64,000 nucleotides of DNA from contig JAGQWM010000002.1 in assembly GCA_020437365.1 (NCBI GenBank), forward strand, positions 1-64,000, in the 5' to 3' direction. Both the position numbers and the translations under genes were made by a program. The stretch comes from Chitinophagaceae bacterium. GTDB lineage: Bacteria; Bacteroidota; Bacteroidia; Chitinophagales; Chitinophagaceae. How positions within the stretch are numbered: position 1 is the stretch's first letter; each line of letters starts with the position of its first letter. Below are positions 1-64,000 of the stretch, piece after piece. The notes beneath the pieces are model-generated. The model was not told where the DNA came from and ran no database searches. It was given only the letters and a program-made list of their open reading frames with translations.

Positions 1-2
1 GT

Positions 3-677
3 TCGCCATTGCCATTACTGGTGCATGGTGGCCCGGGCCGTGCCGGCGGCGGTGAGGAGATGGGCGGTTTGAGAGGTGTAAAACATTATTTGCAGCGAAC
101 AGCATTGCAAGGGTCGCCTTCAACCATTACAGCCATTACAAATGTTTATCAACCCTATGCCAAAGGCAAAGACCCGGGCAAGCATCCTTTCAAAAAATAT
201 TTTGAAGAACTGTCCATCGGAGATCAGCTTATTACAGAGAAAAGAACTGTAACGGCCGATGATATAGATCGTTTTGCCGACATTAGCGGCGACCATTTTT
301 ATGCGCATATCCGTACAACTGATTTCAATGGAACCATGTTTGAAAAACAAGTGGCACATGGTTATTTTATAATGAGTATGGCTGCAGGTTTGTTTGTCGA
401 TAGTTATGAACTGAATCCGGTTTTATTGAATTACGGAATCGATGAATTAAGATTTACAAAACCTGTTTATCCCGGAACGGAAATTTATATCCGGTTTACC
501 TGCAAAGAAAAATTATTGAATGATAAACGAGTGGTTGACAATCCCGAAGATTTTAAAAGGGGCGACGATATTGAAAAAGGCATTGTAAAATGGTATGTGG
601 AAATGTTGGATACCACCGACGATCCGATAGTGGGTGTGGCTACTATTTTAACCATGGTAAAAATGAAAAAACAATAA
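3..677 (+). CDS. paaZ: PaaZ, oxepin-CoA hydrolase / 3-oxo-5,6-dehydrosuberyl-CoA semialdehyde dehydrogenase, C-terminal part (5' end outside window)
   Basis: Only the last ~225 codons are present; the frame is open to the window edge. The first residues ([15 protein letters not shown], then [13 protein letters not shown]) match the end of the aldehyde dehydrogenase half of PaaZ. The rest is a MaoC-type hot-dog hydratase with the motif [16 protein letters not shown], whose Asp and His are the hydratase catalytic pair. In the family the enzyme opens the oxepin-CoA ring and oxidises the resulting aldehyde in aerobic phenylacetate breakdown. An enoyl-CoA hydratase gene follows 10 nt later, as in other paa clusters. 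The remaining paa genes would lie to the left of the window. Confidence 0.9.
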
Positions 678-687
678 ATGAATTTGT

Positions 688-1446
688 ATGAAAGAAGCGT
701 ATGTAAAAACGGATATTGAAAAAGAAATCGGCATCATTGAATTTTTTCATCCGCAAAGCAATTCACTGCCGGGTAATATTTTAGCGCAGCTAACGACTGC
801 TATACAAGAAGCCGGCAAGAATGAAAAAATCAAAGTCGTCGTGTTGCAATCGGCTGGGCGCAAAGCTTTTTGTGCCGGTGCTTCTTTTGATGAGCTGGTA
901 GCCATCGAAAATAAAGAAGACGGATTGGCTTTTTTCAGTGGCTTTGCCAATGTTATCAATGCAATGCGGCAATGCCCGAAATTTATCATTGGCCGTATTC
1001 ACGGAAAATGTGTGGGTGGTGGTGTTGGCCTGGCTTCGGCGGTCGATTATGCTATTGCCAAAGAAGGTGCCGGCATAAAACTCAGTGAATTATCAGTCGG
1101 TATTGGCCCTTTCGTTGTGGGGCCTGCTGTAGAAAGAAAAATGGGAAAAGCTGCTTTTGCACAACTCTCTATTGATGCTACAACCTGGCGAAGTGCCAAT
1201 TGGGCAAGAGGCAAAGGATTGTATGCAGAAGTTTATCCCGATACCGATGGTATGGATGAATCTATTAAAAGATTGGCAGAATCATTAGTAGAATCGAATC
1301 CTCAAGCAATGGCAGAATTGAAAAAAACATGCTGGCAAGGCACCGATCATTGGGATACACTGCTTGCAGAAAGAGCAGCCATTAGTGGCGAATTAGTGCT
1401 GAGTGATTTTACCAAAAAAGCCATTCAACAATTCAAAAAGAAATAA
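688..1446 (+). CDS. enoyl-CoA hydratase/isomerase family protein, probably phenylacetate pathway
   Basis: A 252-residue crotonase-fold protein starting 10 nt after paaZ, so probably co-transcribed. The oxyanion-hole region is visible as GKCVGGGVGLASAVDYA, and SELSVGIGP carries the second acidic residue of the family. The first catalytic Glu of classical hydratases (in GGGxEL) is replaced by Gly (GGGVGL), while the second Glu is kept. This fits an isomerase or a specialised member better than a plain hydratase. Context suggests a PaaF/PaaG-like role in phenylacetate beta-oxidation. The exact substrate cannot be told from sequence. Confidence 0.8.
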   Translation: MKEAYVKTDIEKEIGIIEFFHPQSNSLPGNILAQLTTAIQEAGKNEKIKVVVLQSAGRKAFCAGASFDELVAIENKEDGLAFFSGFANVINAMRQCPKFIIGRIHGKCVGGGVGLASAVDYAIAKEGAGIKLSELSVGIGPFVVGPAVERKMGKAAFAQLSIDATTWRSANWARGKGLYAEVYPDTDGMDESIKRLAESLVESNPQAMAELKKTCWQGTDHWDTLLAERAAISGELVLSDFTKKAIQQFKKK

Positions 1447-1458
1447 TTCACTACAGGA

Positions 1459-2214
1459 TTAAATATTCAAACCGCCACAAACACTTAATGTTTGTCCAGT
1501 AATATACGAACTTAAATCGCTGGCCAGAAACAAACAGGCATTGGCAATATCTTCCGGCGATGCAAATTTTCCGAGTGGAATGCCGGCTTTATATTTATCA
1601 GCTGCTTCGCCTTCTTTTAAATAACTCGTCATATCTGTTTCTACAAAACCCGGAGCTATGGCGTTGCACCTGATATTCCGGCTGCCCAATTCTTTGGCTA
1701 CACTTTTTGTAAAACCAATGATACCGGCTTTGCTGGCGGCATAACTACTTTGGCCTGCATTACCGATTTCTCCAATGATAGAACTCATATTGATAATAGA
1801 ACCGGCTTTGGCTTTCATCATCGGGCGGATGATTTGTTTGGTCATATAAAAAACACTATTCAGGTTTACTTGCATCACATCGTTCCACTGCTCGGGTGTC
1901 ATGCGGAGCAATAAATTATCTTTTGAAATACCGGCATTATTGACACAGATATCAACTGTGCCAAATTCTTTTAATACATCGGCTACAAAACTTTCGCACT
2001 GTGCAAAATCTCCTGCATTGCTCTGATAAGCTTTGGCTTTTACGCCGGCATCATTCAATTTTTTTTCTAATGCAGTAGCTTTTTCGGCGCTGCTGTCACT
2101 GACGTACGTGAAGGCAATTTGGGCACCTTGTTCTGCAAATTTGATGGCAATTCCTTCACCAATGCCACGGGCGGCGCCGGTTATAATAGCAACTTTTCCT
2201 TCGAGTAATTTCAT
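1459..2214 (-). CDS. fabG: 3-oxoacyl-ACP reductase FabG-type short-chain dehydrogenase
   Basis: 251 residues. The nucleotide-binding motif TGAARGIGEG is near the N-terminus, NNAGISKD in the middle, and the catalytic Ser (SSIIGEIGNAGQ), Tyr and Lys (SYAASKAG) follow at normal spacing. The end carries ASDLSSYITGQTLSVCGG, typical of FabG. The family reduces 3-oxoacyl-ACP with NADPH in fatty-acid synthesis. It lies 11 nt behind the GH3 gene and is the last gene of the minus-strand group lptB-add-GH3-fabG. No other fab gene is nearby, so it may be a specialised paralogue rather than the housekeeping enzyme. Confidence 0.85.
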   Translation of the reverse strand: MKLLEGKVAIITGAARGIGEGIAIKFAEQGAQIAFTYVSDSSAEKATALEKKLNDAGVKAKAYQSNAGDFAQCESFVADVLKEFGTVDICVNNAGISKDNLLLRMTPEQWNDVMQVNLNSVFYMTKQIIRPMMKAKAGSIINMSSIIGEIGNAGQSSYAASKAGIIGFTKSVAKELGSRNIRCNAIAPGFVETDMTSYLKEGEAADKYKAGIPLGKFASPEDIANACLFLASDLSSYITGQTLSVCGGLNI

Positions 2215-2225
2215 AATATTTGGTT

Positions 2226-3740
2226 TTACATGTTTTTATTCATTGATAAAATTTCTTCAAAAATTGTTCTTTCATTGGAAAGGCGTGGCACTTTATGTTG
2301 GCCACCCAATTTTCCTTTGGCTTTCAACCAGGCATTGAACAATCCTTTTTTTGCAGCATGAACGACCGGCATTCGCAAGGCAATATTTTTATAACGTTTG
2401 GCTTCATAATCGCTGTTGATGTCTTTCAAAGCAAGGTCGAGTTCGGTCGTAAATTGTTCCAAATTACCCGGAGCTTTTTCAAATTCAATCAACCATTCAT
2501 GGGCACCATTTGTAGCATCGGAAAAATAAGCCGGTGCAGCCGTATAATCATTTACAATAGCTCCGGTTTTTTCGGTAGCCAGGGCAATGGCTTTATCTGT
2601 ATTGTCCACAATGACTTCTTCGCCAAAAGCATTGATATAATGCTTTAACCGTCCCGAAACTTTAATTCTGAAAGGCTGTAACGAAGTAAATTGAATGGTA
2701 TCGCCTAACAAATATCGCCACAATCCTCCGTTGGTACTGATGATGGGTGCATAATTTTTTCCCAGTTCTACTTGTTGTAAACTGATGGTCTGCGGTTCTT
2801 TTTTTCCATATTCATGCACGGGCATAAATTCATAAAAAATACCATGGTCGGTAAATAATAACATACCATCATCGCCGGGCGTTTCCTGTGCTGCAAAAAA
2901 TCCTTCACTGGCATTATAAGTTTCCAGGTAATTGATTTTTCTACCGATAATTTTTTCAAATTGATTTTTATAAGGTGTAAATGAAACACCGCCATGCATA
3001 TATAATTCAAGCGATGGCCATACTTCACCAATCGTTTGCTTTCCCGTTTTTTCTAAAATTCTTTTGAAAAGCACCAGTGTCCAGGTGGGCACACCGGAAA
3101 CAGAAGTGACGTTTTCGGTTATAGTGGTATCGGCAATTTTTTCTATTTTACTTTCCCATTCGTCCATGAGTGCAATACTCAGGCCAGGTGTTCTCAACCA
3201 TTCGGCCCAGAAAGGAGAGTTTTGAAATAAGACTGCACTCAGGTCGCCATACTTGGCTTCTTTATTGAGTGGATTAATGGTATGGCTACCGCCAATGAGT
3301 AGCCCTTTTCCGGTGAGCAATTCTGCTTCGGGTTTAAATTTATAATACATGGACAACACATCTTTGGAAGCTTTAAAATGTCCGTCCTCGAGGCTTTCGT
3401 CGCTGATGGGAATAAATTTACTTTTATCGCTAGTAGTACCGCTGCTTTTGGCAAACCAATAAATAGGTGTATTCCATAAAATGTTTTGTTCGCCTTGCAT
3501 GATTCTTTCTATATAAGGTTTCAGGTCGTTGTAATCTTGTATGGGTACTGCATTTTTAAAATCACGGACGTTGAATAGTTCTGTAAAATGATATTTTCTA
3601 CCAAATTCCGTGTATTGTGCAGCAGTTACCAAATCCTGCAAGACCTCTCTTTGTGCATCGACGGGATGTTGTTTCCAGGCTTCGATGCGCCACAACCGCA
3701 TCCGGGCCAATGATGATATGGCAGGGGAAAGTATTTTCAT
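2226..3740 (-). CDS. GH3 auxin-responsive-promoter family protein (acyl-acid amido synthetase fold)
   Basis: 504 residues, the usual length of bacterial GH3 proteins. The adenylate-forming signature SSGTTSDKSKF is at about residues 99-109, the YNASEGFFA motif at about 275-283, and LLGDTIQF follows further on. Plant GH3 enzymes adenylate auxins or jasmonate and join them to amino acids; the bacterial members have no settled substrate. The gene lies between add and fabG on the minus strand with short gaps. Phenylacetate, itself an auxin, is degraded by genes just to the left, but a functional link is only a guess. Confidence 0.85.
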   Translation of the reverse strand: MKILSPAISSLARMRLWRIEAWKQHPVDAQREVLQDLVTAAQYTEFGRKYHFTELFNVRDFKNAVPIQDYNDLKPYIERIMQGEQNILWNTPIYWFAKSSGTTSDKSKFIPISDESLEDGHFKASKDVLSMYYKFKPEAELLTGKGLLIGGSHTINPLNKEAKYGDLSAVLFQNSPFWAEWLRTPGLSIALMDEWESKIEKIADTTITENVTSVSGVPTWTLVLFKRILEKTGKQTIGEVWPSLELYMHGGVSFTPYKNQFEKIIGRKINYLETYNASEGFFAAQETPGDDGMLLFTDHGIFYEFMPVHEYGKKEPQTISLQQVELGKNYAPIISTNGGLWRYLLGDTIQFTSLQPFRIKVSGRLKHYINAFGEEVIVDNTDKAIALATEKTGAIVNDYTAAPAYFSDATNGAHEWLIEFEKAPGNLEQFTTELDLALKDINSDYEAKRYKNIALRMPVVHAAKKGLFNAWLKAKGKLGGQHKVPRLSNERTIFEEILSMNKNM

Positions 3741-3803
3741 TGATAGTGGAAAAATAGAAAATTTGAGGCAATGAAACCATAAAAACTTCCAGTATTTACA
3801 ACC

Positions 3804-4790
3804 TTATTCGTAGGCCAATAAAATTTTTGCTTTTAAAGCTTCTTTTAATTCGTTCGGAATAAAAGCATGGGCAATGGCTTCGAGATTACAACGGAGAAAA
3901 TGATTTTTATTCCACTGGAAAATAGTTTCCATCACTTGGTATTCATGCGTCAGTGTAACGGGTGTTACCGTCCTGGAATCAGTATTGATGCTCATCGACA
4001 CACCGGCATGATAAATTTTATCGGCTGCATGATGGTCAATGGTCGCAAAAACATTGGTTTGAATATTGCTGGTAGGACAAACTTCTAAATGAATATTTTC
4101 TTTTCTCAAATAATCCAGTAAGGAATTGTCTTCTGCACTTCTTGTGCCATGCCCGATTCTGGAAGGATGAAAATGGCCAAGTGTTTCTCTAACACTTTCG
4201 GGACCGCAGGCTTCACCGGCATGTGCCGTGCAATGAATATTTTTTTCGTGGGCATAGCGATAGGCTTTTACATGATTGGTAACCGGAAACCCGGCTTCAT
4301 CACCTGCAATATCAAATCCAACGACGTTTTTATCCCGAAATGCTTCGACCAGCTTCACCGTTTGCATACTTTGTTCTTCAGAGTAATGTCGGAGTGTACA
4401 TAAAATAAGACGGGCTTCTACACCGGTAGTTTGCATGCCTTTCGTCAATGCATCATTCACCGTTTGTACCACTTCTTCGGCAGACAATCCTTTTTCGAGG
4501 TGGAGCAATGGAGCAAAACGGATTTCTGCATACAAAACATTATCTGCTTTTAATTGTTCCAGCAAATCGATGGTGACGAGTGTTAATTGTTCTTTTGTTT
4601 GCATCAATTCGGCACCTCTTACGGCACGGTTCAGGTAATCGACCAGGTCGGTGCATTTGGGCGGAGCGGTAAATGATTCGTGGTATTCTTTTTCCGTAAT
4701 GGCAGGATTGATTTGTTGAACCACTTTGTAACTGAGGCTGCAATCAAGATGAAGATGTAATTCTATTTTTGGAAATGAGATAAAATTCAT
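3804..4790 (-). CDS. add: adenosine deaminase family protein (COG1816)
   Basis: 328 residues of the metal-dependent hydrolase superfamily. Visible metal and catalytic motifs in order are ELHLHLDCSLS (two His), GFDIAGDEAGFP, HAGEACGPESV, RIGHGTR and SINTDSRTV. The usual HLDGS motif reads HLDCS, a small deviation. The family hydrolyses adenosine or related 6-aminopurine nucleosides. Members of COG1816 also deaminate 6-aminodeoxyfutalosine in menaquinone synthesis, and mqnB and mqnD are present in this window, so that role is a real alternative. The gene sits 24 nt after lptB and 63 nt before the GH3 gene. Confidence 0.85.
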   Translation of the reverse strand: MNFISFPKIELHLHLDCSLSYKVVQQINPAITEKEYHESFTAPPKCTDLVDYLNRAVRGAELMQTKEQLTLVTIDLLEQLKADNVLYAEIRFAPLLHLEKGLSAEEVVQTVNDALTKGMQTTGVEARLILCTLRHYSEEQSMQTVKLVEAFRDKNVVGFDIAGDEAGFPVTNHVKAYRYAHEKNIHCTAHAGEACGPESVRETLGHFHPSRIGHGTRSAEDNSLLDYLRKENIHLEVCPTSNIQTNVFATIDHHAADKIYHAGVSMSINTDSRTVTPVTLTHEYQVMETIFQWNKNHFLRCNLEAIAHAFIPNELKEALKAKILLAYE

Positions 4791-4814
4791 GGTTATAGTC
4801 TGATAAGAAATCTA

Positions 4815-5585
4815 TTATTGGGCTTCATGCCTAGCTTCATCATGCAAATAGTCTTTGCGTTTCAATTCAAAATTACGGCCGAGGTATAATCTTTTTACTT
4901 CGTCATCTACGGCCAGTTCTTCTGCTGTACCGTGTTTATAAATTTTACCTTCTATCATCAGGTAAGCCCTGTCGCAAATGGATAAAGTTTCGGTTACATT
5001 ATGATCTGTGATGAGGATGCCGATATTTTTTAATTTCAACCGGGCTACAATGGATTGAATATCTTCGACTGCAATTGGGTCTATCCCGGCAAACGGTTCA
5101 TCGAGTAAAATAAATTTTGGATTGACAGACAAGGCCCTGGCGATTTCAGTTCTTCTTCTTTCGCCACCGCTCAATACATCGCCATGACTTTTACGCACAT
5201 GCTCCAGCCGGAATTCTTTTAAAAGCGATTCGAGTTTATCTCTTTGTTCTTGTTTGGAAAGGTTGGTCATTTCCAGGATGGCGGCGATATTATCTTCCAC
5301 ACTCAATTTGCGAAATACCGATGCTTCCTGTGGCAGGTAGCCAATGCCTAATTGAGCTCTTTTGTACATAGGCAGTTTCGTTACATTTTCGCCATTATAA
5401 AACACGGTGCCTTCGTCAGGTTTTACCAAACCAACTACTTGGTAAAAAGAGGTGGTTTTACCGGCGCCGTTAGGCCCCAGCAAACCAACGATTTCTCCTT
5501 GTTCTACCGTAAAAGATACGTCATTGACCACCTTGCGGTTGCCATATTTTTTGACCAGGTTTTTGGTTTCTATTGTTACTGACAT
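4815..5585 (-). CDS. lptB: LPS export ABC transporter ATP-binding protein LptB
   Basis: 256 residues. Walker A is [12 protein letters not shown], the ABC signature [15 protein letters not shown], Walker [14 protein letters not shown], and the switch His lies in ITDHNV. The sequence around [13 protein letters not shown] and the C-terminal LYLGRNF is LptB-like rather than that of an amino-acid transporter. LptB powers extraction of lipopolysaccharide from the inner membrane with LptFG, which are not in the window. It is the first gene of the minus-strand group. A TATTTTTG box ends 5 nt before the ATG, so the mRNA may have almost no leader. Confidence 0.92.
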
Positions 5586-5590
5586 CCATA

Positions 5591-5598
5591 CAAAAATA
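5591..5598 (-). promoter_or_regulatory. -7 box TATTTTTG for lptB
   Basis: It matches the Bacteroidetes -7 consensus TAnnTTTG exactly and ends 5 nt before the lptB start codon, so transcription would begin at or next to the ATG. No good -33 TTG is seen at the usual distance. Confidence 0.5.
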
Positions 5599-5658
5599 AG
5601 GTTTGCCCAATGATTATTTTTCTATTCAATTTATTTAACCATGTTTTGACTAATGCGT

Positions 5659-5666
5659 TAGATTTG
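5659..5666 (+). promoter_or_regulatory. -7 box TAGATTTG for metF
   Basis: Exact match to TAnnTTTG, ending 6 nt before the ATG at 5673. This supports that ATG over in-frame upstream starts and points to a nearly leaderless mRNA. The only TTG nearby is 10 nt upstream of the box, closer than usual. Confidence 0.55.
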
Positions 5667-5672
5667 CAGCCA

Positions 5673-6623
5673 ATGAAAGTAATCGACCACATTAAAGAAG
5701 CAAACGGTACATTAATCTCTTTTGAAGTGTTGCCGCCAATCAAAGGCAAGGGCATTGAAGCATTGTATAATCACCTGGATCCATTGATGGAGTTGCATCC
5801 TTCTTTTATCAATGTAACCTACCATCGGAGTGAGCATATTTTTAAAAAAAGAGCGGACGGTTCTTTTGAAAAAGTGATTATCAGAAAACGGCCGGGAACG
5901 GAAAGCATTTGCGCCGCTATCATGAACCGGTACAAAGTGGATACCGTACCGCATTTAATCTGTGGTGGGTTTGATATCAACGAAACCGAAGATGCCTTAA
6001 TCAATCTTCGGTATTTGGGAATTGACAATGTATTGATTCTTCGTGGTGATGCTGCCAAAAATGAATCTGCTTTTGAACCCGAGCCGGGCGGACACCGATA
6101 TGCTTCGGACTTATTAAAACAAGTCGTGAATTTAAATGCCGGTGTTTATTTACAGGATGAATTGAAAAATTCGCACAAAACAGATTTCTGTATCGGTGTT
6201 GCCGGTTATCCCGAAAAACATTTTGAAGCTCCCAATATGGAATCAGATTTAAATTATCTGAAAGAAAAAATTGCTTTGGGTGCCGATTATATTGTTACAC
6301 AAATGTTTTTTGATAATGCCAAATATTATGCATTTGTAGAAAAATGCCGAGCCATTGGTATCAATGTGCCAATTATTCCCGGCTTGAAACCGGTCTATAC
6401 GAGAAAACAACTGAACAATATTCCCAAAACTTTTCATGTCGATTTGCCCAATGAATTAGCCAAAGAAATGATGAAGTGTAAAAGCGATGAGGAAATTGAA
6501 AAACTGGGTTCGGAATGGCTATTGATGCAATCAAAAGATTTGAAGAAAAACGGCGTGCCGGTATTGCATTATTACACCCTCAGCCGTCCCGATATTGTGG
6601 GCAATATTGTAAAGCAACTTTAA
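5673..6623 (+). CDS. metF: methylenetetrahydrofolate reductase [NAD(P)H]
   Basis: 316 residues from the chosen ATG. A longer in-frame reading exists upstream, but it would place the promoter box inside the gene and adds a non-conserved hydrophobic tail. The TIM-barrel MTHFR pattern is clear: SFEVLPP at the start (the catalytic Glu of the family), VTYHRSEH, HLICGGF, NVLILRGDA, GVAGYPEKH, DYIVTQMFFD and PIIPGLKPV. The enzyme reduces 5,10-methylene-THF to 5-methyl-THF with FAD. This supplies the methyl donor for the split MetH encoded about 20 kb away. Confidence 0.93.
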   Translation: MKVIDHIKEANGTLISFEVLPPIKGKGIEALYNHLDPLMELHPSFINVTYHRSEHIFKKRADGSFEKVIIRKRPGTESICAAIMNRYKVDTVPHLICGGFDINETEDALINLRYLGIDNVLILRGDAAKNESAFEPEPGGHRYASDLLKQVVNLNAGVYLQDELKNSHKTDFCIGVAGYPEKHFEAPNMESDLNYLKEKIALGADYIVTQMFFDNAKYYAFVEKCRAIGINVPIIPGLKPVYTRKQLNNIPKTFHVDLPNELAKEMMKCKSDEEIEKLGSEWLLMQSKDLKKNGVPVLHYYTLSRPDIVGNIVKQL

Positions 6624-6630
6624 TCCTGTG

Positions 6631-8577
6631 TTAGTGTAATATTTTATCCAGTTCTTTTTGGTGAATGGTAACAGGATATTTTTTTCGGAGTTGGCGATCC
6701 AGGTTTTCTTCCAATGTTTGTTGATACATATTCACTAACATCCCTTTCGATTCTTCAAAACTTCTTGGCGTTGGCTTATCAAATACTTGCAGAATGTAAG
6801 CAAATGAAGCTGAATTGTCGCTGATGTGTACCACCGGTTTTGTCAACAGGCCTTTTGTAGGTGTTGTGTTTTTCAAACTTTGAATCTGCGACCATTCGAG
6901 CCTGGAAGAATCAACAATAATTTGATTGCTGTATTTATCTACAATGGCCCGCCAATCAATCGGGTCTTTTTGAATCAAAGCATGCGCCGTGTTTGCTGCC
7001 GACAGGCTGGTACAATAAAAAATAATGGCATCAACGCTTTTCCCCCACTGAAACTTGCTTTTATTTTTTTGATAAATCTCTTGCAATGCCGACAAGTTGG
7101 TTTGGGCTTTATTCCAGATTTCACGTTGCATCATTTCAAAAAATAAATTGCCATCTTTGAATTCTTTCATCTGGCTGCCGAATTTTTCATTGTATTTTTC
7201 TAAATGTGACTGGTAATAGTCGAGCATGGATTGCTTGAAGAAATTATTTTTGACCGTTACCAGGTTTTCTGGTCCGCTGCCGTCTTTTTTAAAACGATGT
7301 GTTTGGGCATATTTTATCCAATCGCCAATGGTCAGGGTAGAATCGCCAATAGTTAATAAAGGATCCGTAGATTGAATTTTCCGCCCGGCTGGTGGCATTG
7401 GTTTTTTATTCAAAATGCTATCGGTATAGCTCCAAAGCAGTGGATCGGGTATGGGATAGTTTTTCATCCCGATTTTATTTTTGACAATATCAAATATAAA
7501 ATCCTGCGAATGATCCCAACGGCTGTCGGCTTTTATTTTTTCCTGCAAGGCCAATTTGTTGGCTTCGTTCTCAGCATCGCTGACAACCGGCGTTACCGCA
7601 ATTCTTTTGACAATATGCCAACCGTAAGCCGTTTTAAATGGCCGGCTGATAGCACCGTCTTTTTTAAGGGTTGCTAATTTTTCTTCGAAGGAAGGTGCAT
7701 ACATTCCCACAGAAATTTCCGGCATGTTGCCATTATTATTGGCCGTTATATAATCATTGCTGAAGGTTGTAGCTAATTTCGAAAAATCATCGCCGGCTTG
7801 TAAGCGGTCGTACAATGAATCGGCAAGCTGTTTCATTTTTTGTTGGCCGGCAGCATCGATGCCTGGAGGAAAAGCCAGTAAAATTTGTTGTGCTTTTATT
7901 TTCCCCATGGCTTTTCGTTCTCCTAAATTTTTGAAAATATGATACCCGGCATGCGAAGCCACTACTGTTGAGTATTTTCCTACCGGTGTAGCATATACGG
8001 CATTTTCAAATGGATAAGGCAGGGAAAAAACAGTAATATATCCTATGTCGCCGCCATTTTTATTAGATGTTGTATCGTCTGACAATTCCTTGGCCACTTG
8101 CAGAAAGTCATCGCCTTTCTGTAAGCGTTGTAAAACAAGGTCTCTTTTTTTATCGGCTGCCGCTTTATTATTGAATCCGTTTTTATCCTGGAAAGCGATA
8201 AAAATATGTGCTACATGAATATCTTTCTGGCTGCGCTGAAAAGCTTCAGTGGTAAGCCGGTTCAATAAATCCTGGTCATGCATGTACTTCCCTGAAATTT
8301 GCGACCGCAGGTTAGCCATTTCTGTTTTGATTTGTGATAAAGTATCATAACCACGAACGGTGGCTTCATGTATTTTTAATCTTGAATTGATATACAGTTC
8401 CAAATAATCCTGTATGGCCTTTGTTTTGTTTTTTGTAACAGTTGGATTGTTTTTTTGAAAGGCTTTTAGAAATTCCTGTACTGATACTTTTTGATGATCG
8501 AAACTAAAAAGCGTTTGTGCCTTTGTGTTAGCCGATAATAAGGCCAACAGGCAAATAATAAAAGTAATTTTTTTCAT
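6631..8577 (-). CDS. periplasmic SurA/PrsA-like peptidylprolyl isomerase with two parvulin domains
   Basis: 648 residues with a clear signal peptide (MKKITFIICLLALLSANTKAQ). After a helical N-terminal region, two PpiC/parvulin repeats are visible: the first around HVAHIFIAF through GDIGYITVFSLPYPFE and GYHIFK, the second around IKAQQILLAFP through NGNMPEISVGMYAPSFEE and GWHIVKR. The long C-terminal part is a substrate-binding-like region without recognised motifs. The family folds outer-membrane proteins in the periplasm. It follows the thioredoxin-like gene by 23 nt, suggesting a common envelope-protein folding operon. Confidence 0.85.
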   Translation of the reverse strand: MKKITFIICLLALLSANTKAQTLFSFDHQKVSVQEFLKAFQKNNPTVTKNKTKAIQDYLELYINSRLKIHEATVRGYDTLSQIKTEMANLRSQISGKYMHDQDLLNRLTTEAFQRSQKDIHVAHIFIAFQDKNGFNNKAAADKKRDLVLQRLQKGDDFLQVAKELSDDTTSNKNGGDIGYITVFSLPYPFENAVYATPVGKYSTVVASHAGYHIFKNLGERKAMGKIKAQQILLAFPPGIDAAGQQKMKQLADSLYDRLQAGDDFSKLATTFSNDYITANNNGNMPEISVGMYAPSFEEKLATLKKDGAISRPFKTAYGWHIVKRIAVTPVVSDAENEANKLALQEKIKADSRWDHSQDFIFDIVKNKIGMKNYPIPDPLLWSYTDSILNKKPMPPAGRKIQSTDPLLTIGDSTLTIGDWIKYAQTHRFKKDGSGPENLVTVKNNFFKQSMLDYYQSHLEKYNEKFGSQMKEFKDGNLFFEMMQREIWNKAQTNLSALQEIYQKNKSKFQWGKSVDAIIFYCTSLSAANTAHALIQKDPIDWRAIVDKYSNQIIVDSSRLEWSQIQSLKNTTPTKGLLTKPVVHISDNSASFAYILQVFDKPTPRSFEESKGMLVNMYQQTLEENLDRQLRKKYPVTIHQKELDKILH

Positions 8578-8600
8578 GGTTATACAATTTCGGAATTGGA

Positions 8601-10046
8601 TTATTCTTTTTTCAATTTTAATTGCAGGATATCGTCGATTTGTTCAAAGGTTAATTTTTTAGCGATGATTCTTTTGTCTTTGTCGAGCAGGTAAATGGTG
8701 GGAAAAGAAAGCACATCATACAATTGTGAATAACCCGGAATGTTATTATCTGTCCTGGCTTTGTCGGCTTCTTTTGAATAATACACTTGTGTCCATCCTT
8801 CGATGTGATGTTCACTTATAAAATTTAACCAGTCTTTTTGGGTGCCATCGGTTTCTTTGGCTACGGAATAAATGCTTACGCCTTCGGCCTTCCATTTGTG
8901 TTGGTAAATGGAATCTATTTTCGGTAATATTTCCTTGCAATGCCCACACATTGGGTCCCAAAAAATGACGACAGTAAATTTGGCAGAATCTTCGTACAAA
9001 GCTTTCATATTGCCGGTAGAATCGGGCAAAAGAATGTCTGCTGCCGGATCGCCCATGATATTGGCCATTAAACTATATGCCCTGTCGGTAATCATTTTTT
9101 TGCCACCGGCAGAAAGCCAAGAATATTCTTTATGTGCAAAATAATTTTCAAATAAATGCAAGAAGACAGCATCTTCCCACATGTATTTTTGATTCAGGTA
9201 GCGGTTCACAAACCTGATTAATAAATACCTCGTCATTTCCGGATTGATGCTGGCAGTGCCTAACATCCAATCCATTTCCTGGATAACAGAATCGGGCCGC
9301 ATCGAAACAATTTCATTAAAATATTTGTTGAGCTTGTCTTCAAAAAATGTGGTGTAAGCCAGCCGGCTGTCGTAAAAACTAACACCATCCCAATAATGTT
9401 CTTTGTAATAATACCATGAATCAATGGAGTCTTTTTTATTTTTTGGATCTTTTAATCGGCCGGTCAGTACCGGTTCTTTCATACATTGGAAGAAAGCCGT
9501 TAACATACTGTTCGGATATTTTTTAATAAAATCGGACCGGTAGGATGAAATATCGCTGTCCAGTGTTTCCAATTTTTTACGAATGGCCAGTGAATCTTTT
9601 TTACTAGTAGTCGCTTTATAAATTTTGCGCAGCGAATCTATTTTCCCGCCTTTTGCTTCCATGTAATGTTGGTATTGTAAAAACAAAACATTGTCGGGAG
9701 AATTTTTAAATTCAATTTTATTTTTAAGCGTTGCCGTATCGGCTATTACAGAAAAATGTTGTTGCTTGTCAATAAGGATTTCAAAAAAACCTGTTTTGTT
9801 GGGATAGCCAATCAGGTAAATACCGCCGTTTAAATATTCCGGCCCTTTAAAAACCGCCTCACTTTTTTCATTCAGCATAGCGGAATCAACGATTGGATAT
9901 GATTTGCCAAAATAATGACCCAGGTAAATGTATTGGTTGGTAAAAGGTTTGAAAGTAACTTTTATTTCATATCCTGAATCGGCTTGTGCATGGATAGAAT
10001 TGATACAGAAAAAAAATCCGGCGATAAGCCCAAAAACTCGTTTCAT
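8601..10046 (-). CDS. periplasmic TlpA-like thioredoxin-fold protein (DUF5106/DUF4369 type)
   Basis: 481 residues with signal peptide MKRVFGLIAGFFFCINSIHAQ. The N-terminal ~330 residues form the Bacteroidetes-specific region found ahead of TlpA domains (YIYLGHYFGKSYPIVDSAML, ILIDKQQHFSV). The C-terminal thioredoxin domain has the redox motif CGHC in FWDPMCGHCKEILPKI and a cis-Pro region SFPTIYLLDKD. Family members reduce or reshuffle disulphides in the periplasm. It is first in a likely two-gene operon with the parvulin gene, with a TACCTTTG box about 65 nt upstream. Confidence 0.85.
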   Translation of the reverse strand: MKRVFGLIAGFFFCINSIHAQADSGYEIKVTFKPFTNQYIYLGHYFGKSYPIVDSAMLNEKSEAVFKGPEYLNGGIYLIGYPNKTGFFEILIDKQQHFSVIADTATLKNKIEFKNSPDNVLFLQYQHYMEAKGGKIDSLRKIYKATTSKKDSLAIRKKLETLDSDISSYRSDFIKKYPNSMLTAFFQCMKEPVLTGRLKDPKNKKDSIDSWYYYKEHYWDGVSFYDSRLAYTTFFEDKLNKYFNEIVSMRPDSVIQEMDWMLGTASINPEMTRYLLIRFVNRYLNQKYMWEDAVFLHLFENYFAHKEYSWLSAGGKKMITDRAYSLMANIMGDPAADILLPDSTGNMKALYEDSAKFTVVIFWDPMCGHCKEILPKIDSIYQHKWKAEGVSIYSVAKETDGTQKDWLNFISEHHIEGWTQVYYSKEADKARTDNNIPGYSQLYDVLSFPTIYLLDKDKRIIAKKLTFEQIDDILQLKLKKE

Positions 10047-10111
10047 TTGATACCATTATTTATAAAAAAATCTCAACTTATTGTCATAGCCTTTTGGGAA
10101 AAGGGCGAAAG

Positions 10112-10119
10112 CAAAGGTA
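10112..10119 (-). promoter_or_regulatory. -7 box TACCTTTG upstream of the TlpA-like gene
   Basis: Exact TAnnTTTG match on the minus strand in the gene-free stretch between the TlpA-like gene and hpf. The mRNA leader would be about 60 nt. Confidence 0.5.
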
Positions 10120-10204
10120 TAAAACTGTCTGAAAAACAATAACACTTCGAGCCCCAAGGTTTTGTGAAGAAGCAATGATAGGCCAATTCGTTGCTTTGTG
10201 TACG

Positions 10205-10534
10205 TTATTTGCCTTTCTCTTTGACTCTTTTTTTTCGGGTGGCCAACAATTGGGTTTTGCGGATTCTCAACCGGCGTTGTGCATTTTCTACGGCCTTTAA
10301 AATGGCATCTTCAAAAATCACGGCACTGGCTTTTACATACTCATCGCGGCCGGGAATACGAATATTGATACTGCATTTAATGATTTCTTTGCTTTTTCGG
10401 CTTTCTTTCTCTAGCGTAATTTCAATTGAATTGATGCCGGGATATAATTTTTCCAGTTTACTGATTTTCGATTTGATAAATTCTTTCAACGAAGGGCTGG
10501 GCCTGAAATCGGGGGTTTCAATTACAAATTTCAT
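10205..10534 (-). CDS. hpf: ribosome hibernation-promoting factor / RaiA family
   Basis: 109 residues, the short-form length. The pattern IETPDFRPSPSLKEFIKSKISKL is followed by EITLEKE and then DEYVKASAVIFEDAILKAVENAQRRLRIRKTQ. The family binds the decoding channel of 30S subunits in stationary phase and either forms 100S dimers or blocks translation. It is transcribed divergently from the TPR gene at 10663. There is no long C-terminal dimerisation domain, so it is the short HPF/YfiA type. Confidence 0.88.
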   Translation of the reverse strand: MKFVIETPDFRPSPSLKEFIKSKISKLEKLYPGINSIEITLEKESRKSKEIIKCSINIRIPGRDEYVKASAVIFEDAILKAVENAQRRLRIRKTQLLATRKKRVKEKGK

Positions 10535-10617
10535 AGTTCTTTTTTTTATAAAGGTCTGAAAAATAAATCGTTCAATTTTTGGATTTTTTACCTTTTAGCC
10601 GATTCTGGCTACATCTG

Positions 10618-10625
10618 TATATTTG
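10618..10625 (+). promoter_or_regulatory. -7 box TATATTTG for the TPR gene
   Basis: Exact TAnnTTTG match about 37 nt upstream of the ATG at 10663, in the divergent region shared with hpf. Confidence 0.5.
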
Positions 10626-10662
10626 CAGACCTTTGGATTGACGTTCGATTAAAAATTACAAT

Positions 10663-11313
10663 ATGAAGTTTTATAATTTATTGATAAAATACAGACTCTG
10701 GATAGGATTGTTATTGGCGGCATTAGGCGGATATGTCAATTATACCGGAAGTTTCTGGCCTGCATTTCCTTTATACCTTGTGGGTTTGATATTAATAGCC
10801 GGGCATATTTTTTTCGGGCCCTTGCGATTGATCCAGGAATATATGGAAAATGGCGATGTAGAAGGTGCTGAAAAAATATTAGCATCTGTGAAGTTTCCCA
10901 ATTTATTGTACAAACCCATTCGCTCGGTGTATTATACATTGAAAGGGAATATTGCCATGATGAAAGAAGATTTTGACGGTGCCGAATCAATGATGAAAAA
11001 AGGGTTGGACCTGGGCATGCCAATGAAAGAAGCCGAAGGCGCCAGCATGTTGCAAATGGGCATGATGTACATGCAGAAAAATCAATTGAAGCAAGCCGAA
11101 AGTTATATACGAGGTGCCATTCGTAAAGGATTGCCCGATAAAGAAAATGAAGCCGCAGCTTATTTACAAATGTGTAGCTTGATGATGAATAAAAGAGAAT
11201 TCAGGGCGGCCAAAGATTTTTTTAGAAAAGCGAAAAAACTAAAACCTACAACGCCCCAAATTGTAGATCAGATTAATCAAATCGAAAAATACATTTCCCG
11301 TATGCCCGGTTAG
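10663..11313 (+). CDS. small membrane-anchored TPR-repeat protein
   Basis: 216 residues. Two hydrophobic segments near the N-terminus (about 10-30 and 32-52: LWIGLLLAALGGYVNYTG, FPLYLVGLILIAGHIFF) form a membrane hairpin. Degenerate TPR units follow (GDVEGAEKILASV, EDFDGAESMMKKGLDLG, NQLKQAESYIRGAIRKG, REFRAAKDFFRKAKKL). The TPR part probably faces the cytoplasm and binds proteins; no enzymatic motif is seen. It converges with the MMPL gene 12 nt downstream. Function unknown. Confidence 0.7.
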   Translation: MKFYNLLIKYRLWIGLLLAALGGYVNYTGSFWPAFPLYLVGLILIAGHIFFGPLRLIQEYMENGDVEGAEKILASVKFPNLLYKPIRSVYYTLKGNIAMMKEDFDGAESMMKKGLDLGMPMKEAEGASMLQMGMMYMQKNQLKQAESYIRGAIRKGLPDKENEAAAYLQMCSLMMNKREFRAAKDFFRKAKKLKPTTPQIVDQINQIEKYISRMPG

Positions 11314-11324
11314 TGGAGAATGCT

Positions 11325-13655
11325 TTAGGTCTTCTTTTTTGATTTTTTGCCGAAGGCAATTAAAATAGCCGGCAACAATACCAGGTTGGTAAAAGTAGCT
11401 GTTATTAATGTAAGCGATGTCAACCAACCCAATGCTTTGGTGCCATCAAATCCACTCAGGCAAAAGATGATAAAACCCGCTATCAATACCATCGATGTAT
11501 AAATAATGCTGATACCGGTACGATGAATGGTGCTGATAACAGTAGCCCTGATATCATATTGATTACCCGGCAAGTCCTGTTTGTAATTCACTAAAAACCG
11601 AATGGTAATATCTATGGCAATACCCAAAGCCACACTAAAAACCAGGACGGTAGAAGGTTTTAATGGCATACCCAGCCAGCCCATCAGTCCGGCAGTAATC
11701 ATCAGCGGAATGATATTGGGAATAAATGACATCCATAAAATACGGGCAGAGCGAAACAAGTACAACATACAAAATGCAATAAGAATAAATGCCCAAAGAA
11801 TACTATCCGTCAATCCATTAATGATGAAACGATTGCCTTCTAAGAAAGTCACACTCGTACCGGTGAGTTGCACATTATATTTTTCTTTTGGAAATAATTG
11901 GTCGGCTCGTTGCTGAATGCTGTCAAGGATGTGTGGCAATTCTTCACTGCCTACGTCTTTCATGCTGGCACTGATACGGGCTTTTTGTTTGCTGCTATCC
12001 ATAAAACTACTGACCAGTTTTACAAATGAATTTTTCTTTTCTCCGTCACCGGATTTAAAGTTGAGGTATTTTTTCAATGCCGGTAAATCATACTGCGTCG
12101 GCATAGAATAACTATTGCTGTCGCCTTCAAAAAAAGCTTGTTTGGCAAATTTTAATCCATCGATGATACTCAATGGCCGGCCGATTTCAGGAAAGGATGC
12201 AATGTATTGGGTCAGCGAATCTAGCTTTTTCAAATTTTTGTAATTGCGGGACACGCCATATTTCTTTTTTGTATCTACAATGACTTCCAGGGGCATAACG
12301 CCTTTGAAATTGGATTCAAAAAACCGAAGGTCAGTGTAAATTTTATCCGATTTGGGCAAATCATCAACAATATAACCGAGGGCTTTCAATTGAAAAATAC
12401 CGGCAATAGCTACAATGACAACGCCAATGGACAACCGAAAAATTAATTTGCGGTTATTCAGCGACCATGATTCCAGGCGAAACAGCCAACGTTGCAATCT
12501 GGGGTTTTGTAAATACCGGGTGTGCCTTGTTTTGGGCGATTGTAAAAAACTAAGTGTCGTCGGAATGAAAATAATGGAAATGAAAAACAATGAAAAAATA
12601 CACAGGCCGGCTACAATACCAAATTCTTTTAAGATTTGACTTTGCGTTAACGCAAAAACAGCAAAACCAATGGCTGCGGCCAGGTTGCAAAATAAAGTGA
12701 CGATACCCATTTTTTCGACCATCATCACCAATGATTTTTTCTTGTCGCCGGTTTCGTTATACGACGTATGAAATTTATTGAAAAAATAAATGCAATTGGG
12801 AATGCCAATTACCACTATCAACGGAGGAATCAGTGCGTTTAAAATGCTAATCTTAAATCCCATCATTTCAATAATGGCAAAACTCCAGACGACGCCAATG
12901 AAAACAACAACCAAAGATAAAAACATGGCACTGAATGACCGGAAGCATAATAATAAAATCAACGCCGATAAAATAATGGATGCAATGATGAACAACCTCA
13001 TTTCCCGCACAACCCTTACCGTTAGTTCGGTTCTTATTTTGGGCAACCCGCTTTTATATACTGTCAGTTGATGCGCTTCGCCAAATTGATTGGCAATATT
13101 TGAAATTTGTTTGACGATGTCAATCCTTCCTTTGGACGACATTATTTTTTTATTGATACGAATACCCATCAACCAGGCGTTCGTTTGTGGATTGTAGAGA
13201 AGGTTTTTATAAAAAGGCAGCGATTTAAAAACAGCAGCGGCCGAGTCTAATTCCACCTGCGTAAGTTTTCGTCTTGGAAAAATCGAGTCGGCTTTGAGAG
13301 CTCCGTTCGTACTGTCTCTTACTAGGTTGATAGCTGTAGGAATGCTGATAATATCATCAACATTATTTATTTTTTTTAAATCTTTTTCAAGGTTTGCGTA
13401 ATCGTTGAATAACGAAGCAGTAAAGAATTTTTCTGTTTGAATGCCCAACACAAATAAATTTCCATCGTCGCCAAAATTTTTCCTGAAATCCTGGTACGCT
13501 TTATATTTTGGATTGTCGATGGGAATGGCTCTTGAAAAATCATAACTCAACTGTACATGCATGGCACGGTAGCCCATAAAAACTGTAATGCCGGTAAGTA
13601 TGATTAATAGCGGTATGCGAAAACGTAAAATTGACTTTCCGAGTTGTTGCCACAT
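11325..13655 (-). CDS. MMPL/RND-superfamily transporter
   Basis: 776 residues from the ATG at 13655 (MWQQLGKSILRF); a GTG nine codons upstream is possible but less natural. There are twelve membrane segments in two blocks of one plus five. The first block follows an extracytoplasmic loop and contains IPPLIVVIGIPNCIYFFNKFH; the second contains VFSVALGIAIDITIRFLVNY, which carries the family's Asp-containing TM4/TM10-like motif. This is the pattern of the COG1033 group that moves lipids or hydrophobic compounds. Substrate unknown. It is monocistronic on the minus strand. Confidence 0.85.
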   Translation of the reverse strand: MWQQLGKSILRFRIPLLIILTGITVFMGYRAMHVQLSYDFSRAIPIDNPKYKAYQDFRKNFGDDGNLFVLGIQTEKFFTASLFNDYANLEKDLKKINNVDDIISIPTAINLVRDSTNGALKADSIFPRRKLTQVELDSAAAVFKSLPFYKNLLYNPQTNAWLMGIRINKKIMSSKGRIDIVKQISNIANQFGEAHQLTVYKSGLPKIRTELTVRVVREMRLFIIASIILSALILLLCFRSFSAMFLSLVVVFIGVVWSFAIIEMMGFKISILNALIPPLIVVIGIPNCIYFFNKFHTSYNETGDKKKSLVMMVEKMGIVTLFCNLAAAIGFAVFALTQSQILKEFGIVAGLCIFSLFFISIIFIPTTLSFLQSPKTRHTRYLQNPRLQRWLFRLESWSLNNRKLIFRLSIGVVIVAIAGIFQLKALGYIVDDLPKSDKIYTDLRFFESNFKGVMPLEVIVDTKKKYGVSRNYKNLKKLDSLTQYIASFPEIGRPLSIIDGLKFAKQAFFEGDSNSYSMPTQYDLPALKKYLNFKSGDGEKKNSFVKLVSSFMDSSKQKARISASMKDVGSEELPHILDSIQQRADQLFPKEKYNVQLTGTSVTFLEGNRFIINGLTDSILWAFILIAFCMLYLFRSARILWMSFIPNIIPLMITAGLMGWLGMPLKPSTVLVFSVALGIAIDITIRFLVNYKQDLPGNQYDIRATVISTIHRTGISIIYTSMVLIAGFIIFCLSGFDGTKALGWLTSLTLITATFTNLVLLPAILIAFGKKSKKKT

Positions 13656-13804
13656 AAGCAGGTGAAGTGTGATAAAGCACAAAGAAAAGCAAATTTCAAG
13701 TTTTTATTGCGCTGAAATTAAAAATAAATCAACTGTGAAGCATTTGGCTGGTAAAATGAACCGTAAGAAGTTGCATCTTTGCAGCCATTGTAATGTAAAA
13801 TTTC

Positions 13805-14551
13805 ATGGCGGGCAATATTCATAAAACAAAAGGTATCGTATTGCGTACAGTAAAATATGGCGAAACGAGCCTGATTGTTTCCATTTTTACGGAACAATTC
13901 GGCGTGCAATCTTACATTATCAATGGTGTGAGAACTTCGGGAAAGAAAGGTGCCGGAGCCGCCAATTTATATCAACCTGCGGCGCTATTGGATTTGGTGG
14001 TGTATTATAACGAGCACAAACACCTGCATCGCATCAAAGAAGCCAAGTGGCATTTACTGTATCAGCATCTTTTGACAGATGTGCACAAAAATGCAGTAAC
14101 CGTTTTTATGATTGAATTGCTCACTAAATGCCTGAAAGAGCCGGAAGAAAATACAGCACTTTTTCATTTTGTGGAAGATGCTTTATTGGAATTGGATAAA
14201 AGTGAAACGGCAGTGATGTCCAATATGCCTTTATTCTTTTCACTACAATTGGCACATTTTTTTGGATTTAAAATTGATGATAATTACAGTCAGTCCCGGC
14301 CGTATTTGGATTTACAGGAAGGTTCTTTTGTAGCTACACAGCCTTCGCATCCATATTTCATGGAAGCAGAAGCCGCTGCCATTACTTCGCAGTTTTTAAA
14401 AGTCATGCAAACAAATGAATTGGCGACTATTCGGCTCAATCATTTATTCCGGCGGCGATTATTGCAGGGATACGAAACGTTCTATCGGTTACATATAGCC
14501 GAATTTTCAAACCTGAAGACGTTGCCCGTTTTAAGAGATATATTAAATTAA
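13805..14551 (+). CDS. recO: DNA repair protein RecO
   Basis: 248 residues. The N-terminal OB fold reads KTKGIVLRTVKYGETSLIVSIFTEQFGVQSYIINGVR, followed by the helical domain with LYQPAALLDLVVYYNE and a C-terminal SQFLKVMQ region. The Cys4 zinc finger found in some RecO proteins is absent, which is usual for Bacteroidetes. RecO loads RecA on SSB-coated DNA together with RecR, whose gene is at 26.1 kb. The last 9 nt overlap the end of the convergent amidohydrolase gene. Confidence 0.9.
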   Translation: MAGNIHKTKGIVLRTVKYGETSLIVSIFTEQFGVQSYIINGVRTSGKKGAGAANLYQPAALLDLVVYYNEHKHLHRIKEAKWHLLYQHLLTDVHKNAVTVFMIELLTKCLKEPEENTALFHFVEDALLELDKSETAVMSNMPLFFSLQLAHFFGFKIDDNYSQSRPYLDLQEGSFVATQPSHPYFMEAEAAAITSQFLKVMQTNELATIRLNHLFRRRLLQGYETFYRLHIAEFSNLKTLPVLRDILN

Positions 14552-15721
14552 TTTTTCAGCTGCCGACAAATCCTTTTTTACACATACAATTCCCGGCTTT
14601 GTATGTTGGCGAAAATGGCCGAAAGTTTTTTCCTTTTTTAATGCAGCCGCTCCATTGCCGGTGGCAAAAGACAATATTTCTTCCAGCGGTATTTGTGGAA
14701 AATGTTGGTGAACTTCTTGCATTTCTTTCACAATACTCAATTGCCAGTTGCTGCTATAACTGTCTGTTCCGAGGACGACACGGCAATTTTGCCGTAAAAA
14801 CATATCAATGGGCGGTACTTTATTTTCGATGTACAAATTGGCATTGATGCAAATACAATATACCAACTGCAATTTGTTTTGTGCCGCATAGTCATTGGCC
14901 CAAACAACTTCATCTTCCGTCATACAAGTGTTGTGTACCAAAAAAATAGTTTGGCCATTATTGAAATAAGGTAAAACGGAACGGATACTGCTTTTACCCG
15001 TAACGGGGAATGGCGATTTTTCCAGCCCAAAAATTTTGAACAATTTAAGATAATCGCCACCGCCGGTTTCGTACAAAACATTTTCTGCCGGATGTTCTTG
15101 GTTGTGGATAGATATCACTTTACCCTTTGTTGCAGCATTAATGTATTCAAATGTTTTAGGGCTAATGGAGTAAGGTGCATGAGGCACCAATGAAGTACGA
15201 TGTTGTAATGAACATTCCGAAAGGCCTTTTTTTAATTCTTCGGCTACCGATTGATAATGGGTAAAATTTTTGTCGGCTTCTGCATCCGTAAAACTTAGCA
15301 CTTCAGTAAAATTTTGCCACCAGATTTTACTTTTCTTTTTGGTCGATAATGTATCGGCAGTATTACCAATATCGCCTACGGCCACAATGCCGTTTTCATA
15401 CATTTCGTTTTCTGCGGCTGCCATTTTTTCCAAAATCTCTTCTCTCGGAAAATCTCTTTTGGTGACTACACTGCATAAAAAATTGATTAACCCGGTGTGT
15501 GGCGGAATGACATTTTTGAGGTGGCTTAATTCCAAATGACAATGACAATTAATCAGTCCCGGCAAAATGATACCTTCAAAGGTTTGCACATCGTCTCCAG
15601 CTTCATTTTCGGGTACCAACGCCTCAATGTTGCCTGATGCATCAGTGATGAGAACAGTTTCTTCAGGTAACATTTTTTCACCATCAAAAATGCGGTGGGC
15701 TTTAAATTTTTTGAAAGACAT
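14543..15721 (-). CDS. COG0402-type amidohydrolase, candidate aminodeoxyfutalosine deaminase
   Basis: 392 residues from the ATG at 15721; the preceding five in-frame codons are not conserved in style. Metal ligands are visible in GLINCHCHLELSHLK (HxH), VISIHNQEHPAEN (His), FLVHNTCMTEDEV (His) and VVLGTDSYSSN (Asp). The layout is that of cytosine/guanine/S-adenosylhomocysteine deaminases. COG0402 members include 6-aminodeoxyfutalosine deaminase, which would provide the step before MqnB (61.8 kb). The substrate is not settled by sequence. It is divergent from prfA and overlaps the end of recO by 9 nt. Confidence 0.75.
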   Translation of the reverse strand: MSFKKFKAHRIFDGEKMLPEETVLITDASGNIEALVPENEAGDDVQTFEGIILPGLINCHCHLELSHLKNVIPPHTGLINFLCSVVTKRDFPREEILEKMAAAENEMYENGIVAVGDIGNTADTLSTKKKSKIWWQNFTEVLSFTDAEADKNFTHYQSVAEELKKGLSECSLQHRTSLVPHAPYSISPKTFEYINAATKGKVISIHNQEHPAENVLYETGGGDYLKLFKIFGLEKSPFPVTGKSSIRSVLPYFNNGQTIFLVHNTCMTEDEVVWANDYAAQNKLQLVYCICINANLYIENKVPPIDMFLRQNCRVVLGTDSYSSNWQLSIVKEMQEVHQHFPQIPLEEILSFATGNGAAALKKEKTFGHFRQHTKPGIVCVKKDLSAAEKLI

Positions 15722-15762
15722 GTAAACAAATTTCAAAATTCAAAACTCAACTACCAAATCAT

Positions 15763-15770
15763 TAATTTTG
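15763..15770 (+). promoter_or_regulatory. -7 box TAATTTTG for prfA
   Basis: Exact TAnnTTTG match 22 nt before the prfA ATG, in the divergent region with the amidohydrolase gene. Confidence 0.5.
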
Positions 15771-15792
15771 CCGCCTTACCTGAATATTGATT

Positions 15793-16860
15793 ATGTTAGA
15801 CAGATTAGAGGCCATAAAAGCGAAATTTGAACAATTGGGTGTAGCATTGACCAATCCCGAGATTGTCAGCAACAATAAAAAATATGCTGCCATCAGCAAA
15901 GAATACCGCGGACTGGAAAAAATTGTATTGGCGTATCATGACTATAAAAAAATTCTTGATGATTTATCGTTTTATACAGAAGTGCAGCAAGGCGATGATG
16001 AAGAGATGAAAGAAATGGCCCGCCAGGAAATACCGGCTTTGGAAGAAAAGAAAGAAAAAGCAGAAGAACAGATTCGGCAGTTATTGATTCCTAAAGATCC
16101 GCAGGATGAGAAAAATGCGATTATAGAAATAAGAGCCGGAACCGGTGGCGATGAAGCCAGTTTATTCGCCGGCGATTTATTACGGATGTATATTAAGTTT
16201 TGTGAAAAACGTGGTTGGAAAACGGCCTTGCTCAGTGAAAATGAAGGCACGGTAGGTGGCTATAAAGAAGTACAACTCGAAGTAACAGGTGATGATGTGT
16301 ATGGCACTTTAAAATTTGAAAGTGGCGTACACCGGGTGCAGCGGGTACCGGAAACAGAAGCCTCGGGCCGGGTGCATACTTCGGCAGCTACAGTAGCCGT
16401 CATGCCCGAAGCAGAAGAAGTGGATTTTGAACTCAATCCTGCCGATGTAAAAATGGAAACCGCAAGAAGTGGCGGCGCCGGCGGACAAAATGTAAACAAA
16501 GTAGAATCGAAAGTTTTACTGACACATATTCCAACAGGTGTAGTAGTCGTTTGCCAAACGGAACGTACACAGCTTGGCAATCGGGAAAAAGCAATGAATA
16601 TGCTTCGCACCAAACTTTTTGAAGAGAAAGTAAGGAAACACGAAGAAGAAATAGCCCGGCATCGCAAAAGCCTGGTGAGCAGCGGCGACAGAAGTGCCAA
16701 AATCAGGACATATAATTTTCCGCAAGGCCGGGTTACAGATCATCGGATCGGACTCACTTTATACAATCTCGAAGATGTGTTAAATGGCGAAATCCATGAA
16801 TTGATAGATGCTTTGCAATTTGCAGAAAATGCAGAGAAATTGGCGAAAGAAGATAAATAA
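15793..16860 (+). CDS. prfA: peptide chain release factor 1
   Basis: 355 residues from the first ATG; the two codons before it read TTG ATT. The catalytic GGQ loop is [11 protein letters not shown] (GGQ at about 230-232). The stop-codon reader reads VPETE, i.e. the PxT motif that marks RF1 rather than RF2 (SPF). [14 protein letters not shown] and [17 protein letters not shown] are also family-typical. It ends translation at UAA and UAG. No prmC methyltransferase gene is adjacent. Confidence 0.95.
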
Positions 16861-16975
16861 ACCCATTTCCAATTTTAAAATTGGATACAGCAGAGGCGAA
16901 TGACTTATCTTTAAAAAGTTACATTATTTTTTTACAACGAATCCGGTTTCGGATTCAATTTTAATTTTTTTAAAA

Positions 16976-17608
16976 ATGTTAGATCAACTATTCAACCTGG
17001 TAAAAGAATTTGGCCAGCAAACGGTCGTCGATAATCCCGATGTACCGAATGCACACAATAATGATGTTTTGGCCGATGCTACTAAAACAATCGGCAGTGG
17101 ATTTCAAAATATGATGGCCGGTGGTGGTTTCGGCAGCATTCTCGATTTATTTAAAGGCGATGGCCAGTCCGGAGGGCTTTCCGGTTTAATGAAAAACCCG
17201 ATTGTTTCTATGATGGTGGGTTATTTCTCCAATAAATTGGTGAATAAATATAAAATGGCTCCGGCGGCTGCCAATAATGTTTCGGGTAGTTTGATTCCAA
17301 ATGTTTTACACTCTCTTATTTCAAATACAAAAAGCACCGACCCAAAAAATGACGCATTTGATTTTAATGACTTAATCGGTTCGCTGACAGGTGGCCATGT
17401 TGCTACTTCAGAGTCGCAATCCAATGGGTTTAATTTTCAGGGTTTACTCAACCAGATTTCAGGTGGCGGCAATGCGTCCGGTGGCGGCGGCGGTTTTGAT
17501 ATCGGCGATATCATCAGTAAAGTAACACAAGGCGCCCAACAGAATCAACAGCAACAAGCAGCATCCGGTGGCGGTTTGATGGATATGATCAAAGGGTTGT
17601 TTCAATAA
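16976..17608 (+). CDS. hypothetical protein, DUF937-like, Gly/Gln-rich C-terminus
   Basis: 210 residues without signal peptide. The N-terminal part (MLDQLFNLVKEFGQQTVVDN, then NDVLADATKTIGSGFQNM) and the helical stretch NPIVSMMVGYFSNKLVNKY resemble DUF937/YidB-type proteins. The second half is low complexity: SGGGNASGGGGG, QQNQQQQ and GGGLMDMIKGLFQ. Function unknown. A Rho-independent terminator lies about 270 nt downstream and might serve this gene or the small RNA candidate between them. Confidence 0.6.
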   Translation: MLDQLFNLVKEFGQQTVVDNPDVPNAHNNDVLADATKTIGSGFQNMMAGGGFGSILDLFKGDGQSGGLSGLMKNPIVSMMVGYFSNKLVNKYKMAPAAANNVSGSLIPNVLHSLISNTKSTDPKNDAFDFNDLIGSLTGGHVATSESQSNGFNFQGLLNQISGGGNASGGGGGFDIGDIISKVTQGAQQNQQQQAASGGGLMDMIKGLFQ

Positions 17609-17782
17609 AACTGCCATTTTCTGCAATCGGTTTTGGCATCTTTCTTGTTTATACTACACAAGGCAGCGATAATTCTTGAAAAATTTACGCAAGTGGGAAT
17701 TAATACGTACGTCTAATAGGTGTATATACGAGGGAAATGTTTTTTAGACTTTCATTAACAACAAATTTCATACTATCAGAAG

Positions 17783-17790
17783 TACATTTG
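17783..17790 (+). promoter_or_regulatory. -7 box TACATTTG upstream of a gene-free transcript
   Basis: Exact TAnnTTTG match with no protein gene behind it. It lies about 85 nt before a strong terminator hairpin. A good -33 TTG is not seen. Confidence 0.4.
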
Positions 17791-17795
17791 CGTTA

Positions 17796-17903
17796 GAACA
17801 ATAACAAAAGCGATTTAAATAAACAATATTATAAAGTCAGTCAATTTTCTCATAAGCAGTTAGTTTTGGTTGCGACCCCTGTTTCTACAGGGGTCTATTT
17901 TTT
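17796..17903 (+). ncRNA. candidate small RNA (~105 nt) with own promoter box and terminator
   Basis: Between 17608 and the end of vanZ there is no reading frame with an ATG on the plus strand, yet TACATTTG (17783-17790) is followed by a stretch ending in a perfect 8-bp hairpin and a T run. The likely product is a ~105-nt RNA. The alternative is that the hairpin only ends the mRNA of the upstream 16976-17608 gene, with the box a chance match. I do not recognise an RNA family. Confidence 0.4.
17874..17903 (+). terminator. Rho-independent terminator
   Basis: Perfect stem GACCCCTG / CAGGGGTC (17874-17881, 17888-17895) with loop TTTCTA, followed by TATTTTTTT on the plus strand. The right arm touches the vanZ stop codon, which is on the other strand. 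Confidence 0.8.
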
Positions 17904-18269
17904 TATAAAATACTTTCTACTTATCCAAAAGCCCAATCCGCAGCCCAAAGCATCAGCCATAATATCAAAAAAATCGAAAGACCTGTTGGCTACAAAATAT
18001 TTCTGTATCAACTCCATTCCAATGCCATACGCCAGGCCGGCCATGGCAATCCAAATAAATATTTTTTTAGCATTGTGTTGGTTCAGGGAAAATGCCCGGC
18101 ACCATAAAAAAACCATTGTACCAAACAATACAATATGCACCCATTTGTCAAATTGAATATTGCTGAGCCAGTCTTCTTTGGGAATAGCCGATCCGGGCAA
18201 GGTCAGTAAAACAGTTACCAATACCAACCATGCAAATGCAGGCAGTATAGTGCGTAAAGAAGTTTTCAA
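17895..18269 (-). CDS. VanZ family membrane protein
   Basis: About 124 residues with four hydrophobic segments. VanZ features are LTLPGSAIPKEDW after the first segment, DKWVHIVLFGTMVFLWCRAF, and the closing motif RSFDFFDIMADALGCGLGFW. No ATG is available near the expected N-terminus, so a TTG start at 18269 is the best choice. It follows gcvH by 42 nt on the same strand. Function of the family outside teicoplanin resistance is unknown. Confidence 0.75.
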   Translation of the reverse strand: MKTSLRTILPAFAWLVLVTVLLTLPGSAIPKEDWLSNIQFDKWVHIVLFGTMVFLWCRAFSLNQHNAKKIFIWIAMAGLAYGIGMELIQKYFVANRSFDFFDIMADALGCGLGFWISRKYFIKK

Positions 18270-18311
18270 TTGTTGATTTGAAAATTTTGGAAAATAAAAT
18301 GGGCTATTGAA

Positions 18312-18689
18312 TTAGGCTACAATCTCTTTGTAAGCGGCTGCATCCAGGAGGCTTTCTACCTCAGCCGGATTATCTACTTTCATTTTCACCATCCAGCCTT
18401 TTCCATAAGGGTCTTGATTGACCAGTTCGGGAGCATCGGCCAAAGCAGGGTTAAGTTCCGTCAATGTACCATCCACCGGTAAAAAAAGGTCTGAAACTGT
18501 TTTTACGGCTTCTACAGTACCAAAAACATCGCCGGCTTTTAAAGGCGTATCTATTGTATCGACTTCTATAAAAACTATATCGCCCAATTCGCCCTGGGCA
18601 AATTCTGTAATGCCAATGGTGGCCACATCGCCATCTAGGCTTATCCATTCATGATCTTTTGTATAACGCAGCTTGTCTGGAAAATTCAT
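18312..18689 (-). CDS. gcvH: glycine cleavage system H protein
   Basis: 125 residues from the ATG at 18689, the normal family length. A longer in-frame reading would begin with a TTG that lies inside the promoter box, so it is excluded. KYTKDHEW-type start (RYTKDHEWISLDGD), GITEFAQGELGDIVF, and the lipoylation motif GTVEAVKTVSDL with the modified Lys at about residue 63. H protein carries the aminomethyl group between the P, T and L proteins, whose genes are not in the window. Confidence 0.95.
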   Translation of the reverse strand: MNFPDKLRYTKDHEWISLDGDVATIGITEFAQGELGDIVFIEVDTIDTPLKAGDVFGTVEAVKTVSDLFLPVDGTLTELNPALADAPELVNQDPYGKGWMVKMKVDNPAEVESLLDAAAYKEIVA

Positions 18690-18707
18690 AACTGTGGGTT
18701 TTGCCTG

Positions 18708-18715
18708 CAAACCTA
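18708..18715 (-). promoter_or_regulatory. -7 box TAGGTTTG for gcvH
   Basis: Exact TAnnTTTG match on the minus strand, 18 nt before the gcvH ATG. It rules out the longer start and implies a leader of only about a dozen bases. Confidence 0.55.
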
Positions 18716-18862
18716 AGGGAAATAGCTGATACTGAAAATGCTGGAATTGGGGTAGCTGTTTTGGGTATTTGGGCTGCCCTTTTCACCGTTATTTTTATAC
18801 CGTTCAGCATATTTTTTAAGCCTTTTGTCGGTATTTGCTTTTACAGTAGTATGACATTCGGG

Positions 18863-18870
18863 TATTTTTG
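18863..18870 (+). promoter_or_regulatory. -7 box TATTTTTG for the outer-membrane receptor gene
   Basis: Exact TAnnTTTG match 26 nt before the ATG at 18897. Confidence 0.5.
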
Positions 18871-18896
18871 CGGCTCAAATAAAAAATAAATTGAAA

Positions 18897-21362
18897 ATGA
18901 GAAAGTTATTGAAAGGATTACCCATCGTTTTGTTGTTTTTGGCAAATGCCGTTTCGGCACAACAAATCAAGGGTATTGTTCAAAATGAGAAAGGAAAAGG
19001 ATTAAAAAAAGCGACGGTTTCTTTATTGCAAGCCAAAGATTCTTCTATTGCAAAACTGACCGCTACCGACAATGATGGTGCGTTTGTTTTCGACATGGTA
19101 CAATCCGGTAAATATTTAATTAAAACAAGTTTTGTTGGGTATCAACCGGCATTTACTTCAGTATTTACTTTTACAAACAATACAATTAATCTTCCGGTTA
19201 TCAGCCTCGATAAAACGACTGGCGATCTGGCCGGCGTAGTGGTGTCATCCAAAAAACCAATTTTGGAAGTGAAAGCTGATAAAATGATTTTGAATGTAGA
19301 AGGAACTATCAATGCTGTAGGTAATGATGCGTTGGAATTATTGCGTAGAAGCCCCGGCGTTATGATCGATAAAGATGATAATATTTCCCTGGCGGGAAAA
19401 AACGGCGTTCGGATTTATATTGATGGTAAGCCTTCGCCATTATCAGGTGCTGACCTTGCCAATTTTTTAAAGGGGTTGCAATCTTCACAAATTGCATCAA
19501 TCGAAATTATTACCAATCCTTCTGCAAAATATGATGCAGCCGGCAATGCAGGTATTATCAATTTGCGATTGAAGAAAAACCAGATTTTTGGTACCAATGG
19601 CTCTGCCAACCTGGGTTATGTACAAGGCGTTTATCCAAAATTCGATGGCGGGCTGAACCTGAACTATCGCAATAAGAAAATAAATCTTTATGGTAGTTAC
19701 ACGTACAGTAATAAGAAAAACCAGTTTGATATATCTTCAACGAAAAGCCAGCTCGACACATTTTTTAGTCAGCATAATAAAATGATTATAAAAAATGAAA
19801 CAAATAATTATAAAGTAGGGCTCGATATTTTTATGTCGAATAAAAGTACCTTGGGTGCTGTGGTTTCCGGCAATTTGAATACAATGAATTTCTTCACTTC
19901 CGGTCCCATGTATTTTACCTACGAGCCAAATAATACATTGGTTAAAATTTTGGATGCATCCAATGAAAATAAAAGAACGCAAAATAATTTTAATGCCAAC
20001 CTGAATTATCGTTACGATGTAAAAGGCGGCAAATCGTTGGGCATTGATGCCGACTATAGTAATTTCAAAATCAATTCAAATCAATATCAGCCCAATATTT
20101 ATTATATGGCTGATGGTACTACAGAAATCAACCGTGCTATTTACAATATGATTGCACCTACAGATATTGACCTGGGCTCACTCAAAGCAGATTACGAGCA
20201 GGATTTTAAAGGCGGTAAATTGGGTTTTGGCGCCAAAGCAGCTATTGTCAATACCGATAATGATTTTCAACGGTACAATGTGTATGGTTCCGGCAAAGTA
20301 TTGGATACATTAAAAAGCAATCGCTTTGAATACAATGAAAATATCAATGCATTGTATGTAAACTATAACAAACAATTGAAAAAAGGCGTGATGTTCCAGG
20401 TGGGATTAAGAGCAGAGAATACACATTCCAAAGGAACATCTACCGGCTTCAAAGAAACCGGTTCGGGTATGGTGCCTTATGATTCTTCTTTTAAGAGAAC
20501 ATACACGGATTTATTTCCCAGTGCTGCCGTTACGTTCAATAAAAATCCGATGAAGCAACTAACGATTTCGTATAGCCGAAGAATAGACCGGCCTGCTTAC
20601 CAGGATTTGAATCCTTTTGAATTTAAGCTGAATGAATATGCTTATATGAAAGGAAATACAGAGTTGAAACCGCAATATACCAATAGCCTCGACTTTACGT
20701 ATGTGTACAAATTCAGGTTAACGACAAAACTAACTTTGAGTCATGTCAGCGATATATTTGCCCAAATTCCGGATACCATTGAAAAAACAAAAGGTTTCTT
20801 AACGAAGAAAAATCTGGCAACACAAAACCTTGTTGCCTTGAATGTCAGTTATCCTTTTCAGTATAAAAAATACAGTTTCTTTGCCAATGTAAATGCCAAT
20901 TATTCGCATTACAAAGCCAATCTTGGCGGCGGCGACAGGAATGTAAACCAGGAAGTATTCTCAACAGTTTTTTATATGCAAAACAGCTATGACTTCGGCA
21001 AAGGTTGGAAAGGGGAATTGACCGGCTTATATCTTTCGCCATCGGTTTGGCAGGGCTTAATCAGAAGTAAAGCCATGGGAAGTGTAGATATTGGTTTACA
21101 AAAAACGATTTTCAAAGGCAATGGCAATATAAAATTTGCGGTGAGTGATATTTTTAAAACGATGAAATGGGGCGGCACAACAGATTTCACGGGTGTGTAT
21201 GCTACATTTAACGGACATGGAGAATTGCCGCAGTATAAACTGAACTTGAGTTTCCGTTTTGGTAATTCTAAAGTAAAAGCTGCCAGGAAACATGAATCTG
21301 GATTAGAAAAAGAAAGAAAAAGAGCAGAAGAAAAAGACCAGCAAGGTGGTATTGGGCAGTAA
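18897..21362 (+). CDS. TonB-dependent-receptor-like outer-membrane beta-barrel protein
   Basis: 821 residues from the ATG at 18897, with signal peptide MRKLLKGLPIVLLFLANAVSAQ. A carboxypeptidase-regulatory-like Ig domain comes first (IKGIVQNEKGKGLKKATVSLL), then a plug-like region (NDALELLRRSPGVMIDKDDN, GVRIYIDGKPSPL, SIEIITNPSAKYDAAGNAGIINL), then a long OMP_b-brl_3 barrel with DRPAYQDLNPFEF. The C-terminus is a charged tail rather than a barrel strand. Members import or bind unknown ligands at the outer membrane. It is monocistronic with a strong terminator. Confidence 0.85.
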   Translation: MRKLLKGLPIVLLFLANAVSAQQIKGIVQNEKGKGLKKATVSLLQAKDSSIAKLTATDNDGAFVFDMVQSGKYLIKTSFVGYQPAFTSVFTFTNNTINLPVISLDKTTGDLAGVVVSSKKPILEVKADKMILNVEGTINAVGNDALELLRRSPGVMIDKDDNISLAGKNGVRIYIDGKPSPLSGADLANFLKGLQSSQIASIEIITNPSAKYDAAGNAGIINLRLKKNQIFGTNGSANLGYVQGVYPKFDGGLNLNYRNKKINLYGSYTYSNKKNQFDISSTKSQLDTFFSQHNKMIIKNETNNYKVGLDIFMSNKSTLGAVVSGNLNTMNFFTSGPMYFTYEPNNTLVKILDASNENKRTQNNFNANLNYRYDVKGGKSLGIDADYSNFKINSNQYQPNIYYMADGTTEINRAIYNMIAPTDIDLGSLKADYEQDFKGGKLGFGAKAAIVNTDNDFQRYNVYGSGKVLDTLKSNRFEYNENINALYVNYNKQLKKGVMFQVGLRAENTHSKGTSTGFKETGSGMVPYDSSFKRTYTDLFPSAAVTFNKNPMKQLTISYSRRIDRPAYQDLNPFEFKLNEYAYMKGNTELKPQYTNSLDFTYVYKFRLTTKLTLSHVSDIFAQIPDTIEKTKGFLTKKNLATQNLVALNVSYPFQYKKYSFFANVNANYSHYKANLGGGDRNVNQEVFSTVFYMQNSYDFGKGWKGELTGLYLSPSVWQGLIRSKAMGSVDIGLQKTIFKGNGNIKFAVSDIFKTMKWGGTTDFTGVYATFNGHGELPQYKLNLSFRFGNSKVKAARKHESGLEKERKRAEEKDQQGGIGQ

Positions 21363-21386
21363 GTAAAAATTAAACCAGCATTTAGG

Positions 21387-21419
21387 AAACCCTGCAATTG
21401 TTTTGCAGGGTTTCTTTTT
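21387..21419 (+). terminator. Rho-independent terminator of the receptor gene
   Basis: Perfect 11-bp stem AAACCCTGCAA / TTGCAGGGTTT with a 5-nt loop, followed by CTTTTT, 24 nt after the stop codon. Confidence 0.85.
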
Positions 21420-21504
21420 ATCTTATCATCTTGCAAGAGCAAATAGGTAGTTTTGAAAAATATTGAATTAAATTCGTTTCAATTCTCAGGAAAATGATTT
21501 TACT

Positions 21505-24500
21505 ATGTCGGCGACCAACGAAAAATTAATGCAAGCATTCAAAACGGCTTATGAATCCTTAAACAGCCACCAGCGGTTGGCGGTAGATACAATCGATGGG
21601 CCGGTTTTGGTCAATGCAGGCCCCGGAACGGGGAAAACGCAAATCCTGGCATTGCGCATTGCCAATATTTTATTGCAGACAGATATGTCGCCCAATAATA
21701 TTCTTTGTTTGACTTATACAGATAATGGAGCAGTTGAAATGCGTAACCGATTGATTAAATTTATTGGCAGCCAGGCATACAAGATCAAAATACATACTTT
21801 CCATTCTTTTGCCAACGAAGTGATTCAGGATAACCTGGCATATTTCGGAAGACTGAACCTTTCGCCCATCAGCGACCTGGAAGAAGTGGAATTGTTGTAT
21901 GCATTGATTGATACCATTTCGCCAGATAATCCTTTAAAAAGATTTCGGAATGATGCGTATTATGAAAAAGATCGGTTGAAAAATTTGTTTTCACTGATGA
22001 AAAAAGAAGCTTGGAACCCCGAATTCATTTCTTCTAAAATAAAACAATATATAAAAGAGTTGCCTGCCAAAGAAGGTTTTTATTACAAAAGAAAATATAA
22101 ACAATATAAAGCCGGCGACCCGAAAGAAGCAAACATTAAAGAAGAATCGGAAAAAATGGAAATGCTGGAAGCCGCCGCCCATTTATACCCGGCTTACAAC
22201 CAATTGATGCAAGACAAAGGCCGTTATGATTATTACGATATGATTCTTTGGGTATTGGAAGCTTTTGAAAAAGATAAAGACTTTTTACAAACTTACCAGG
22301 AACAAATTCTTTTTTTCTTGGTTGATGAGTTTCAGGATACAAGCCGTTCGCAACAATTATTATTGCAACAACTTATCAACCATTGGGACAAACCGGATGT
22401 GTTTGTAGTTGGTGATGCAGACCAAAGTATCTATTCATTTCAGGATGCCAATGTAGAAAATATTATTGCATTTGAAAAAGCTTATAAGGAAACGATTACC
22501 ACTATTCAACTCGATAAAAATTACCGCTCTACACAAAAATTATTGGATTGTGCACATCATTTAATTCAACACAATAACCTGCGAACCGTATCTGCAGAAA
22601 CGGAGCAACCTTTGGTATCGGCGAATACGGCTTTGCAAAAAATTGCCCGTCCTCCCTTTATTTCCGCTTATGCCAATGTCATGCAGGAAGCCATTGGTGT
22701 GGTATCGCAAATAGAATCTTTATTGCAAGATGGTGTAACGGCCAAGGAAATAGCCATCATTTACCGGAAGCATGTACAGGTAGAAGATGTAAAAACTTTG
22801 CTCGATGCGAAGCATATTCCTGTCGATGTAAAATTGAAAAAAGATGTTTTACAAATTCCCATGGTTCAAAATCTTATAAAAATTTTGACATGGATACAAG
22901 CCGAGAAAAAAATTCCTTATAGTGGCGATGAAATTTTATTTGAATTATTGCATTTTGATTTTTTTCAATTGTCATCCATTGATATTGCCAAACTAAGTGT
23001 AGAAGCTTTTAATAAAAACAAGAGCGACAAAAAAATAACGCATTCCATCCGCTCGATACTTAATGACTTACCGGATGTACAACCCGATTTATTTACGCCG
23101 GCGGCTGACGGGCATTCGCCCAAAGAAATTATTGCCATGTTGGAAAACCTATTAAAGGCATCGGCCAATGTAACCTTGCAACACTTGGTAGAACTGGTCA
23201 TTCAGAAAGCAGGTGTTTTATCTTTTGTTATGAAAAACGAAGAAAAAAACTGGTTGATGCAGGTACTGACAACATTTTTCAATTTTGTAAAAGAAGAAAC
23301 ACGTCGCCAGCCTGACATGGATTTACAAGGCTTGCTTTTGCAAATTGATTTGATGCAAAAAGAAAAAATTGCACTGCCTTTGGTCAAATTGAGTAATCCC
23401 AAAAACGGCGTTCACCTTGTTTCGGCGCATAGTGCTAAAGGGTCTGAATTTGCACATGTGTTTATAATCGGTTGCAATAGCGATAAATGGGAAGCAGCCG
23501 ATGGCAGGGGAAGAAAAGAATATAAATTGCCCGATAACCTCGTGATGCATCATGCCGGAGCCGATCCTTTTGAAGAAAGCCGCCGTTTGTTTTATGTAGC
23601 CATCACCAGGGCCAAAACGAATCTATATATTTCTTATGTACAAAAAGATCTGAAAGATAAAGAATTGACAAAGTCAAATTTTATTGTCGAATTAGCAGAA
23701 GATAATGGACTTGAAATAAAAGAAAAACCGGTAGCAACCGAATTGTTAACAACGTATGTAGCCCTGCAATTTGAAGAAAAAGCACAACCGGAGATTGCCT
23801 TACCGGAAGCCGAATTTTTGCAGACGATTCTTAAAAAATATACGCTGAGCGTAACACATTTAAATAATTTTCTGAATTGCCATTTAAAGTTTTATTATCA
23901 AAATCTAATCCGGGTGCCGGCAGCCAAAAATGAAAATATGGCTTTTGGTACGGCCATACATTATGCATTGGAAATGTTGTTTAAGAAAATGAAAAACAAT
24001 GGTAATGTATTTCCCGATATTGCCGAGTTGATAAAAGATTTTACTTTCAATATGCACATCAACCGGGAAGCATTTACAACCGAGCAATACCAGCGACGAT
24101 TGGCCTACGGCGAAAAAATATTACCGGCATATTATCAACAATATGTACAGCACTGGAATAAAATCGTAAAAGTAGAAAACAGAATTCGAGGTGTGGTGGT
24201 GCAGCATGTTCCTATCAATGGCATACTCGATAAACTGGAATTTAATGGCAAGCAAGTCAATGTGGTGGATTATAAAACCGGCAATTATCAAAATGCCAGA
24301 AAAAAATTGCGGCCGCCCGATGAAAAAGAACCTAACGGTGGCGACTATTGGCGACAAGCGGTTTTTTATAAAATTTTACTCGACAATATTCCGGGCTCTG
24401 ATTGGCAAACCGTTAGTACAACTTTCGATTTTGTAGAACCCGTAAAAGATGAATATAAAATAGAGAAGATAGAAATTACGCCGGCAGATATTACGACCGT

Positions 24501-24654
24501 TACACAACAAATAACCCATACCTGGGAAAAAATCCAACAACTGGATTTCTCGGTTGGATGCGGTAAGCCGGATTGTCAATATTGTCAGTTTGTAAAATCC
24601 AATAACCTGGCAGTTGAATTGCATCCACCCGAAACAGAAGAAGAACTGATTTAA
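21505..24654 (+). CDS. UvrD/PcrA-type DNA helicase fused to a PD-(D/E)XK nuclease with likely Fe-S staple
   Basis: 1049 residues. Helicase motifs: Walker A GPGTGKTQ at about 39-46, motif Ia LTYTDNGAVEMRNRL, Walker B LVDEFQDTSRSQ, motif III GDADQSIYSFQDA, motif IV YRSTQKLL, motif V SAHSAKGSEF and motif VI FYVAITRAK. The C-terminal RecB-like nuclease has FGTAIHYALE and VVDYKTGN (about 918-925). Cys792, Cys1019, Cys1024 and Cys1027 surround it as in iron-staple nucleases. It resembles an AddA/AddB hybrid and probably works in recombination repair. No AddB-like partner lies nearby. Confidence 0.85.
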   Translation: MSATNEKLMQAFKTAYESLNSHQRLAVDTIDGPVLVNAGPGTGKTQILALRIANILLQTDMSPNNILCLTYTDNGAVEMRNRLIKFIGSQAYKIKIHTFHSFANEVIQDNLAYFGRLNLSPISDLEEVELLYALIDTISPDNPLKRFRNDAYYEKDRLKNLFSLMKKEAWNPEFISSKIKQYIKELPAKEGFYYKRKYKQYKAGDPKEANIKEESEKMEMLEAAAHLYPAYNQLMQDKGRYDYYDMILWVLEAFEKDKDFLQTYQEQILFFLVDEFQDTSRSQQLLLQQLINHWDKPDVFVVGDADQSIYSFQDANVENIIAFEKAYKETITTIQLDKNYRSTQKLLDCAHHLIQHNNLRTVSAETEQPLVSANTALQKIARPPFISAYANVMQEAIGVVSQIESLLQDGVTAKEIAIIYRKHVQVEDVKTLLDAKHIPVDVKLKKDVLQIPMVQNLIKILTWIQAEKKIPYSGDEILFELLHFDFFQLSSIDIAKLSVEAFNKNKSDKKITHSIRSILNDLPDVQPDLFTPAADGHSPKEIIAMLENLLKASANVTLQHLVELVIQKAGVLSFVMKNEEKNWLMQVLTTFFNFVKEETRRQPDMDLQGLLLQIDLMQKEKIALPLVKLSNPKNGVHLVSAHSAKGSEFAHVFIIGCNSDKWEAADGRGRKEYKLPDNLVMHHAGADPFEESRRLFYVAITRAKTNLYISYVQKDLKDKELTKSNFIVELAEDNGLEIKEKPVATELLTTYVALQFEEKAQPEIALPEAEFLQTILKKYTLSVTHLNNFLNCHLKFYYQNLIRVPAAKNENMAFGTAIHYALEMLFKKMKNNGNVFPDIAELIKDFTFNMHINREAFTTEQYQRRLAYGEKILPAYYQQYVQHWNKIVKVENRIRGVVVQHVPINGILDKLEFNGKQVNVVDYKTGNYQNARKKLRPPDEKEPNGGDYWRQAVFYKILLDNIPGSDWQTVSTTFDFVEPVKDEYKIEKIEITPADITTVTQQITHTWEKIQQLDFSVGCGKPDCQYCQFVKSNNLAVELHPPETEEELI

Positions 24655-24688
24655 TGAAATAACAACAATTCATAAGACAGAAAGAGGC

Positions 24689-24696
24689 TAAGTTTG
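24689..24696 (+). promoter_or_regulatory. -7 box TAAGTTTG for the Ig-like lipoprotein gene
   Basis: Exact TAnnTTTG match ending 8 nt before the ATG at 24705, so the mRNA leader would be only a few bases. Confidence 0.5.
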
Positions 24697-24704
24697 CAAA
24701 TCGT

Positions 24705-26105
24705 ATGCGTGTACAAAAAATATTTTGGGGAATCATCATCAGCAGTTGTGTATTTGCCGGGCTGTCAGGCAATATGGGTTGTGCCAATATCATTCCACCG
24801 CAAGGTGGCCCGAAGGATACATTGCCACCGGTTTTGTTAACCGCCGAACCGCGGGATTCTGCTTTGCATTTTTCCGGCGATAAAATCACATTGAACTTTA
24901 ATGAATTTATAGAAGTGCGGGACATTGGTAATAATCTTATTTTTTCTCCCACGCCGGAAATCAATCCTTTTGTGGATTATAAATTGAAAACCGTAACTGT
25001 CAAACTAAAAGATGCACTGCTTCCCAATACAACTTATTCCATCAATTTTGGGAATGCCATTCAGGATTTTACGGAAGGCAATCCATTGAAAAATTTTACG
25101 TACACATTTTCTACAGGTAGTTATATTGATTCTTTAACCTTGCAAGGGCAAGTCATCAATGCCAAAACCGGGGAACCTGATAGCACCATGATAGTGATGC
25201 TGCACACCAGTGGCGATGATTCTGCTGTTGTCAATAAAAAACCTTTGTATGTAACAAAACCGGACGGTAACGGTCATTTTCAATTTAACAATTTACCACC
25301 GGGAAAATTTTATCTCTATGCGTTGCAAGATAATAACCGTACACGGCGTTATTTGTCAGATGATGTCTTATTTGCATTTGCAGACAAACCGGTTACCATT
25401 CAACCCGGTTTGCAACCCATAACATTGTATGCTTATATTGGAAAACCTGCAAATGAAACAAATAAAAATCAGGCACAGGTTTCGAACGAGGCGAAAAGGT
25501 TAACGTATCATACAAATCTTGTATCCAATAAACAGGAATTGTTTCAAAATTTTATACTGACCTCTGACCGCCCATTACAATTTTTTGATTCAACGAAATT
25601 GAAACTATATAAAGATTCAACTTTTGTACCGGTACAGGATTATACAATTGAAGAAGACAGCACACATACTCATATCACTTTGGCGACCGATTGGCAAGAA
25701 AACACTTTGTATCACCTGGTACTCGATAAAGATTTTGCTACCGACAGCAGCGGCTACCAGTTGCTGAAAAAAGACAGTTTACATTTTATGACCAAACAAA
25801 AATCAGATTATGGAAAATTGAAAATTACTTTCCGTAACCTGGACATGCAAAAAAACCCGGTTGTTTGGTTGATGCAGCAAAATAAAATCATCCGCTCCGT
25901 GCCTTTGTTGTCCAATACAATGACGATCGATATGTTTCCGCCCGGAGAATATACGTTGCGTATTTTATATGATAATAATAAGAATGGGGAATGGGATCCG
26001 GGTATATTTTTTGGCCAACATATTCAACCCGAATTAGTACAACCCATCAAAAGAAAAATTTTAGTAAAAGCTGCCTGGCAAAATGAATTTGAAATTGCGT
26101 TGTAA
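24705..26105 (+). CDS. Ig-like (Big_5) domain lipoprotein
   Basis: 466 residues. The N-terminal signal ends in a lipobox-like LSGNMGC (Cys26 region), followed by ANIIPPQGGPKDTLPPVLL, the usual opening of this Bacteroidetes family. A bacterial Ig-like domain follows (ITLNFNEFIEVRD, VTVKLKDALLPNTTYSINFG), then prealbumin-like and further beta-rich regions, with YDNNKNGEWDPG near the end, a putative calcium-type loop. It is probably a surface or periplasmic lipoprotein. Function unknown. It sits alone between the helicase-nuclease and recR. Confidence 0.75.
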   Translation: MRVQKIFWGIIISSCVFAGLSGNMGCANIIPPQGGPKDTLPPVLLTAEPRDSALHFSGDKITLNFNEFIEVRDIGNNLIFSPTPEINPFVDYKLKTVTVKLKDALLPNTTYSINFGNAIQDFTEGNPLKNFTYTFSTGSYIDSLTLQGQVINAKTGEPDSTMIVMLHTSGDDSAVVNKKPLYVTKPDGNGHFQFNNLPPGKFYLYALQDNNRTRRYLSDDVLFAFADKPVTIQPGLQPITLYAYIGKPANETNKNQAQVSNEAKRLTYHTNLVSNKQELFQNFILTSDRPLQFFDSTKLKLYKDSTFVPVQDYTIEEDSTHTHITLATDWQENTLYHLVLDKDFATDSSGYQLLKKDSLHFMTKQKSDYGKLKITFRNLDMQKNPVVWLMQQNKIIRSVPLLSNTMTIDMFPPGEYTLRILYDNNKNGEWDPGIFFGQHIQPELVQPIKRKILVKAAWQNEFEIAL

Positions 26106-26121
26106 TTGCTCTTTAAACTAG

Positions 26122-26129
26122 TAAATTTG
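26122..26129 (+). promoter_or_regulatory. promoter of recR: -7 box TAAATTTG
   Basis: Exact TAnnTTTG match with TTG at 26100-26102, 19 nt upstream, a good -33. The box ends only 4 nt before the recR ATG, so a leaderless mRNA is likely. Confidence 0.6.
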
Positions 26130-26133
26130 CTCC

Positions 26134-26754
26134 ATGCAATTCTCATCAGTTTTATTGGAAAATGCCGTAAAAGAATTTTCTTCCCTGCCGGGGATTGGTA
26201 AAAAGACAGCTTTGCGCCTAGTACTGCATTTATTAAAACAAGAACCCAATACAGTACAACGTTTCAGTGATGTGATAGCCAAAATGCGTAGCGAAATAAA
26301 ATTTTGCCAACGATGTTGCAATGTAGCCGATGGCGATATTTGTTCCGTTTGTGCCAATTCATCCCGCAAGCAAGACCAGATTTGTGTGGTAGAATCCATC
26401 AGGGATGTTATCGCCATTGAAAGTACCCAGCAATTCAATGGTACGTATCATGTACTGGGTGGCGTTATTTCTCCTTTGGATGGTATTGGCCCCGGCCAGC
26501 TACAGATCGAATCTTTACTCACCAGGATTCAAAAAGAAAAAACAGAAGAAATCATTTTTGCTTTGAATGCCACCATCCAGGGCGATACGACAATTTACTA
26601 TATCCAGAAAAAATTACAAGGGTTACCACTGCGCATTACGACCATTGCCCGCGGTATTTCCTTTGGCGGCGAATTGGAATATGCCGATGAAATGACACTT
26701 GGCAGAAGCCTGCAAAACCGTTTGCCGATTGAAAACTATATGGTCAAGAACTAA
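26134..26754 (+). CDS. recR: recombination mediator protein RecR
   Basis: 206 residues. The helix-hairpin-helix LPGIGKKTALRLVLHLL is followed by a Cys4 zinc finger (CQRCCNVADGDICSVC) and a Toprim domain beginning ICVVESIRDVIAIE with GGVISPLDGIGP and FALNATIQGDTTIYYI; the end has ARGISFGGELEYADEMTLGRSLQNR. RecR works with RecO to load RecA at gaps. It is a single gene with its own promoter. Confidence 0.95.
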   Translation: MQFSSVLLENAVKEFSSLPGIGKKTALRLVLHLLKQEPNTVQRFSDVIAKMRSEIKFCQRCCNVADGDICSVCANSSRKQDQICVVESIRDVIAIESTQQFNGTYHVLGGVISPLDGIGPGQLQIESLLTRIQKEKTEEIIFALNATIQGDTTIYYIQKKLQGLPLRITTIARGISFGGELEYADEMTLGRSLQNRLPIENYMVKN

Positions 26755-26764
26755 AATCTTTACC

Positions 26765-26795
26765 TTGCAACTTCCATAAATAAAATGTACATTTG
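26765..26795 (+). promoter_or_regulatory. metH promoter: -33 TTG and -7 TACATTTG
   Basis: TTG at 26765-26767 and TACATTTG at 26788-26795 are separated by 20 nt, the usual Bacteroidetes spacing. Transcription should begin near 26800, leaving a leader of about 110 nt. Confidence 0.6.
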
Positions 26796-26807
26796 TGCAT
26801 TCTTAGA

Positions 26808-26877
26808 GGCGGATTTGTTTATTGTTCAGCCTTAAAAAATAGAACTAATAAACGCCACAAAACTCCACTTTAGTTTT
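26808..26877 (+). promoter_or_regulatory. structured 5' leader of the split metH operon
   Basis: The leader opens with a long hairpin: GTTTATTGTTC (26817-26827) pairs over all 11 bases with GAACTAATAAAC (26842-26853) with one bulged T, and outside it GGC (26808-26810) can pair with GCC (26854-26856). A second 6-bp hairpin, AAAACT / AGTTTT (26859-26864, 26872-26877), follows. It is too short for a cobalamin riboswitch and has no SAM-I or SAM-II core that I recognise. It may be a regulatory element of methionine synthesis or an mRNA stabiliser. Confidence 0.45.
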
Positions 26878-26908
26878 CCGACGTTTAAAAGTTCGCAAAC
26901 AAAATTTT

Positions 26909-27937
26909 ATGAATCGCATTCAGGATTGTTTGGATGAACGTATAGTAATAATGGATGGCGCCATGGGTACCATGATTCAACGGCAACAGCTGGATGAAGC
27001 AGATTTTCGTGGAGCAAGGTTTAAAGATTGGCCTACAGATTTGAAAGGGAATAATGACCTGCTCAATATTACGCAACCGCAAATCATTACCGATATACAT
27101 CAGCAATATTTAAACGCCGGTGCCGATATTATTGAAACAAACACTTTCAGCAGCACGGCCATTGCGATGGCGGATTATGAAATGCAATCTTTGGCTTATG
27201 AATTAAATGTTGCAGGAGCTAATTGTGCCAAGGCAGCGGTTGCGCAATATAAAAAACAGCATCCCGAAAGAAAATATGGTCCATGGATAGCCGGCGCTAT
27301 CGGCCCTTTGAACAAAACTTTATCACTATCACCCGACGTCAATAATCCCGGTTTCAGAGCGGTGAGTTTTGATGAAGTCGTAGCCGCTTATGCAGAACAA
27401 GTGAAAGGACTGGTAGAAGGCGGCGTAGATATTTTGCTGATAGAAACCATTTTCGATACACTCAATGCCAAAGCAGCCATTTATGCCATCAAAAAATATT
27501 GGAGTGAAAATCATTCAGGAAAAACAATATTGCCCATTATGATAAGTGGCACAATTACCGATGCTTCGGGCAGAACATTAAGTGGACAAACACTCGAAGC
27601 TTTTTACACTTCGGTTATGCATGCCCGTCCGTTAAGTGTTGGGTTGAATTGTGCATTGGGCGCCAAAGAAATGCGGCCACACATTGAAGAACTTTCCCAA
27701 TTGGCCAATTGTTATGTATCGGCGTATCCGAATGCCGGTTTGCCGAATGCCATGGGCGAATATGATGAACAACCCGAAGATATGGCCGGCCATCTCAAAG
27801 CCTGGGCAACTGAAGGTTTTGTCAATATTGTTGGCGGTTGTTGTGGTACAACACCTGAACATATCAAAGAAATTGTAGCACAAGTACAAACGCTGACACC
27901 AAGAAAATTACCTGAAACTGTAAATGAGTTACTATGA
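26909..27937 (+). CDS. metH: homocysteine S-methyltransferase module of split methionine synthase (MetH N-terminal half)
   Basis: 342 residues matching only the first module of cobalamin-dependent MetH. It opens with [14 protein letters not shown], contains ETNTFSST and ends with the zinc ligands in [10 protein letters not shown] and [12 protein letters not shown]. The module activates homocysteine for methyl transfer from methylcobalamin. In enteric bacteria all modules are one ~1200-residue chain; here the rest is encoded from 28033. The stop codon overlaps the start of a small membrane ORF (ATGA), so the three frames form one translational unit. Confidence 0.92.
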
Positions 27938-28032
27938 CATCCGGAAATCTACTTTTAATCCTCGCCCTGTTAATTCTGTTCGTAAATAATTTTACGTTAT
28001 TCAAAAAAATATTTGCTAAAAAGAATACTTAA
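27934..28032 (+). CDS. 32-residue single-pass membrane microprotein between the metH halves
   Basis: ATG at 27934 overlaps the preceding stop in ATGA, and the TAA ends at 28032, immediately before the ATG of the second metH half. The peptide is a hydrophobic helix ([15 protein letters not shown]) followed by a basic tail (KKIFAKKNT). Zero spacing on both sides and the topology signal suggest a real gene or at least a ribosome-relay element that keeps translation going between the halves. No family is recognised, and coding by chance cannot be ruled out. Confidence 0.55.
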
Positions 28033-30711
28033 ATGCAGGAACATCATGTGATCAGACCCTACCTGCGGTTGTCCGGTCTTGAACCGTTAACCGTTCGTCC
28101 GGGTGCCAATTTTATCAATATAGGCGAAAGAACAAATGTAACCGGTTCCAAAAAATTCGCCCGGCTGATTAAAGAAAATAATTACGAAGAAGCATTGAGT
28201 GTAGCCTTACAACAGGTCGAAAACGGAGCCCAGGTACTCGATGTAAATATGGATGACGCCTTACTCGAAGGTGAAAAAGCCATGACTACTTTTCTCAACC
28301 TTGTACAAAGTGAACCAAACATTGCCAAGATTCCGATTATGATTGATAGTTCAAAATTTTCTATCATCGAAGCGGGGTTAAAATGCGTACAAGGAAAATG
28401 TATTGTCAATTCAATTTCATTAAAAGAAGGAGAAGAAAAATTTATTGAGCAAGCACAAATCTGTCAGCGTTTCGGTGCTGCCGTTATTGTTATGGCTTTT
28501 GATGAACAAGGCCAGGCCGATACCCAAGAAAGAAAAGTTGCCATTTGCCAGAGAGCTTATACTTTATTAACCGAACAGGTTGGTTTCTTACCGCAGGATA
28601 TTATTTTCGACCCGAATATTTTTGCCATTGCTACCGGCATGACCGAACACAATAATTACGGTGTTGATTTTATTGAAGCGACACGTACAATAAAAAAATT
28701 AATGCCGTTGGCAAAAGTCAGTGGCGGTGTTAGCAATCTTTCTTTTTCATTTCGGGGCAATGACCATGTCAGGGAAGCGCTGAATAGTGTGTTTTTATAT
28801 TATGCTATTGCCGCAGGAATGGACATGGGCATTGTCAATGCCGGTCAACTGGTTGTTTATGATGAAATAGAACCTGAACTCAAACAGCTTTGTGAAGATG
28901 TTGTGCTCAATCGTCACAATGAAAATAATGAAGCTACAGAAAAACTAATTGCTTTTGCTGAAACCGTAAAAGCCAAAGGCAAAACAATTGTGAAAGATGA
29001 AAGTTGGCGTAAAACCTCAGTCGAAGAAAGGCTGAAACATGCGTTGGTGAACGGCATTACAACGTATATTGATGAAGATACAGAAGAAGCCCGATTGCAA
29101 TATGCCAAACCCTTAGAAGTGATTGAAGGCCCGTTAATGGATGGAATGAATGTTGTGGGTGATTTATTCGGTGCCGGAAAAATGTTTTTGCCACAAGTGG
29201 TAAAAAGTGCCAGGGTTATGAAAAAAAGTGTGGCGATTTTAATTCCCTATATTGAAGAAGACAAAAAAAACTCGGCCACCACTTCCGATAGAGCCAAAGT
29301 GTTATTAGCCACGGTCAAAGGTGATGTACATGATATTGGAAAAAATATTGTAGGTGTAGTTTTAGGATGCAATGGATATGAGGTAAAAGATTTAGGCGTT
29401 ATGGTGCCGGCAGATAAAATATTAGCCACTGCAAAAGAAGAAAACGTAGATATTATTGGCCTTAGTGGATTAATTACTCCTTCATTGGATGAAATGGTAC
29501 ATGTAGCTCATGAAATGCAGCGGCGCAAAATGCAACAGCCATTGCTTATCGGTGGGGCTACTACTTCCCGGTTGCATACGGCAGTAAAAATTGCTGAAAA
29601 ATATGACAATGGTGTTATTCATGTATTGGATGCTTCCAGGAGTGTAACGGTGGTGAACACACTATTGAGCAAAAACAAAAAAACATTTTTACAGCAAACA
29701 GCCGATGAGTATAAAAAATTAAGACACCAATTTGCCAATAAGAAAGCAAAAGTTTTAATTCCTTATGCCGAAGCCATTGTACTGAAAGAAAGGTTCAATT
29801 GGAAAAACTATCAACCTGTAAAACCCGCTATTGATGAGGTAAGTGTATTTCAACAATTCGACCTTGCAGAAATAGCAAAGTATATTGATTGGGGTCCGTT
29901 TTTTATTGCCTGGGAAATGCCCGGCCATTATCCGCAGGTCCTAACAGATAAAATTTTTGGTACGGAAGCCAAAAGATTATTGAATGATGCACAACAATTG
30001 GTTGAAAAAATTATTGCAGAAAATTGGTTTACAGCCAAAGCCGTCATTGGCTGTTGGCCTGCCAATAGCAATGACGCCGATACAGTAACCTTGCAAACAA
30101 AAAACGGAACAGTCGCATTGGAATTTTTGCGTCAGCAATTAAAAAAAGCAGTCGGCCAGCCCTCTTTTTCTTTGGCAGATTTTATTCAACCTCAAGGGGC
30201 AAAGACTGACTACATGGGGGCTTTTGCAGTGTCAATTCATGGTGCCAAAAAATGGATAGAAAAATTTGCGGCTGAAAATGATGAGTACAATAAAATTTTG
30301 GTTCAAATTCTTGCCGATAGATTTGTAGAAGCATTGGCGGAGTGTATGCATCACAAAGTCCGTACCGAATATTGGGGCTATGATAAAAATGAAAATCTCA
30401 CGAATGAAGAGCTTATTCGGGAGTCATATAAAGGAATTCGTCCGGCGCCGGGTTATCCTGCCTGCCCCGATCATACCGAAAAGAAAAAATTATTTTCCTT
30501 ACTTGATGTCACAAAAAATATCGGCATTACATTAACTGAAAGCCTGGCCATGGATCCACCGGCATCGGTTTGTGGCTGGTATATTGCGCATTCCCAAAGC
30601 CATTATTTTGGATTAGGCAAAATCAACAACGACCAGTTAGAAGATTATGCCAAAAGAAAAAAAATGAATATAGATGAAATGAAAAGATGGTTGGGAACAG
30701 TTTTGCAATAA
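28033..30711 (+). CDS. metH: methionine synthase, folate-, cobalamin- and SAM-binding modules (MetH C-terminal part)
   Basis: 892 residues. Order of modules: pterin-binding barrel ([34 protein letters not shown]), the Met-cap/cobalamin domain ([31 protein letters not shown] region) with the lower-ligand motif DVHDIG at about 431-436 and [13 protein letters not shown], then the reactivation domain with [15 protein letters not shown]. It transfers a methyl group from methyl-THF through cobalamin to homocysteine bound on the partner protein. The start ATG follows the microprotein stop with no gap. Confidence 0.93.
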
Positions 30712-30818
30712 AATTCAAAAAATTCTTTCTATTTATATTTGGCAAAAAACAAAGACGTCGACTAAAAAAAGAAATAGATGATGGTTTCAATTTAGCAGAG
30801 CAAAATAAAACGAGACTG

Positions 30819-31436
30819 CTATTCGAGCAACGAAAATTGCTTTAATTGTTTTCTCAGTTCTTGTGGACTTTGATAATGAATGGAAGAAATACCCAACGCT
30901 TCAGCTGCCTTTACATTCCTCAGATTATCATCTATAAATAATGCCGTTGCCGGTTGGATATGATACCTGTCGAGCAATAATTGATAAAATGTAGGAAAAG
31001 GTTTTCTTGTTTTTTCTTCACCACTCACCAGCCTTCCATCAAACCATTGTAGAAAATCAAAACGCTGTAAGGCGATTGGAAAAGTTTCGGCACTCCAATT
31101 TGTCAATGCATAGCAACGCAAATTTTTATTTTGTTTGAGTGTCAAAAAAATATTTACGGTTTCGGTAATGGCTTCGCCGAGCATGTCTTCCCAGCGGCCA
31201 TAGAAATCCCTGATGGCTTTTTCCCATGTAGGAAATGCTTTTATTTTTTCTTCGGTGGCTTTGGCCAGCGGATAGCCGGCATCCTGGTTTTCATTCCATT
31301 CGGAGGTGCAAACATTTTCGAAGAAAAATTCCCGGTCGGCGGCCGAAGCAAAATAATTTTTATCATACACATACGCCGGGTTCCAATCTATTAAAACACC
31401 GCCAAGGTCGAAAATAATTGTAGTAATTTGATGCAT
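30819..31436 (-). CDS. HAD-superfamily hydrolase, subfamily IA (YihX-like)
   Basis: 205 residues. Motif I FDLGGVLIDW has the nucleophile Asp but Gly instead of the usual second Asp of phosphatases (DxG rather than DxD), as in YihX-like enzymes. Motif II is LTNWS, motif III includes KTRKPFPTFY, and motif IV is LFIDDNLRNVKAAE. Small sugar or nucleotide phosphates are the usual substrates. The start codon abuts the stop of the SemiSWEET gene, so they are in one operon. Confidence 0.8.
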   Translation of the reverse strand: MHQITTIIFDLGGVLIDWNPAYVYDKNYFASAADREFFFENVCTSEWNENQDAGYPLAKATEEKIKAFPTWEKAIRDFYGRWEDMLGEAITETVNIFLTLKQNKNLRCYALTNWSAETFPIALQRFDFLQWFDGRLVSGEEKTRKPFPTFYQLLLDRYHIQPATALFIDDNLRNVKAAEALGISSIHYQSPQELRKQLKQFSLLE

Positions 31437-31691
31437 TTATTTATAAGAGAATTTGTAATAAATCATAATTAAAGACATGGTAAGTATAATGACATTGGTC
31501 AAAATAATAACCCAATTGTCAATGAGTGCACCATAGATAATCCACATGGCTTCATTCACAGCTGCAATGACGAACATAAATAAAGAAATGTCTTTGGCTG
31601 ATTTTTCTTTCCGGGTTTTTAATACCTGTGGCAAAAACGTTAATGATGTAATGGCACCAGCTGTATAACCCAACAAATCGATTCCGGTCAT
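31437..31691 (-). CDS. SemiSWEET-type sugar transporter
   Basis: 84 residues from the ATG at 31691; an in-frame ATG seven codons upstream is also possible. Three hydrophobic helices and the PQ-loop motif SLTFLPQVLKTRKEKSAKDIS identify a half-SWEET; NEAMWIIYGAL holds the family's Trp/Asn-type pocket residues. The family forms dimers that move sugars by facilitated diffusion. Neighbours are a LOG-family gene 26 nt upstream and a HAD gene directly downstream. Confidence 0.85.
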   Translation of the reverse strand: MTGIDLLGYTAGAITSLTFLPQVLKTRKEKSAKDISLFMFVIAAVNEAMWIIYGALIDNWVIILTNVIILTMSLIMIYYKFSYK

Positions 31692-31717
31692 AGTTGAATA
31701 TTTGAAATGCAATGTTA

Positions 31718-32464
31718 TTACCTTTTTTCAAATAACCACCATCGGTGTTTCCGGGGTTTTATTTTATAATTATCGCTGACGTAGGTGCGGATATGTTGCA
31801 TGGCATCATCGATGTCGTCTGTTATAAGCATCAATTTTTTATCTTCCGGTGAAATAGTACCTTGCTCCGCCATCCAATCAATGTGTTTACGCAAGGGTTC
31901 AAAAAACGATTTGCCAAAAAGTACAACGGGAAATTGGTTGATCGTTTTTGTTTGTACCAACGTAAGCGTTTCAAATAATTCATCCATTGTACCAAAACCA
32001 CCGGGCATGATGATGAAGGCGTATGAATATTTTACCATTAAAACTTTGCGTACAAAAAAATGTTCGAAGGTGACTGATTTTTGAACATACGGATTACCTT
32101 CCTGCTCGAATGGTAATTGAATATTGCAACCAACAGAACTGCCATTATTTTCAAAAGCGCCACGGTTGGCAGCTTCCATTATACCGGGGCCACCACCGGT
32201 CATCGTTGTAAAACCTAATTGCGCAATGCGTTTTCCGAATTCCCTCGCTTTGATATAATAATGATGATCTTCTTTGAACCTCGCAGAACCAAACACCGTA
32301 ATGCACGGGTCCATGAAATGAAGTTTTCTAAAACCTTTGATAAACTGCCAAAATACTCGCCAGGCAAAGAATAATTCGTAACCACGGCTTTTGGGGCCAT
32401 CCAGGTAAACATGTTTTTTGGGAGGAATAATGTAAGAGGGTTTTCTTTTTGCTGATGCTTCCAT
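31718..32464 (-). CDS. LOG/TIGR00730 family nucleoside-5'-monophosphate phosphoribohydrolase
   Basis: 248 residues. The Rossmann-type core reads CITVFGSARFKEDHHYY, TGGGPGIMEAANRGA and the signature PGGFGTMDELFETLTLVQT. Proteins of this family were long called lysine decarboxylases; tested members cleave cytokinin or other nucleoside monophosphates to base and ribose phosphate. An N-terminal basic extension (PSYIIPPKKHVYLDGPKS) is typical for Bacteroidetes. It is first in a three-gene minus-strand operon. Confidence 0.85.
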   Translation of the reverse strand: MEASAKRKPSYIIPPKKHVYLDGPKSRGYELFFAWRVFWQFIKGFRKLHFMDPCITVFGSARFKEDHHYYIKAREFGKRIAQLGFTTMTGGGPGIMEAANRGAFENNGSSVGCNIQLPFEQEGNPYVQKSVTFEHFFVRKVLMVKYSYAFIIMPGGFGTMDELFETLTLVQTKTINQFPVVLFGKSFFEPLRKHIDWMAEQGTISPEDKKLMLITDDIDDAMQHIRTYVSDNYKIKPRKHRWWLFEKR

Positions 32465-32504
32465 GTTATAATGTATATTACCGCCAATTTAAACAATTTT
32501 TTTA

Positions 32505-33272
32505 ATGCGAATAATCAGTTACAATGTAAATGGCATTCGGGCGGCCATTCGTAAAGGTTTTTTGGATTGGTTGGCAAGCGATCCGGCCGATGTTATTTGC
32601 CTGCAGGAAACAAAAGCGACGAAAGACGATATTGATGTCAGGGAATTAGAAAAACTTGGATGGCATCATTACTGGTTGAGTGCCCGGAAAAAAGGATATA
32701 GCGGTGTTGCAGTTTTTACGAAAATAAAACCGGACAATATTGAATACGGAACAGGAAATCCCTGGAGTGATGATGAAGGAAGAGTCATTCAATTGGATTT
32801 TAAAAACATTCGATTAATCAATGCCTATTTTCCATCGGGTACCAGTGGAACCGAACGGCAGGATTTTAAATATGAATGGCTCGATAAAATATATACTTAC
32901 ACGAATCGGCTCAGAAAAAAAATACCCAACCTGGTACTATGTGGCGATTATAATATTGCACATGAAGAAATTGATATTCATAACCCGAAAGGCAATAAAA
33001 ACACTTCGGGATTTTTACCGGAAGAAAGGGCATGGATGACAAAATTTTTAAAGAATGATTGGGTCGATACGTTTCGGAAATTACATCCTGAGCCGGATCG
33101 TTATAGTTGGTGGAGCCAGCGATTTCCCAGTGTAAGATTGAATAATAAAGGATGGAGAATTGATTATATTGCCGTAACAAAACCGTTAGCCAATAAAATA
33201 ATTGATGCAGAAATTTTCCCGGAAGTTAAACATAGTGATCATTGCCCTGTGTATCTAGAAATAAAAACATAA
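32505..33272 (+). CDS. xth: exodeoxyribonuclease III
   Basis: 255 residues of the EEP nuclease fold. Motifs: ISYNVNGIRAA, CLQETKA (metal-binding Glu), GYSGVAVF, LCGDYNIAHEEID (Asp and Asn of the active site), YSWWSQR and HSDHCPVYLE (the catalytic Asp-His pair). The enzyme cuts at abasic sites and degrades duplex DNA from 3' ends. It is divergent from the LOG gene and 4 nt ahead of the DUF4286 gene. Confidence 0.93.
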   Translation: MRIISYNVNGIRAAIRKGFLDWLASDPADVICLQETKATKDDIDVRELEKLGWHHYWLSARKKGYSGVAVFTKIKPDNIEYGTGNPWSDDEGRVIQLDFKNIRLINAYFPSGTSGTERQDFKYEWLDKIYTYTNRLRKKIPNLVLCGDYNIAHEEIDIHNPKGNKNTSGFLPEERAWMTKFLKNDWVDTFRKLHPEPDRYSWWSQRFPSVRLNNKGWRIDYIAVTKPLANKIIDAEIFPEVKHSDHCPVYLEIKT

Positions 33273-33276
33273 TACA

Positions 33277-33582
33277 ATGATTATTTACAACGTAACTATA
33301 AAAGTGGAAAAACAAATTGCAGATAAATGGTTGCAATGGCTGAAGGATGAACATATTGATGATGTCATCAATACAGGATGTTTTACGCAGGCGCAAATCC
33401 ATCAACTCATTGATGTAGATGAAACAGACGAGCCGACGTATGTTGTGCAATATTTTTGCCCTTCCAAAAAAATGTATGAAACATATCTGCAATTGTATGC
33501 AGAAGTAATGCGTAAAAAGGGGATTGAAAAATGGGGCGATAAATTTGTTGCATTTCGCACTTTAATGCAGGTTGTGCATTGA
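33277..33582 (+). CDS. DUF4286 family protein
   Basis: 101 residues, no signal peptide. Bacteroidetes proteins of this length begin IYNVTIKVEKQIADKWLQWLK and contain GCFTQAQIHQLIDVDE and TYVVQYFCPS, as here. It is a small alpha/beta cytoplasmic protein of unknown role, 4 nt after xth and so probably co-transcribed. The 234 bases after it hold no recognisable gene apart from a doubtful 14-codon frame. Confidence 0.8.
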   Translation: MIIYNVTIKVEKQIADKWLQWLKDEHIDDVINTGCFTQAQIHQLIDVDETDEPTYVVQYFCPSKKMYETYLQLYAEVMRKKGIEKWGDKFVAFRTLMQVVH

Positions 33583-33816
33583 GTGTGTAAAAAAAATCTT
33601 TGCTCAATTCCGTTTCATTTTTTTGAAAAATTTCCTTACAATGAAAAATAAAATCCGGCGAAAGCCTTTATTCACAAGGGTTTAAGCAGAAAAAAGAATT
33701 TTTTGGATGGCCCGGCACGCAAGCAGTTTTTTGAATAGAACGACTTTGGCTTCGTAGTGAAGAATATTTTGCAGGTGAAATATGGAGTTAAATAATTTAT
33801 GGCCATGAAAATCCTT

Positions 33817-33824
33817 TAAATTTG
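33817..33824 (+). promoter_or_regulatory. -7 box TAAATTTG for the HU gene
   Basis: Exact TAnnTTTG match 35 nt before the HU start codon. Confidence 0.55.
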
Positions 33825-33859
33825 TCGCCTGTCTATCAAACTCTAAAAATAAATAACAC

Positions 33860-34129
33860 ATGAACAAAGCAGAATTAATCACCAAACTTGCCGACGATGC
33901 AGGCATTACCAAAACACAAGCAAATGCAGCCTTGGATTCTTTTATTGGAGCCGTAACTAAAACACTAAAAGGTGGCGGCAAAGTAACCTTGGTTGGGTTT
34001 GGCACATTTTCCGTATCCAAAAGAGCTGCCCGTAACGGACGCAATCCACAAACCGGCGAGGTTATCAAAATTAAAGCAAGAAAAGTTGCCAAATTCAAAG
34101 CAGGGAAAGAATTGGCTGCTAAAATTTAA
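33860..34129 (+). CDS. HU family DNA-binding protein
   Basis: 89 residues, classic length. It starts [27 protein letters not shown] and carries the DNA-arm region with [22 protein letters not shown] followed by [14 protein letters not shown]. The conserved Pro of the arm tip is in RNPQTG. HU bends DNA and organises the nucleoid. A single gene with its own promoter and a strong terminator. Confidence 0.95.
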
Positions 34130-34150
34130 CTGCACCAAAAATATTAAAAG

Positions 34151-34183
34151 CTCCCTCTCGTTTCTTGCGGGAAGGAGTTTTTT
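34151..34183 (+). terminator. Rho-independent terminator of the HU gene
   Basis: CTCCCTCTCG (34151-34160) pairs with CGGGAAGGAG (34168-34177) with one mismatch and one G-U pair, loop TTTCTTG, then TTTTTT. Confidence 0.8.
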
Positions 34184-34228
34184 GTTGACAATTTTATTTT
34201 CTTCGTTTTTTAAAAAAATTAAATAACT

Positions 34229-34399
34229 ATGGGAAAAGGCGATAAAAAAACAGCTAAAGGAAAAAGATTCCAAGGGTCATTCGGAAAAAGCAGGCCTGCC
34301 AATAAAAAAAAGAAAACAGGCAATCAATCAAGTAGTGCTGATGAATCCTCCAAAAAAGAAGCGGCTCCAAAAAAGAAAGCGGCTAAAAAAGCAAAATAA
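34229..34399 (+). CDS. 30S ribosomal protein THX (bTHX)
   Basis: A 56-residue, strongly basic protein. The first half, MGKGDKKTAKGKRFQGSFGK followed by SRPANKKKK, is the THX pattern (GKGDKKxxKGKxxxGSxGKSRP). The second half is a Lys/Ala-rich tail. THX sits in the head of the 30S subunit in Thermus and is widespread in Bacteroidetes. It follows the HU terminator and precedes its own terminator. Confidence 0.88.
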   Translation: MGKGDKKTAKGKRFQGSFGKSRPANKKKKTGNQSSSADESSKKEAAPKKKAAKKAK

Positions 34400-34409
34400 T
34401 TTTTTGAGT

Positions 34410-34441
34410 AAGCAAGTTGAAAATTCAGCTTGCTTTTTTTT
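34410..34441 (+). terminator. Rho-independent terminator of the THX gene
   Basis: AAGCAAGTTGAA (34410-34421) pairs with TTCAGCTTGCTT (34424-34435) through 12 positions including one G-U, followed by a T run of about six. Confidence 0.85.
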
Positions 34442-34449
34442 GCCTTCAT

Positions 34450-35094
34450 TTAAGGAGCCAGTCTCTCTATTTTCCATTGTCCATTTTCATCCAGGCTGTA
34501 TTGAATCCTGTCGTGTAGGCGACCCGGACGGCCTTGCCAGAATTCTACAATCACGGGTTTGACAATGAAGCCACCCCAATGCTCCGGCATAGGAACGCCA
34601 TTTTTTGGGGCTGCTTTTTTTTGTTTTTTAAATTGATTATCCAACCATTTACGACTTTTGATAATTTCACTTTGAGGCGAAACAGCGGCCCCGATTTGAC
34701 TTTCTTTTGGCCGCGAAGAAAAATAGGCTTTACTGACTGCCACCGGCAATTTTTCTACCAACCCGGTAATCCGGACTTGCCTTTCCAATTTTTTCCAGAA
34801 AAAAACCAGGCAGGCTTTGGGATTTTCAAGTAATTGTTGGCTTTTATAACTCTTGTAATTCGTAAAAAAACTAAAACCTTCTTTGGAAAAATCTTTCAAT
34901 AAAACAATCCTTGCCGAAGGCATACCATCTGAAGAAGCAGTGGCCAAAGTCATGGCATTCACTTCTTCCAAATTGGCAGCAACTGCCTGTTTCCACCATT
35001 TGGCAAATTGACTGATAGGTTCTTTTGCCAAATTTTTTTCCTGTAATTTCTTTTTGGAATATTTTTTTCGAATGTCAGCTATTTTTCGGGACAT
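34450..35094 (-). CDS. pdxH: pyridoxamine 5'-phosphate oxidase
   Basis: 214 residues. FMN/PLP motifs: NAMTLATASSDGMPSARIVLLK, GFSFFTNYKSYKSQQL, FFWKKLERQVRITG, YFSSRPKESQIGAAVSPQS, and near the C-terminus EFWQGRPGRLHDRIQY with IERLAP as the final residues. It makes pyridoxal phosphate from the pyridoxine or pyridoxamine phosphates with FMN and oxygen. It is single on the minus strand, with TACCTTTG 20 nt before its ATG, and converges with the THX gene. Confidence 0.95.
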   Translation of the reverse strand: MSRKIADIRKKYSKKKLQEKNLAKEPISQFAKWWKQAVAANLEEVNAMTLATASSDGMPSARIVLLKDFSKEGFSFFTNYKSYKSQQLLENPKACLVFFWKKLERQVRITGLVEKLPVAVSKAYFSSRPKESQIGAAVSPQSEIIKSRKWLDNQFKKQKKAAPKNGVPMPEHWGGFIVKPVIVEFWQGRPGRLHDRIQYSLDENGQWKIERLAP

Positions 35095-35114
35095 GGTTGT
35101 TAGTATTTATGCCA

Positions 35115-35122
35115 CAAAGGTA
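35115..35122 (-). promoter_or_regulatory. -7 box TACCTTTG for pdxH
   Basis: Exact TAnnTTTG match on the minus strand, 20 nt before the pdxH start codon. Confidence 0.55.
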
Positions 35123-35170
35123 AGTGCTTCAGCATAGCTAAAAGATGATAAACAAACGACTATTGATTTT

Positions 35171-36193
35171 TTATTGGTTGGTTTTTTTGGCCAACTGGTC
35201 TCTTTCTTCCATGACGATATTGAGCATACTTTCCAATTCGCCGATTCTTTTAATTTGCTCTTCTAACCGTTTATTGGCTCTGGCGATGCCTTGCATGTCG
35301 TGATTGAGTTCTTCGAGGTAGATTATTTTTTTCTGTAATTGTTGCCGGTCGAAATTTGACTCTTTGAGTTTGCTTTCTGTTTCGCTAAGTGTATCTTTCA
35401 AATCGTCTAATGCGCTGTCGGATGCTGCCGTTTTTTGTTTTTGTTCATTCAGTTCGTTCCTGATTTTCTGGAGACTTTCTTTTAGTTCTTCGTACTCAAT
35501 ATTTATTTTCCGGGCATTTTCAATCTGCGATTCCAGTTTTTTTATTTTCTCGTTCAAAGTATTGAATTCGATGTAGGCATTGTCAAGCGTAGAATTCATT
35601 TCGGTGGAAAGTTCTTCTTTTTTCTGAATGTCTTTGAGTTCTTTTTCTTTCGCTTTCAACCTGGCGGTGAGTGTTTCGATTTGTTGTACCAGTCGTTCAT
35701 CGGTTATCAGGTCAATTTTTTGAATTTCGCCGGGAGCTGTTTTATCTTCTATTTGTTCAAGCAGGGCTTTTATTTTGTAGCTGTGTTCTGCCAGTTTTTG
35801 TTGTGCTGTTTTTAAATCGTCGATATAATCGGGTAGGGCAAGATGTTGATTGGAAGCTGCTTTCTGGTGAATTTCTTCCAATTCGGCTTTGAGTTCATTG
35901 TTTTCTTTTCGCACTTCTTCTGCTTCAATCTGGTAAATCTCATAATTTTCCTGTGCGTTGGTAAATTTTGATTTGAGGATATGTATTTCCCGGTCGCGGT
36001 ATTCTATTTCATTTTGGTAGCGGATTTTGAGTTCTTTCAATTCTTTGGTGACCGAGCCAATAGGTGACTCATCTACCATTCTTTTATAAGTACGTCTCCC
36101 TGTAAGAACTACGATAATAAAAACACCGAGCAGGAATGCACAAACCAACAATACGGATATTTCAATGAAGGATAATGAATAATGGGTGTACAT
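35171..36193 (-). CDS. membrane-anchored coiled-coil protein
   Basis: 340 residues. One N-terminal transmembrane helix (VLLVCAFLLGVFIIVVLTG) is followed by about 290 residues of almost unbroken heptad-rich coiled coil (for example LKSKFTNAQENYEIYQIEAE and LEELNHDMQGIARANKRLEE). No enzymatic motif. It may be a structural or scaffold protein at the inner membrane with the coil in the cytoplasm. The family is not recognised. Confidence 0.75.
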   Translation of the reverse strand: MYTHYSLSFIEISVLLVCAFLLGVFIIVVLTGRRTYKRMVDESPIGSVTKELKELKIRYQNEIEYRDREIHILKSKFTNAQENYEIYQIEAEEVRKENNELKAELEEIHQKAASNQHLALPDYIDDLKTAQQKLAEHSYKIKALLEQIEDKTAPGEIQKIDLITDERLVQQIETLTARLKAKEKELKDIQKKEELSTEMNSTLDNAYIEFNTLNEKIKKLESQIENARKINIEYEELKESLQKIRNELNEQKQKTAASDSALDDLKDTLSETESKLKESNFDRQQLQKKIIYLEELNHDMQGIARANKRLEEQIKRIGELESMLNIVMEERDQLAKKTNQ

Positions 36194-36324
36194 AAAAGGG
36201 TAACATTAGTTAAGGTGCTGACAGAAACCTGCAAACACATTTGTTTATCTTACAAATACGTTAGCGATTACGATTGCAATTTAGTAGAATCTGCAAGAAA
36301 AAGTTTAGTAAAATTACTTAGTAA

Positions 36325-37038
36325 TTATCCTTTCACCAATGTGCCTACTTTTTCGCCTGTTACAACTCTTCTGAGGTTATCTTCTTTATTCATATCGAAA
36401 ACAATAATGGGTAATTTGTTTTCCATACATAAAGTAAAAGCTGTCATGTCCATGACTCTCAGATTTTTAGACAAGCAATCCTGGAAGGTGAGTACATTGA
36501 ATTTTGTAGCATCGGGATTTGTTTCGGGGTCGGCAGTGTAGATGCCATCCACTCTTGTGCCTTTGAGAATTACATCGGCATTGATTTCAATAGCTCTTAA
36601 TGAACCGGCCGTATCGGTCGTAAAATAGGGATTGCCGGTACCGGCGCCAAAAATAACAACCCTTCCTTTCTCCACGTGGCGTATGGCTCTGCGGCGAATA
36701 TAAGGTTCGGCTATTTGCTCCATTTTGATAGCACTTTGTAATCGGGTGTAAACGCCGGCTTTTTCCAAACCTGCTTGTAGTGCCATTCCGTTGATAACTG
36801 TTGCCAGCATGCCCATATAATCGCCATGTGCTCTTTCTATACCGGTGTCGGCTTCATTCATTCCCCGGTAAATATTGCCACCGCCAATAACAATGGCCAC
36901 TTGTACGCCGAGGTCTGTAATGGCTTTTATATCCTGGGCATATTGGTTGATTACTTTTGTATCAAATCCAAAACTTTTATCACCCATTAATGCTTCGCCG
37001 GAAAGTTTGAGAAGAATACGTTTGTACTTTGGTAACAT
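36325..37038 (-). CDS. pyrH: UMP kinase
   Basis: 237 residues of the amino-acid kinase fold. [79 protein letters not shown] and [12 protein letters not shown] match bacterial PyrH. It phosphorylates UMP and is allosterically controlled in most bacteria. It lies on the same strand as the coiled-coil gene, 131 nt upstream of it. It is often in a tsf-pyrH-frr cluster, but here tsf is 6 kb away. Confidence 0.93.
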
Positions 37039-37076
37039 GAGGCTGTTTTTTTTCGGGGCGAAGATAAGGGTTTTGC

Positions 37077-37877
37077 TTATTGTTTTCGGGCCAGTAAACT
37101 ATAGACCATCGGAATTTTATTTTCCAAACCTTTGATCTGCCATTTATTTTTTTCTACTTCGATGGAATGGGCAAAACAAGAATAAGGTGCATACATAAAT
37201 TCATTAAAATTTTCGATGTGCAGGCCATGTTGTATTAACGCATTGAGTATTTCGCTGATGCTGTGATTCCAGCCATATTCTGCTAAGTGAATAGCGGCAT
37301 TCGGATCGGTGTAAGTACCTGATTTATCTGTTTTAATGACTTCCCGGTTATTATAAGCATATTGAATTTTTGTAAAATCATCATCGAACATCCATACTAC
37401 GGGATGAAAATCGGCCATAAAAAATACACCATCGTCTTTTACAAAATGAGCAATGATGTCGGCCCATTTATCGAGGTCGGGTAGCCAACCAATCGTCCCA
37501 TAAGAAGTGAAAACAATATCAAATTTTTTGTCGAGATGTTTTTTTAAATCATACACATTGCAACAAATGAAATTGGCTTCCATTTGCAATGCAACATTGA
37601 GATGTTGAGCTTCACGTATGGCTTCATCTGATAAATCGACACCGGTAACCCTGGCACCCAAACGTTGCCAGTTCAGGCTATCCAACCCAAAATGACATTG
37701 TAAATGCAGCATACTTTTACCGGCTACGGAGCCAAGTGCCGTTAATTCGATTGGTGTTAAGACGTCGTCTCCGGCCAGGAATCCTTTGCGATTGTAAAAA
37801 GCCGAGTCCTTATGAATTTTTGTACGTTGATTCCAAAGAAGTTTATTGGCTTCAAAATATTTTTCATACGATTCCAT
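37077..37877 (-). CDS. class I SAM-dependent methyltransferase
   Basis: 266 residues. The SAM-binding motif I reads [20 protein letters not shown], motif [16 protein letters not shown], and motif [23 protein letters not shown]. The N-terminal [19 protein letters not shown] is typical of a broad family of small-molecule methyltransferases. Substrate unknown. It is 38 nt upstream of pyrH on the same strand. Confidence 0.8.
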
Positions 37878-37912
37878 CTGTCAAACTTACTTGAAATATG
37901 AATGAATAAATG

Positions 37913-37934
37913 AAATCACACTTTAGTGTTAGTA
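37913..37934. promoter_or_regulatory. candidate operator (copy 1), upstream of the sensor kinase gene
   Basis: Contains CACTTTAGTGTTAGTA and a perfect palindrome ACACT-TT-AGTGT (37918-37929). Eighteen of the first 20 bases are identical to the site at 40753-40772. It lies about 80 nt before the kinase start codon. Confidence 0.5.
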
Positions 37935-38013
37935 AAAATAGATTTGAAAAACAAATTTTGCAGAAAAACCAGCACTATTATTAAAAAATTGGCTAACTTC
38001 TTTATCAATTATA

Positions 38014-40107
38014 ATGTTGAAAAAAATTGCCTATATCATTTGTGTATGCGGATTGGCACAAAGTTGCTTTGCACAATCCATACAAAGTAAATTGTCATCT
38101 GCAAACAACGGTACCGGTTTCATAGATTCATTGTTATTGAAAGGCCGCCATTACTATATGCGGGCAAAGCCGGATAGTGCAAAATTATTTTTTGAAAACG
38201 CATTACAATTTGCCAAAAGAGAAAAAGGTACGGCTACGCAATTTGTGGATATCTATGTAATGATGAGCAGGGTAAGTTATATGAAAAAAAATTTAGCAAA
38301 AGCACTTTCTACAATTCGTTTGGCAAATCCATTTGCCAAAAATGCTATTGCAACACCTGTCTTAGGTAATTATTATTATTTTACAGCAACCTATTTCAGG
38401 TCATTATTACAATATGATTCTTCTCTTTTTTATTATCATAAAGTTGAGAAATTAAATGAAGTAAACAATCCTTATGGTAATTGGTATATCTATGACGGTA
38501 TTGCCACTTTATTTCTTGCCGGCGAAAGTTATGCGAAGGCTGAAGAATACTACCTCAAGGCGTATGAATTGACCAAAAAAGCGGGTATCAGAATGGATTA
38601 TGGTTTAATGTTGAACCGGCTTGGCAATTTATATACGATTGAAAATAATGCAGAAAAACTTGCCAAAATTATTAAGGAATATGAAGAATTTAAAAGTAAA
38701 AGAAGCCCGGCTATTGATAAAGACCCTTTACATAGTTTGCTTTTTATCAACTGGGGCAATAAATCGCTAAAGGAAAAAGTAGCACTGCTGCAAAATGCTA
38801 AAAAATACCACATCAAAAACGGGTATTATTCTGCTGCCATGGTGGCCAATTATCAAATTGCACAGGTTTATGAAGCCAATGACCAAGCCGAGGAAGCGTT
38901 AAAGTATTTATACGAGAACAGGAATTTTTTTATTGAGAAAAATTCAATTGCAAAGAGGTATCCTAACCTGCAATACATTTACCAATTGGAGAAAAAAGCC
39001 GGCAAAACCACCGATGCCATTCTTACTGCCAATCAATTATTGGAATTGACAACTCAACTCACAAGTGAATCGAATAAAAAGCTGGCTTACGAATTGGAAA
39101 AAAAATATGAAACGGAAAAAAAAGAAAAAGAGATTGAATTATTGAATTCCCAAAACAAGCTCAATGAATTGGAATTATTAAGAGCAGGCGATATGCGTAA
39201 AGCATTAGAAAGAGAAAATCTTTTAAAAGACGAAACTATTTCTCAACAACAAGAACTTGCTTTGATTTCTCAAAGAGAAAAAGAGTGGCAACAAAAAGAA
39301 TTGGAAAAAGAAAAATTACTTAGCATTTCGCTGTCCAATGAAAATAAACTGAATGAACAATTAATTGAAAAAGATAAAAATAAAAAACGGAATTTACTTA
39401 TTGGAATTGGATTGCTCACCTTGGCGGGAATCAGTATTTTATACCTGTATAGAAAGCAAGTTGTCAAAAACAGGATCATCAATAAGCAAAGAGAAGATCT
39501 GGTAATGCTGAACAGGGAAATTCATCATCGGGTGAAAAATAATTTGCAGATAATATCCAGCTTACTGGATTTACAATCTGCAACAATTAATGATGAACCA
39601 ACGGCAGAAAAATTCCGTGAGGGAAGCCAACGAGTACAAAGTATGGCATACATTCACCAAAACCTCTACCAGGGCGAAAGTCCCGGCATTGTTGATATGA
39701 AAGAATATATTTCCATTTTGGCAGACAACCTTATGCAATCATTTAACACAGAAGGAAGCAATATTCAATTGCAGACTTCAGTAGATAATGTACAATTACA
39801 TTCCGATATGGTCATCTCGCTTGGTTTAATTATTAATGAACTGGTAAGTAATGCATTCAAGTATGCTTTTCAAAACAAACAGGCCGGCCAAATTGATATT
39901 GTACTGAAAAAAGAAGAGAATCATTTGCTTTTGCAAGTAAAAGATAATGGAGTGGGCATGTCTAAAAAGCCGGAGCCGGATAAAGAAAATTCTTTTGGCT
40001 ATAAAGTAATCAGGGCATTTACACAAAAACTAAAAGCCACTATTTCAATTCAACATAAAAAAGGAACCGATGTAAGAATCTTGATTCCCCATTACAGAAT
40101 GGCCTGA
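38014..40107 (+). CDS. sensor histidine kinase, HisKA_2 type, with TPR-like sensor region
   Basis: 697 residues. Signal peptide MLKKIAYIICVCGLAQSCFAQ, then TPR-like helical repeats to about residue 340, a coiled coil (about 350-450), one transmembrane helix (NLLIGIGLLTLAGISILYLY) and a cytoplasmic kinase. The DHp motif is REIHHRVKNNLQIISSLL with phosphoacceptor His504 or His505; ATPase boxes are LGLIINELVSNAFKYAF and LQVKDNGVGM. This layout is common in Bacteroidetes for kinases paired with LuxR-type regulators. The regulator gene follows after 2 nt. Confidence 0.88.
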   Translation: MLKKIAYIICVCGLAQSCFAQSIQSKLSSANNGTGFIDSLLLKGRHYYMRAKPDSAKLFFENALQFAKREKGTATQFVDIYVMMSRVSYMKKNLAKALSTIRLANPFAKNAIATPVLGNYYYFTATYFRSLLQYDSSLFYYHKVEKLNEVNNPYGNWYIYDGIATLFLAGESYAKAEEYYLKAYELTKKAGIRMDYGLMLNRLGNLYTIENNAEKLAKIIKEYEEFKSKRSPAIDKDPLHSLLFINWGNKSLKEKVALLQNAKKYHIKNGYYSAAMVANYQIAQVYEANDQAEEALKYLYENRNFFIEKNSIAKRYPNLQYIYQLEKKAGKTTDAILTANQLLELTTQLTSESNKKLAYELEKKYETEKKEKEIELLNSQNKLNELELLRAGDMRKALERENLLKDETISQQQELALISQREKEWQQKELEKEKLLSISLSNENKLNEQLIEKDKNKKRNLLIGIGLLTLAGISILYLYRKQVVKNRIINKQREDLVMLNREIHHRVKNNLQIISSLLDLQSATINDEPTAEKFREGSQRVQSMAYIHQNLYQGESPGIVDMKEYISILADNLMQSFNTEGSNIQLQTSVDNVQLHSDMVISLGLIINELVSNAFKYAFQNKQAGQIDIVLKKEENHLLLQVKDNGVGMSKKPEPDKENSFGYKVIRAFTQKLKATISIQHKKGTDVRILIPHYRMA

Positions 40108-40109
40108 GT

Positions 40110-40730
40110 ATGAAAAATGAAAAATATAAAGTTTTAGTAGTTGAAGACGAGCCTTTGATATTTGAAGGAATTAAACTGCATTTAAACAATTCCAATTTTT
40201 CAAATGTAGTATCAGCGTTGGACTACGAAGAAGCTTTAGATTTACTCAAAACATTTTCACCTGATATTACCATCCTGGATATTAATCTTTCTTCTCACAA
40301 CGATGGTATTCAAATTGCCGAATATATCAATACACATTGTACCATGCCTTTTATTTATCTGACTTCTTATTCGGATAAAATTACGTTAGAAAGAGCCAAA
40401 GCCACTGCACCTGCCGGTTTTATTGTAAAACCTTTTAATAAGAAAACACTGTTGGCTTCATTGGAAATTGCTATGAATAATTTTCAACAACAACAACATA
40501 TTCCTGCACTTTCACGAGCTAAAATAAACCGGGAGCTTACTGACCAATTGAGTAACCGTGAATTTGAAATTTTGCAACTTTTATACGATGGAAAAAGTAA
40601 CAAAGAAATCGGCCAATTACTTTTTATTGCCATGAACACCGTCAAAAGACATGTTACAAATATTTATTTTAAGCTGGATGTTAAAACTCGAACTGAAGCC
40701 ATCGCTTTAGTACGTAAACGAATGCTTTAG
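40110..40730 (+). CDS. response regulator, receiver plus LuxR-type DNA-binding domain
   Basis: 206 residues. The receiver has acidic residues in VVEDEPLIFEG, the phosphoacceptor Asp in DITILDINLS, Thr/Ser in IYLTSYSD and Lys in GFIVKPF. The C-terminal HTH reads LSNREFEILQLLYDGKSNKE and then NTVKRHVTNIYFKL. It starts 2 nt after the kinase stop and is certainly its partner. Likely target sites are the shared motifs at 37913 and 40753, on either side of this operon. Confidence 0.9.
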   Translation: MKNEKYKVLVVEDEPLIFEGIKLHLNNSNFSNVVSALDYEEALDLLKTFSPDITILDINLSSHNDGIQIAEYINTHCTMPFIYLTSYSDKITLERAKATAPAGFIVKPFNKKTLLASLEIAMNNFQQQQHIPALSRAKINRELTDQLSNREFEILQLLYDGKSNKEIGQLLFIAMNTVKRHVTNIYFKLDVKTRTEAIALVRKRML

Positions 40731-40752
40731 TAAGAAATTTATTTTTTCCTCA

Positions 40753-40774
40753 AAATCCCACTTTAGTATTAGCC
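40753..40774. promoter_or_regulatory. candidate operator (copy 2), upstream of the secreted Ig-like gene
   Basis: CCCACTTTAGTATTAGCC; it shares 18 of 20 bases with copy 1 and lies about 85 nt before the ATG of the gene at 40840, the same distance as copy 1 from the kinase gene. Confidence 0.5.
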
Positions 40775-40839
40775 TTACACGTATGGCCTGCTTTAATTTA
40801 GCATTGTCATTCATTCTTAACCATTAATACTTTATTACT

Positions 40840-41613
40840 ATGAAGAAGATTAATCTGGTTGTAATAGCAATTTTCCTTGTTTCACAAGTTTTTGCCCAGG
40901 GTGTTACAGCCAAATTGTCTGTCACTGCCAACCGGGATTTGACAAGATACGTAGGAAGCAAACAGACCATTAAAGTTACGATTCGTAACAATGCAGATTA
41001 TGCCTATGTAATTGGCAAAAGTGAATATGCTGTTTTAATGACGTACCAGGGTTCTACGAATGTTGGTAAAAAAGCATTTAATAACAGACTCAAACTTCCG
41101 AAAACATTACCGGCGGGTAAGTCAGTAACTTATACAATAGCAATGGCTGTGCCGTTGGAAGCAGGTGAGTATGAAGTAGATTTTTCATTTGTATGGGGAA
41201 ATAGAGTTATCAGCAATGTCGTTACAATAAATTTTGAAATAAAACCCAACTACAGGGTCCGATTAGAATGTAGCAAAACTTCCATTAAATGGGCAGCAGA
41301 TACGGATATTGAAATTAAAGTCAAAAATGAAGGCGATATGACCTGGCCCGAAGGAAGGTATAGTCTCGAGTTTGACCTATCACATGCGCCAAGTGGTGCC
41401 AAAACTGCTGACCTTCGTTGCTTTGACATAAAACCTAGAGTTGTAGAAACTTGGGAAGGGTTTGAAAGTGGAAATTATGACGCCATTCTTATTCGTGATT
41501 TTAAATTACCTGCTACAAAAGGTGATTACCGTGTCAAAGTGTATTTGCTCAAAGATGGAAAAAGATTTCAAGCGAGTGGCAACCCCAAAGAATTTACATT
41601 CAGGATTAATTAA
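40840..41613 (+). CDS. secreted protein with two NBR1-like/Ig-like domains
   Basis: 257 residues with signal peptide MKKINLVVIAIFLVSQVFAQ. Two beta-sandwich repeats are seen: one with TIKVTIRNNADYAYVIGKSEYAV and LPAGKSVTYTIAMAVPLEAG, the second with IEIKVKNEGDMTWPEGRYSL and FKLPATKGDYRVKVYLL. The pattern (charged NEGxxTWP, then a final GxYxxxxxL strand) recalls the Ig-like domain of NBR1. Function unknown. It may be controlled by the adjacent two-component pair and lies 24 nt ahead of another secreted protein gene. Confidence 0.65.
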   Translation: MKKINLVVIAIFLVSQVFAQGVTAKLSVTANRDLTRYVGSKQTIKVTIRNNADYAYVIGKSEYAVLMTYQGSTNVGKKAFNNRLKLPKTLPAGKSVTYTIAMAVPLEAGEYEVDFSFVWGNRVISNVVTINFEIKPNYRVRLECSKTSIKWAADTDIEIKVKNEGDMTWPEGRYSLEFDLSHAPSGAKTADLRCFDIKPRVVETWEGFESGNYDAILIRDFKLPATKGDYRVKVYLLKDGKRFQASGNPKEFTFRIN

Positions 41614-41637
41614 TTTTTTAATTTAAAACTTTATAAC

Positions 41638-42180
41638 ATGAAAAAATATTTTTTTGCAGCACTGCTCATTGTATCTGTTCAAATGGTACAAGCACAAACC
41701 TGGCCTCAAGGCGTTCAGTTTATTGAAAGTAAAATGAATGATTCAACGACTGTACAAGGCAACCTGGCCGATGGAAAAATAATTGATGATTTAAGTTGGG
41801 CTTCCAGTAGTTCCAATGCCTGTTTTACCGGCTTGCAGTTTACACAATATATGGGCCACCATGTTTTTTATGGAACAAGTATAAAGCCACAATCGGTTAT
41901 TAAAATTTATGTTACCGCTGAAAATAAAGAGGAAGAAGTAAATATTTACGGCTATATGATGGGAGAAGGCGAAATGAAAATGGTGCCCAAACTTAATTCC
42001 TGCATTACCTGCGAAGCTGATTATAAAAGAAGCCGCCCAATGAAATTTAAAAAAAGCAGTGATGTCAGAGAAATTGAGTTTCGCAATCCAACGAAAAAAA
42101 CATACAATATTATCATCGGTGTAGCTGCACCCAAAGGCGTTACGGAAAGAAAGTTCAGCCTTATGCTAAAAACAACTTAG
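41638..42180 (+). CDS. secreted hypothetical protein
   Basis: 180 residues. Signal peptide MKKYFFAALLIVSVQMVQAQ, then a compact domain with Cys in SSNACFTGLQF and a CITCEAD pair. No family recognised. It follows the Ig-like gene by 24 nt and is probably part of the same transcript, so it may belong to the same regulon. Confidence 0.65.
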   Translation: MKKYFFAALLIVSVQMVQAQTWPQGVQFIESKMNDSTTVQGNLADGKIIDDLSWASSSSNACFTGLQFTQYMGHHVFYGTSIKPQSVIKIYVTAENKEEEVNIYGYMMGEGEMKMVPKLNSCITCEADYKRSRPMKFKKSSDVREIEFRNPTKKTYNIIIGVAAPKGVTERKFSLMLKTT

Positions 42181-42235
42181 ACTGGAGAAAAAATATTTTA
42201 TAAAGTATTTTTAAAAAAACCCGGTACCCAGTACT

Positions 42236-42274
42236 AAAAAAATCAAATTGGCTTGGATAGTATATTTAAGCCAA
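42236..42274 (-). terminator. terminator of the secreted-protein gene at 42292
   Basis: Read on the minus strand, TTGGCTT (42268-42274 complement) pairs with AAGCCAA (42248-42254 complement), followed by TTTGATTTTTTT. The loop is 13 nt, larger than usual. Confidence 0.5.
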
Positions 42275-42291
42275 TAGAACTTGAATGCAAA

Positions 42292-42789
42292 TTAAAAATC
42301 GCCAATTTTTAAATCTGCCGCAAAATCATCGTTGATTTTAAGTACTGAAATTTGTATGGTAAAATCTCGCCAGGCTTGGGCAATGTTCTTTTTTGTGTTG
42401 TCAAAATGCCAACGATAACAATAAAGGCCATAAAGCCCCGGTTCGCATTTTTCACCACGAAGTGCTGCGCCATTCAGTGTAATCGAATTTATCATTTCCA
42501 CCCATTTATCAAACAGGTCTTTTGCCTGTACGGTTGAATGAGGTATTGGCAATTGAGAAGTGATATAACCCCAATGAGTATTTTGCTCATTAATCATCAT
42601 GAAACCGCGGTCTGTAGTACCTTCTATTCGCATCTTCAATTGAAAACTATCTTTCTTATCCCTTAAGGTTTTAAATTTATTGGGAAAATCAATCATGATT
42701 TCAGTGAGTTGTTTTTGCAATAAAATTTTATCCTGGGCTATAGATTTTTCTACAACTATAACAAGTAGAAAGAATAAAAAATATTTCAT
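42292..42789 (-). CDS. secreted hypothetical protein
   Basis: 165 residues with signal peptide MKYFLFFLLVIVVEKSIAQ. The mature part has FPNKFKTLRDKKDSFQLKMR, FDKWVEMINSITLNGAALRG and a CEPGLYGLYCYRW stretch. No family recognised. Single gene on the minus strand, between the secreted-protein pair and tsf. Confidence 0.65.
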   Translation of the reverse strand: MKYFLFFLLVIVVEKSIAQDKILLQKQLTEIMIDFPNKFKTLRDKKDSFQLKMRIEGTTDRGFMMINEQNTHWGYITSQLPIPHSTVQAKDLFDKWVEMINSITLNGAALRGEKCEPGLYGLYCYRWHFDNTKKNIAQAWRDFTIQISVLKINDDFAADLKIGDF

Positions 42790-42832
42790 GGATGAAAAAT
42801 TAATGGTGCAAGTTAGAAGAAAGAAACCATAA

Positions 42833-42860
42833 AAAAATCCGGCCTGGTGACCGGATTTTT
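42833..42860 (-). terminator. terminator of the rplM-rpsI-rpsB-tsf operon
   Basis: AAAAATCCGG and CCGGATTTTT form a perfect 10-bp stem with an 8-nt loop, 22 nt after the tsf stop. Read on the minus strand it ends with a T run (TTTTTTT). Confidence 0.8.
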
Positions 42861-42881
42861 AAAAATTTATAAAAACGAATT

Positions 42882-43718
42882 TTATCCTAAGGCTACTCTT
42901 CTGAAAGCAGTTACTTTTACTTTGTCGTTTTCAGTCAAATAGTCAGCGACGGTTTTGCTGCTGTCTTTTACGAAGGCTTGCATCGCCAAAGTGTTTTCTT
43001 TGAAGAAAGCTTTTAATTTGCCATCGGCAATTTTTGAAAGCATATCATCGGGCTTGCCCGCCATTTTAGGATCTTCTTTCATGACATCCATAATGATGGC
43101 TTTCTCCCTGTCGATAACGTCGGCCGGTACACTGTCTGCATCAATAGCCACCGGGTTCAACGCTGCAATTTGCATCGCCACGTCTTTACCTACTTCGGCA
43201 TTTGGTTTATCTAAACCAACCAATACACCAATGCGGTAAGCACCGTGAATATAAGAAGCTACATATTCGGCTTCGATTCTTTCAAATTTGGTAACACCAA
43301 TTTTTTCGCCAATGCTGGCCAGTTTATCATCTACCATCTGGCTAACTGTTAAGTCGCCGATTGTAGTGTTCATCAACTCATCCAAAGATTTTATATCGTT
43401 TTTCAACGCTGCATCTGCAATGGATTGGCCAAAAGCAATGAAATCTTCATTCTTCGAAACGAAATCTGTTTCACAACTTACACAAACGACAAATCCGGTT
43501 TTGTTATCGGCTGTTGTTTGTGCGATGACGACACCTTCATTCGCTTCTCGGTCGCTTCTTTTAGCAGCTACTTTCTGTCCTTGCTTGCGCAACCAGTCGA
43601 TAGCGGCTTCAAAATCTCCATTGGTTTCTGTCAGGGCTTTGCGGCAGTCCATCATTCCGGCACCGGTAGCCTGGCGTAATTTACTTATGTCTTTTGCACT
43701 TATTGTTACTGTACTCAT
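42882..43718 (-). CDS. tsf: elongation factor Ts
   Basis: 278 residues. KLRQATGAGMMDCRKALTETNGDFEAAIDWLRKQG is the N-terminal UBA-like domain in two adjoining pieces; the core has GFVVCVSCETDFVSKNEDF and AMQIAALNP. EF-Ts recycles EF-Tu-GDP. It is last in the ribosomal operon, about 100 nt after rpsB. Confidence 0.95.
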   Translation of the reverse strand: MSTVTISAKDISKLRQATGAGMMDCRKALTETNGDFEAAIDWLRKQGQKVAAKRSDREANEGVVIAQTTADNKTGFVVCVSCETDFVSKNEDFIAFGQSIADAALKNDIKSLDELMNTTIGDLTVSQMVDDKLASIGEKIGVTKFERIEAEYVASYIHGAYRIGVLVGLDKPNAEVGKDVAMQIAALNPVAIDADSVPADVIDREKAIIMDVMKEDPKMAGKPDDMLSKIADGKLKAFFKENTLAMQAFVKDSSKTVADYLTENDKVKVTAFRRVALG

Positions 43719-43816
43719 TGTTTCTATTTAATTATTGATACCCGGAAGTTGCAATCATATTCCGGAATCAGCATTTAAAAAATATTATTCCTGTTCTGCT
43801 TTGTGGAATAGGCAGT

Positions 43817-44686
43817 TTATTTTCTGCCACCACCCGGACCACGGCTGCTGGTGGTACGTCTTCTTTGGCCACTGCCTGATCGGCTTCTTCTGCCTCCACG
43901 GTCGCCATCTTCAGCAGCTGCTTCTGCTTCCAGTTTCTCAGCTCTTTTTTCTTTTTCATTATCCAATTCTTCAGCATCTTCTTCTTTGGCGGCTTGTCTT
44001 TCTGCCAGGCCTTCGGCAATCGCAGCCGTTATGTAATTGACGATAATGGCAATCGACTTGGTCGCATCATCATTTGCCGGAATGGCAAAATCCACTTTAT
44101 TGGGATCGCAATTGGTATCTACGACACCAAAAGTTTGTACACCCAAACGCTTCGCTTCTGCCATAGCAATATGTTCGTGGCCTATGTCGATGATGAATAA
44201 AGCTGCCGGCACTCTACCCAACTGGGCAATACCGCCTAATACTTTTTCCATTTTTTCACGGTCGCGGTTCAGTGTCAGTTTTTCTTTTTTAGTGATGCTG
44301 TCAAAAGAACCATCGCCTAACATCTTTTCGATGCTCTGCATTTTTTTGACACTTTTTCTCACTGTATTGAAATTGGTCAACATACCACCGAGCCAACGTT
44401 CGGTTACATAAGGCATATTTACTTTCTTAGCCGATTCCATGACAATGTCTTTTGCCTGTTTTTTGGTACCGACAAATAAAATTTTCTTTCCGCTACGGGC
44501 TACTTGCTTCAAAGCGGCTGCACTTTCCTGTAAACATTCTACTGTTTTATTCAGGTCGATGATGTGGATACCTTTTTTTTCTGCAAAAATATAAGGCAAC
44601 ATTTTGGGGTTCCATTTCTTTTTCAGGTGGCCAAAATGTACACCGGCTTCAAGCAATTGTTGTTGTAATGATGTATTGTTTTCCAT
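43817..44686 (-). CDS. rpsB: 30S ribosomal protein S2 with extended charged C-terminus
   Basis: 289 residues. LLEAGVHFGHLKKKWNPKMLPYIF and then GKKILFVGTKKQAKDIV, RWLGGMLTNFNTV and FGVVDTNCDPNKVDFAIPANDDA are classic S2. After residue ~230 there is a 55-residue tail, first acidic (EEDAEELDNEKEK), then Arg/Gly/Ser-rich (RGGRRSRSGSGQRRR). That is longer than in enterobacteria (about 240 residues in total) but similar tails occur in Bacteroidetes. It precedes tsf. Confidence 0.95.
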   Translation of the reverse strand: MENNTSLQQQLLEAGVHFGHLKKKWNPKMLPYIFAEKKGIHIIDLNKTVECLQESAAALKQVARSGKKILFVGTKKQAKDIVMESAKKVNMPYVTERWLGGMLTNFNTVRKSVKKMQSIEKMLGDGSFDSITKKEKLTLNRDREKMEKVLGGIAQLGRVPAALFIIDIGHEHIAMAEAKRLGVQTFGVVDTNCDPNKVDFAIPANDDATKSIAIIVNYITAAIAEGLAERQAAKEEDAEELDNEKEKRAEKLEAEAAAEDGDRGGRRSRSGSGQRRRTTSSRGPGGGRK

Positions 44687-44724
44687 TGTATATAAATAAT
44701 CGTTTTAAAATTTGTTTGAAAAGA

Positions 44725-45114
44725 TTAACGCTTAGAGAACTGGTAGCTCTTCCTGGCTTTTTTGTGGCCAAATTTCTTCCGTTCCACAGAGCGGGGATCT
44801 CTTTTCAATAATCCACCGGCTTTTAATGCAGGCCTGAAGTCGGCATTCAATTCTACCAACACCCTGGCGATGCCAAGCATAGCGGCTTCGGCTTGTCCTT
44901 TTACGCCACCACCATTCGCATTAATTTTTACGTCAAACTTATCTGCCGATTCTACAATTTTCAACGGCCTTTCCACTTGGTTTTGTAAATACACCAATGG
45001 GAAATAAGTTTTATAGTCTTTGTCGTTGATGGTAATCTTGCCAGTTCCTTTGGTGATAATCACCCGGGTAACAGCGGCTTTACGACGACCAATTCCATTT
45101 GTTTGTTTTTCCAT
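44725..45114 (-). CDS. rpsI: 30S ribosomal protein S9
   Basis: 129 residues. It begins NGIGRRKAAVTRVIITKGTG and ends with the conserved RDPRSVERKKFGHKKARKSYQFSKR region, whose C-terminal Lys-Arg reaches the P-site tRNA. It follows rplM by 47 nt in the usual rplM-rpsI order and precedes rpsB. Confidence 0.96.
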   Translation of the reverse strand: MEKQTNGIGRRKAAVTRVIITKGTGKITINDKDYKTYFPLVYLQNQVERPLKIVESADKFDVKINANGGGVKGQAEAAMLGIARVLVELNADFRPALKAGGLLKRDPRSVERKKFGHKKARKSYQFSKR

Positions 45115-45161
45115 ATTTTATTTTTTGACATTCGGTATTAGTATAAGCCGAAATGATGAAT

Positions 45162-45605
45162 TTAAAATTTTAATTCCTTGGGTGATTGTGCGCCATGCGG
45201 ATGTTTGTCGCCGGTGTACACAAATAATTTTTTAAACATCTTGCGGCCCAGCCTGTTTTTGGGCAACATGCCTTTGACGGCTCTTTCAATGATGTCTTCC
45301 GGCTTTCTTTTTAAAAGATTGCGGGCTATTTCTTCTTTTCTGCCGCCCGGATAACCGGTAAAGTGGTCATACACTTTCTGGTCCAGTTTGTTGCCGGTCA
45401 ATACTACTTTTTCGCAGTTGATAACAATAATGTAATCGCCGGTATCAACGTGTGGTGTATAGTATGCTTTGTTTTTACCACGTAGTATCGCAGCAATTTT
45501 TGCACACATACGTCCTACGGTTTGATTAGTACCATCCACAACGTACCAATTACGCTGCACGGTAGCCTCGTTCGCATGTTTGGTTGTAAAATGTAATTTG
45601 CTCAT
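45162..45605 (-). CDS. rplM: 50S ribosomal protein L13
   Basis: 147 residues. WYVVDGTNQTVGRMCAKIAA, then GDYIIVINCEKVVLTGNKLD, and GMLPKNRLGRKMFKKLFVY with HPHGAQ near the end identify L13. It is the first gene of the operon, about 110 nt behind the putative transcription start, after a structured leader. Confidence 0.96.
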   Translation of the reverse strand: MSKLHFTTKHANEATVQRNWYVVDGTNQTVGRMCAKIAAILRGKNKAYYTPHVDTGDYIIVINCEKVVLTGNKLDQKVYDHFTGYPGGRKEEIARNLLKRKPEDIIERAVKGMLPKNRLGRKMFKKLFVYTGDKHPHGAQSPKELKF

Positions 45606-45715
45606 TTAAATTTGTTTTATGGCCTCCGCTATCCCGGAATAGCCGTTTTTAAAATTATTTCCCATTGAATGGATGTAGTGCAATTCTGTGCCGGCTACAT
45701 ACCTTTTCTTCTTGG
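45606..45715 (-). promoter_or_regulatory. structured 5' leader of the rplM operon
   Basis: Read on the minus strand, a first hairpin has the outer stem ATGTAG / CTACAT (complements of 45695-45700 and 45673-45678) with an inner GCA / TGC stem; a second, GCTAT / ATAGC with loop TCCGGG, lies close to the start codon. This is the layout of ribosomal-protein autoregulatory leaders. A Bacteroidia L13 leader class has, to my knowledge, been proposed; a covariance search would settle identity. Confidence 0.5.
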
Positions 45716-45720
45716 GCGGG

Positions 45721-45728
45721 CAAAGGTA
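45721..45728 (-). promoter_or_regulatory. -7 box TACCTTTG of the rplM operon
   Basis: Exact TAnnTTTG match on the minus strand, 115 nt before the rplM ATG. TTTG at the complement of 45744-45747 could be the -33 element, at a slightly short distance. Confidence 0.6.
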
Positions 45729-45896
45729 ACTATGCCACACATTCAAACCTAATTTTTTGAGATAAATTTTTCAATAGCACCTTTGTAACTGATTGATTTA
45801 CAGTAAAAATATTGACCAATAATTTTCATACCCTTATTTTGGCCATTCAAAATCTTATTTTACTTTTCAGTGTTTCAAAAAAATAAACTGCATAAT

Positions 45897-46499
45897 ATGG
45901 CAAGTCGTTTTCTCAATCGTAGCCACTTTGGCCGGCCCGAAAACCGTGGAAACCTGATGACAATTGAAGAAGCAAATGCATTGCTGGAAGAATGGGTGCC
46001 CAACCCAAAACTCAGGTTGCACATGCGACAAGTAGCCGGCAATATGAAAGCCTGGGCTATTGAAAAAGAAGGAGCCGATGCAATAACCGCTTTGAAATGG
46101 GAACTGGCCGGACTGCTCCATGATGCCGATTGGGAAAAATATCCCGACCAACATTGTAAAGTCATTATAGAAGAATTGGAAAAAAGAAATATTGACCCCG
46201 ACGTCATTCAATGTATTGCTTCTCACGGCCCGGCCGTCTTTGGTGTGGAACCAAAAACCTCAATGGATAAAATGATTTATGCCATTGATGAACTCTCGGG
46301 TTTTATTCATGCCGCTGCTTTAATTCGTCCTACATTCTATGAAGGGCTCACCGTCAAAAGTGTAAAAAAACGATTGAAGTCACCTGCTTTTGCCGCACAG
46401 GTAAGCCGTGATGATATTCAAGATGCCGTCTCTAAAATAGATATTTCACTCGAGGAGTTAATCCAATTTATTATTGACCATCAAAAAGATATTGAATAA
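45897..46499 (+). CDS. HD-domain phosphohydrolase family protein
   Basis: 200 residues from the ATG at 45897; an ATG at 45957 (MTIEEANALLEEWVPN) would fit the usual family start and is also possible. The HD motif is AGLLHDADWEK with upstream His in LRLHMRQVAGNM, and later CIASHGP and IYAIDELSGFIHAAAL. Members hydrolyse small phosphates or nucleotides; the substrate is unknown. It is divergent from the rplM operon. Confidence 0.75.
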   Translation: MASRFLNRSHFGRPENRGNLMTIEEANALLEEWVPNPKLRLHMRQVAGNMKAWAIEKEGADAITALKWELAGLLHDADWEKYPDQHCKVIIEELEKRNIDPDVIQCIASHGPAVFGVEPKTSMDKMIYAIDELSGFIHAAALIRPTFYEGLTVKSVKKRLKSPAFAAQVSRDDIQDAVSKIDISLEELIQFIIDHQKDIE

Positions 46500-46539
46500 A
46501 ATATTGAATTTTTTTGAACACCATAACTTTACGAACTAA

Positions 46540-48672
<2,133 letters not shown>

Positions 48673-48783
48673 ATGGTAAATGCTGATAATTATTTTAACT
48701 TAGTGTTTCCCGTTCGTTTCATTAACCTTATTTTCTCGTACCGGTGTAATAAATAATATTCGTCCCTGGCAAAAAAAAATATT

Positions 48784-49347
48784 ATGATTAAAAAACAAGC
48801 CGGTGAAGTCTGGAAACCGATTAGTTTTCCGGGATGGAGGCAACTCAGAAATCGTTACGCTGTTTCAAACCAGGGAAGAATTGCCAGTTTCAAAAAAAAT
48901 GTTTTAAATGATGGCAAACTTTTAAGTGGTTCATTAACTACCGGTTACCGGACACTCAATCTGCATCGTGCCGATAATAAAGGAACACTGTACATCCACC
49001 GGGAAATGGCCAAATTGTTTTTGAAAAAACCCTCTCCTAAGCACCGTTATGTAGTTCATAAAAATCATAAAAAACTGGACAACAAAGTAAAAAACCTGAT
49101 GTGGGCCACATTGGATCAAATGATTGAACACCAACAAAAAAGCCCGGCCAAAAAAGCGTATAAAGTAAAACAAGCCAGTCGCACATCCGGATTGAAATTA
49201 ACGGCATCGGAGGTTAAAAAAATAAAATCAGTACTGGCCAATAAAAAAAGAAAAATCACCATCAAGCGGCTTGCCGAAAATTATGGCGTAAGCGAAATGA
49301 CCATTTACCGGATTAAGAGCGGCGAAAACTGGGCGAAGGTGAAATAA
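48784..49347 (+). CDS. NUMOD4/HNH-endonuclease-like protein with C-terminal helix-turn-helix
   Basis: 187 residues. The start EVWKPISFPGW followed by YAVSNQGRIASFKKN is a NUMOD4 module. LYIHREMAKLFLKK and VVHKNHKKLDNKVKNLMWAT occupy the place of an HNH core, but the canonical NHxDGxxxNN reads VHKNHKKLDN, losing the first Asn and the Asp. The C-terminus (KRLAENYGVSEMTIYRIKSG) is a resolvase-like HTH. It may be a homing-type nuclease or a domesticated DNA-binding derivative. It stands alone, without an intron or inteín-like insertion nearby. Confidence 0.7.
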   Translation: MIKKQAGEVWKPISFPGWRQLRNRYAVSNQGRIASFKKNVLNDGKLLSGSLTTGYRTLNLHRADNKGTLYIHREMAKLFLKKPSPKHRYVVHKNHKKLDNKVKNLMWATLDQMIEHQQKSPAKKAYKVKQASRTSGLKLTASEVKKIKSVLANKKRKITIKRLAENYGVSEMTIYRIKSGENWAKVK

Positions 49348-49401
49348 ATCTCACTACATTTCTTTTTAGTAGTTTTATCTTTCTTCAATAAATTAGGAAA
49401 G

Positions 49402-50070
49402 ATGCTACAAAAATCTACCATTCAGTTTTTACAAGACTTAAAAAGAAATAACAATAAACCCTGGTTCGATGCCAACCGGAAAGTATATGAAGCGGCCAAA
49501 AAAGATTTTTTGAAATTCATTCAGCAAGTTATTGACCGCCTGGGAAAAAAAGATCAATCCATTCAAAACATCTTGGCCAAAGAAACTATTTTTCGAATCA
49601 ACCGCGACATTCGTTTTTCGAAAGACAAATCGCCTTATAAAACAAATTTTGGCGCCAGCATCAATAAAGACGGCAGAAAAGCAATGGGTACAGCCGGTTA
49701 TTATTTTCACTTAGAACCCGACAGTAGTTTTGTAGGTGGAGGCATATACATGCCTATGCCGGAAAATTTGAAAAAAATAAGACAGGAAATAGATTACAAT
49801 TTTAAAGATTTTAAAAAATTATTACGAGCCACAAAATTCAATACCATTTACGGCAACCTCAGCCGTGATGAAAGTTACTTGCTGAAAAGAATTCCCAAAG
49901 GATATGAAGCGGATCATCCGGCTGCCGATTATTTACGATTGAAAAGTTTTGTGGCATTGCATTCCATTAAAAAAACAGAATTGACAAATAAAAATTTAGT
50001 ACAACAAACGGTTGATGCTTTTGTGGCACTTCGGCCACTCATAGATTTTTTGAATACTGGCCTCGATTAA
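49402..50070 (+). CDS. DUF2461 domain-containing protein
   Basis: 222 residues. TIQFLQDLKRNNNKPWFDAN, FRINRDIRFSKDKSPYKTNF, GYYFHLEPDSSFVGGGIYMP and RIPKGYEADHPAADYLRLKS are family motifs (TIGR02453). The function is not known for any member I can recall. A TATCTTTC box with one mismatch from consensus lies about 20 nt upstream. It converges with asd 6 nt downstream. Confidence 0.85.
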   Translation: MLQKSTIQFLQDLKRNNNKPWFDANRKVYEAAKKDFLKFIQQVIDRLGKKDQSIQNILAKETIFRINRDIRFSKDKSPYKTNFGASINKDGRKAMGTAGYYFHLEPDSSFVGGGIYMPMPENLKKIRQEIDYNFKDFKKLLRATKFNTIYGNLSRDESYLLKRIPKGYEADHPAADYLRLKSFVALHSIKKTELTNKNLVQQTVDAFVALRPLIDFLNTGLD

Positions 50071-50075
50071 AATTT

Positions 50076-51065
50076 TTACATTAAACCATTCTCCAGCATA
50101 TACTCTGCAATCTGAACGGCATTGGTAGCAGCGCCTTTGCGCAGGTTGTCAGATACGACCCACATATTCAAGGTTTTGGTTTGTGTTTCATCGCGGCGGA
50201 GCCGGCCCACGAATACTTCATCTTTTTCATGTGCTCCAAGCGGCATCGGGTAAAGTTGTGCAGCATCATCATTTTGAACGATAACACCGGGCGAAGATTG
50301 TAAAATGGAAATAACTTCTCCCAGTTCAAATTCATTTTCAAATGCCACATTGATACTTTCGCAATGGCCGCCCATAACAGGAATGCGTACAGCCGTAGCC
50401 GTTAGTTTTATGGAATCGTCTTGCATGATCTTACATGTTTCACGTACCATTTTCATTTCTTCTTTGGTATAACCGTTGTCTAAAAAAATGTCAATTTGTG
50501 GAATCACATTCAAATCAATCGGGTAAGCGTAAGCTTTTTCTCCTTCCGTATTGTTTCTTTCGTGGAAGAGTTGGTCCACGGCTTTTTTGCCGGTTCCCGT
50601 TACGCTTTGATAAGTGCTGACAACGACTCTTTTGATGCTGTATTTTTTATGCAAAGGATACAATGCAACAACCATTTGTATGGTGGAACAATTGGGGTTG
50701 GCGATGATGTAATCTTCTTTGGTTAATACATGGGCATTTACCTCAGGTACGATTAATTTTTTGGCATTATCCATACGCCAGGCGCTGCTGTTATCTATCA
50801 CTTTAATGCCGTTGGCGGCAAATTTGGGGGCCCATTCCAATGAAGTATTTCCTCCGGCAGAAAATAAAGCCAATGCCGGTTTCGCAGCAATAGCGTTTTC
50901 CATAGAAACAACGGGAATTTTTTTGCCTTTGAATTCGATCGTTTTGCCTACCGACTTTGCTGAGGCAACCGGAACCATCGAAGTAACCGGAAAATTTCTT
51001 TCTGTAAATATGTCCAGCATTTTGCTACCTACCAAACCGGTAGCACCGACTACAGCTATTTTCAT
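50076..51065 (-). CDS. asd: aspartate-semialdehyde dehydrogenase
   Basis: 329 residues. GATGLVGSKMLDI binds NADP, the catalytic Cys lies in NPNCSTIQM, the active-site His in RIPVMGGHCESINV, and SVTGTGKKAVDQL is also conserved. It makes aspartate semialdehyde for lysine, threonine, methionine and diaminopimelate. The 5' leader on the minus strand contains a CCTGC-AAAA-GCAGG hairpin (51089-51102), about 25 nt before the start codon. Single gene. Confidence 0.94.
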   Translation of the reverse strand: MKIAVVGATGLVGSKMLDIFTERNFPVTSMVPVASAKSVGKTIEFKGKKIPVVSMENAIAAKPALALFSAGGNTSLEWAPKFAANGIKVIDNSSAWRMDNAKKLIVPEVNAHVLTKEDYIIANPNCSTIQMVVALYPLHKKYSIKRVVVSTYQSVTGTGKKAVDQLFHERNNTEGEKAYAYPIDLNVIPQIDIFLDNGYTKEEMKMVRETCKIMQDDSIKLTATAVRIPVMGGHCESINVAFENEFELGEVISILQSSPGVIVQNDDAAQLYPMPLGAHEKDEVFVGRLRRDETQTKTLNMWVVSDNLRKGAATNAVQIAEYMLENGLM

Positions 51066-51240
51066 TTTTGTTTTTTAGACTGAAAAGTCCTGCTTTTGCA
51101 GGCGATTTAATTCATCAATTACCGGATAAAGATATAATTTTTGAAAATGCAGTAAAAAAGTATCCGTTTACATTATTACGTCAATAGCATGTATTCATTA
51201 ACATTAAACTATCTTAAACTACTAACAAATCTGTCCTTAA

Positions 51241-51354
51241 AATTGGGTACACTATTATATTTTGTAAATAAGCGAGGGTATCGGGTACTTGTGCTTTGGT
51301 CTTTTGTATAAATGAAATTTATACAATTGCAAATAGTAAAGCTATTTTCTTCAT
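51241..51354 (-). pseudogene. remnant of a third small exported (immunity-like) paralogue
   Basis: The minus strand reads MKKIALLFAIV, a TAA stop, then ISFIQKTKAQVPDTLAYLQNI before homology ends. It matches the N-terminus of the genes at 51358 and 52018 (MKKITLIFVIV, then FIQETKAQVTDTLAYLQNI) both in DNA and peptide. It begins 3 nt after the stop of the 51358-51783 gene, continuing the tandem array. The stop codon and the missing remainder make it a dead copy. Confidence 0.85.
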
Positions 51355-51357
51355 AAT

Positions 51358-51783
51358 CTATTCCCTTACTTTAATATCAGAAATTATAGCGTTTTTATAA
51401 AAATTATATGCAGTGGTATTCCACCCTCCACCGTTATTGTTTTCCCATATAGAATCTGATTGAGTTGCGTCTAGTGGAGTTTGCCAATAAACATTCAGGC
51501 AAGGGTACGTTAGGTACATGTCATCTAGACCGTCTTGTGGATAATAAAAAGCAAAAGAAGTAGAGGTTTCCTTGTTTTTATTATAAACAACAGCTCTTAT
51601 AGGATGAAAATACTTAGTTTGAATCTGAAGTGAATTAAATAAAACAGAAAAAGGCTGCCCAATATAGTTTGCTTTGTCTGCAACTATTGTGTTTAAATAT
51701 GCCAAAGTATCCGGTACACCTGATTGTGCATTAATGTTTTTTGTGAGAACCGTAATTAATAGTATTAAAAATATTTTTTTCAT
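51358..51783 (-). CDS. small exported protein, immunity-like paralogue 1
   Basis: 141 residues from the ATG at 51783 that aligns with the paralogue; an in-frame ATG lies four codons upstream. Signal peptide MKKIFLILLITVLTKNINAQ, then VPDTLAYLNTIVADKANYIG, NKNKETSTSFAFYYPQ and DDMYLTYPCLNVYWQTPL, ending in YNFYKNAIISDIKV. It is clearly homologous to the protein of 52018-52440 but diverged. No family is recognised. It lies behind an orphan C-terminal fragment of the JAMM protein, so it looks like a captured toxin-tail/immunity pair. Confidence 0.75.
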   Translation of the reverse strand: MKKIFLILLITVLTKNINAQSGVPDTLAYLNTIVADKANYIGQPFSVLFNSLQIQTKYFHPIRAVVYNKNKETSTSFAFYYPQDGLDDMYLTYPCLNVYWQTPLDATQSDSIWENNNGGGWNTTAYNFYKNAIISDIKVRE

Positions 51784-51808
51784 ATTATAAGTCATTTATT
51801 TTTTAAAG

Positions 51809-51969
51809 TTATAAGCAATCCTGAACATATATTTTTTTCTTTGGCTTATTGGGATTAGGAATAACGGTTTTTACCAGAATGGGCTTAAAATTACCATTAC
51901 TGTCTTTTTTGTGCAATGTAATCCCTGAATTAAATGAATTTAAAACTGCTGCCATTGCCATTTCGTAAG
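51809..51969 (-). pseudogene. orphan copy of the last ~53 codons of the JAMM-domain protein
   Basis: The minus strand encodes YEMAMAAVLNSFNSGITLHK and continues to VIPNPNKPKKKIYVQDCL and stop, nearly identical to the end of the protein at 52467-54191 (YEMAMAAVLNSFNTGITLHK, KKKQYVQDCL). Nothing of the rest of the large gene is present; homology begins immediately after the terminator of the preceding gene. It could be read from an internal ATG as a 50-residue peptide, but is best taken as a duplication scar that brought the second small gene. Confidence 0.85.
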
Positions 51970-51970
51970 A

Positions 51971-52001
51971 AAAAAAGCAGAGCGGCATGACCTGCTTTTT
52001 T
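51971..52001 (-). terminator. terminator after the small exported gene at 52018
   Basis: AAAAAGCAG and CTGCTTTTT form a 9-bp stem with an 11-nt loop; on the minus strand it is followed by a T run. It lies 17 nt after the stop codon of the gene. Confidence 0.75.
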
Positions 52002-52017
52002 ACACAAACATTTTTAT

Positions 52018-52440
52018 TTAATCTTCTAGTTTTATATCTAATATTATACCATTTTTATAAAAATTATAAATTGTGGCATTCCACTCCCCTCCATCATATT
52101 GAGAATATAATATACTTGACTGTACAGCATTTAAATAAGGTTGCCAATATATTCGTAAACAGGGATAGGTTAAATACATGTCCTCTGCCGTTTGTGGAAA
52201 ATAAAAGGCAACAGAAGTTGAAGTTTCTTTGTTTTTATCGTAATGAATAGCAGCAACAGGACTAAAAAATTTTATTTGAATTTGCAGATTGTTATATAAA
52301 ACCGAAAAGGGCTGCCCAACATATTGAGCTTTATTGGCAACTATATTTTGCAAATAAGCCAGTGTATCTGTTACCTGTGCTTTTGTTTCTTGTATAAATA
52401 AAGTTGATACAATTACAAATATTAAGGTTATTTTTTTCAT
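52018..52440 (-). CDS. small exported protein, immunity-like paralogue 2
   Basis: 140 residues. Signal peptide MKKITLIFVIVSTLFIQETKAQ ends in a normal AQ-type site, so the mature protein should be periplasmic. The mature part has DTLAYLQNIVANKAQYVGQP, KNKETSTSVAFYFPQ and DMYLTYPCLRIYWQPYL. It starts 26 nt after the stop of the JAMM-domain protein and ends with its own terminator, so the pair forms one transcript. No known family; position, size and multiplicity point to an immunity or inhibitor role. Confidence 0.8.
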   Translation of the reverse strand: MKKITLIFVIVSTLFIQETKAQVTDTLAYLQNIVANKAQYVGQPFSVLYNNLQIQIKFFSPVAAIHYDKNKETSTSVAFYFPQTAEDMYLTYPCLRIYWQPYLNAVQSSILYSQYDGGEWNATIYNFYKNGIILDIKLED

Positions 52441-52466
52441 CGTTCACTTATTTTAAAGTTAGTAAA

Positions 52467-54191
52467 TTATAAGCAGTCCTGTACATACTGTTTTTTCTTA
52501 GGTTTATTAGGATTAGGAATAACGGTTTTTACCACAATGGGTTTAAAATTACCATTACTGTCTTTTTTGTGCAATGTAATCCCTGTATTAAAAGAATTTA
52601 ATACCGCTGCCATGGCCATTTCATAAGCAAGATTTTCTTTGTTTGTATTATTTTTATACTCTTTTCGAAAGTATTTTTTTGCCTCATCAAATTCCTTCCC
52701 GATAAGAGAGCTTTCTTTCCATCCATTTGTAGCAGTATCTAAAAATGAACTTTTAGTGTTAAAAAAGGTAGCTGCTTTATCATAATCCGTAATACTAATA
52801 GCATATTGACTATTATCGGAGGCAGCAACAAAACTCCCTTCAAAATGTGAATCTCCGTACAATTTGTTGTTTAGAAAACTGTACAAATCGTTAGCAGAAT
52901 GGGCGGCATAACCATTTGGAGGATGTGTATGCAGCATTGCAGCCCACAGATACAAGTACGGAATATTGGCTATTATGAGAATATGGTTACTGTCTCCTGT
53001 TTGTACTGCGTCTGATTTGTAAATATCTGTAAACGTAGTATCTGTTACGTCATTTGGATTTACCATAAACTTTTGATAAATCGGAAATCCTTTTTCTAAA
53101 GGCTCAGTGGCAAGATTAGGGATTGTATTTAATACTGAATCTGCTTTGCTTAATGTATAAATAGAATCCATTTTTTTAGCGGAAACCTTTGCGATATCAC
53201 AAGGATCTGTTGAAGACGGAGGCGGCTCCTCCTCAATAGGAATCGGCTCCCAGCCGGGGCCGCAGGTATTATTGATGGCTGTCCGGTTGCCTTCAGTAGG
53301 GTTTCCATTACAATCACCCGGTGTGCCGTCGCCATTTTCGCCGCCACCGGTGGCGCCGCCATCGCCTCCGGAGCCATCACCTGTACCACCTCCACCACCA
53401 CCACCCGGGTCGCCACCTATACCACCAGTACCTTCATAAAGTATTGTGCAAATTTCTTCAGAATGGTCATATAAATCACAATCTTCCGTACAATATCCTC
53501 CACAATGATTTTGATATTCTTCTGGTGTTCCATAACATACATCGTATATAGTGCATGTCTCTACGGTAACATAGTTCGAGACTTTATTTGCTTTTTTTTC
53601 ATCAATTTCTGGTTGTTTTATTTTCACTACGGGAAATCTCCCGTTTCCCGGATTACCAAATAGTTGCGGGTCAGTTATTTTGAACATTATTCTATCAAAA
53701 ACAGCATAATCAAACTTTGAAAATAAATGGAAAACGTCTTTTGCATTCCATGTATTACTTGTTGTATCATATCCAAAACGACTATATTGCCAGTCGCACA
53801 GATAATTAAAAATTGTATCAGAAAAGCTACTCTGTATAATCATCGTTGCGTTTACATAATTCTGTGAATCTCTTACAAAAGGAATATAAGTAATGGTAGT
53901 ACTGTCAGCCGAATTGCCTTTGCCTGCTGTGGCGAGTTTTGCAAAAGAAAGGGCTTTATCCCACCTAGGATATCCAATGCGGCTTACCGTTTTTTCTACA
54001 AAATGCAAGGTGTCATTTGTTCTTTGCAAAAAACCATTCAATGCCTTTACAAGAGGCTCGGTTGATGCATGATTATTGAAGAACTTTTCTTCTACACTGT
54101 TGTTATTATTTCCGGTTATGGGCGGTTGCATGAGTTTATCTGTTTTGCGGCAGCCGTTTACCACTACAGCCGCCGCTATACAGACAATCAA
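52467..54191 (-). CDS. polymorphic secreted lipoprotein-type protein with C-terminal JAMM/JAB metalloprotease domain (start codon damaged)
   Basis: 574 codons read from a TTG. The N-terminus has a hydrophobic signal and lipobox VVVNGC (Cys14), then a region shared with the 55177 protein up to about residue 80. A Cys-rich stretch (about 213-248), a Gly-rich linker (about 253-292) and NRTAINNTCGPGW (302-314) follow. After that the sequence is unrelated to the paralogue and holds HTHP-x7-SxxD (His421, His423, Ser432, Asp435), a JAMM zinc signature; Glu363 or Glu366 could be the upstream Glu. The ATG used by the paralogue is followed here by a 1-base deletion, giving an immediate stop, so the gene may be silent or the base miscalled. 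Confidence 0.75.
   Translation of the reverse strand: MIVCIAAAVVVNGCRKTDKLMQPPITGNNNNSVEEKFFNNHASTEPLVKALNGFLQRTNDTLHFVEKTVSRIGYPRWDKALSFAKLATAGKGNSADSTTITYIPFVRDSQNYVNATMIIQSSFSDTIFNYLCDWQYSRFGYDTTSNTWNAKDVFHLFSKFDYAVFDRIMFKITDPQLFGNPGNGRFPVVKIKQPEIDEKKANKVSNYVTVETCTIYDVCYGTPEEYQNHCGGYCTEDCDLYDHSEEICTILYEGTGGIGGDPGGGGGGGTGDGSGGDGGATGGGENGDGTPGDCNGNPTEGNRTAINNTCGPGWEPIPIEEEPPPSSTDPCDIAKVSAKKMDSIYTLSKADSVLNTIPNLATEPLEKGFPIYQKFMVNPNDVTDTTFTDIYKSDAVQTGDSNHILIIANIPYLYLWAAMLHTHPPNGYAAHSANDLYSFLNNKLYGDSHFEGSFVAASDNSQYAISITDYDKAATFFNTKSSFLDTATNGWKESSLIGKEFDEAKKYFRKEYKNNTNKENLAYEMAMAAVLNSFNTGITLHKKDSNGNFKPIVVKTVIPNPNKPKKKQYVQDCL
53250..53414 (-). repeat. linker repeat, copy A (near-identical to 55978-56139)
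   Basis: DNA encoding the Gly-rich linker and NRTAINNTCGPGW is almost identical between the two large proteins, more so than the sequence before it, and homology stops just after it. This is the pattern expected if the segment guides recombination that swaps C-terminal domains. Confidence 0.8.
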
Positions 54192-54296
54192 AATGGTGGT
54201 AAGTGTTGCAAACCGCCCGGTGAAATTTATTTTTCCATAGCATTTAATTCAGGAAGTAAATGGATTGGTATTCGGTACAACCCGGATGTAAAGCGG
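53955..54296 (-). repeat. 5' repeat, copy A (near-identical to 56659-57004)
   Basis: It covers about 60 nt upstream of the start codon and the first ~80 codons of the large protein. Relative to copy B, one base is missing just after the ATG (54236-54238). Confidence 0.8.
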
Positions 54297-54604
54297 ATTA
54301 TATGCCTTAAATACAAATTTAATAAAAAATAATGCGAAGCTTGGAGCTGAGATTGCAGTGGCGTTTAAGAGAGAAGTTTTGAGATGAGTGAAATTTTCTG
54401 TAAGTATATTTTTTTACAATCGTTTATGCAAATTTAAGACCTTGGTTTAATCACTTATTAATTATAATCAATAAAATTTTAATATTGCTTAAAGTATTAC
54501 CACTTTTCTTTTCAATAATAGTTTGGGTTTAAGTTCAATGCCAAAAGTATTCTTTTAATTTTACATAAACGTAATAGGAAATTAAAAAGTTCAATTAATA
54601 AAAG
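54297..54604. other. gene-free AT-rich stretch with a possible promoter
   Basis: No reading frame or hairpin of note. On the minus strand TAAATTTG (complement of 54429-54436) matches the -7 consensus and could drive the JAMM-domain gene with a leader of about 190 nt, but no proper -33 TTG is seen. Confidence 0.35.
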
Positions 54605-55177
54605 CTATAATTTTTCTATTAATTCTATAATTTGAATAAATTTCTTCCTTTCTTCAGAATATGGGCAATACTCTAAAGCAAGGTAAGGGTTGCGATAGAT
54701 TAAAACATTTTTCTTTTTATTGAACTTATATTCCAATTTAAAAACAGGGATATCTTCAGTTAAAGAAAAATCTTTTATTTCAGAAACTTCTTTTCCTTTT
54801 ATTATTGAATCTTTCGTAGTGACACATTTATATTCTAATTCTGATTCATCCGGAAATTGTAATAAGCCCATGGCTAGAATATTTTTTATTACATTTTCAC
54901 AAGCAGGACAATTTTTCATCTCAATTTTTTGGCCATTCGATCGTATTTTTTCATGTAGGTATTTTACATTCCATTCATTTTCATTATTACCTACAATAAT
55001 TGTCGGCGGTTTGATAGGGTAAAGATTGTTTACCGAAAGCACAATTATTGAATCATATTGATTTTCAAATGCTTTGAAAGTATCTGAAAATACTTTATTG
55101 TTATTGATTTTTGAAGTACAACACCCTTGTATTAAAATTAGAAGGATGATTATTTTCAATGGTTTTATGAATCTCAT
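54605..55177 (-). CDS. lipoprotein, immunity-like partner of the zincin-domain protein
   Basis: 190 residues from the ATG at 55177, whose A is the last base of the preceding stop (TAATG); an ATG 9 nt upstream, inside the previous gene, is also possible. N-terminus MRFIKPLKIIILLILIQGC is a lipoprotein signal (LIQGC), followed by CTSKINNN. The mature part has NCPACENVIKNIL and a C-terminal YCPYSEERKKFIQI. It is visibly more AT-rich than the core genes. No family recognised. Overlap with the large gene implies strict co-translation, as with toxin and immunity genes. Confidence 0.75.
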   Translation of the reverse strand: MRFIKPLKIIILLILIQGCCTSKINNNKVFSDTFKAFENQYDSIIVLSVNNLYPIKPPTIIVGNNENEWNVKYLHEKIRSNGQKIEMKNCPACENVIKNILAMGLLQFPDESELEYKCVTTKDSIIKGKEVSEIKDFSLTEDIPVFKLEYKFNKKKNVLIYRNPYLALEYCPYSEERKKFIQIIELIEKL

Positions 55178-56946
55178 TATTGGCATTTATCCTTTGATGC
55201 AGCTAGTGGTGTTGCGTTTAATTCTGCTGTAATTATTACTTTATACATTTGTGCTGTAGCAGAATCAGTTGCTTCAAAATCTTTCCATGATTTTGTGATA
55301 TAACTATTTATATCTCCTGTAAGTCCAGCCCATGCTAATGCAGTATAATATGTGTCAATATCTAAATTTGGATATAAACTACGAATATTTGTTAAATCGG
55401 AATCTGAAATTAACTTATATTCTTTTAAAGCATTTGCAATTTGTGTTACAAAAGATGCAGCCATTTGTTCATGTTGATTCCCATATGTTGAGTTTGGTGC
55501 ATTTGGGTCATATGGTTTTAAAAAGCCTAATTCATTGGCTAGATTTTCTTCTTTTACAGAATCTCCATTTGCTTCAAATGAGCGATAAAAGAAATAAGCA
55601 TGAATCATCTCATGAATAATTGTATGAGCAATTGAAAGTTTTGTTGAATTCGCAAGATGAGTCGGACTTATTTTAATAGTGACATTTAAATATGCCAGTT
55701 CACCAGATGTACCGTTTATTGTATAGTAACCAGGAATAACAGATGTGTTACCGGGGTTGTTTAAAGTAGGGTCTACTAAGAAGTTAAGGTTAAATTTTGT
55801 GGATTGAGAAAACAAATTCTGAATTAATCCTATTGTAGAATTGTTTAAGTTCACTACATTCGTTGCAATAGTCTTGGTGCAAGGGTAATCATTTAACCCT
55901 GTAAGATCAATTTTATAATCAGGTTGTGAATTAAACCAAGCTTCATCATGTACAATCGGCTCATCCTCAATCGGCACCCAACCCGGGCCGCAAGTATTAT
56001 TAATTGCTGTGCGGTTGCCTTCAGTAGGGTTTCCATTACAATCACCCGGTGTGCCGTCGCCATTTTCGCCGCCACCGGTTGCTCCGCCATCGCCTCCGGA
56101 GCCATCACCTGTACCACCACCACCACCGGGATCACCTCCAGGAAAGGTTGTACAATATAAATAACTATAACACCAGGGCGGTCCTTGACAATTTAAATAA
56201 TCACATCCACCATGAGCATTACAATACTCCGGACTACCACAATGTATAGCAACCACACATTCTTGGTTTGTATTTGTTGTAGTCCTTCCGTACGTTCCGT
56301 TTGAATCCAAAAGTGTAATTTTTAAAAACTCATTATTATCCATTCTTGGAGATGAATCAAACAAAAGAGTATCAGTAATATAGAATTGTGATTGTCCTGT
56401 TGTGAGTTTACTAAAATACATAAAAAACAAAGCCAGATTCTCAGCTGTGCTATCTACAACTTGATTTGAATAAGGGAATTGAGAATATTGCCAATCGCAA
56501 ACGTATTGAAAACTTGTGTCAATTGTTGTTGTTTCCACAATCATAGATGCATTCACAACATTTTCCGAATCTCTTACAAATGGAATATAAGTTAAAGTAA
56601 CACTGTCGCCGGAAGCATCACGACTGGTTACATTATTATTTTTAAGTTTTATAATTGCTTTATCCCACCTCGGATAGCCTATGCGGCTCACCGTTTTTTC
56701 TACAAAATGCAGGGTATCATTTGTTCTTTGCAAAAAACCATTCAATGCCTTTACAAGAGGCTCCGTTGATGTATGATTATTGAAGAACTTTTCTTCTACG
56801 CTGTTGTTGTTATTATTTGTATTTACAGGAGTTTCCACGAGTTTATCTGTTTTGCGGCAGCCGTTTACCACCACAGCCGCCGATATACAGACAATCAAAA
56901 TAGTGGTAAGTGTTGCAAACCGCCCGGTGAAATCTATTTTTCTCAT
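55177..56946 (-). CDS. polymorphic secreted lipoprotein-type protein with C-terminal zincin (HExxH) domain
   Basis: 589 residues from ATG at 56946 (MRKIDFTGRFATL). The longer frame upstream lacks an ATG. Signal and lipobox VVVNGC place the lipidated Cys at about residue 30. The N-terminal module (SVEEKFFNNH, TEPLVKALNGFLQR, VSRIGYPRWDKA), the Cys-rich part (about 230-266), the Gly linker and NRTAINNTCGPGW match the 52467 protein. The C-terminal ~250 residues are unrelated to it and carry IIHEMIHAYFFYR (His445, Glu446, His449) and NQHEQMAASF, whose His (about 492) could be the third zinc ligand. It is translationally coupled to a lipoprotein gene. Confidence 0.85.
   Translation of the reverse strand: MRKIDFTGRFATLTTILIVCISAAVVVNGCRKTDKLVETPVNTNNNNNSVEEKFFNNHTSTEPLVKALNGFLQRTNDTLHFVEKTVSRIGYPRWDKAIIKLKNNNVTSRDASGDSVTLTYIPFVRDSENVVNASMIVETTTIDTSFQYVCDWQYSQFPYSNQVVDSTAENLALFFMYFSKLTTGQSQFYITDTLLFDSSPRMDNNEFLKITLLDSNGTYGRTTTNTNQECVVAIHCGSPEYCNAHGGCDYLNCQGPPWCYSYLYCTTFPGGDPGGGGGTGDGSGGDGGATGGGENGDGTPGDCNGNPTEGNRTAINNTCGPGWVPIEDEPIVHDEAWFNSQPDYKIDLTGLNDYPCTKTIATNVVNLNNSTIGLIQNLFSQSTKFNLNFLVDPTLNNPGNTSVIPGYYTINGTSGELAYLNVTIKISPTHLANSTKLSIAHTIIHEMIHAYFFYRSFEANGDSVKEENLANELGFLKPYDPNAPNSTYGNQHEQMAASFVTQIANALKEYKLISDSDLTNIRSLYPNLDIDTYYTALAWAGLTGDINSYITKSWKDFEATDSATAQMYKVIITAELNATPLAASKDKCQ
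55978..56139 (-). repeat. linker repeat, copy B
   Basis: Partner of 53250-53414: Gly-rich linker plus the conserved NRTAINNTCGPGW motif. The two proteins become unrelated within about ten codons after it. Confidence 0.8.
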
Positions 56947-57004
56947 AGCATTTAATTCAGGAAATAAATGAATTGGTTTTCGGTACAACCCGGATGTAAA
57001 GAGG
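56659..57004 (-). repeat. 5' repeat, copy B
   Basis: Partner of 53955-54296: upstream region, signal peptide, lipobox and first conserved block of the large protein, with an intact start codon. Confidence 0.8.
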
Positions 57005-57348
57005 GGAAATCAATACCACTATTGTTACTTTAAATGCTTAGGCAGATGTACTTGAAATAGATCTGGTTAAGTTGATAGACATAAAAGAAGAAAATAAAAA
57101 ACAAAAATAAACCCGTTATTTTCTAAACTGATATTATACCACATAATCGCATGAAACTGCACAAAATATTTTTTAATCCTGTAGGCTTCTCAACTTCAAT
57201 CATAACCTTAACTTGAATTGAATTGTAATTTGATTGCTCTTTTCTTTGAAGCTGTAATGTGCTTGCCTAAAAATTAAACTTGAATTTATTAAAATAACGT
57301 ACTTTTACGTGGTCCAAACCTATTAAATAAGCTGCAAACCAATAATCT
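57005..57348. other. gene-free stretch before the response regulator, with an inverted repeat over its likely promoter
   Basis: An inverted repeat ACGTA-CTTT-TACGT lies at 57297-57310. TACTTTTA (57300-57307), one base off the -7 consensus, lies inside it, and TTG at 57280-57282 is 17 nt upstream, so the repeat could be an operator on the promoter of the regulator gene. The remainder shows nothing recognisable. Confidence 0.4.
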
Positions 57349-58005
57349 ATGAGTACGGAAACGATAAAAGTCGCCATTGCCGACGACCATAAAATATTCA
57401 GGGACGGCATTCGCATGGCGTTAAAAGAAAAAGAATACCTCCAAATTCTTTGGGAAGCCGAAGACGGTAAAGACCTTCAGCATAAACTGAAATTAAAACT
57501 CCCCGACGTTATCTTGATGGATATTCGTATGCCGGAAGTGGACGGCATTAATGCCATCAGCATGATTCGTAAAGAATACGAATCGCTTAAAATCATTGTC
57601 CTTACAATGTACGATGACAAAGAAATGATTACAAAAATGATGGAAATGGGAGCCAATGCTTATTTGACCAAAACGACCGACCCGGACGAAATTTACCAGG
57701 CTATTATGAGTTGCGTGAAAGATGATTTTTATTTCAATGAATTGGTCAATAAAGCCGTGCTGTTGAAATTACAACACAAAAAAAATGTAAGGCAGTTTTA
57801 TCCCAACCCGGTAAAATTTTCCGAAAAGGAAATAAAAATATTGAAACTGATTGCTGAAGACAAAACTACAGTGGAAATTTCGAAGGAAGTTTTTTTAAGT
57901 CCGCGAACCATTGAAACCATTCGGCAAAACATGAAACAAAAAGTAGGTTCCAAAACAATTGCCGGCCTGGTGATGTATGCCATGCGCAATAAAATCCTGG
58001 AATAA
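57349..58005 (+). CDS. NarL/FixJ-type response regulator (orphan 1)
   Basis: 218 residues. Receiver: AIADDHKIFRDGI (acidic pair), DVILMDIRMPEVDG (phosphoacceptor Asp), VLTMYDD and AYLTKTTDP (Lys). HTH: FSEKEIKILKLIAEDKTTVE and SPRTIETIRQNMKQKVGSK. No kinase gene is adjacent. It closely resembles the regulator at 59328, with the same HTH ending (AGLVMYA), so the two are recent paralogues and may share a kinase encoded elsewhere. Confidence 0.9.
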   Translation: MSTETIKVAIADDHKIFRDGIRMALKEKEYLQILWEAEDGKDLQHKLKLKLPDVILMDIRMPEVDGINAISMIRKEYESLKIIVLTMYDDKEMITKMMEMGANAYLTKTTDPDEIYQAIMSCVKDDFYFNELVNKAVLLKLQHKKNVRQFYPNPVKFSEKEIKILKLIAEDKTTVEISKEVFLSPRTIETIRQNMKQKVGSKTIAGLVMYAMRNKILE

Positions 58006-58055
58006 TTTATTTTTTTAAACATCCCTTTTCGTAATCTTTATTTTTAAAAAGATTT

Positions 58056-58799
58056 ATGTCAAATATCAACGATACTTATTTCGATGGTTATTATAAAGAA
58101 ATTTGGCGTTCAGTAATGCCTGCCCGGCTTACCGACAATGAAATAAAATTTTTAGAAACGTATTTCAAATTATCGGCCAATAGTAGTGTACTTGACTTGA
58201 TGTGTGGCTACGGCCGCCATGCCTTAGCATTGTCCCGCAAAGGAATTTCTGTTACAGCAGTTGATAATCTTGCAGCATATATTGATGAAATAAAAACAAC
58301 GGCTGCCAACGAAAAATTAACAATACAAGCACAACAAAAAAATGTATTGGAGTTCAATGCCAGTGAAGATTTCGACCTAGCTATTTGCATGGGCAATAGT
58401 TTTAATTTTTTTGCAAGGCCTGATGCAGAAAGATTATTGCAAATCATGACGAATGCTTTAAAACCCGGTGGCCATCTGCTTATCAATTCTTGGTCCGTTG
58501 CCGAAATTCAATATGCCAATCCACTCAGAAATAATTGGAAACGAATCGATGAAAAACTCTTTTTAAATGAATTTAGTTTTCAATTACATCCTTCCCGGGT
58601 AGAAGCTGTTAGTACAATTCTTTTACCGGATGGTACAAAAGAAGAAAAAAAAGGAGTTGATTATATCTATTCACTCAATGAAATGGAAGACATGATAAAA
58701 GCGGTCGGTTGCGACATGCGTGATGTGTTCTCCATTCCCGGAAGTAAGTCTTTCCAGCCCGGCGATCCGATTGTATATATAGTAGCAGTAAAAAAATAA
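58056..58799 (+). CDS. class I SAM-dependent methyltransferase
   Basis: 247 residues. Motif I SVLDLMCGYGRHALALSRKG, motif II VTAVDNLAAYIDEI, motif IV FDLAICMGNSFNFF and post motif LKPGGHLLINSW. It is the generic methyltransferase domain with an unusual insert after it (LHPSRVEAVSTILLPDGTKE). Substrate unknown. It follows the regulator gene by 50 nt on the same strand and may be co-transcribed with it. Confidence 0.8.
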   Translation: MSNINDTYFDGYYKEIWRSVMPARLTDNEIKFLETYFKLSANSSVLDLMCGYGRHALALSRKGISVTAVDNLAAYIDEIKTTAANEKLTIQAQQKNVLEFNASEDFDLAICMGNSFNFFARPDAERLLQIMTNALKPGGHLLINSWSVAEIQYANPLRNNWKRIDEKLFLNEFSFQLHPSRVEAVSTILLPDGTKEEKKGVDYIYSLNEMEDMIKAVGCDMRDVFSIPGSKSFQPGDPIVYIVAVKK

Positions 58800-58827
58800 A
58801 AAACCCCGGCGTTATGAAGACCGGGGT
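58789..58827 (-). terminator. hairpin terminator, strongest on the minus strand
   Basis: ACCCCGG (58803-58809) and CCGGGGT (58821-58827) form a perfect 7-bp stem. The T run (TTTTTTATTTTTTT) lies on the minus-strand side, so it would end a minus-strand transcript arriving from about 59.08 kb. On the plus strand there is no T run after it. Confidence 0.65.
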
Positions 58828-58935
58828 AACGTTACTGTTATGAAAAGAAAAATTTGAATGTTCCCATACACTTAACTCATTCTTTTCAGTTGGTATTGGA
58901 TTTTAAAAACGGAATGTATTGTTAAATAATTTTTT

Positions 58936-59078
58936 TAAAAATCAGAAAGTTGAAAGACAGTTGAAGTGTTCCCGATAAAGATCGGGTGTGTTCTTCATAG
59001 GTATTTGAAAATTCATTCTGGACGGTTTGGACATTGAACAAGACGGACAAACAGATCAATCATGTCAATCAACTTTCA
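58936..59078 (-). ncRNA. candidate structured non-coding RNA (~145 nt, 6S-like fold)
   Basis: The 528-nt region between the methyltransferase and the next regulator has no credible gene. On the minus strand a good promoter (59083-59113) is followed at once by a sequence whose ends pair: complement of 59069-59081 with complement of 58941-58953, 12 of 13 positions. Inside, GACA/TGTC and TTGA/TCAA continue the stem, and a perfect CCCGAT-CTTT-ATCGGG hairpin (58971-58986) sits on the 3' side. A T run follows the 3' arm. Closing stem, open middle and 3'-side hairpin recall 6S RNA, but I cannot confirm the family. Confidence 0.5.
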
Positions 59079-59082
59079 GATA

Positions 59083-59113
59083 CAAATGTATAGGCTGCTG
59101 TATATGTTAACAA
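59083..59113 (-). promoter_or_regulatory. promoter of the candidate ncRNA: -7 TACATTTG, -33 TTG
   Basis: On the minus strand TTG (complement of 59111-59113) and TACATTTG (complement of 59083-59090) are 20 nt apart, the same arrangement as the metH promoter. No coding region follows. Confidence 0.6.
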
Positions 59114-59238
59114 GAGGATAACTGCCCTTTTTAAACCTTATGGTATTTACTCAAGTACATCGTAAAAATTCTTCTCGACTTCGTAAACTTTCGATATTCA
59201 ATGCGTAAGATGGTAATTTCCGCAATATTGAAATTAGG

Positions 59239-59254
59239 TACTAACACTATAGTA
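59239..59254. promoter_or_regulatory. candidate operator (copy 3), upstream of response regulator 59328
   Basis: The minus strand reads TACTATAGTGTTAGTA, 14 of 16 bases identical to copy 1 at 37919-37934 and including the exact 10-mer AGTGTTAGTA. It lies about 75 nt before the regulator start, matching the distance at the other two sites. Confidence 0.45.
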
Positions 59255-59327
59255 TATGTTATGGGAATTTAACAACTTGCATTATCGAATTTATACTTAT
59301 TGTATTATTTAAAATAACAATCCAATT

Positions 59328-60002
59328 ATGAAAAACTCCGATTCTAACAATGTAATTAAAGTCGCTATTGCCGACGACCACGCCGTGTTTCGTTCGGGTA
59401 TTAAAACTTCACTCGGCTTTCGTAAAGACATACAATTAGTTGCTGAAGCAGAAAATGGTATGCAATTGCTGAATTTATTGAAGCACATTAAACCCGATGT
59501 AGTTTTACTCGATATCCAAATGCCGGTGATGGATGGTTTTACGACCTTACCCGAAATCAAAAAACTGTATCCTGACGTAAAAGTTATTATGCTTTCCTTC
59601 ATGGTCGATCATTCAGTGATTTCTAAAATGATGGAAGTAGGTGCCAATTCTTATTTAACCAAAGAAGCCGGTGCCGATAAAATCTGCGATGCTATTATTG
59701 GCGTGTACGAAAATGAATTTCATTTCAATGAAATGACCAATAAAGCCTTACTCGATGGATTAAGAACCAAGCGTACTATCGAATCCAGTATGCCACAGGA
59801 CGTTGACCTGAATGATAAAGAAGTGAAAATCCTGAAACTTATGTGCGATGAAAAAACAACCAAAGAAATTGCCGACATCGTACAACTAAGCCCAAGAACA
59901 ATTGAAGCTATTCGGGACAAATTAAAAACCAAAACCGGTACCAAATCTATGGCCGGCCTGGTGATGTATGCCGTAAAATCAGGATTAGTAGAACAAGATT
60001 AA
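59328..60002 (+). CDS. NarL/FixJ-type response regulator (orphan 2)
   Basis: 224 residues. Receiver: AIADDHAVFRSGI, DVVLLDIQMPVMDG (phosphoacceptor Asp), VIMLSFMVD and SYLTKEAGADK (Lys). HTH: LNDKEVKILKLMCDEKTTKE and SPRTIEAIRDKLKTKTGTK, ending AGLVMYAVKSG. Paralogue of 57349. No kinase next to it. One copy of the operator motif shared with the 38-41 kb two-component operon lies upstream. Confidence 0.9.
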   Translation: MKNSDSNNVIKVAIADDHAVFRSGIKTSLGFRKDIQLVAEAENGMQLLNLLKHIKPDVVLLDIQMPVMDGFTTLPEIKKLYPDVKVIMLSFMVDHSVISKMMEVGANSYLTKEAGADKICDAIIGVYENEFHFNEMTNKALLDGLRTKRTIESSMPQDVDLNDKEVKILKLMCDEKTTKEIADIVQLSPRTIEAIRDKLKTKTGTKSMAGLVMYAVKSGLVEQD

Positions 60003-60023
60003 TATAAAAGGCAAGCAATTTTA

Positions 60024-60054
60024 AACCACTTTGCAATTGTAAAGTGGTTTTTTT
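60024..60054 (+). terminator. Rho-independent terminator of regulator 59328
   Basis: AACCACTTT (60024-60032) and AAAGTGGTT (60041-60049) form a perfect 9-bp stem with an 8-nt loop, followed by TTTTT. Confidence 0.88.
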
Positions 60055-60070
60055 ATTCTATTTTGGTTTC

Positions 60071-60907
60071 ATGCATTTACTTAATTGCAACGGCCGGCTG
60101 GTGGACAGTACACAACCTGTTGTGCAAGTTGCTGACAGAAGTTTTCGCTATGGCGATGGTGTTTTTGAAACCATGAAAATTCAAAACGGCACCATCCATT
60201 TAGCCGATTATCATCAACAAAGATTGTTGTCATCATTAGAATTATTACAAATTAATATACCGACAAATTTTACCTGGCAAAAACTCAATGATGAAATAAT
60301 TGACCTCTGCCGGCAAAATCAAATGTTGTCTTTGGCCAGGATTCGACTGACTGTCAGCAGTGGCAATGGCGGCCTTTTTACAACCGATGGATTGAACTAT
60401 ATCATTGAATCTATTGCGTTGTCAGAAAATGACATCCGATACAATGAGAAAGGCTTGTTTTTGGGAAAATATATTTCCTGTAAAAAATCTATGGATGCTT
60501 GGGCCAACTTGAAATCAAATAATTTTTTGCCTTACGTTATGGCTACGAAATTTGTAAAAGCGAATCTCTTCGACGATTGCATTTTGTTGAATACTTCAGG
60601 CCATATAGCCGATACTACAATTGCCAATATTTTTATGTATAAAGATGGCATCCTTGCTACGCCTTCTCTCGATCAAGGTTGTGTAAATGGTGTGATGCGA
60701 CAATTTTTATTGGAAAAAATGCAGGCAAATAACATAAAGGTTGTAGAAAAGCCGATTTCAATTGATGATGTAGCATCCGCCGAAGAAGTTTTTCTTACAA
60801 ATGCCATCAAAGGGATTCGCTGGGTCAGGCAGTTTGAAAATACATTTTATACAAATGAATTGTCTAAAGAATTATATGCAAGGTTTATCAACCCAGCCAA
60901 AATATAA
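60071..60907 (+). CDS. class IV aminotransferase (PabC / branched-chain aminotransferase family)
   Basis: 278 residues from the ATG at 60071; an upstream in-frame reading overlaps the preceding terminator and is rejected. Motifs: DRSFRYGDGVFETMKI at the N-terminus, the PLP Lys in NLKSNNFLPYVMATKF, and ADTTIANIFMYKDG, where the usual Glu of the cofactor-binding motif is Asp, then GCVNGVMRQFLLE. Members make 4-aminobenzoate from aminodeoxychorismate or transaminate branched-chain or D-amino acids. PabC would fit the pterin genes 2 kb away. It converges with mqnD. Confidence 0.8.
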   Translation: MHLLNCNGRLVDSTQPVVQVADRSFRYGDGVFETMKIQNGTIHLADYHQQRLLSSLELLQINIPTNFTWQKLNDEIIDLCRQNQMLSLARIRLTVSSGNGGLFTTDGLNYIIESIALSENDIRYNEKGLFLGKYISCKKSMDAWANLKSNNFLPYVMATKFVKANLFDDCILLNTSGHIADTTIANIFMYKDGILATPSLDQGCVNGVMRQFLLEKMQANNIKVVEKPISIDDVASAEEVFLTNAIKGIRWVRQFENTFYTNELSKELYARFINPAKI

Positions 60908-61750
60908 TCAGCGATGGATAAATAATGTATCTGTTTTTTTATTTTCTTCCCGGTGCAAAGTGGCATAAACCTCGTAAAGGTGTTCAATGGCTGCTTGTCC
61001 TTCCGGGCCAAGGTCATGGGTGAAATGATTGACATATAATTCTATATGTTGCCGCATAACATCTTCCTGCATTGCCTGCGAATTTTTTTGTACATAATCG
61101 CTGATTGCCGGATAATTTTCAAAAGAATAAGCAATACTTTTTTGTACCAGGTAGTTTATTTCAATGGCCAATTCTTTATCTATTGATTGTTGAATGGCTA
61201 TACCGCCCAAAGGAATAGGTAGTTTTGTTTTTTGCTCCCAATATTCGCCTAAGTCAACAATTTTATGTAAACCTTTTTCCTTGTATGTAAACCTGTTTTC
61301 GTGAATGATAACACCCAATGCTTCCGGATGTTCTATTATATAATTTTCGATTGAATCGAACCTTAAAAAAATTTTATGCATTGCATCAGGAAATGCGTAA
61401 CTAAATAAAAAATGGGCTGTTGTGTTTTCACCCGGTAAGATGATGGGCGAAGTGGCAATTTTTTCACTCGTAATTTTTTCATTTTTCTTTGTAATAAGCA
61501 AAGGTCCGACGCCTTTTCCGATGGCGGCACCGGCAAATAACATACGATAATATGGAAGTGAATGAAAAAAAGCCGGGAAGCTCAGTTTTGTTACCATTAA
61601 TTTTCCTTCCAAAGCCCAACGGTTCAGGGTTTCTACATCTTCAAGAACAACATCAAATTCGAAATTACCGGTATCGATTTTTTTATTGACCAGTGCATCA
61701 AATATAAATGTATCATTAGGACAGGGAGAAAAACCAAGTGTAATTTTCAA
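60908..61750 (-). CDS. mqnD: 1,4-dihydroxy-6-naphthoate synthase
   Basis: 280 residues. It begins ITLGFSPCPNDTFIFDALVN and has VEDVETLNRWALEGK-like, VTKLSFPAFFHSLPYYRML and IPLGGIAIQQSID stretches typical of MqnD in the periplasmic-binding-protein-like fold. It cleaves cyclic dehypoxanthine futalosine to dihydroxynaphthoate in the futalosine route to menaquinone. It lies 28 nt behind mqnB on the minus strand. Stop codon abuts the end of the aminotransferase gene. Confidence 0.93.
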   Translation of the reverse strand: MKITLGFSPCPNDTFIFDALVNKKIDTGNFEFDVVLEDVETLNRWALEGKLMVTKLSFPAFFHSLPYYRMLFAGAAIGKGVGPLLITKKNEKITSEKIATSPIILPGENTTAHFLFSYAFPDAMHKIFLRFDSIENYIIEHPEALGVIIHENRFTYKEKGLHKIVDLGEYWEQKTKLPIPLGGIAIQQSIDKELAIEINYLVQKSIAYSFENYPAISDYVQKNSQAMQEDVMRQHIELYVNHFTHDLGPEGQAAIEHLYEVYATLHREENKKTDTLFIHR

Positions 61751-61778
61751 TGTATGCTGATTTATTTTTCGAGAAATT

Positions 61779-62420
61779 TTATAACTGTGTATCGACTATT
61801 TTAATTAATTCTTTGTTCAGGCTTAAGATAGACTCATTCATATTCCATTTCTTTTTATTTCTTTCGCCAATATAATTAGATACAGCACGGATTTGTAAAA
61901 ATGGAATATTTTCCATGATTGAAACATAATGCAGGGCGGCGCCTTCCATCGATTCTATAACCGGATGAAAATATTCGGTATATAATTTTGCTTTCGACTG
62001 TTGGGTAGTTATTTCATTGACAGAAATGGCATTTACTTTTTTTAAGCGAACGTTGTCTAATATTTTACTCTTATTGACAAGCCATCCTTTTTGAAAAGGG
62101 AATTGGTTTTGTGGTAATAACTGTAAATCGAAAATTGTTTTTAGGCTTTTCAATTCTACCACAGATTGGTCGGCAATGGCTTCTTTTTTTACCAAAACAA
62201 CTTTTCCCAACGGCAGGGTTTTATCAAAACAACCACCCACACCGGCTTGCAGAACCAGGTCGGGTTTTTTGATTTGCAATTGTTTTAATAAAGAATAGGT
62301 CGTTGCAGTCAGGCCAATACCGGTAATTAAAATGTCTATATTCTTTTTGGGATTCGATTTATAAAAATCAATGAAAGGCGAAATTTCTTTGGCTGTTGCA
62401 GCTATTACCAGGCAATTCAT
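61779..62420 (-). CDS. mqnB: futalosine hydrolase
   Basis: 213 residues of the nucleoside phosphorylase/hydrolase fold. ILITGIGLTATTYSLLKQLQ, DLVLQAGVGGCFDKTLPLGKVVLV and VIESMEGAALHYVSIMENIPFLQIRAVSNYIGERNK (in pieces) hold the substrate-binding Glu and the Asn/Asp-type general-acid region. It removes hypoxanthine from futalosine. Operon with mqnD. A TAATTTTG box ends 4 nt before its ATG, so the mRNA is probably leaderless. Confidence 0.9.
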   Translation of the reverse strand: MNCLVIAATAKEISPFIDFYKSNPKKNIDILITGIGLTATTYSLLKQLQIKKPDLVLQAGVGGCFDKTLPLGKVVLVKKEAIADQSVVELKSLKTIFDLQLLPQNQFPFQKGWLVNKSKILDNVRLKKVNAISVNEITTQQSKAKLYTEYFHPVIESMEGAALHYVSIMENIPFLQIRAVSNYIGERNKKKWNMNESILSLNKELIKIVDTQL

Positions 62421-62424
62421 GGCG

Positions 62425-62432
62425 CAAAATTA
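62425..62432 (-). promoter_or_regulatory. -7 box TAATTTTG for mqnB
   Basis: Exact TAnnTTTG match on the minus strand with only 4 nt to the ATG. No clear -33 TTG. Confidence 0.5.
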
Positions 62433-62491
62433 TTGAAATCCCGTGGTTCGGATTATTTTTCTGTTCATCTCCATCTTTTTATTTTTTCAAT

Positions 62492-62499
62492 TACCTTTG
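62492..62499 (+). promoter_or_regulatory. -7 box TACCTTTG for the pterin gene group
   Basis: Exact TAnnTTTG match 73 nt before the first PTPS-family ATG. Confidence 0.5.
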
Positions 62500-62519
62500 C
62501 GGCTGCTTTTCCAGATGGT

Positions 62520-62532
62520 AAAGTGTCACTTT
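62520..62532. promoter_or_regulatory. 13-bp perfect palindrome in the pterin-group leader
   Basis: AAAGTG-T-CACTTT lies just downstream of the predicted transcription start and could be a repressor site. It has too short a loop to be an RNA hairpin of note. Confidence 0.35.
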
Positions 62533-62571
62533 CCTCCGCCCAATGCTGTGAGGAATCAAAAAAAGTAAAGC

Positions 62572-62982
62572 ATGGTTTACTTAACCCGATCAGAACATTT
62601 CAATGCGGCACATAAACTTTTCAACCCGAATTGGAGTATCGAGAAAAATGAAGCAGTCTTTGGCAAATGTGCCAATCAAAACTGGCATGGACATAATTAT
62701 GAATTGTTGATAACTGTAAAAGGTGCACCGGATTCGGATACCGGTTTTGTATTTGATGTAAAACAACTCAGTCACCTAATCCGGGAATACGTTATTGAAC
62801 AAATAGACCATAAAAACCTGAATATGGATGTGCCTTTTATGAAAAATAAAATGTGCAGTACCGAAAACCTGGCTATGGCCATTTGGCAGGAACTGGCACC
62901 TCATTTGCCGGGCTCTGTTCAATTGCATTGTATCAAACTGTATGAAACGCCAAGAATATATGTTGAATACTATGGCGAATAA
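62572..62982 (+). CDS. 6-pyruvoyl-tetrahydropterin synthase / QueD family, copy 1
   Basis: 136 residues. Zinc ligands: His in HFNAAHKL and two in WHGHNYEL; the catalytic Cys lies in FGKCANQNWHGH, five residues before HGH, the spacing of eukaryote-type PTPS rather than CxxxHGH of E. coli QueD. DHKNLNMDVP and ETPRIYVEY supply the Asp-His and Glu. The family makes 6-pyruvoyl-tetrahydropterin or 6-carboxy-tetrahydropterin from dihydroneopterin triphosphate. It lies in a row with a second copy and folE. Confidence 0.88.
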   Translation: MVYLTRSEHFNAAHKLFNPNWSIEKNEAVFGKCANQNWHGHNYELLITVKGAPDSDTGFVFDVKQLSHLIREYVIEQIDHKNLNMDVPFMKNKMCSTENLAMAIWQELAPHLPGSVQLHCIKLYETPRIYVEYYGE

Positions 62983-63044
62983 TCAAGCTCAGAGTATTTC
63001 CTGATTTCAAAGATGACTTTACAAAGGATTGCTTAATTTCAAAA

Positions 63045-63461
63045 ATGAATCAAAAAGTCGCCGTTTACAGAAAAGAACATTTTAACGCAGCACATCGTCT
63101 TTTTAATCCTGATTGGGATGATAAAAAGAACGAAGAAGTTTTTGGTAAATGTGCTTTGCCGCATTACCATGGTCATAATTATGAGTTGGAAGTAAAAATT
63201 GTGGGTGTGCCCAATCCTGAAACCGGCTATGTGTACGACCTGAAAAAGTTAAGTGATTTAGTGGAAGATGAAATCCTGGCAAGGTTCGATCATAAAAACC
63301 TGAATGTGGATACTGAAGAATTTAAAACCTTGAATCCAACGGCAGAAAATATTGCAATCGTCATTTATCATTTGTTAAGAAAAAAAATTGACAATGCATT
63401 GGATTTACAAATCCGCTTGTATGAAACACCAAGAAATTTTGTAGAATATCCTGTATCTTAA
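63045..63461 (+). CDS. 6-pyruvoyl-tetrahydropterin synthase / QueD family, copy 2
   Basis: 138 residues, about half identical to copy 1, 62 nt downstream. [36 protein letters not shown] and ETPRNFVEY show the same complete set of zinc and catalytic residues. It differs in the middle ([17 protein letters not shown]). Two full copies suggest separate products, for example queuosine precursor and tetrahydrobiopterin-type pterin. Confidence 0.88.
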
Positions 63462-63498
63462 AACCAGAGTTACATTTTTAAAAATTGAAACAAACAAA

Positions 63499-64000
63499 AT
63501 GGCATTTAAAAAAACAGAAGAGTACGACAGTCAGGTTACGGAAGGGTTGATGCAAAACTATAAATCAGTTCTTGAATTAATTGGTGAAAATGCGGAAAGG
63601 GAAGGATTGTTGAAAACGCCTGAACGACTGGCCAAAGCCATGCAATACCTGACACAAGGCTACAATCTCGATGCGCACAAAATTATCAATTCAGCTAAAT
63701 TTCACGAACCCATCAGCGAAATGATTGTGGTAAAAGATATAGAATTATATAGTATGTGCGAACATCACATGTTACCTTTTTTTGGCAAAGCACATGTTGC
63801 CTATATTCCCAATGGTTGGATTACTGGATTGAGTAAAATTGCCAGGGTGGTTGATGTTTTTTCCCGGCGATTGCAGGTGCAGGAAAGATTAACCGTGGAA
63901 ATCATGGATGCCATCCGCGAAACATTAAATCCATTGGGTGTAGCAGTTGTCATTGAAGCCAAACATTTATGCATGATGATGCGAGGCGTGCAAAAACAAA
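63499..64000 (+). CDS. folE: GTP cyclohydrolase I, 5' part (cut by window end)
   Basis: The first 167 codons are present. [25 protein letters not shown] (in two pieces), the zinc Cys and His in [43 protein letters not shown] and the second zinc Cys in [13 protein letters not shown] identify FolE type I. It converts GTP to dihydroneopterin triphosphate, the substrate of the two upstream PTPS-family enzymes. It starts 37 nt after copy 2, so all three are probably co-transcribed. Confidence 0.95.

Follow-up and report, generated by a model that had tools for sequence, protein, structure and literature searches.

A UCC-repeat small RNA family, often encoded beside a NarL-type response regulator gene, as a possible multi-site decoy in Bacteroidota

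The Gac/Rsm pathway uses three small RNAs, RsmX, RsmY and RsmZ, whose several unpaired GGA motifs titrate RsmA and which have a palindromic upstream site in common (PMC2375449, PMC7911923). With CsrB and CsrC they make up the decoys of CsrA/RsmA, and their activator, GacA/UvrY, is of the NarL type. The FopS sibling sRNAs of Bacteroides act by pairing, and RRM proteins take the part of global RNA binders in Bacteroidota, as is known for one from Bacteroides (PMC11697453). 6S RNAs, also known in Bacteroides and Flavobacterium (PMC7366714, PMC9723704), sequester RNA polymerase by means of a closed stem and a bubble that mimics the open promoter.

The locus studied here lies on the minus strand of the window, by which we mean the whole stretch of 64,000 nucleotides analysed. 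The evidence as a whole is best explained by an independent regulatory RNA, some 280 nt long, that belongs to a paralogous sRNA family. This family, the UCC-repeat RNAs, is absent from Rfam 15, no Rfam match was found in 20 loci carrying its members and no description of it was found in the literature searched; the suggestion in the original prediction that the RNA could represent a new family is supported. The features of the locus are as follows.

59328..60002, plus strand: NarL/LuxR-type response regulator gene (Response_reg and GerE domains), divergent from the RNA; from Pfam, synteny and co-occurrence.
59142..59168, minus strand: upstream site 1, an imperfect TTTAC-N10-GTAAA dyad and proposed response-regulator operator; conservation in 100 promoters.
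59113..59128, minus strand: upstream site 2, AGGGCAGTTATCCTCT, overlapping the -33 element; conservation in 100 promoters.
59083..59113, minus strand: Bacteroidota-type promoter, TTG (59113-59111), a 20-nt spacer and TACATTTG (59090-59083); from the sequence and the spacing in homologues.
58938..59082, minus strand: 5' domain of the small RNA; covariance-model match (R1, E 8e-25, the window sequence being a training sequence of the model) and alignments A1 and A3.
59063..59080, minus strand: 5' arm of the closing stem P1 (AUCUGAAAGUUGA..GACA); fold and covariation.
59018..59048, minus strand: loop UCC motifs UGUCCG, AAUGUCC and ACCGUCCAGAA (+36, +52, +61); near-invariant columns of A1 and enrichment.
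58971..58986, minus strand: perfect 6-bp GC hairpin, CCCGAU-CUUU-AUCGGG, optional; alignment A1.
58941..58959, minus strand: 3' arm of P1 (UGUC..UCAACUUUCUGAU); fold and covariation.
58885..58915, minus strand: 3' tail with further UCC motifs (CAUUCCGUUUUUAAAAUCCAAUACC); alignment and sense-strand UCC density past the stem.
58797..58829, minus strand: probable true terminator, ACCCCGGUC..CGCCGGGGUUUUUU; fold of -14 kcal/mol, z -2.8, and terminator scan.
57349..58005, plus strand: paralogous response regulator; Pfam.

The minus-strand promoter that had been proposed, a TTG separated by 20 nt from TACATTTG, is present and leads into non-coding DNA: no ORF of at least 60 aa spans the intergenic gap that holds the RNA in the window, and the longest sense ORF in the homologues has a median length of 35 aa. 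Among 100 homologous promoters, 82 have a TTG-to-TANNTTTG spacing of exactly 20. An ungapped alignment of 100 copies was anchored on the -7 element, which is therefore conserved by construction. Upstream the conserved positions are TTTACGA and GTAAATACCG, which form the imperfect TTTAC-N10-GTAAA dyad of site 1; the others are AAAAT, GGGCA and TGCTCTTG overlapping the -33 element, and TANNTTTG. The GTAAATACC half of site 1 is kept in about 100 copies, the family consensus of site 2 is AGAGCA-NNNN-TGCTCT, and the pairing symmetry of both sites is partial (54-63% complementary positions). Since one upstream consensus is common to 59 copies linked to a regulator gene and 41 unlinked copies, the two sites go with the RNA and are not a property of the divergent gene alone. 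A response regulator may bind at site 1. A DnaA-box-like element (TGTCCACA, TGTGGATA or a near form) was also seen between the -33 and -7 elements in at most one third of the family promoters, sometimes as an inverted pair (for example at L021, L024 and L154).

The first 13 bases of the RNA had been predicted to find their pairing partner some 130 nt further downstream, and AUCUGAAAGUUGA does pair with UCAACUUUCUGAU at 12 of 13 positions; GACA/UGUC continue the stem directly inside this pairing, and the T run expected after the structure is found as U5 at 58941-58937. The minimum free energy is -35.3 kcal/mol, compared with -24.3+-3.2 in dinucleotide shuffles (z -3.43; none of 200 as low), and the 5' end of the RNA is expected near the GAAGUUGAUUG arm. 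A DNA search of 197 relatives was followed by alignment of the best loci, in which the stem is nearly invariant (GAAAGUUGAUUG / CAAUCAACUUUC); among the 30 closest sequences the stem shows too little variation for more than weak covariation. Alignment of a more diverse set did reveal the compensatory changes that had been proposed as a check: in 57 diverse members, double-change cells in P1 number 31, whereas shuffles give 11.4+-2.5 and none of 500 reaches 31. Of the P1 cells, 93.5% are paired, against at most 51% with a slid partner. Moreover, the outer end of P1 shows a compensating one-base shift, with GA/UC in 29 cases and AG/CU in 30, and 2 and 7 crossed combinations. Covariation and the compensating shift together make the stem very likely a real RNA helix, and comparison of the sequences shows a 5' domain built as a loop closed by a covarying stem of 12-15 bp. 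Promoter and stem recur, with mostly constant spacing and with covariation, in about 100 homologous loci, which is more than chance would give and which supports the claim that a structured RNA is encoded here, with a closing stem and a promoter of its own.

Other elements of the fold are less general. The internal 6-bp hairpin that had been described is present on the 3' side in the window; it is missing in many homologues and so is not part of the family core. A second hairpin, P2 (GGAUGA/UCAUCC), is paired in 85% of cells of the regulator-linked set with little covariation; it was rejected as a family-wide element, being retained in one subgroup only while other copies carry a different local hairpin instead.

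The interval first marked, 58936-59113, holds the structure described but takes in no more than the 5' half of the likely gene. The terminator scan places the terminator of the window copy at +279, where it is bidirectional with a convergent methyltransferase gene, and finds first strong intrinsic terminators at 55 of 100 loci, at a median position of +302. The density of UCC on the sense strand is elevated to about +300, especially in copies not linked to a regulator, and this together with the terminator at +279 indicates that the gene is probably about 280 nt long, twice the marked length. The 3' tail is conserved in most homologues from the same genus. The U run that follows the stem may yield a shorter form of the RNA, of some 140 nt.

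A covariance model built from 30 sequences detected the RNA in 52 of the 197 relatives, with 1-5 copies in each and 2-5 in many, and all 52 fall within the window's own bacterial family; a second, broader model used for a phylum-wide scan was positive in 7 of 395 genomes, again only in that family. Copies adjoining regulator orthologues were found in Paraflavitalea, Flavihumibacter and a Flavisolibacter MAG, all of them Chitinophagaceae, which suggests that the Chitinophagaceae are the host family of the RNA. The window's genome has one detectable copy, no second one being found either in the window or elsewhere in that genome, and the RNA was not detected in small genomes of the same genus.

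Within the RNA, the conserved loop motifs in the alignment of the best loci are AAUGUCC, ACCGUCCAGAAAG and UUCCAAUUCCUUUGAAAAACC. The interiors of the family RNAs contain 399 UCCA, against 119+-9.5 in dinucleotide shuffles (3.4-fold), 83 ACCGUCC, against 0.8 expected, and 543 UCC, against 344, while GGA is found 72 times (66+-6 in shuffles), or about 0.7 per RNA. Across most of the RNA, GGA occurs at 1-5 per kb, compared with a later baseline of 9-15. UCC is unpaired in a fraction of 0.72, compared with 0.60 for other interior bases, and distances between successive UCC peak at 7 (86 cases) and 6 (52) over a background of about 25, so that the typical arrangement is UCC-N4-UCC. Of the longer pattern UCCAANRUCC the RNAs contain 73 copies in sense orientation and none in antisense; many of its other occurrences are a short way downstream, again on the strand of the RNA. 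Sequence comparison shows that the loop and 3' tail carry many UCC motifs, mostly unpaired, and avoid GGA. The window copy is itself motif-poor, with 5 UCC in 285 nt. Four members reached through a promoter-pattern search (L259, L260, L261 and L263) have the same promoter and 7-12 UCC without the usual closing stem; since they keep promoter and array, these two look like the core of the family. In G153 the reversed control pattern of the promoter hit 40 times, which suggests a dispersed repeat.

Many RNA copies are divergent from an orthologue of the 59328 or the 57349 regulator, and others lie in unrelated places, for instance between a cystathionine beta-synthase-like and a BtuF-like gene (names by sequence reading). 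Orthologues of the 59328 regulator that are 67-83% identical adjoin homologous RNA copies, and the 57349 orthologue also has a divergent RNA copy in several relatives. Among the first 69 genomes of the bacterial family, an orthologue of the 59328 regulator is present in 36 of the 36 that have the RNA (one of them broken) and in 4 of the 33 that lack it (Fisher p 1.7e-15, from counts that ignore shared ancestry). The link is not only physical, because G045 has the regulator with no recognisable RNA copy beside it, its detected copies lying elsewhere. Four small genomes of the same genus (G007, G014, G036 and G040; loci L266-L269) keep the regulator orthologue and have no detectable RNA, and upstream of their regulator no promoter or array of the UCC-repeat type was found.

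Two further gene pairs were seen in the window. On the minus strand, 52467-54191 and 55177-56988, separated by a small gene, encode proteins that are nearly identical in the N-terminal part and in a glycine-rich middle (a VVVNGCRKTDK start and a GGDPGGGGG linker) and differ in their C-terminal parts, one weakly SprT-like; they look like a modular exported protein pair. On the plus strand, 62572-62982 and 63045-63461 encode two neighbouring proteins that resemble each other (EHFNAAH..GKC..HGHNYEL), apparently 6-pyruvoyl-tetrahydropterin synthase/QueD paralogues in tandem.

The UCC-repeat RNAs resemble CsrB/CsrC and RsmX/RsmY/RsmZ in being multicopy and in their repeated short unpaired motifs, and perhaps also in a shared palindromic upstream sequence tied to a NarL-type response regulator. 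They differ in that the motif is UCC and not GGA, which is avoided, in the covarying closing stem and in a regulator gene that is often adjacent and divergent. Moreover, CsrA was detected in none of 115 genomes searched, with positive controls, the genomes that carry the RNA included; Hfq was likewise searched for in these genomes and not detected, and the RNA was accordingly rejected as a client of either protein. Since both the GGA motif and CsrA are absent, the UCC-repeat RNA is not a member of the CsrB/RsmY group, although it may work like one. We put at about one half the chance that it is a multi-site decoy of that kind, with UCC in place of GGA, under response-regulator control. A NarL-type regulator, often divergently encoded, would activate the RNA promoters; the RNAs would build up and sequester a UCC-recognising RNA-binding partner, so freeing the mRNA targets of the partner, with the dose set by copy number and array length, as in RsmX/Y/Z and CsrB/C. 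Counting against this reading are the motif-poor and apparently single copy of the window's genome and the four small genomes in which the regulator occurs and no RNA was detected.

Base pairing to mRNAs or to sibling sRNAs, in the manner of a Qrr- or FopS-like family, is a serious rival and a distinct possibility, held at clearly less than even confidence. The loop motifs ACCGUCCAGAA and UCCAAUGUCC would then be seeds for GGA-containing mRNAs or other sRNAs, and long conserved, mostly unpaired loop sequences in multiple siblings could equally well be read in this way; the FopS siblings do pair in Bacteroides (PMC11697453). Like FopS, which is associated with the RRM protein RbpB, the UCC-repeat RNAs are paralogous Bacteroidota sRNAs. 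Unlike them, FopS (RF04319) has a 71-nt model with a 5' single strand and a terminator hairpin. That model matches 58879-58939 of the window on the plus strand, opposite to the RNA, at 17.4 bits (E 4), far below the cut-off of 56, and a FopS-like sRNA on that strand was rejected, the stretch being the antisense of the conserved tail. Given this weak match, a FopS-like seed might pair with the tail; the tail motif AAAUCCAAUACC is similar to the complement of the FopS model's 5' part (GGUAUUAGAUUUAAGG), a possible sign of RNA-RNA pairing. The remaining Rfam matches below threshold (DsrA, a CRISPR repeat and snoR35) were taken as chance. Against base pairing, no target was found here, and many short repeats of a single motif, differing in number and in spacing, would sooner be expected of a protein decoy than of one seed.

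A decoy for the termination factor Rho would fit an unstructured, C-rich and G-poor RNA resembling rut sites, and the interior is indeed 26% C, 12.6% G and mostly unpaired; however, the motif is specific (UCC-A at a spacing of 6-7 nt) and not a general YC richness, which leaves this reading very unlikely. We consider it highly improbable that the RNA is a cis-acting leader or attenuator, since, although some unlinked copies are followed by a gene in the same orientation (the BtuF-like one, for example), in the window and at many homologues a convergent gene comes next, downstream genes vary between copies and strong terminators intervene near +300. The original suggestion of a 6S RNA is the least probable of all and finds no support beyond a similar outline (closing stem, length or 5'-domain size, strong promoter): RF00013, with which 6S was recovered in the controls, matched nothing in 70 genomes, and RF01685 (6S-Flavo) had no match in any genome of the window's bacterial family, while the UCC-repeat RNA is found in 1-5 copies in one bacterial family and not in few copies with broad conservation, its interior is a largely unstructured array, stemless members exist and, with only the closing stem conserved throughout, there is no conserved bubble between two conserved stems.

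For the multi-site decoy, an RRM-domain protein would be the likeliest partner of the UCC array. RRM proteins are encoded in all 43 genomes of the bacterial family that were scanned, and since these include genomes that lack the RNA, their presence does not discriminate and was set aside as uninformative for co-distribution. In seven genomes (G018, G020, G027, G031, G035, G037 and G041) an RRM-domain gene shares a contig with the RNA, roughly 20-30 kb away from the closest copy, a possible loose synteny with the suspected partner. The wider proposal, that the Chitinophagaceae have an independent Gac/Rsm-like decoy system made of a NarL-type regulator, up to five or more RNAs and a global RNA-binding protein that reads UCC, with neither CsrA nor Hfq, is possible and put forward tentatively. 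Outside the gut genera, next to nothing is known of post-transcriptional control in Bacteroidota, and its usual hubs, CsrA and Hfq, were not found here; the UCC array offers a usable bait for an RNA-binding hub, and the upstream sites a handle on the signal. If confirmed, the system would be a clear example of the CsrB/RsmY logic having evolved convergently.
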